From positions 1 to 20,362 of the IMG/VR virus record IMGVR_UViG_3300009537_001277: a stretch of DNA of 20,362 bases. The stretch is one strand, 5' to 3'. Shown here in pieces: positions 1 through 20,362 of the stretch. The DNA is from a virus. Made by a program: the position numbers and the translations under genes. Positions within the stretch are counted from its first letter, which is position 1. Each line of letters begins with the position of its first letter. The notes beneath the pieces are model-generated. The model did no database searches and was not told the DNA's origin. It saw nothing but the letters and a program-made list of their open reading frames with translations.

Positions 1-162
1 GCGGCCACGAGAGACCGCGAGCAACATCTTTCGGCGGTTGCCGAAAGTATCACGGCTAAGCGGATTCGCCGGGTGGCGAATGGTTCGACACGCTAGGGGC
101 CACAGGTTCGAATCCTGTAGCGCCCATTGTTGTGGCCGATAGTTGTTTTGGTTAGGGGTCAT
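1..162 (-). CDS. possible leftward gene, 5' part only, runs off the window
   Basis: A leftward reading frame starts at an ATG (162-160) with a GGAGGA ribosome binding site six bases upstream, and stays open for 54 codons to the left edge. It sits just after a leftward intrinsic terminator, so its transcript would depend on readthrough. The peptide contains a QDSNLWPLAC stretch, which is what antisense reading of a tRNA T-arm gives, so the frame may be fortuitous. It overlaps the tRNA-like sequence at 91-126 on the other strand; both are unlikely to be functional. No family is recognised. Confidence 0.22.
   Translation of the reverse strand, partial: MTPNQNNYRPQQWALQDSNLWPLACRTIRHPANPLSRDTFGNRRKMLLAVSRGR
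28..81 (+). other. two tandem perfect hairpins
   Basis: The first hairpin is CTTTCGGC (28-35) / GCCGAAAG (40-47), eight base pairs with a four-base GGTT loop. The second is ATTCGCC (64-70) / GGCGAAT (75-81), seven base pairs with a GGGT loop. Neither is followed by a T-tract, so they are not intrinsic terminators in the + direction. They directly precede the tRNA-like T-arm and may be part of one structured RNA whose 5' part lies outside the window. The stems are seen in the sequence; the RNA is inferred. Confidence 0.45.
91..126 (+). other. tRNA-like 3' end (T-arm plus acceptor strand), no complete tRNA
   Basis: ACAGG-TTCGAAT-CCTGT (102-118) is a canonical tRNA T-arm with a seven-base loop. 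It is followed at once by a seven-base strand AGCGCCC and an A, as in an acceptor end without encoded CCA. No matching GGGCGCT 5' acceptor strand and no anticodon arm with a seven-base loop are present upstream. Only a short CGCT (91-94) / AGCG (119-122) pairing can be drawn. It could be a tRNA remnant left by recombination, the 3' end of tmRNA, or a tRNA mimic. Identity is unresolved. Confidence 0.35.
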
Positions 163-176
163 GGTTATCCTCCGTG

Positions 177-217
177 AAAAAGCCCATGGCGGCGACGTTT
201 GATTAACCGCCATGGGC
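177..217 (-). terminator. leftward intrinsic terminator
   Basis: GCCCATGGCGG (182-192) and CCGCCATGGGC (207-217) form a perfect 11-bp stem with a 14-base loop. On the minus strand the stem is followed by TTTTT (181-177), the usual intrinsic terminator layout. There is no T-tract on the + side. It would stop leftward transcripts 14 bases before the ATG of the partial leftward frame. Confidence 0.65.
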
Positions 218-452
218 AACCCATACCGCACAGCAACGAGCCGTGCACGCTTGATATCAAATCCTGGCTGGCGACGGTTGCGGCATCGCCAACCAGGGAC
301 CACTACCACCGACAACAAGTCAGTGGTCTGCTGAAGGAGACTTCTTTCTCTGACAAAGGAGATGGTAACGACCTATGGACCGAATGTCCATAGCGGTTCT
401 GGAATTTTTTCTGAATTTTTCTTATGGACAGATTGTGCCAATGGAGCATATA
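218..452. other. structured non-coding stretch before the regulator gene
   Basis: No convincing gene is present. Hairpins seen are CCTGG-c-TGGCGA (263-274) with TCGCCA-a-CCAGG (286-297), which is 11 pairs with one mismatch and an 11-base loop, and GACCACT (298-304) with AGTGGTC (322-328), seven pairs with a 17-base loop. A palindrome at 373-393 follows and is listed separately. Two T-runs lie at 405-410 and 416-420. A 64-codon frame here has no ribosome binding site and looks random. It may be an untranslated leader or a small RNA. Confidence 0.4.
373..393. promoter_or_regulatory. operator-like palindrome upstream of the XRE gene
   Basis: CTATGGAC (373-380) and GTCCATAG (386-393) are perfect inverted arms separated by five bases. 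A third half-site, TTATGGAC, lies at 422-429, just upstream of the regulator's ribosome binding site. Repeated TATGGAC half-sites before an HTH gene fit autoregulation. The binding protein is inferred, not shown. Confidence 0.4.
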
Positions 453-656
453 ATGCAAGTCATGCTGACACCAGAAGATATAAAACGGATCAGGCGAGAG
501 TTGAAACTGAGCGCGAGGCAGTTCGCGGACCGACTCGGCGTCACTATGTCAACCGTGTTCAAATGGGAAAGCGGGCTGCGCCACCCGACGTACAAGATGA
601 TGGGCCGCCTGAATAGCATGGCGGCCGGCAACGTCCGCACGAAACAACCGGCGTAA
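453..656 (+). CDS. small XRE-type helix-turn-helix regulator
   Basis: A 67-residue DNA-binding protein of the Cro/C1 (XRE) type. Residues 5-17 form a charged first helix (LTPEDIKRIRREL). Residues 21-29 (ARQFADRLG) and 31-41 (TMSTVFKWESG) match helices 2 and 3 of the HTH_3 fold, and the FKWESG ending of the recognition helix is typical. The ATG at 453 was chosen because GGAG (443-446) lies six bases upstream; the longer frame from 375 runs through the operator palindrome and lacks such a site. It is about as long as Cro-like regulators and has no dimerisation or protease domain. It probably binds the TATGGAC half-sites just upstream, or the TTGAC cluster downstream, to control the early/lysogeny choice. 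The role is inferred. Confidence 0.8.
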   Translation: MQVMLTPEDIKRIRRELKLSARQFADRLGVTMSTVFKWESGLRHPTYKMMGRLNSMAAGNVRTKQPA

Positions 657-730
657 GGGATTTCGGGTAGTGGGTCAATCCAGTGTTGATATAAGCACGA
701 AGCACCCATGATCGCCAACGGGCGAAAGGT

Positions 731-775
731 CTAAAAAGCGACGCCGAACCGGTCCAACAATTCTGCTTGCTTCAT
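731..775 (-). CDS. 14-residue leftward mini-ORF with a strong ribosome binding site
   Basis: AGGAGGAG lies directly before an ATG at 775 on the minus strand and the frame reads MKQAELLDRFGVAF before TAG. The ribosome binding site is among the best in the window, yet the product has only 14 residues. It could be a leader peptide, or the stump of a gene of which only the start survives. The peptide resembles the start of a small DNA-binding protein, but it is too short to assign. Confidence 0.3.
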   Translation of the reverse strand: MKQAELLDRFGVAF

Positions 776-788
776 GACTCCTCCTCTG

Positions 789-817
789 GTTGACAACCAT
801 GCCTTGTCAACTATCGT
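789..817 (+). promoter_or_regulatory. candidate sigma-70 promoter overlapped by an operator palindrome
   Basis: GTTGACAA (789-796) and TTGTCAAC (804-811) are perfect inverted arms around seven bases. The left arm contains a consensus -35 box, TTGACA (790-795). A TATCGT (812-817) follows after 16 bases and matches the -10 consensus at four of six positions. A repressor on the palindrome would cover the -35 box. It would drive the membrane-protein gene starting at 903. Confidence 0.4.
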
Positions 818-835
818 GCATGTTTATAAAAAAAA

Positions 836-855
836 GTCAACAAAACAGAGTTGAC
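836..855. promoter_or_regulatory. second TTGAC inverted repeat
   Basis: GTCAAC (836-841) and GTTGAC (850-855) face each other around eight bases. It repeats the half-site of the palindrome at 789-811 and overlaps the right end of the 13-bp inverted repeat at 851-863. It is probably another binding site for the same protein. Confidence 0.35.
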
Positions 856-902
856 CCACTACCAAATTTACTTAGCAACCTGCATGAAACATGGGTGGAA
901 CC

Positions 903-1088
903 ATGAACGACGAAAAAAGCCTCGGCATCGGTTGCCTGATGATGATTGTGTTCACGTTGGTCGGCTGGTTCTTGCTAACCGCGTTGTCGGTGTGGATTTA
1001 CTCTTTGTTCGGCATCACTGTCCCATTCTGGCCGGCATCGCTTGTTACCGCCATTGTGACATTTGGCGCGTTCATCTGTCCGCGTTGA
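903..1088 (+). CDS. small two-helix membrane protein
   Basis: A 61-residue hydrophobic protein. Residues about 9-36 (GIGCLMMIVFTLVGWFLLTA onward) and 42-59 are two likely membrane helices separated by a short turn, with a charged N-terminus (MNDEK). The ATG at 903 was chosen over 891 because GGTGGA lies just upstream. Bases 890-905 can fold into a CATGG/CCATG hairpin that includes the start codon. The 3' end overlaps the end of the leftward recombinase gene by 91 bases in convergent orientation. A holin, superinfection-exclusion or small phage membrane protein are all possible; no family is recognised. Confidence 0.6.
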   Translation: MNDEKSLGIGCLMMIVFTLVGWFLLTALSVWIYSLFGITVPFWPASLVTAIVTFGAFICPR

Positions 1089-1750
1089 GCAACGCGCCGG
1101 ACATGCCGGGCGTTCCAGGGCCCGCCGTTTGCTGTCTTGTATCCGCGTCGGTTCATCTCCTCGGCGGCCTGATCGATACTCATCCCCTCGGCAAGCAATC
1201 CCAGCACAATAGGATCGATGGACGCATGGAAAGCCGCGCTGCGTTCGCGCATGGCCTTGCCGCCGCGTTTTGAACCGCGTGCAACGCCGGCCTTGGTGAG
1301 ATTTCGGCAATTCGGATTGGTCGCGCCGAGGAGCACCCCGCGTTTTTTCGCCTGGGCAAGCGCCTGTTTGGTCCGGCTTGAAATCATTTTTGCTTCATGT
1401 TCGGCAACGGCGGCCAGGATATGGAGCGTGAACGTATTGGCGTGGGGATTGTCGCACGCGACGAATTGCACGCCCGATTCGATCAGTTTCGAGAGGAACG
1501 CGACATTGCGCCCGAGTCGGTCGAGCTTCGCGACGACGAGCGTGGCGCCGGTAAGTTTGGCGTGGGCAAGGGCCTTCGCGAGCTCGGGCCGATCGGAACG
1601 TTTTCCCGATTCGATTTCCTTGAACTCGGCGATAACGGTTGCATTGTGCGTCTGCGCATACGAAGCAACGGCGTCCAGCTGGGCATCGAGGCCCAGGCCG
1701 GACGCACCTTGTTTCTTGGTGGACACGCGGTAGTAGGGGACGAGTTTCAT
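998..1750 (-). CDS. serine recombinase (resolvase/invertase family)
   Basis: A 250-residue site-specific DNA recombinase. The N-terminal resolvase domain begins PYYRVSTKKQ, with the catalytic serine at residue 10 and Arg8. KLDRLGR (75-81) supplies the conserved active-site arginines. Residues about 110-137 (HILAAVAEHEAKMISSRTK) form the long dimerisation E-helix. A C-terminal helix-turn-helix lies around residues 170-212 (LLAEGMSIDQAAEEMNRRGY, then ARHVRRV). The length fits small resolvases or invertases rather than the 450-600 residue large phage integrases. It has a GGAGAA site before its ATG and is the last gene of the leftward block. It could integrate the element, resolve multimers or invert a segment. 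The last ~30 residues extend past the HTH and overlap the convergent membrane-protein gene. Confidence 0.9.
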   Translation of the reverse strand: MKLVPYYRVSTKKQGASGLGLDAQLDAVASYAQTHNATVIAEFKEIESGKRSDRPELAKALAHAKLTGATLVVAKLDRLGRNVAFLSKLIESGVQFVACDNPHANTFTLHILAAVAEHEAKMISSRTKQALAQAKKRGVLLGATNPNCRNLTKAGVARGSKRGGKAMRERSAAFHASIDPIVLGLLAEGMSIDQAAEEMNRRGYKTANGGPWNARHVRRVAQRGQMNAPNVTMAVTSDAGQNGTVMPNKE

Positions 1751-1765
1751 AGTGGTTCTCCGTAG

Positions 1766-1942
1766 TCAATCCAATTCGGCCAGGACAGCATCGCCAAACG
1801 CAACCATTTCGTCGGCGTGCATTTCGGCGAGAATTTCCGCAACATGGTAACGCGCGTCCTCGCGAGATTCCGCGATTTGCTTGACTTCCGCCGCGCCATT
1901 CGTGGAGCCATCTTCCACGATCTCTCTGAGCTCATAACGCAT
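1766..1942 (-). CDS. hypothetical 58-residue acidic protein
   Basis: A leftward frame with GGAG eight bases before its ATG at 1942, ending in TGA 15 bases before the recombinase start. It encodes a mostly helical acidic peptide starting MRYELREIVEDG and ending FGDAVLAELD. The DAVLAEL ending recurs in the 49-residue protein at 3653-3802, so the two may be distant paralogues. It lies 12 bases after the 81-residue gene and is probably in one transcript with it. An 88-residue frame overlapping it in another phase has no comparable start site. The function is unknown. Confidence 0.6.
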   Translation of the reverse strand: MRYELREIVEDGSTNGAAEVKQIAESREDARYHVAEILAEMHADEMVAFGDAVLAELD

Positions 1943-1954
1943 GGTCTTTCTCCT

Positions 1955-2200
1955 TCAGATTGCGAACCTCTTTTGCGTCCCTTTGTCCAGGACGTTTCTG
2001 GCTCGATGCTCAATCACCAAGTCTGCCGTAGCCAGTTCGCCGGCCTCTCGAATGGTATCTTCGATCTGACCTTCGCTGCTGATGTTAAGCCGCAAGTCTC
2101 CATTCGCGTGCGAGTGGACTTGCACGTAGTAAAACTCGTGCGATTGGGCCATTGCCTTACCTTTGGCGAGGGCCGCCAGGATGGAATTCCTTTCGAGCAT
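1955..2200 (-). CDS. hypothetical 81-residue protein with hairpin leader
   Basis: The ATG at 2200 has GGGAG seven bases upstream; the open frame extends further up but there reads through the GC hairpin repeat and is not expected to be coding. The protein begins MLERNSILAALAKGKAMA. Its middle (EFYYVQVHSHANGDLRLNIS) looks like paired beta strands, followed by a helix and a basic end. The leader contains the 38-bp repeat also found before the gene at 2310-2546. No family is recognised. Confidence 0.6.
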   Translation of the reverse strand: MLERNSILAALAKGKAMAQSHEFYYVQVHSHANGDLRLNISSEGQIEDTIREAGELATADLVIEHRARNVLDKGTQKRFAI

Positions 2201-2216
2201 GTTTTTCTCCCTTTGC

Positions 2217-2254
2217 GTTATGGGTTTCGTTCCCCGGCGCGACGCGCGCCGGGG
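2217..2254 (-). repeat. 38-bp hairpin leader repeat, copy 1
   Basis: Identical over 38 bases to 2565-2602. It contains CCCCGGCGC (2232-2240) and GCGCCGGGG (2246-2254), a nine-pair GC stem closable to ten pairs. It ends 16 bases before the ATG at 2200. There is no T-tract in the leftward direction, so it is not a standard terminator. It may protect or process the mRNA, or control translation. Confidence 0.8.
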
Positions 2255-2267
2255 TGGTGAATCAAAG

Positions 2268-2289
2268 GCCGGGGTTGATGTCCCCCGGC
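2268..2289 (-). other. GC hairpin in the 2201-2309 gap
   Basis: GCCGGGG (2268-2274) and CCCCGGC (2283-2289) form a perfect seven-pair stem with an eight-base loop, 20 bases after the stop of the leftward 78-residue gene. On the minus strand it is followed by CTTTGATT, a poor T-tract, so it is at best a weak terminator or an mRNA 3' end stabiliser. Confidence 0.4.
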
Positions 2290-2309
2290 GTGTGGTGGTG
2301 GTTACACGG

Positions 2310-2546
2310 TTAGAACTCGAATGGCGGCGATTCTTCGCAATCCTTGTAAGCGATAAGGTGATCGACCTCCGCTTCGGCTTGGGCCAGCGTCCAGCCAGCT
2401 CCGCCGACGCAGTGTCCACCAACCTCAAACACCAGATACTTACCCCATGCGTCTCCGCTCGATTGACCGATCCACTTGTTGATTCCGGCGCGCTGGAGTT
2501 TACGTGAGAGGCGTTCGGTTGCGCGAGTCGTAGAAATGATGGCCAT
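2310..2546 (-). CDS. hypothetical 78-residue protein
   Basis: Starts at an ATG at 2546 with AGGA ten bases upstream and ends in TAA. The sequence has a basic N-terminal third (MAIISTTRATERLSRKLQRA), an aromatic/glycine-rich middle (WGKYLVFEVGGHCVGGAGW) and a helical acidic end. The beta-rich middle followed by a helix suggests a compact single-domain protein. The 38-bp hairpin repeat lies 18 bases before the start. No family is recognised. It sits between the ATPase and the 81-residue gene in the leftward block. Confidence 0.55.
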   Translation of the reverse strand: MAIISTTRATERLSRKLQRAGINKWIGQSSGDAWGKYLVFEVGGHCVGGAGWTLAQAEAEVDHLIAYKDCEESPPFEF

Positions 2547-2564
2547 TTTGAGATTTCCTTTTCG

Positions 2565-2602
2565 GTTATGGGTTTCGTTCCCCGGCGCGACGCGCGCCGG
2601 GG
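2565..2602 (-). repeat. 38-bp hairpin leader repeat, copy 2
   Basis: Exact second copy of 2217-2254, with the same GC stem. It lies between the stop of the ATPase gene and the start of the 78-residue gene, 18 bases before that start. Identity across the loop and flanks as well as the stem points to recent duplication or strong selection. Confidence 0.8.
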
Positions 2603-2615
2603 CGTGTCTGATAAT

Positions 2616-3254
2616 CTATTCCATGGCCGCGCCGCCCTCAATAGCCTGCAGGACAGCCCGCATGTTATTTCGCGATTGGCGGACGAGCTCCAGATACCAC
2701 GGCAGTTCCCGCCCGTTCAATCCTTCCTTGTCGGCAATCTCGGCAGCGCGTTTGGCAAACGCTTCCGCCAGGCCGCGCGATGCCAGCTTGATCCTTGTGC
2801 AACGGCTCAAAAATGGCGGAGTGTCAAAGTCTTCAAACAGCGACTCTTCCCCGTCATTCGTCGTGGTGAAGATGACCGTGCAGTGCTCAGGCACTGGCTC
2901 AAGGCACGTCAACAGGCGAGAAATGACCTGCCCGCGCAGGCCATGTGCTTCGTTGATGATCCATGCTTTCCCCGTCTTGCATCCCATACCCATGAACGTG
3001 AACCCGCGCTCCATCTCACGCACGGTATCAATACCAACGTCCTGCGCGTCGATCTCTTCCACGTTCCACGACTCGGCCAACTCCCTGGCAATCAGCCGGG
3101 CGATCGTCGTCTTCCCCGTGCCCGAACCTCCACTAATCCAATACGCGCGGCCACCAATGCCACGTTTGGCCAGTGCACGGACCTTGCCGATCGCCTTGTC
3201 CTGTCCCACTACCTCTTCCCAAGTCATTGGCCGATACTGCTCGCAAAGTTGCAT
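2616..3254 (-). CDS. stand-alone clamp-loader-type AAA+ ATPase
   Basis: A 212-residue ATPase like the AAA+ core of DnaX or the RFC small subunit, which load sliding clamps onto DNA. Seen in order: the clamp-loader signature YRPMTWEEVVGQ (7-18), Walker A GGSGTGKTT (42-50), Walker B WIINEAH (98-104), sensor 1 TTTND (130-134), the SRC arginine-finger motif (150-152) and a sensor-2-like MRAVL (198-202). Walker B has Asn in place of the usual Asp (NEAH instead of DEAH). There is no DnaX-type zinc module between the Walker motifs and the C-terminal collar domain is missing, so the protein is shorter than its relatives. The ATG at 3254 was chosen for its GGGGAG site; an upstream ATG at 3290 lacks one. 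It probably supports phage DNA replication with host or unseen phage subunits. Confidence 0.82.
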   Translation of the reverse strand: MQLCEQYRPMTWEEVVGQDKAIGKVRALAKRGIGGRAYWISGGSGTGKTTIARLIARELAESWNVEEIDAQDVGIDTVREMERGFTFMGMGCKTGKAWIINEAHGLRGQVISRLLTCLEPVPEHCTVIFTTTNDGEESLFEDFDTPPFLSRCTRIKLASRGLAEAFAKRAAEIADKEGLNGRELPWYLELVRQSRNNMRAVLQAIEGGAAME

Positions 3255-3296
3255 GATATTCTCCCCAAAAAAGCCACAAACAAGCCCCAAAACAAA

Positions 3297-3343
3297 CTCG
3301 CGCCACGGGCTCGAACCGTGCTGGGCCGCCGACCGGCGCGCGA
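3297..3343 (-). other. tRNA-like mini-structure
   Basis: On the minus strand CACGG-TTCGAGC-CCGTG (3320-3304) is a canonical T-arm. The next six bases GCGCGA (3303-3298) pair perfectly with TCGCGC (3343-3338), as an acceptor stem stacked on the T-arm. Only 17 bases lie between the 5' acceptor strand and the T-arm, so D and anticodon arms are missing or reduced to one short stem. It fills the gap between the 74-residue gene and the ATPase gene. It may be a degenerate tRNA or a tRNA mimic used for RNA processing. Confidence 0.35.
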
Positions 3344-3349
3344 TGCATA

Positions 3350-3574
3350 CTACTTCCGCGTTCGCAGACGGATGGGATACGTCCCCAGCCAGAGCATGTA
3401 GTTCCTAAACTCAACAGCTTGACCGGCACCATGCTCACGCCGAATCTGCAAGAGCTGAGACGCAAGCATGCTGCGGTTCCGCGACCATGCCGATTGGCCA
3501 CGATACAGCCACGTCAGGGCCCATTGACTGTACACATTCGACGCCGGACGATAGTTGCCAGTGATTGCGGACAT
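3350..3574 (-). CDS. hypothetical 74-residue basic protein
   Basis: The ATG at 3574 has AAAGGAG seven bases upstream, in a leader (GGAGACAATC) nearly the same as that of the next upstream gene (GGGGACAATC). The protein is basic and rich in Trp, Tyr and Arg (WALTWLYRGQSAWSRNR, then REHGAGQAVEFRNYMLWLG). It looks helical and could bind nucleic acid, but no motif is diagnostic. It is the second gene of the leftward block. Confidence 0.6.
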   Translation of the reverse strand: MSAITGNYRPASNVYSQWALTWLYRGQSAWSRNRSMLASQLLQIRREHGAGQAVEFRNYMLWLGTYPIRLRTRK

Positions 3575-3652
3575 GATTGTCTCCTTTGTGAATTTGGGTT
3601 GTTTGTTCGGAACATTAGGATGGCTAATACTGTGGCCGATGAAGGGCCTAGA

Positions 3653-3802
3653 TCACTCATCAGACCCGGCGAGCCAGTCAGTCAGCTCGGCCAGGACCGC
3701 ATCTGCCTGGAGCTCGAGCAGCTCGAGTTCGTCTGGCGTGAACGAATCGGCGATCGTGTCGGCTTCCAGCTCCAGGACGTTGAACGTGATGTAGCTACGC
3801 AT
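3653..3802 (-). CDS. hypothetical 49-residue acidic protein, first gene of the leftward block
   Basis: The ATG at 3802 has GGGGA in the leader seven bases upstream and the frame ends in TGA. The protein starts MRSYITFNVLELEADTIAD and is strongly acidic, with many Glu, Asp and Leu. Its end (ADAVLAELTDWLAGSDE) shares DAVLAEL with the 58-residue protein at 1766-1942. Small acidic early phage proteins are often inhibitors or DNA mimics, but there is no direct evidence here. A 71-residue frame overlapping its start in another phase has no ribosome binding site and was not chosen. Confidence 0.55.
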   Translation of the reverse strand: MRSYITFNVLELEADTIADSFTPDELELLELQADAVLAELTDWLAGSDE

Positions 3803-4389
3803 GATTGTCCCCTTGTTTGACCGTTGTTTGGCCCCTCTTTGAATCGTCCAGAACGCCTGAACGAACGATGAAGGCCTCTGTCATTGCTTTTTTGTCAAGG
3901 AAATTGCCAGGCGCATATACTTTTAGGTCGCGCGCGATCCCCCACGTTTGAGCCGGCCCCCCTGGGGTGCGTTTGTGACTCCCCTTTGTACCTAGTCCCC
4001 AAAAATCCACAAAACCCGCAACCAGGACCGAACCTTACTATTTTGATCACGTTTGTAATCAATGGGAGTGAAAAGCTGGTTTTGTGTCTGGAAAATGACC
4101 AAAAGCCTTGAAAGGTGAGCATGTGTTTTTTTGGGAAAAACGGGTCAAAAATGCGTAGAACATTGGAGAAAGTGGGTTTTTGGTCAACTGTTCCGCGTGG
4201 AACAGTTGAATGGTTTTTGGTGGTGGTGGCATGTTCTCTCTTGGCGGCAATACTTGCTGGTTCGGCTCGGCCGTCGAACTAAGCCGCCCAGGGGCTTTAA
4301 CTTCGTTGCGATCGCCGCCGCGGTTTTCCTTTGAATGTCCTGGATTTTCGGTCTTTACTGGGATGGGTATTGGTGTGTAGGATTGTGGG
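3803..4389. promoter_or_regulatory. divergent intergenic control region
   Basis: About 590 bases without a convincing gene, between the leftward early block and the rightward late block. It should hold the promoters for both. A TTGACA hexamer for leftward transcription is at 3898-3893, but no good -10 box follows at 16-18 bases. A parS-like palindrome lies at 4185-4208. From about 4130 onward the + strand becomes strongly G/T-rich, as in the genes that follow. Frames of 60-75 codons here lack ribosome binding sites and recognisable domains. Confidence 0.5.
4185..4208. promoter_or_regulatory. 24-nt palindrome containing a parS-like 16-mer
   Basis: CAACTGTTCC (4185-4194) and GGAACAGTTG (4199-4208) are perfect inverted arms around GCGT. 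The central 16-mer TGTTCCGCGTGGAACA (4189-4204) matches the chromosomal parS consensus TGTTTCACGTGAAACA at 13 of 16 positions and differs by one base from the fully symmetric form TGTTCCACGTGGAACA. It may bind a host ParB-like protein or a phage repressor. No ParB gene is in the window. Confidence 0.4.
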
Positions 4390-4695
4390 ATGAGGAAGAA
4401 GCGAGAGGATGGTGTTGGTGGTGGTTATGTGTCGTCTGCGGAGGACGGTGCGTTTCCGCATTTGCAGGATATGCGTCATGTGTGGAACAACGTTGAGGGG
4501 TGGGACAAGACGGAGGGGCAGAAGAATGCTCGGGCGTTATTGAAGGAGGATCGGGGTCGTTTTTCGACGTTGTTGCAGCAGTTGGAGAAGGAGAATCGGT
4601 TGGTGGGGAATCAGGAGAAGGAGGAGGTTGAGGATCGTGGTTTGGAGGATTGTGTGGAGATGTGTGTGAATTGGTTGGAGATGAATGGTACATGA
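4390..4695 (+). CDS. hypothetical protein in the small-terminase position
   Basis: A 101-residue hydrophilic protein, rich in Glu, Lys and Arg, with a probable helical or coiled-coil part at residues about 50-85 (RGRFSTLLQQLEKENRL onward). AGGA (4379-4382) lies seven bases before the ATG. It is the first rightward gene and sits just before the large terminase, where small terminase subunits usually lie, but no HTH domain typical of those is clear. Third codon positions are almost all G or T, as in the terminase gene and unlike the rest of the window. A stem structure with nine T's separates it from the terminase. Confidence 0.55.
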   Translation: MRKKREDGVGGGYVSSAEDGAFPHLQDMRHVWNNVEGWDKTEGQKNARALLKEDRGRFSTLLQQLEKENRLVGNQEKEEVEDRGLEDCVEMCVNWLEMNGT

Positions 4696-4724
4696 TTTGC
4701 CCTTTGGGATGGGGTGAGTTGTGG

Positions 4725-4794
4725 CCGGCCATGGCCATCAGGAGGATGGTGAAACCTCTCGGCGGGTGCCGAAAACGCTGGCCGGTTTTTTTTT
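4725..4794 (+). terminator. branched intrinsic-terminator-like structure before terminase
   Basis: An outer stem CCGGCCA (4725-4731) / TGGCCGG (4779-4785) is followed directly by nine T's (4786-4794). Inside are CCATC (4735-4739) / GATGG (4745-4749) and TCGGC (4759-4763) / GCCGA (4768-4772). Together they give a three-way junction ending in a T-tract, a layout seen in terminators and in some riboswitch expression platforms. It ends 10 bases before the chosen terminase ATG, leaving no room for a new promoter. Confidence 0.55.
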
Positions 4795-4804
4795 GGTGGA
4801 GACG

Positions 4805-6679
4805 ATGAAGGGAACGCATCATCGGAAGGTGCCGCGGGATGCTGCGGAGAACGTGGAGTATCGGAAGCGGTTATTGGAGCGTGCGCGTGGTGACCGGGAT
4901 TTTCAGCGTGGCGTAGTGCAGATGTGTCGGGAAGACATTCTTTTCTACATCAATTCGTTTGTGTGGCAGTTCAATCCGAAGAAGGAGCCGAATGAGCGGG
5001 TGGGCCCGTTTGTGACGTGGCGGTGTCAGGAGAAGTTGTTGTTGGGTGATCCTGGGATTATTTGGTGCATGAAGCACAATCGTTCGGCGGTGATTGAGAA
5101 GAGTCGGGATATGGGCATATCGTGGTTGTTCCTGATTTTTCAGGATTATCTTTCGCATTTCTTTCCGTACACGCAGGCGTTGAATATTTCGCGGTCTGCG
5201 GATGCGGTGGATGATAAGAGTCCGAACAGTTTGTTTTGGAAGATACGGTTCATGCACAAGTATTTGCCGGCGTTTTTGCGTGGTGAGGTGACGGAAGAGA
5301 AGATGTATTTTGGTTATCCGAACAAGAGTGTGGTGACGGGTGAGGCGTCAACGGGTCGAGCGGGTGTTGGTGGTCGTTCGTCGCTGGTGTTCGTGGATGA
5401 GTTCCCGCTAATCAAGGAGGATGTGGAGGTCCGTCAGAGGACGGCGGAGAATGCGGATTGCCGGTTTTTCAATGGTACGCATCAGGGTACGGGGACGGAG
5501 TTTTATCGTCTGACGCAGAGTCCGGAGTTTTATCGGTTCGTGATTCACTGGACGCGGCATCCGTTGAAGAATCCGGGGATGTATTCGTATGACGCGCAGC
5601 AAAAGAAGCTGCGGTTCTGGCGGTACAGCGAGGACATGGACCAGTTGGTTGAGACGGAGAACAAGTACAATTACGAGCCGCATTATTCGTTTGTGAAGGA
5701 TGGTACGCCGACGGGTGGTCCGCATCCTGGTATCAGGAGTCCGTGGTACGACAAGAAGGTTCGGGAGATTGGAACGGCGCGTGGTGCGGCGATGGAGTTG
5801 GACATCAACCCGAGCGGCAGCGTGAGCCAGTTTTTCGATCCGATTTTGATCCGGACGTTGACGGAGCAGTATGCTTGTGAGCCGTATTGGACGGGGCACT
5901 TGATCTATGACGATCAGACGGGGCGGGCGATCCGGCTCGACGAGACGCCGGCGGGGATTGTAAAATTGTGGTGTCCGTTGCTGGATGGGAAGCCGCCGCG
6001 GTCGTTTTACGGGATGGGTGTGGATGTGGCGGCTGGGACTGGCGCCACGCCGTCTTGTGTGTCGGTTGTGGACGGGAGGACGGGAGAGAAGGTTTGCGAG
6101 GTGGCGACGGCGCATCTTGATCCGAAGGAGTTGGCGGCGTTGGTGTTCGCGCTTTGCGAGATGTTTGTGGACGATAACGGGATTGGGGCGAAGGTCTGCT
6201 GGGAGAATCAAGGGCCTGGTGTGCCGTTTGGAAAAAGGTTGTGGGAGGATTTCGGCTACCGGAATTTGTATTTCCGGTTCAATGAAATGGATATGCGGAA
6301 AAAGAGTTCGGCGACTCCTGGGTGGGCTCCTAATTCTACGTTGACGCGGATGGTGCTTAGTGACTATTCGGAGGCGTTGAGAACGAGAATGTTCTTGAAC
6401 CGTTCGCACAAGGCACTTGAAGAGACGTTGAGTTTTCGGTATGATTCGCGCGGAGACGTTGAGAACGCCAAGAGTAGGCGGACGGATGATCCTGCGGCGG
6501 CGCGGCACAATCATGCCGATCGGGTAATTGCGGATGCGCTGGCCTGGAAGATGGTCAAGGACGAGGGGTTTGCCAAGGGCGGCGTGAAGTGGAAGAACAC
6601 GCAGGTAGTCGAAGCCGATCCGTGCACGATGGCGTACCGTCTGAAGATGAATCTGAAGGAAGATTTGGTTTGGCAATAA
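4805..6679 (+). CDS. terL: phage terminase large subunit
   Basis: A 624-residue DNA-packaging motor with an N-terminal ATPase and a C-terminal nuclease. Seen: a Walker A-like KSRDMGISW (99-107) of the terminase type without a classical GKT, Walker B VFVDEF (195-200), coupling motif FNGTHQGTG (222-230), and RNase H-like nuclease acidic residues at D407 (GVDVAAG), E467 (CWENQG) and D572/D577 (HADRVIADALAW). The start at 4805 gives the usual N-terminus and has GGTGGAG upstream, though only three bases away. A GTG at 4721 is possible, but its frame would read through the terminator-like stem. Codons favour G/T at the third position up to about base 6340, then the bias fades. The gene starts the packaging and head block. 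Confidence 0.93.
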   Translation: MKGTHHRKVPRDAAENVEYRKRLLERARGDRDFQRGVVQMCREDILFYINSFVWQFNPKKEPNERVGPFVTWRCQEKLLLGDPGIIWCMKHNRSAVIEKSRDMGISWLFLIFQDYLSHFFPYTQALNISRSADAVDDKSPNSLFWKIRFMHKYLPAFLRGEVTEEKMYFGYPNKSVVTGEASTGRAGVGGRSSLVFVDEFPLIKEDVEVRQRTAENADCRFFNGTHQGTGTEFYRLTQSPEFYRFVIHWTRHPLKNPGMYSYDAQQKKLRFWRYSEDMDQLVETENKYNYEPHYSFVKDGTPTGGPHPGIRSPWYDKKVREIGTARGAAMELDINPSGSVSQFFDPILIRTLTEQYACEPYWTGHLIYDDQTGRAIRLDETPAGIVKLWCPLLDGKPPRSFYGMGVDVAAGTGATPSCVSVVDGRTGEKVCEVATAHLDPKELAALVFALCEMFVDDNGIGAKVCWENQGPGVPFGKRLWEDFGYRNLYFRFNEMDMRKKSSATPGWAPNSTLTRMVLSDYSEALRTRMFLNRSHKALEETLSFRYDSRGDVENAKSRRTDDPAAARHNHADRVIADALAWKMVKDEGFAKGGVKWKNTQVVEADPCTMAYRLKMNLKEDLVWQ

Positions 6680-6695
6680 CCCTCTGGGTGGAGGG
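6680..6695 (+). other. GGGTGG-loop hairpin before portal
   Basis: CCCTC (6680-6684) and GAGGG (6691-6695) enclose TGGGTG. GGGTGG lies at 6686-6691, 19 bases before the portal start. It directly follows the terminase stop. It is one of five similar pyrimidine-arm/GGGTGG/purine-arm structures between late genes. Confidence 0.5.
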
Positions 6696-6710
6696 AAGCG
6701 ACAAGGGGAC

Positions 6711-8495
6711 TTGGACCGGGATTACGTTTCGTCTCTTTGTGATGCCGTTCGTGCTTCGCGTCTCATCATGCGCCCATTTCGGCAAGCGCGCATGGAGATC
6801 GAGCGTCGTATTGCCGGTCCGCGCTACTCGGAAAATTCAACTCACAAGACCAGGTACATCAACCTGGCGGGAATGTACCGGAACATTGTCGGGCGCAATC
6901 TCTTCTCGAAAGACCCGCGTGTGCTGTTGACGACGTTTGACCGCAATCAGGAAGAGGCGGTCAAGACCATGCAGGAATGGCTCAACCAGGAGTTGCCGCG
7001 CACGGAATTTGGGCCGACGTTCCGGAGGATTGTTCACGACGCGCTTACCTCGATAGGCATTGCCAAGGTCGGCATTGCAACGCCGGCAGATGCGGCGATG
7101 TATTCGTGGAGACTGGAAGCCGGAGACCCGTACTTCTGCCGTGTCGACCTGGACGATTTCGTGTTTGACACGACGGCTCGGGACTTCGCGGAGGTTGGCT
7201 ACATCGGCTATCGCTTTCGTGCGGTCAAGGAAGCGGTAGAATCGAGCAAGATGTTTGACAAGAAGGGTCGCCAGGAGTTGATGGCGACGAAGGATCGGCC
7301 TTACAACGAAGACGGCGACGAGCGGATACGCAACATCGGCCGGAACAGTTACGAGATTCCCGGCGAGTTCGAGGAGATGGTCGACCTGTGGTATATGTAC
7401 TGCCCGCGCATGAAGAGAGAAATGATTCTGTCGGACAATCAGATAGCGGGGCCGAGTGGAACCAAGCACGGCGTAAGGACAGTGCCTTTGTTCGAGCGTG
7501 AGTACATCGGGCATGAGAAGGGGCCGATTCGCGTGCTGGCTTATGATTGGATTCCTGGCAATCCATTTCCGAAGGGTCCGATTCAAGACATCATGGACCT
7601 CGACGATGCTTTCAACCAGAGCTACCGGAAGCTGACGCGGCAGGCCGCGCGGCTGAAGGAAATCACCGTCGTTCGCAAGGGCAATCAGTCGGACATGGCG
7701 GCGATCAAGGAATCGTCCGACGGCGATATTGTGCCGGTGGACAATCCGGAGGCTACGAAGGTCATCGTGCAGGGCGGGCCGAATCAAGCGCTTTTCCTGT
7801 TCATGCAAAAGCTCATGAAAGATTTCTCTTGGGCGGCTGGGAACCTGGATGTCCTCGGCGGCCTGGCATCGCAAGCGGAGACATTTGGGCAAGAGCAACT
7901 TCTTGCCAATCAATCGAGCGGTCAAGTAGCGTCGATGCAGGACACGACGGGCAACTTCGCGGCGGACATTGTCGAGTCGCTTGGGTGGCTGTACTGGCAT
8001 CATCCGCAGAAGGTGATGCAGACGAAAAAGGCGCTGGATACGCTGCCGGGCATTTGGGTCAATCAGGAGTTGCATCCGTGGACCAATGAAGACCCGAACG
8101 CGATGAAGCGCGATGGGGAAATGCCGCAGATCAAGATCGATCTTTACTCGCTGAAGCACACGACGCCGGAACGCAAGGCGTCTCAGATCACGCAGGTCGT
8201 TACGCAGGTCTTGGCGCCGATGATGACGGCGGCGCAGCAGCAAGGCAAGGCGTTCAATTTCAGCGAGTTCTTGGAAACGATCAGCACGTATTGGGACTTG
8301 CCCGAGCTGAAGAAAATCATGATGACGGCGGAACCTCCCCCGGAAGTGGAAACCGGTAAGGCAGCGGGCACGCCGACGGAAACCACGCGCAACTACGTTC
8401 GCCGGTCCACCGGTGGAAACTCCGCACGGGCGCAAGAGGCTCAGATGGAGGTTGCAGCCGAGGTAGGCAGCAACGGCCGGGTGAATGGTTACTAG
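6711..8495 (+). CDS. phage portal protein
   Basis: A 594-residue protein placed directly after terminase, with the length and character of podovirus portals: a helical N-terminus (MRPFRQARMEIERRIAG at residues 20-36), a mixed core with PYFCRVDLDDFVFD near residues 140-155 and NPFPKGPIQDIMDLDDAFNQ near 280-305, and a helical C-terminal part ending in a low-complexity tail. Portals form the dodecamer through which DNA enters the head. The start used is TTG at 6711 after AAGGGG; the first in-frame ATG (6768) has no ribosome binding site and would drop 19 residues. The stop TAG at 8493-8495 overlaps the AGGAGG of the next gene. The family is assigned by position and composition, without a search. 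Confidence 0.85.
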   Translation: MDRDYVSSLCDAVRASRLIMRPFRQARMEIERRIAGPRYSENSTHKTRYINLAGMYRNIVGRNLFSKDPRVLLTTFDRNQEEAVKTMQEWLNQELPRTEFGPTFRRIVHDALTSIGIAKVGIATPADAAMYSWRLEAGDPYFCRVDLDDFVFDTTARDFAEVGYIGYRFRAVKEAVESSKMFDKKGRQELMATKDRPYNEDGDERIRNIGRNSYEIPGEFEEMVDLWYMYCPRMKREMILSDNQIAGPSGTKHGVRTVPLFEREYIGHEKGPIRVLAYDWIPGNPFPKGPIQDIMDLDDAFNQSYRKLTRQAARLKEITVVRKGNQSDMAAIKESSDGDIVPVDNPEATKVIVQGGPNQALFLFMQKLMKDFSWAAGNLDVLGGLASQAETFGQEQLLANQSSGQVASMQDTTGNFAADIVESLGWLYWHHPQKVMQTKKALDTLPGIWVNQELHPWTNEDPNAMKRDGEMPQIKIDLYSLKHTTPERKASQITQVVTQVLAPMMTAAQQQGKAFNFSEFLETISTYWDLPELKKIMMTAEPPPEVETGKAAGTPTETTRNYVRRSTGGNSARAQEAQMEVAAEVGSNGRVNGY

Positions 8496-8504
8496 GAGGT
8501 CGAT

Positions 8505-8882
8505 ATGCCAAGATTCATCGTCAGGTACAAACCAACGGGCGCGAAGATGCAGGATTTCGATGCGCCGGTGGTGGCCGGGATTCATGGCGTGTTCGTGAAC
8601 CACACGGACGCGGACGCGGCGGCCCAGCGCTGCCTGGATTTTTTCAACAAGCGAACCATCGTGGAAAAGTCGGTTGGTGGCGACATGCAGGAACACGTCG
8701 TCGCCAGCCAGGAACTGGAGAAACAAGTAGTGACCGTTTGGATCGAGGAGGAGGACGCATGCGCGCAGTCATCCGCGGCTACGGAGAACGCACCACGTAC
8801 TGGCTTGACGGAAAACAAGTCAGCAAAAAGCGGTTCGACAAAGCAGTCCCCGACAAGCCAATCGGCGACGGCTCCAGCTTGA
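8505..8882 (+). CDS. hypothetical virion-cluster protein
   Basis: A 125-residue protein with a strong AGGAGG site six bases before its ATG. Residues 1-85 look like a folded alpha/beta domain (MPRFIVRYKPTGAKMQDFDA, later FFNKRTIVEKS and VTVWIEEED). From about residue 86 the sequence becomes a Ser/Thr/Ala/Lys low-complexity tail, exactly where the next gene starts in another frame. The last 124 bases therefore overlap the 8759-9085 gene. Either the tail is a disordered by-product of overlap or the real protein is joined to the next one by frameshifting; no slippery site was found. The function is unknown. Confidence 0.65.
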   Translation: MPRFIVRYKPTGAKMQDFDAPVVAGIHGVFVNHTDADAAAQRCLDFFNKRTIVEKSVGGDMQEHVVASQELEKQVVTVWIEEEDACAQSSAATENAPRTGLTENKSAKSGSTKQSPTSQSATAPA

Positions 8883-9085
8883 TCGGCTGGAAACCGCTGG
8901 TGTCCGATGCTCTGGCCGTGCATCCGGACCAGGTACCGGAAGTGATCGAGAGGAACCGCAAGCATGGCATCAACGTGCACTATGACAGCGACGGTTGCCC
9001 GGTGCTGCCGACGCGCCAGGTGCGTAAGGCGTTGATGAAGATCGAAGGGCACTTTGACCGTGCGGGCGGCTATGGCGATGCGTGA
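8759..9085 (+). CDS. conserved-looking phage hypothetical protein
   Basis: A 108-residue protein with GAGGAGGA before its ATG at 8759. It has a basic N-terminus with a short beta strand (MRAVIRGYGERTTYWLDGKQ) and a well-ordered C-terminal half (VSDALAVHPDQVPEVIERNR, then GGYGDA at the end). The segment around HPDQVPEVIERNRKHG followed by a short beta strand and a helix matches my recollection of uncharacterised proteins lying between portal and capsid genes in other phages. Codon use is normal over its whole length, including the part overlapping the previous gene, so it is more likely than that tail to be selected. Its role may be in assembly. Confidence 0.72.
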   Translation: MRAVIRGYGERTTYWLDGKQVSKKRFDKAVPDKPIGDGSSLIGWKPLVSDALAVHPDQVPEVIERNRKHGINVHYDSDGCPVLPTRQVRKALMKIEGHFDRAGGYGDA

Positions 9086-9093
9086 TGGTTGGA

Positions 9094-9120
9094 TTCTTTC
9101 TTTCATGGGTGGAAGAAAGA
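9094..9120 (+). repeat. 27-bp hairpin repeat, copy 1 (GGGTGG loop)
   Basis: Identical over 27 bases to 9549-9575. TCTTTCTTTC (9095-9104) pairs with GGAAGAAAGA (9111-9120), ten pairs with one G-U, around the loop ATGGGT. GGGTGG (9107-9112) ends 18 bases before the ATG at 9131, which has no Shine-Dalgarno sequence of its own. Confidence 0.8.
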
Positions 9121-9130
9121 CAGTTTTGAC

Positions 9131-9499
9131 ATGGCCGATGAAATCACCGTCTCCGCGTCCATTCGCTACGAGGACAGCGAGGATGCCGACGAGTCCTTGA
9201 GCCTCGAAGACATCCTGGCGGACGTAGCAACCAAGAAATACACCAAGGTCAAGGTGTCTGTAGGCACGTCCGAAGAGGCGGTGCCATTGGGTGAAAGCAC
9301 GTCGCCGGGTTGGGCAATGTTCATCAATCGCGATGGTACGAACTTCGTGAGTATCAAGGTGGCCACGAGCGGGGCGATTTTCGCGAAGTTGCTGCCGGGG
9401 GAGTTCGCACTACTTCGCCTCGGCTCAGGCGCGCAAGCGCCGTTCTGGATTGCCGATACCGCGGCCTGCCAGTGCGAAGTATTTATCGTGCAAACGTAA
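9131..9499 (+). CDS. putative capsid decoration or minor structural protein
   Basis: A 122-residue protein starting MADEITVSASIRYEDSEDAD. It is predicted to be mostly beta: GTSEEAVPLGESTSPGWAMF, then a strand around NFVSIKVATSGAIFAKLLPG and an end WIADTAACQCEVFIVQT. This GTSEEA(V/L)PLG...PGW pattern recalls small beta-sandwich proteins found near capsid genes in many phages, so a head decoration or minor virion protein is likely. The longer frame from 9089 would translate the hairpin repeat; the second copy of that repeat is non-coding, so 9131 is preferred. No SD is present, which makes the hairpin leader the notable feature. Confidence 0.65.
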   Translation: MADEITVSASIRYEDSEDADESLSLEDILADVATKKYTKVKVSVGTSEEAVPLGESTSPGWAMFINRDGTNFVSIKVATSGAIFAKLLPGEFALLRLGSGAQAPFWIADTAACQCEVFIVQT

Positions 9500-9506
9500 G
9501 CTAGTG

Positions 9507-9535
9507 TTGACTAACTTGCGCAGACGTTGTAGGAT
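9507..9535 (+). promoter_or_regulatory. candidate sigma-70 promoter
   Basis: TTGACT (9507-9512) and TAGGAT (9530-9535) are spaced by exactly 17 bases and match the -35 and -10 consensus at five and four of six positions. The predicted start, near 9542, would give a leader consisting almost only of the second hairpin repeat before the scaffold gene. The 85-base gap between genes here is large for this block, which supports a promoter. Confidence 0.45.
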
Positions 9536-9548
9536 TTGCGCTATAAGT

Positions 9549-9575
9549 TTCTTTCTTTCATGGGTGGAAGAAAGA
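9549..9575 (+). repeat. 27-bp hairpin repeat, copy 2 (GGGTGG loop)
   Basis: Exact second copy of 9094-9120 with the same ten-pair stem. GGGTGG (9562-9567) ends 17 bases before the GTG at 9585. A TGA lies immediately before that GTG, so this copy is not translated in the gene's frame. The flanks are not identical, so the repeat unit is the hairpin itself. Confidence 0.8.
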
Positions 9576-9584
9576 TCGATTTGA

Positions 9585-10562
9585 GTGGCAGAAAACAAGG
9601 TTGATATCGCAGCAGTGAACCTGCCCGATCCCAAACTGCAAGAATACGATCACCGCGATCTCGCGGACGAAGAATCGGAAGATACGGTCACGCCCGCAGC
9701 GGAACCGCCAGCGGCCGCCGCGCCGGAAGCACCTCCCGAAAAACCAGCCGAACCAACTCCCAAGCCTCTGAAGTCCGCGCATCCGCGTGCGTTGGTTCGT
9801 CGCGCGCTCGAACTTGGCGCGGCGCGTGGGATCACTCGCGATCAAATCGAGGCGGCGACTCCCGAAGAACTCGACGACTGGCTTGAGCAGGAAGAGGCGT
9901 TGCAAAAGCAGATGCCCGTCGAGGACAAGAAGCCGGCGAAGGAAGAGGACGACGACGAAATCGTCCTTGACGACGAAGTTGTTGGCACGCTCGACAAGGG
10001 CATTCAGAAGGCGCTCAAGGCGGTGCCGAAGCTGCTGAAGCAGAACAAGGAGCTTTCCAAGAAGCTCGAAGACGCCGAGAAGCGCGACCACATCCGCAAT
10101 CAGAAGCTCATCACCGAGGCGATTGACGCATCTTTCGCCGCGGTTCCCGATCGGTACAAGAAGCTCGTCGGCGAAGGCGGCATCGACGACATCGACAAGA
10201 CCGGCAAAGAGGCGCAGCGCCGACTTGCCATTCTTCGTCACGCCAACATCGATCCGACGAAGGACTCGGCCAGGACCATCGCCAAGAAGGTCAAGGACAC
10301 GCTTGACCTGCTGTACGGCGATGAAACGCCCGAGCCTGCGCCTGCACCGGTCAAGCAAGAAAAGCCGGTCGAAAAGAACGGCAAGCGGATCACGCCGGAC
10401 CAGTGGGCGGCGGCGGCAACTCCTGCGCCGACGCGGCGGCAGATCAAGGAGCCGAAAGGCCAGGCGGCGGCGATCAGCGCGGTCAACACGAAGCTCCGGG
10501 AGATGGGCATCCTTGGCGCCGACATCGACGACGCGCCGGAGTTGGACACGGTTCCCGATTAG
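9585..10562 (+). CDS. putative capsid scaffolding protein
   Basis: A 325-residue charged protein directly upstream of the major capsid gene, the usual place for scaffold. Residues about 37-63 are Pro/Ala-rich, 95-130 very acidic (EELDDWLEQEEA, EEDDDEIVLDD), and 135-180 form a long Lys/Glu/Leu helix suited to a coiled coil (KAVPKLLKQNKELSKKLEDA). The C-terminal part (230-300) is again Pro/Ala/Lys-rich and ends with a helix around SAVNTKLREMG. Scaffolds guide capsid assembly and then leave. The start is GTG at 9585, without a good Shine-Dalgarno sequence but with the hairpin repeat upstream. The assignment rests on composition and position. Confidence 0.72.
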   Translation: MAENKVDIAAVNLPDPKLQEYDHRDLADEESEDTVTPAAEPPAAAAPEAPPEKPAEPTPKPLKSAHPRALVRRALELGAARGITRDQIEAATPEELDDWLEQEEALQKQMPVEDKKPAKEEDDDEIVLDDEVVGTLDKGIQKALKAVPKLLKQNKELSKKLEDAEKRDHIRNQKLITEAIDASFAAVPDRYKKLVGEGGIDDIDKTGKEAQRRLAILRHANIDPTKDSARTIAKKVKDTLDLLYGDETPEPAPAPVKQEKPVEKNGKRITPDQWAAAATPAPTRRQIKEPKGQAAAISAVNTKLREMGILGADIDDAPELDTVPD

Positions 10563-10593
10563 TTTTGTCTTGGGTGGGTCGTAAAGGACGAAA
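10563..10593 (+). other. GGGTGG leader before the major capsid gene
   Basis: GGGTGG at 10572-10577 ends 16 bases before the capsid ATG. TTTTGTC (10563-10569) can pair with GAC-AAAA (10587-10594, one bulged G), but this stem is weaker than in the 27-bp repeats. A normal AAAGGA ribosome binding site is also present at 10583-10588. Confidence 0.35.
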
Positions 10594-11634
10594 ATGCCGA
10601 CTCTTCAAATCGAACAATTCGGGGACTTGGTTCGGACCACTCAGAACGAGCTTGGTGAACCGAACTTCGTGAACCTCATGTCCACGCTGCGGGAGTTTCC
10701 CGCTGCAAAGATGCTCCTCAAAAAAAGCCAGATGAAGGTCCAGGCCGGGCCGCAAATCGAATGGCGCATCATGGTGGATCACAACCACCAGGCCGAAAAC
10801 GTGGCCATCACGGACCACGATTCGATGGGCGCCAAGGATGGTATGATCGTCGCGAAGATCAACTGGAAGAAGACCAAGACCGGCTACTCCTTCTACCACG
10901 AAGAAATTCTGGCCAATCGCGAGCCGCGCAAGATCGTGGACCTTATCACGGTCAAGCGGGCGCAGTCGCAAACTTCATGGGTCGAGTTGATGGAGCAGAA
11001 CTTCTGGAAGTTCCCGACGGCTTCCGACGTGCGCACGCCGCTTGGCTTGCCGTACTGGGTGCCGAAGAACGCCACGGAAGGATTCAACGGCGGCCATCCC
11101 ACCGGCTATTCCTCGGTGGCGGATGTGTCCTCGACCACCTACCCGCGATGGAACAGCTACAGCGGTCAATACACGTCCGTCACGTCGGACAACTTGATTC
11201 GCATGGCGCGCAAGATGGCCCGTCTCACCCATTTCAAGCCGGCGGTGGATGGGCTGCCCAGCTTCGACAAAGGCGAGCAGAGGAAATACTTCACGAACGA
11301 TTCCGTCTTTGCTTCGCTGGAAGAAATTCTGGACGGCAAGAACGACAACCACGGCAACGAGCTGGCGAAGTACGACGGGACCGTCAAGTTTCGCCGCGCG
11401 GACGTGGAGACGATTCCCTACCTGGACGCGGATACGACCAATCCGTTTTACCAGATCGATTTCGGCGTTTTCGGCATGGTGTGCCTCAATGGCGCCTGGG
11501 CCAAAGAAACCACCTGGGACCGTTATCCCGGTCAGCGCAACGTGACGGCGGTCTTCATCGACTACGTTTACAACTTCATCTGCCGCGACCGACGCAAGCA
11601 AGGCGTTCTGGCGACTGGCACGTCCTACCCGTGA
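10594..11634 (+). CDS. major capsid protein
   Basis: A 346-residue protein following the scaffold-like gene, with the length and layout of HK97-fold major capsid proteins. It opens with a helical N-terminal arm (LQIEQFGDLVRTTQNELGEP), has an E-loop/spine-like part around residues 55-140, and a beta-rich C-terminal part with TTNPFYQIDFGVFGMVCLNG near 288-307. The aromatic content is high (WVELMEQNFWKFP). AAAGGA provides its ribosome binding site. It would form the head shell on the portal. The fold is inferred from position and general pattern; a structure prediction would settle it. Confidence 0.8.
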   Translation: MPTLQIEQFGDLVRTTQNELGEPNFVNLMSTLREFPAAKMLLKKSQMKVQAGPQIEWRIMVDHNHQAENVAITDHDSMGAKDGMIVAKINWKKTKTGYSFYHEEILANREPRKIVDLITVKRAQSQTSWVELMEQNFWKFPTASDVRTPLGLPYWVPKNATEGFNGGHPTGYSSVADVSSTTYPRWNSYSGQYTSVTSDNLIRMARKMARLTHFKPAVDGLPSFDKGEQRKYFTNDSVFASLEEILDGKNDNHGNELAKYDGTVKFRRADVETIPYLDADTTNPFYQIDFGVFGMVCLNGAWAKETTWDRYPGQRNVTAVFIDYVYNFICRDRRKQGVLATGTSYP

Positions 11635-11638
11635 CCGG

Positions 11639-11655
11639 CTTGATGGGTGGGCGAG
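11639..11655 (+). other. GGGTGG hairpin after the capsid gene
   Basis: CTTG (11639-11642) and CGAG (11652-11655) can pair around a loop with GGGTGG at 11645-11650. The stem is short (four pairs with a G-U). It lies 33 bases before the ATG at 11684, or six before an alternative TTG at 11657. Confidence 0.3.
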
Positions 11656-11683
11656 TTTGAAACACACGATTCAGGAGTCCTCC

Positions 11684-12613
11684 ATGTACGACGATCTATT
11701 CAAGCCGGCAATCGAGAACCTTTCCCGCCGCGCCCGGCGCGCGCGGCGCAGGGAAAAACTTGGCCAGGCCAACGTTGTCCACGACATCTATCCGGGGCTC
11801 GGGCTGTCCTCGGACACAAGCCGAGGTTGGTCCAACAACATCTGGCACGATTGCCCATTCGAGGCGTTTCGCGCCAATCCCACCGAAGGCATGACCTTCT
11901 GGGATGACTTCACGGACAACTCCTTCGCCGGCACGCAAACGACCGAGATCATCCAGGGACGCTACAAGCTGTACAACACTGGCGCGGCGAAGATCAATCT
12001 CACGTCATCTTTCAACTCGACCATCACGCAGGGAGGCATTGTCTCTCTGACCATCGACACCGACGGCGATGCGGCTGCCATTGGCACGCAGTCTTGCCCG
12101 TTCGTGCTCAATCCTTCCACCGCGAAGAAGCTGTGGTTTGAAGCGCGTGTCGCGAGTCTGAGCATCGCGACCAACGACGGGCAATTGTTCGTCGGCCTGG
12201 GTGAAAATGCGGAAGTGACGTTCGGCGCCGCTACCCCGTTGGCGAACGCCAACGCAACCTCGACGGGTGATGCCAAGATCGGCTTCAACCGGCTGGAAGA
12301 CGGTCTGGGCGTCTTGAACACTTCCTACGCCGATCGCGCGGCTGCCTGGACCGACGTGCAAGCGTCGGCGGCCAGCATGACCGCCCTGAACTGGATCAAG
12401 CTCGGCATGGTGTTTGATCCGAACAACTCCGCGAAGTGCGTCCGATTCTACGCCGATGGCGTCGAGACCACGACTCCGCTGAGCAAGACGGCTCTGGAAG
12501 CGTTGTCCCATGTGGACACGAAGGGGCTCGGCCCGGTTGCCGCGGTCTTCGGCGATTCCGGCGCTGCGGCGGTGCTCTACATCGACTGGATTCGCGTGGC
12601 CCAGAGGCTGTAA
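11684..12613 (+). CDS. putative virion protein with lectin-like beta fold
   Basis: A 309-residue protein. The first ~45 residues are very basic (RRARRARRREKLG). Residues about 75-308 look like one beta-sandwich domain: FWDDFTDNSFAGT at its start, LWFEARVASLSIATNDGQLF in the middle and VLYIDWIRVAQRL at the end, a pattern like concanavalin/LamG-type domains. Such domains in phage heads often bind sugars or the capsid. AGGAG lies six bases before the ATG at 11684; a TTG at 11657 would add nine residues. The stop TAA shares its last A with the next gene's ATG. A head-decoration or minor capsid role is inferred. Confidence 0.65.
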   Translation: MYDDLFKPAIENLSRRARRARRREKLGQANVVHDIYPGLGLSSDTSRGWSNNIWHDCPFEAFRANPTEGMTFWDDFTDNSFAGTQTTEIIQGRYKLYNTGAAKINLTSSFNSTITQGGIVSLTIDTDGDAAAIGTQSCPFVLNPSTAKKLWFEARVASLSIATNDGQLFVGLGENAEVTFGAATPLANANATSTGDAKIGFNRLEDGLGVLNTSYADRAAAWTDVQASAASMTALNWIKLGMVFDPNNSAKCVRFYADGVETTTPLSKTALEALSHVDTKGLGPVAAVFGDSGAAAVLYIDWIRVAQRL

Positions 12614-13392
12614 TGGAACCGACTCTCGCAATCAAGAAGTCGGAGTACGAGCAAAAGGTGGGCTTCATCGCCGGCTACGGACGCGGCGAGGAAGCTGGGG
12701 AAACGCCCTGGACCTCCAAGCAGAGCTACATCATCAGCGAATGCGTCAAGGGCGGTCTCAGGCGTTTTTATCATTCCGGCTTCAAGTGGTCGTTCCTGAA
12801 GCCGTTTCTGGAATTGACGCTTCCGGACGGCGAAAACGTCCTGGCCATGCCGGACGATTTCGGCGGCATCGAAACGAGCATCGTGGTAACGCACGACGAT
12901 ATTTCCAGCGGGCCGCCTGTGAATATCGTCAATCCGGCGCTCATTGACCAGATGTTCGCGAACTCGACGAATGCGACGGGCAAGCCGGAAGTGGCCTCGA
13001 TTCGCATTCCCAAGGGGACCGACGGCAAACGCGGGCAACGGTGCGAGCTCTACATCTACCCGGTGGCCGACGACGACTATACCTTGCGTTTCCGGTATTG
13101 GGTTAATCCGAACAACCTGGATGGGAATCATCCTTACGCCTACGGCGGCGCGGAGCATTCCGAGACCATCATGCAAAGCTGCCTGATGACATTGGAAGAA
13201 CAGTTCAACAACATCATGGGCGGGCCGCACGCGGTTGCCTTCGCGAACCATCTGAAGGCGTCAATGGAGATGGATGCCCGCAAGAATCCGCTGGTATGTG
13301 GGCCGAACCTGGACCGCAGCGATGATGTGGTAGAGCTTTGGCCGAGGCGGTATTCATCGGTGACGATCAACGGTGTTGCCTACGGGGAGTAA
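12613..13392 (+). CDS. putative head-tail adaptor protein
   Basis: A 259-residue protein starting MEPTLAIKKSEYEQKVGFIA. It has a helical N-terminal third including ISECVKGGLRRFYHSGFKWS, followed by beta strands (PFLELTLPDGENVLAMPDDF), then a helical part with EEQFNNIMGGPHAVAFANHL. The layout (W..K..I..CV..GLRRFY, then FLKP..ELTLP) is like podovirus adaptor proteins that bind under the portal. The ATG overlaps the TAA of the previous gene (TAATG), so translation is probably coupled; AGAGG provides a weak ribosome binding site. The frame extends upstream, but that part overlaps the previous gene and is not expected to be used. Confidence 0.68.
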   Translation: MEPTLAIKKSEYEQKVGFIAGYGRGEEAGETPWTSKQSYIISECVKGGLRRFYHSGFKWSFLKPFLELTLPDGENVLAMPDDFGGIETSIVVTHDDISSGPPVNIVNPALIDQMFANSTNATGKPEVASIRIPKGTDGKRGQRCELYIYPVADDDYTLRFRYWVNPNNLDGNHPYAYGGAEHSETIMQSCLMTLEEQFNNIMGGPHAVAFANHLKASMEMDARKNPLVCGPNLDRSDDVVELWPRRYSSVTINGVAYGE

Positions 13393-13394
13393 CG

Positions 13395-14213
13395 ATGGAC
13401 GCACACAATCTTTCAAGCAATCTTTACAAGGGCACGACCTATATGCCCGATCCAGGATCTGGCAACTCCATCTACGTCGATAAAAGCCCCATCGTGTGCA
13501 ACCTGTCGAGCAGTGGCGCCGAGACGCGAACCCTGGCCCGACCGACTCGCGGCGGCGCGATCCTGACGCTGCATCAGCAGACGGACGGCGGTGACATTAC
13601 GCTGACCGTCACGGGCGGTTACAACGAAGCGGGCGACACGACGTTCACTTTCTCCGATGTGGGGCAATTCGCCACGTTCATTTCGCTGGAAACCTCGGCG
13701 AACGTGTTCTTCTGGCGGCTTGTGTCTCACTACGGCATGGGCAACGCCAGCGCGACCGAGTTTGCGGCGCTGGATGGTTTGACTGCTACCGTGTCCGAGA
13801 TCAACCAGTATTGCGACGAATCCGCGAGGGTCGAGACGGTAACGGCCACGAACGTCATCACGGCCGCCGAGAGCGGCAAGACGTTCTTTCTGGATGCCGT
13901 GGCCGGCTTCCTTTCGACGCTGCCAGCGCCGGCGGCTGGCCTGGAATACACGTTCATCGTCAAGACCGCGCCGACTTCCAACGGCTACACCATCGCGACC
14001 AACGGCGGCTCTGACATCATCGTTATCACGGTCAACGAACTGGAAACCGACACCAACGACGACGGGCCGTCCGACGACAATGCGGACCTCATCACCCTGG
14101 TTGCCAACATCGCCTTGCCGGGCGACCGGATCGACTTCCGCTGCGATGGCACGAAATGGTACGCGATGGGTCAGACGGTGGCCGATGGTGCGGTCACGAC
14201 AGCGACTTCATGA
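13395..14213 (+). CDS. putative virion structural protein with repeated beta modules
   Basis: A 272-residue, mostly beta protein with GGGGAG before its ATG at 13395. The N-terminal part has TFTFSDVGQFATFISLETSA, and the C-terminal part begins LDGLTATVSEINQYCDESAR, a linker often seen in phage decoration and fibre proteins, followed by a TLPAPAAGLEYTFIVKTAPT beta module and an acidic loop (ETDTNDDGPSDDNAD). The tail fibre at 17483 has modules of the same style. It may decorate the head or form part of a fibre base. A pair of terminators follows immediately. Confidence 0.62.
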   Translation: MDAHNLSSNLYKGTTYMPDPGSGNSIYVDKSPIVCNLSSSGAETRTLARPTRGGAILTLHQQTDGGDITLTVTGGYNEAGDTTFTFSDVGQFATFISLETSANVFFWRLVSHYGMGNASATEFAALDGLTATVSEINQYCDESARVETVTATNVITAAESGKTFFLDAVAGFLSTLPAPAAGLEYTFIVKTAPTSNGYTIATNGGSDIIVITVNELETDTNDDGPSDDNADLITLVANIALPGDRIDFRCDGTKWYAMGQTVADGAVTTATS

Positions 14214-14218
14214 GCCAC

Positions 14219-14282
14219 GCCGCCTTCGTTTGCCGCGCCCTATTTTCCACCCAGGGGCATAAGCAGCGAGGCGGTTTTTTTT
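14219..14282 (+). terminator. intrinsic terminator with long stem
   Basis: CCGCCT (14220-14225) pairs with AGGCGG (14269-14274), extendable over a one-base bulge by CG/CG, followed by eight T's (14275-14282). An inner CCCT/AGGG pairing closes the middle. It lies just after the stop of the structural gene ending at 14213. Confidence 0.65.
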
Positions 14283-14286
14283 CTTG

Positions 14287-14324
14287 AGCCGCCGAGCCGG
14301 TATGCGGGCGGCGGCTTTTTCTTT
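14287..14324 (+). terminator. second intrinsic terminator in tandem
   Basis: AGCCGCCG (14287-14294) and CGGCGGCT (14309-14316) form a perfect eight-pair GC stem with a 14-base loop, followed by TTTTTCTTT. It ends 11 bases before the next ATG at 14336, so no promoter fits between it and the next gene. Confidence 0.75.
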
Positions 14325-14335
14325 GGGGAATCGCG

Positions 14336-14878
14336 ATGCGAACCGTTCGTCACATGCGCCGGGCACTGGCCACGAACGCCAATACTTCGTCGTTCGCGTC
14401 GAAGGTTCCGACGATCACCGAGCCCAGCGGCGACGGCGTTATCAATCTCATCGACGGCACGGTGGAACATCCGTGCGAGTTGAAGTTGATCCCGTTTGGC
14501 CTCGGCGACGAAAACGACGCATTCAGCATGCGCATCCTTGGCTGGTCGAAGGTGATGTTGAACGGGAGCACGGATTTATGGGTGCCGGTCATCATCGGCG
14601 AATATACTTGCGTGATTTCGACGGCCGTTGGCGTGGCCGGCGCCGCAGTCCTGGCCACGGAACGTTTTGCCGACACACTCGCGCCGGTGGCTGCGAGGCA
14701 GGCGGATGGCACTATCGCGGCAGGCACGGCGGTAAACACCGATCATAAGGTGATTTCGCCGGTGGGCAACCTGATCGGGCATATCGTGTTGCCGGTGTAC
14801 GGGTTCGCGAAGGTTGAGTTTCAATTCGACCAAACTACCAATACCCCGACGATGAACACGCTCTACGCATTCCTATGA
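14336..14878 (+). CDS. hypothetical virion protein
   Basis: A 180-residue protein with GGGGA and a six-base spacer before its ATG. The N-terminus is basic (MRTVRHMRRALATNANTSS), followed by a beta-rich domain with a Gly/Ala-rich stretch around CVISTAVGVAGAAVLATERF, and a C-terminal strand YGFAKVEFQFDQTTN. It lies between the tandem terminators and the large tail protein, eight bases before the latter. A tail or head-completion role is likely from context, but no family is recognised. Confidence 0.6.
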   Translation: MRTVRHMRRALATNANTSSFASKVPTITEPSGDGVINLIDGTVEHPCELKLIPFGLGDENDAFSMRILGWSKVMLNGSTDLWVPVIIGEYTCVISTAVGVAGAAVLATERFADTLAPVAARQADGTIAAGTAVNTDHKVISPVGNLIGHIVLPVYGFAKVEFQFDQTTNTPTMNTLYAFL

Positions 14879-14885
14879 GGTAGCC

Positions 14886-17486
14886 ATGCCCAGAAGGAAC
14901 GTCGTAAATCGTGAGATGGCCGCGGAGCTGCAATTCCCCCCTGGCGGCGTGGATGAATCGCGTGCCTACATGCGGCAACGCTCAGGCACTGCCGCGGATG
15001 CCCAGAACGTTCGATTCTTCGAGCCGGGCACGGATCGGGCGCGCGGCGGCAGCAGGCCGGGGCTCACGTCATTCATGGATGATCCGGTCTACGGCGAGAA
15101 CGTGCCGATTCAAAACCTGAACCTCCTTGTAACGAATGACGCCGCAGAACCGGCCACGTCCTACGGGCAGCTAATCTACGGCCTGGCATCTGGGAGCGGC
15201 TTTGGGCTGGCCGAGGGCACGGCAGGTGCTTCGCAATGGACGGCGGGAGCGGTCAGCGGCTTTGCCTTCGCCTGCTCGTGCTGGGACGACGATGGCAATG
15301 TCTACATTGCCACGGTCAACACATCAACGGGAGCCGTCAACCTCTACCGCTACTCCGCGGCCGGCGTGCTGGCATGGACGGAAACGAGCATCACGGTCAA
15401 CACGGGTTCTCTCCGCACCTTCGCCGGCATGGTGGTGATTGGCGAGCATCTTTATGTGGCGGTCAAAAAAACCTCTGGTTCACGCACGAACTCGATTCAC
15501 AAACTGCTGGCTGCAAGCGGCGCCGTGGTCAAATTGCACTGGTATTCCAACAGCAATTCATCGACGTTGATCTTCTCGACATCAGCCGTCAACTGCATCG
15601 GCAAATGCGGTACGCTCATGGGCGTTGATTGCGTTGCCAGCGGTTCCAATCAGTGCTTCAAGATCATCGACACATCGAAGACGAACTACGTTACGACGGT
15701 CATCAACCGGCCTTACACGGGCACGGCAGCAAACAACCGATCGAAGGTTATTTCCGACGGGATTGCCTTCTTCTACGTCATCGCCTCGGTGACGGTTGGC
15801 GTTGTCAAGAAGATCGGGCTTGGCGGCGTCATCGAGTGGGCGTCCACGGTGTTCGATTCCGCAGGCTGTCAGAGTATCGCCTACGATCATTCCCTTGGGC
15901 ACCTGGTCGGCGTCAAGACGACGACGCCGAGCCTGGTCCGATTGACGCTGACGCTGGGCACGTCGGTTGCGACAGCAGACCCAGGAACGGTGACAAGCTG
16001 GAACAACATCGATTCGGACAACCACGGCTTCTGGACGATCTGGCGTGATGCCAACGGCTCCAATGACATCATCGGCGTCAACTCGACGTATTCGACAGTC
16101 TGGGGGCCGACGACGTTCGCCAACACGACGCACACCGGGGCCTCGGTCAACAAGGGCAAAGAGGTAACGCCGCCCAATGCAGGAGCGCGGCAGATTCGCC
16201 TCTTGGCGGTTTCCAACGGCACCTTGGCGCGCGTGACTCGGGACGGGCCGGTGTCTGTGACGAATGGCGATTCCTGGAACCCCGGCGCAAAGCAGGTGTT
16301 TTCGGATCAGCACGGCATGGATATGTACTATGTCGATGGCGCGATCTACCGCTATTACAAGAGCACGACCGATGCGGTAACGGCATGGGTGGCCTCGGCG
16401 GGAAGTCTGCCGGTCTCCGATACTGGGCATCGGGCACGCCTGATACGGACGTGGCTCCGTCGTCTTTGCCTTTCGGGAATTGTTAACGATCCGGAACTAA
16501 TCTACTTTTCCCGGACTGACGAGCCCTCAGATTTCGACGATCAACCGGAGATTCGCAGCGCGGATCAAGCGTTTGTGGTCAGTGCCGGGGATTTCGTCAA
16601 TTGCCTCATCGCGCACGGCGACGACGTTTTGATTGTCGGGTGCGATCATTCCATCCGGCAATTCACCGGCGATCCTGGCATCGGCGGTCAATTCGACGTG
16701 ATTTCCGAGACTATCGGCATGGCCTGGGGCGAGCCGTTCTGTCTTGATCCGCAAAACCAGATTTACTTCTTCTCGTCACAGGGCGGCGTTTACAAGATGA
16801 CGCCCGGTTCCACGCCGGTCTTCATGAGCCAGGCGATCAAGCGGCGGCTCCAGGGCATCGACCTCACCACGCATACCGTGCAAATGGCCTGGGACGTGGA
16901 CGCGCAGGGTCTGGGCCTGTGGATCACGCCGCATGATCCCAAGCGGCACGGCCTCAACTTCTTCTACGAGGAGCGATCTGATGCCTGGTGGCCGGACTTC
17001 TACGGCAACAAGGGGCACTGCCCGCCGTCCGTGCTGCTCTACGACGACGATCAGCCGGGGGACCGGACCATCATGCTTGGGGGGCGGGACGGGCATATCC
17101 GCATGGTGGCCACGAACGCCGAGACGGACGACGGCGACGACATCGACAGCTATGTGATCCTCGGCCCGATGGTGACAGGTTCGATGGATGACCTGCTGCT
17201 GATCGACATGCAAGCGATGATGGCCGATGATTCCGGCGAGGTTCGCTACGACGTTTATCCGGGCGAGACGCCGGAATCGGCACTGGCGAGCATGTACACC
17301 GACACCGGGAAAATCGCGGCCGGCGTGGAGTTTGGGACGTGGGAAGCGGGGCGGAACTACATTTCGGAAGTGCGTCGGGCCGGTCATGCGGTGTACATCA
17401 AGGTTTCCTCAAGTGACCGCTGGGCGATGGAGAAAGTAATCGCCCGCTTTGCGCCGCAAGGGATGGTGCGTAGGAGGATGGTATGA
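14886..17486 (+). CDS. large tail protein, possibly tail hub/nozzle with beta-propeller
   Basis: An 866-residue protein with GAGG before its ATG. It begins with a conserved-looking lead (LQFPPGGVDESRAYMRQRSG, then NVRFFEPGTDRARGG and RPGL), a pattern I associate with large tail proteins encoded after the adaptor in podovirus-like phages. The body is a long series of short beta segments with W/Y-G turns (such as FACSCWDDDGNVYIATVNTS and GVDCVASGSNQCFKIIDTSK), as in beta-propeller tail nozzles. The last ~150 residues form a separate beta domain (MVTGSMDDLLLIDMQAMMAD). It overlaps the next gene by four bases (ATGA). The family is inferred from position, size and repeats. Confidence 0.68.
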   Translation: MPRRNVVNREMAAELQFPPGGVDESRAYMRQRSGTAADAQNVRFFEPGTDRARGGSRPGLTSFMDDPVYGENVPIQNLNLLVTNDAAEPATSYGQLIYGLASGSGFGLAEGTAGASQWTAGAVSGFAFACSCWDDDGNVYIATVNTSTGAVNLYRYSAAGVLAWTETSITVNTGSLRTFAGMVVIGEHLYVAVKKTSGSRTNSIHKLLAASGAVVKLHWYSNSNSSTLIFSTSAVNCIGKCGTLMGVDCVASGSNQCFKIIDTSKTNYVTTVINRPYTGTAANNRSKVISDGIAFFYVIASVTVGVVKKIGLGGVIEWASTVFDSAGCQSIAYDHSLGHLVGVKTTTPSLVRLTLTLGTSVATADPGTVTSWNNIDSDNHGFWTIWRDANGSNDIIGVNSTYSTVWGPTTFANTTHTGASVNKGKEVTPPNAGARQIRLLAVSNGTLARVTRDGPVSVTNGDSWNPGAKQVFSDQHGMDMYYVDGAIYRYYKSTTDAVTAWVASAGSLPVSDTGHRARLIRTWLRRLCLSGIVNDPELIYFSRTDEPSDFDDQPEIRSADQAFVVSAGDFVNCLIAHGDDVLIVGCDHSIRQFTGDPGIGGQFDVISETIGMAWGEPFCLDPQNQIYFFSSQGGVYKMTPGSTPVFMSQAIKRRLQGIDLTTHTVQMAWDVDAQGLGLWITPHDPKRHGLNFFYEERSDAWWPDFYGNKGHCPPSVLLYDDDQPGDRTIMLGGRDGHIRMVATNAETDDGDDIDSYVILGPMVTGSMDDLLLIDMQAMMADDSGEVRYDVYPGETPESALASMYTDTGKIAAGVEFGTWEAGRNYISEVRRAGHAVYIKVSSSDRWAMEKVIARFAPQGMVRRRMV

Positions 17487-19351
17487 GCCGATCGTTTGCC
17501 CGAGAAAACGCCCGTCTCCGCAGGGAAATCGCTCTGCTTCGCCAGTCTGGTCAGTCGCGGGCGGCGGCTCTGTACGACGCCACGCACGTCCAGGGCGAGA
17601 CGGTGGCCAGCGCGACCACGATTGTCTTGCAATCCCCGTTTTGTTATGTCAGCGGCACGGCGACAATCACCGGTATCGGGGAGTTGCCCGCCGGCACGAC
17701 GCGGCGAGTCATCTTCAGCGGCGCGGCCGGCCTGACGCACAGTTCCGCATTGATCTTGCCGGGCGGTGGCAACATCACTTGCGCGGCCAACGACGCCGCG
17801 GAGTTCGTTTCCCTCGGCGGCGGGGACTGGTTTTGTGCGTGGTATCGGTTGGCGAATGGCACATTGCTCGGCGTCGTGCCGATCACCAAGGGGGGCACCG
17901 GGCAAACGACGGCAGTGGCCGGCAAGGACGCTCTCACGGTGCAGTCAAGCAACATCGCCTCGGCCTCGACCACCGATCTTTCGACGGCGACGGGGGAAGC
18001 GGTCACGATCACCGGTACTACGACGATCACTTCATTCGGGACAGCGGCGGCCGGCGTCAAGCGGGTTCTCACCTTCAACGGCATCCTGACCATCACGCAC
18101 AATGCTACCAGTTTGATCCTTCCGGACGGGCAAAATATTGTCACGGCGGCAAAGGATGTCGGCGTCTTTATTTCGCTGGGCTCGGGCAACTGGCGGCTGT
18201 CAAGTTATCAGCCATATAGCGGTAGATCGGTGATTCCGGCGCAGTACCAGAATGTCGGTTGCCGCCTTACGTTTCAGGCAACGGTGCCATTCCCGGTTAC
18301 GAGCTCCACGGGCAGCAGCGCGGTAAAGGTCTTCGTCTTGCCGTTCCTGGGAGGCGGCATTCCCATTCCTGGGGATTATCCGTCCGAATACGGCATCGAT
18401 GACGACAATTATTCGATCTTGCTCACGGACGTAACGCAGAGCGGCACGACAACGAACGGCAGCCCCACCGTGACAGGGTTGACCGACACGCGGCAACTCA
18501 TCAAGGGGATGCGGATTTCCGGGACCAACATCCCTACCAATACGACGATCACGGCCATTCCATCTAATACGTCCGTCACGATGTCGGCGAACGCGACCGG
18601 CAGCGGCTCAACCGCGTTGACGATCACGATTCCGGCCAACAAGAACGTAGATATCTTCCTATCGGATCGCGGCTTGACCGACGGCGAGGAAGCTGACTTC
18701 ACCGTCGCGGTTCGCTTTGGGAATTTGTGGACGAGCGACACGGTACGCGCGGACGCAATCGAGCGCCCGAGCGGCGCGGGGTTTTACGTCAATCAGTCGG
18801 GGATTGACGTTGGAAGATCATCAGGAACTGGTATGCGGCGAGGAATATATGTCGGGACCGTGCGTACGACTGGAACGCACGGCGAAAGCGAGATGTCGGC
18901 AACGAAGATGTACTTGTGGAACTACTTCAACCGCAGCGCCCATAAGTTCAAGGTTGTTGATACCACCGACACCTGGAACTACACGACGCAGACGTGGAGG
19001 CAGGCGAACAACGCCACGGGAAATAAAGTCGAATTTATCGTTGGCGTGAACGAAGATTTGGTCTCATTCCGTGTCTTAAGCGTGGCATCGAACAGCACGA
19101 CATCGGTATATCTGGCGGTTGGCGTCGGCATCGATTCGACAAGCGCCAACAGCTCCGATCTTTTTGGCAATCGTTTGAGCGGTGGCGGCGGCTTGAACCG
19201 TGTCGAAGCAGACTATGCAGGTTTCCCTGGGATCGGGTATCATTACGCCGCCTGGCTGGAGATTTCGCAAACGGGCGGAACGACTGTTTGGTATGGCGAT
19301 AATGGCCTGACCTTCTTCCAGATGGGAATGGTCGGCCGAATGATGGCATAA
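17483..19351 (+). CDS. tail fibre protein
   Basis: A 622-residue fibre-like protein with AGGAGG five bases before its ATG, which overlaps the previous stop (ATGA). Residues 1-32 are a short coiled coil (ENARLRREIALLRQSGQ). Two related beta modules follow at about 41-120 and 158-238, sharing an ALILPGGGNITCA / SLILPDGQNIVTA core and a SLGxGxW ending. Between them lies PITKGGTGQTTA (133-144), a hallmark of phage tail fibres. Residues about 314-382 carry a third module (GSPTVTGLTDTRQLIKGMRI). The C-terminal ~220 residues are a Gly/Ser/Asn-rich beta domain, the likely receptor-binding tip. No chaperone gene is obvious downstream. Confidence 0.85.
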   Translation: MSRSFARENARLRREIALLRQSGQSRAAALYDATHVQGETVASATTIVLQSPFCYVSGTATITGIGELPAGTTRRVIFSGAAGLTHSSALILPGGGNITCAANDAAEFVSLGGGDWFCAWYRLANGTLLGVVPITKGGTGQTTAVAGKDALTVQSSNIASASTTDLSTATGEAVTITGTTTITSFGTAAAGVKRVLTFNGILTITHNATSLILPDGQNIVTAAKDVGVFISLGSGNWRLSSYQPYSGRSVIPAQYQNVGCRLTFQATVPFPVTSSTGSSAVKVFVLPFLGGGIPIPGDYPSEYGIDDDNYSILLTDVTQSGTTTNGSPTVTGLTDTRQLIKGMRISGTNIPTNTTITAIPSNTSVTMSANATGSGSTALTITIPANKNVDIFLSDRGLTDGEEADFTVAVRFGNLWTSDTVRADAIERPSGAGFYVNQSGIDVGRSSGTGMRRGIYVGTVRTTGTHGESEMSATKMYLWNYFNRSAHKFKVVDTTDTWNYTTQTWRQANNATGNKVEFIVGVNEDLVSFRVLSVASNSTTSVYLAVGVGIDSTSANSSDLFGNRLSGGGGLNRVEADYAGFPGIGYHYAAWLEISQTGGTTVWYGDNGLTFFQMGMVGRMMA

Positions 19352-19374
19352 TGACCACATAGAGGGTGGATGAA

Positions 19375-19587
19375 ATGAGATACGCGAGGTGCGACTGGTG
19401 CGGCAAAATCACCAATGTCAACAAACAGACGCAAAGCGGAGTTGTAACAGGCGAATACTGCGAGGAGTGCTTTGACCAAATTGACCACGATGAACCTAAA
19501 CGCCATCAGTGGTCGTCTGATTCCGGTCCAAACCACAACGACCCAGGTTTTGATAACGTCATTCGCGCATACGAAGAGGATCGGTGA
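19375..19587 (+). CDS. small zinc-ribbon protein
   Basis: A 70-residue protein with GGTGGA four bases before its ATG. Cys6-x2-Cys9 (CDWC) and Cys29-x2-Cys32 (CEEC) form a two-knuckle zinc-binding site. The rest is acidic and His-rich (HDEPKRHQWSSDSGPNHNDP). Such phage zinc ribbons may bind nucleic acid or host proteins. It follows the tail fibre by 23 bases and its TGA overlaps the next ATG (TGATG). A GTG start at 19366 would add three residues. The function is unknown. Confidence 0.7.
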   Translation: MRYARCDWCGKITNVNKQTQSGVVTGEYCEECFDQIDHDEPKRHQWSSDSGPNHNDPGFDNVIRAYEEDR

Positions 19588-19802
19588 TGGATGACGAGCC
19601 GCTACGCGCAGCAGCAAAACGCGGGAAACACCTGGCGTCGTCGTCGCGGCTGAACGATTGCTATTCGCCGGATGAACTGGAATTTCTCAAGGCGATGGAC
19701 GGGTACAAGCGGACGCACAGCCGACCTAATCCGACTTGCTGCGAAGTGTTGGCGGTGCTGATTTCTCTCGGCTATCGGAATGGAGAAGCACATGGAGAAT
19801 GA
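19587..19802 (+). CDS. hypothetical 71-residue protein
   Basis: The ATG at 19587 shares its A with the previous stop, and GAGGA lies upstream. The protein is helical and mixed-charge: KRGKHLASSSRLNDCYSPDE, then ELEFLKAMDGYKRTHSRPNP and a C-terminal helix CCEVLAVLISLGYRNG. The Ser-Pro-Asp-Glu-x-x-Phe-Leu-Lys-Ala-Met pattern followed by a helix suggests a small winged-helix-like or HTH-like protein, but this is weak. It overlaps the next mini-ORF by 11 bases. Confidence 0.6.
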   Translation: MDDEPLRAAAKRGKHLASSSRLNDCYSPDELEFLKAMDGYKRTHSRPNPTCCEVLAVLISLGYRNGEAHGE

Positions 19803-19851
19803 ATGGCCGGGCCTGGAAGAGAGAATTGAAAACGGCGATTGTGATGAGTGA
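19792..19851 (+). CDS. possible 19-residue peptide
   Basis: An ATG at 19792 with GGAG six bases upstream opens a 20-codon frame reading MENEWPGLEERIENGDCDE. It overlaps the end of the previous gene and the start of the next by a few bases, as expected for translational coupling through this cluster. It is acidic, with no known domain. It could be a real small protein or simply a coupling device. Confidence 0.35.
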   Translation: MENEWPGLEERIENGDCDE

Positions 19852-20362
19852 CCGCGAATTCATATTGCAGCTTGCCGACCGAATAGCGGCGGCAAGCGAA
19901 GTGCTGGGACGATTGGCCGAGAGGCGGAGCAAGAAAAGCATGGACAACCCGAACGTCGTAGAGCGGATCAAGACGCAAGCCGCTGGCCTGTCGCCAGAGG
20001 ACAAGGCCGCGTTGCTGCGTCTGCTGGCCGAGGGAAAGCAAGCCGTCACGGATTCGCTTGGTGACGGGAAAATCTCGCGCGAAGAGGCGTTAGGGTTCGC
20101 CTCATTGGTCGCGCGAAACTGGAAGGCAATCGTTGCCGTGGTAACGATGCTCACCGCTGCCGTGGGAGGAACGGCCACGGTGACGATGTACGGCGCGAGC
20201 GACCACGAGCCGGATAAAGTCGTCGCTGCAATCGAAAAAATGGAAGAGAGCGTTACGCGATACCTCGGCGACGTGAAAGCGGAAATGTCCAACGGGTTCG
20301 GCGAGTTGGACGCAGCAGAGGCAAAGCGAGCCAAGGAATTACAGACGCTCATTCTCGCGAAC
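19844..20362 (+). CDS. single-pass membrane protein with EF-hand-like loop, partial at the 3' end
   Basis: A frame open from ATG 19844 to the window end, 173 codons without a stop. The N-terminal ~90 residues are helical and charged (MSDREFILQLADRIAAASEV). Residues 70-81 (DSLGDGKISREE) match the EF-hand loop at positions 1, 5, 6, 8 and 12. One membrane helix spans about 93-116 (WKAIVAVVTMLTAAVGGTAT). After it comes a Lys/Glu/Ala-rich stretch suited to a coiled coil (about 124-173). An alternative start is the ATG at residue 33 (MDNPN). Placement after the tail fibre and a single membrane helix fit a holin or spanin-like lysis protein, but the helix count is lower than in most holins. The C-terminus is unknown. 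Confidence 0.6.
   Translation, partial: MSDREFILQLADRIAAASEVLGRLAERRSKKSMDNPNVVERIKTQAAGLSPEDKAALLRLLAEGKQAVTDSLGDGKISREEALGFASLVARNWKAIVAVVTMLTAAVGGTATVTMYGASDHEPDKVVAAIEKMEESVTRYLGDVKAEMSNGFGELDAAEAKRAKELQTLILAN

Follow-up and report, generated by a model that had tools for sequence, protein, structure and literature searches.

The window, that is, the whole stretch of DNA analysed here, comprises 20,362 bases of an IMG/VR virus record. With gene starts set by inspection, the gene order is terminase (4805–6679), portal (6711–8495), small genes, g9131, a probable scaffold (9585–10562), MCP (10594–11634) and later genes. The scaffold is named from its position directly before the MCP gene and from partial similarity to the pre-MCP ORF of a related phage (L089).

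The word GGGTGG is found in this region at positions 6686–6691, 9107–9112, 9562–9567, 10572–10577 and 11645–11650. It ends 19, 18, 17 and 16 nt before the starts at 6711, 9131, 9585 and 10594, exactly as given in the preliminary description, which was also right to place a fifth copy after the MCP gene. That description took the five copies for a single recurring hairpin serving as a dedicated leader of virion genes. The features of the region are as follows:

6680–6695, plus strand: separate 6-bp hairpin CCCUCU-GGGU-GGAGGG, between the terminase stop and the portal start
9094–9120, plus strand: hairpin copy A, 11-bp stem (9095–9105/9110–9120) with loop UGGG, 10 nt before ATG 9131
9131–9499, plus strand: g9131, coding for a 122-aa accessory protein, between copies A and B
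9507–9535, plus strand: candidate sigma-70-like promoter TTGACT-17-TAGGAT, matching 9/12 consensus positions, upstream of copy B
9549–9575, plus strand: hairpin copy B, with the same sequence as A and 9 nt before GTG 9585
9585–10562, plus strand: probable scaffold gene, which follows copy B, has a GTG start and encodes 325 aa
10572–10577, plus strand: GGGTGG before the MCP gene, in the 13-nt loop of a weak hairpin (z −0.39)
11645–11650, plus strand: GGGTGG downstream of the MCP gene and 33 nt before ATG 11684, with no such local hairpin in the predicted fold

The word GGGTGG and the sites outside the repeat

In the whole window, GGGTGG was observed 17 times compared to 11.9 expected, which is no clear enrichment. 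In a comparison of the 45-nt leaders that precede 18 assumed starts, it was the commonest hexamer and present in seven of them. The maximum over all hexamers reached 7 in 0/2000 leader shuffles, which preserve dinucleotides only, and in 8/2000 random-window sets; after removal of one duplicate copy, 6 was reached in 7/2000 and 56/2000, respectively. Since the 18 starts were hand-chosen and the test is post hoc, the enrichment in leaders, also allowing for the duplicate, is graded as weak to moderate. Among the seven leader copies, two stand at the spacing of a Shine-Dalgarno sequence:

893–898, plus strand: GGGTGG, 4 nt before ATG 903
19364–19369, plus strand: GGGTGG, 5 nt before ATG 19375

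These two copies would fit a role of GGGUGG as a ribosome-attracting site (an alternative Shine-Dalgarno sequence or standby site) that pairs with UCACCU of the 16S 3′ end. Using an assumed 16S tail, not one taken from the host, the pairing was computed to be about −6.7 kcal/mol, and GGGUGG provides the best such pairing in the leaders of 9131, 9585 and 10594. However, four of the five sites in the virion region are 16–19 nt and one is 33 nt upstream of a start, beyond the normal pairing range; in copies A and B the word is partly stem and partly tight loop, and the leaders of related phages carry ordinary purine-rich ribosome-binding sites. We regard this explanation as improbable.

Folding separates the five sites from each other. 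The duplicated hairpin is the only one that is individually unusual when compared to shuffles (z about −2.6, p about 0.01). The hairpin at 6680–6695 has GGGU as its loop and a register unlike that of copies A and B, and its site yielded p 0.17, or z −1.95 with wider flanks; sites 10572 and 11645 showed no folding advantage over shuffles. In an alignment of the five sites, 74% of cells were paired in the structure assessed, compared to 74% in shuffles, and no excess of compensating changes was observed. Only the duplicated pair is thus alike, the remaining sites differing in fold or register, and the claim of one hairpin common to all five did not hold. The starts at 6711, 10594 and 11684 have plausible Shine-Dalgarno sequences by inspection, and AAAGGA adjoins the MCP start. 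Chance, or G-rich matches resembling ribosome-binding sites, is the best explanation for the three sites outside the repeat.

Some known classes of element were ruled out. None of the five GGGTGG sites appears in the list of terminator-like sequences, and none has a G+C-rich stem followed by a T run, which excludes an intrinsic terminator. By inspection, the loops UGGG and GGGU lack the ANGGA of a CsrA/RsmA-type site, and an upstream mini-ORF (ATGGGTGGA) is rejected because its frames do not join genes 9131 and 9585. In a search against Rfam, no match at the family gathering score was found anywhere in the window.

The duplicated hairpin and the gene between its copies

The identity of 9094–9120 and 9549–9575 over 27 nt is real and far beyond chance, and the second copy is indeed non-coding, lying fully between the g9131 stop at 9499 and GTG 9585. 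Equally correct was the statement that the starts at 9131 and 9585 are without a canonical Shine-Dalgarno sequence. Allowing up to 3 mismatches, the window contains no third match to the 24-nt core of the repeat (0 expected). Taken alone, the 27-mer has a folding energy of −10.8 kcal/mol (z −3.4). The hairpin spans 9095–9120 of the repeat, so that sequence identity ends almost exactly at the hairpin boundary. As the 11-bp stem is capped by UGGG, the loop is not GGGTGG as first described.

The dyad (CTTTCTTTCATGGGTGGAAGAAAG) could also act as a DNA operator bound by a regulator, for example the phage's helix-turn-helix-like protein (375–656). Copy B is located just downstream of the promoter-like sequence, related phages carry dispersed palindromes, and the ESAS repeats of cluster K phages have been suggested as DNA-binding sites (PMC3203893). 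Nevertheless, we consider an operator quite improbable: only two copies exist at up to 3 mismatches, neither of them near the helix-turn-helix-like gene, and upstream of copy A no promoter-like sequence is listed. The promoter evidence at 9507–9535 is weak as well, since five sigma-70-like sites were found in the region compared to 3.9 expected. In addition, the asymmetric loop and the U-G pair in the stem fit RNA better than a DNA palindrome.

Gene g9131 is accessory. Among the matches listed, a homologue was present in 2 of 60 relatives holding both portal and MCP. The closest homologue among these matches is that of L205, with 62% identity and in the same position. The place of the gene varies: L142 and L206 have it after the terminase gene, L094 and L205 between g8759 and MCP. 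The hairpin was not found in the g9131 leader of L205, indicating that it is not needed for this gene order. The predicted model of the g9131 protein consists mostly of beta strands with moderate confidence (pLDDT 75); a fold search with this model yielded only jelly-roll/cupin-like matches of middling score, and therefore no function is claimed.

The direct repeats on both sides of an accessory gene introduce the main rival to an mRNA stem-loop, namely that the repeat is a functionless recombination scar left by gain, loss or conversion around g9131, in which the hairpin has no role. A parallel is known from the cluster O phage Corndog, whose gene 14 lies between two copies of a 17-bp direct repeat that sister phages carry once (PMC4351075), and the repeat of the window is not conserved in the relatives listed. 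On the other hand, the exact identity ends where the hairpin ends, and the genome holds a second, unrelated pair of repeats that likewise folds into a stable hairpin immediately ahead of a ribosome-binding region. We judge a mere footprint to be unlikely, though to be taken seriously. The second pair is located on the opposite strand:

2565–2602, minus strand: duplicated leader copy 1, 10-bp hairpin CCCCGGCGCGCGTCGCGCCGGGG + AACGAAACCCATAAC, then AAAAGGAA before ATG 2546
2217–2254, minus strand: duplicated leader copy 2, before a minus-strand gene starting near 2201

The two leaders are identical over 38 nt, corresponding to the 10-bp hairpin and a 15-nt linker, and diverge towards the start codon. 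The hairpin is very stable (z −3.9). The pair is unrelated in sequence to copies A and B, but the layout of hairpin, linker and ribosome-binding region is alike. Given this pair, the duplicated hairpin-leader design is not specific to virion genes.

Related phages and the probable host

Single-protein searches yielded no relative, neither with MCP and terminase against viral contigs nor with terminase against genome contigs, and an exact 23-mer scan of viral contigs gave zero matches. Relatives were obtained among viral and genome contigs with profile searches based on terminase alignments. The viral-contig relatives are the matches listed by these searches, and nearer ones may exist; protein identity to the window ranges from 30 to 62% among the matches listed, and is about 35–62% for the nearest of them. 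Genome contigs holding relatives in the terminase-alignment search are labelled Phycisphaerae, Planctomycetota, Verrucomicrobia and others, on which basis a planctomycete-type bacterial host is likely, but not proven.

When the related phages were searched for the element, as the preliminary description had suggested, the GGGTGG loop, its spacing and the hairpin were absent from the portal, MCP, g9131, adaptor and g8759 leaders of the matches listed, an outcome that this description had itself named as refuting. The word itself was present in 8/96 portal leaders, 1/56 MCP leaders and none of the others among these matches; starts were taken automatically from tblastn matches, so that single leaders may be misplaced. 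The portal value exceeds the 1.4 expected among the matches listed, but does not reflect a hairpin: in L159, L123, L138 and L113 the word falls in the last terminase codons and reads Gly-Trp, and in two sister pairs (L157/L117 and L129/L127) it lies within a gap of 124–273 nt. When a covariance model was built from the five sites, it recovered them in the window and detected nothing significant in 55 relatives listed (600 kb, best E 0.53). As the nearest listed relatives are distant, this absence speaks against a family-wide element and leaves room for a rapidly evolving, lineage-specific one. Of the proposed dedicated virion leader, the hairpin shared by the adjacent genes 9131 and 9585 stands, whereas a dedicated GGGTGG-loop leader is not supported: loop and register differ between sites, compensating changes are not in excess of controls, and the listed relatives lack the element.

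Several relatives carry repeats of their own. L205, whose 48.8-kb record has the same gene order as the window, harbours about 24 dispersed copies of a 22-bp palindrome (CAACCCGCAACGTTGCGGGTTG), some of them before the portal and MCP genes; its positions include 387–410, 3374–3397 and 4796–4819. Repeated exact palindromes of about 20–35 nt, different in each genome, were seen in L112, L115, L118, L130 and L181. It is conceivable, but very improbable, that the phage family uses genome-private stem-loop leaders before several genes, which turn over fast and may be recognised by a phage-specific factor that binds RNA or DNA. This idea draws on the two duplicated leaders of the window, the L205 palindrome and those in L112, L115, L118 and L181.

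Interpretation and comparison with known systems

The repeat is a hairpin before two starts, g9131 is accessory and a similar pair exists on the minus strand. On these grounds we tentatively favour, with a probability of roughly 45%, a lineage-specific hairpin that was duplicated before g9131 and the probable scaffold gene and acts as an mRNA stem-loop, the other GGGTGG copies being chance or ribosome-binding-like matches. Copies A and B probably arose by recombination around g9131. The steps leading from this anatomy to a function we infer from sequence: in the mRNA, the hairpin would form an intergenic stem-loop protecting or bounding the message and would leave the 9–10 nt before each start unpaired, and each gene might thereby keep an initiation region of its own on a polycistronic transcript. 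Several points argue against this reading, among them the L205 leader without the hairpin. The identity of the two copies could stem from a recent duplication without function, and the stem pairs AGAAAG, a possible ribosome-binding sequence, so that the hairpin might repress rather than help.

The layout may be likened to that of the gene 10 leader and RNase III processing hairpins of phage T7, where a late virion gene within a polycistronic message has a stem-loop ahead of its ribosome-binding region. A strong Shine-Dalgarno sequence and mapped processing sites set the T7 leaders apart from those of the window.

The nearest start-linked repeats that we found described are the SAS and ESAS of cluster K mycobacteriophages, which resemble the window element in lying just upstream of the starts of several genes. 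The SAS is a 13-bp AGGAG-containing repeat with 11–19 copies, typically located 3–7 bp from the starts of non-structural genes; SAS and ESAS have a lineage-specific consensus, part of them with inverted repeats upstream (PMC3203893). The window holds two copies at up to 3 mismatches in a record that may be incomplete, and its hairpin lacks AGGAG, ends 9–10 nt before virion-module starts and forms an RNA-type dyad. It is also not conserved in the listed relatives, although these are more distant than cluster K phages are from each other. Copy number, spacing, the AGGAG core and conservation rule out membership in this group.

Two features of Corndog invite comparison. Like its gene 14, g9131 is an accessory gene with an exact repeat, here of 27 nt, on both sides; the gene-14 repeat differs in that it is not described as a leader hairpin. 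Corndog also carries 34 copies of a 17-bp palindrome that show no link to starts (PMC4351075), which is reminiscent of the genome-private dispersed palindromes in relatives of the window phage.

On present evidence, the five-site GGGTGG element as first described is not a new regulatory system. The duplicated hairpin is a local and fairly ordinary feature of a little-known phage. If functional, it would show an accessory gene of the virion module gaining a working leader by copying that of its neighbour, in phages of poorly studied hosts. If not, it cautions that a short G-rich word together with pyrimidine and purine arms easily mimics a recurring RNA element.

Some minor features were observed elsewhere in the window. 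Positions 1–126 at its left end resemble the 3′ part of a tRNA (GGTTCGAATCCTGTAGCGCCCA); neither ARAGORN nor Rfam reported a tRNA gene in this segment, which may be an attachment-site remnant. A 23-nt inverted repeat (83%) at 666–688 and 841–863 encloses a stretch of 152 nt and adjoins the helix-turn-helix-like gene. By eye, the terminase region (4380–6500) appears strikingly G+T-rich on the coding strand compared to the genes after it.
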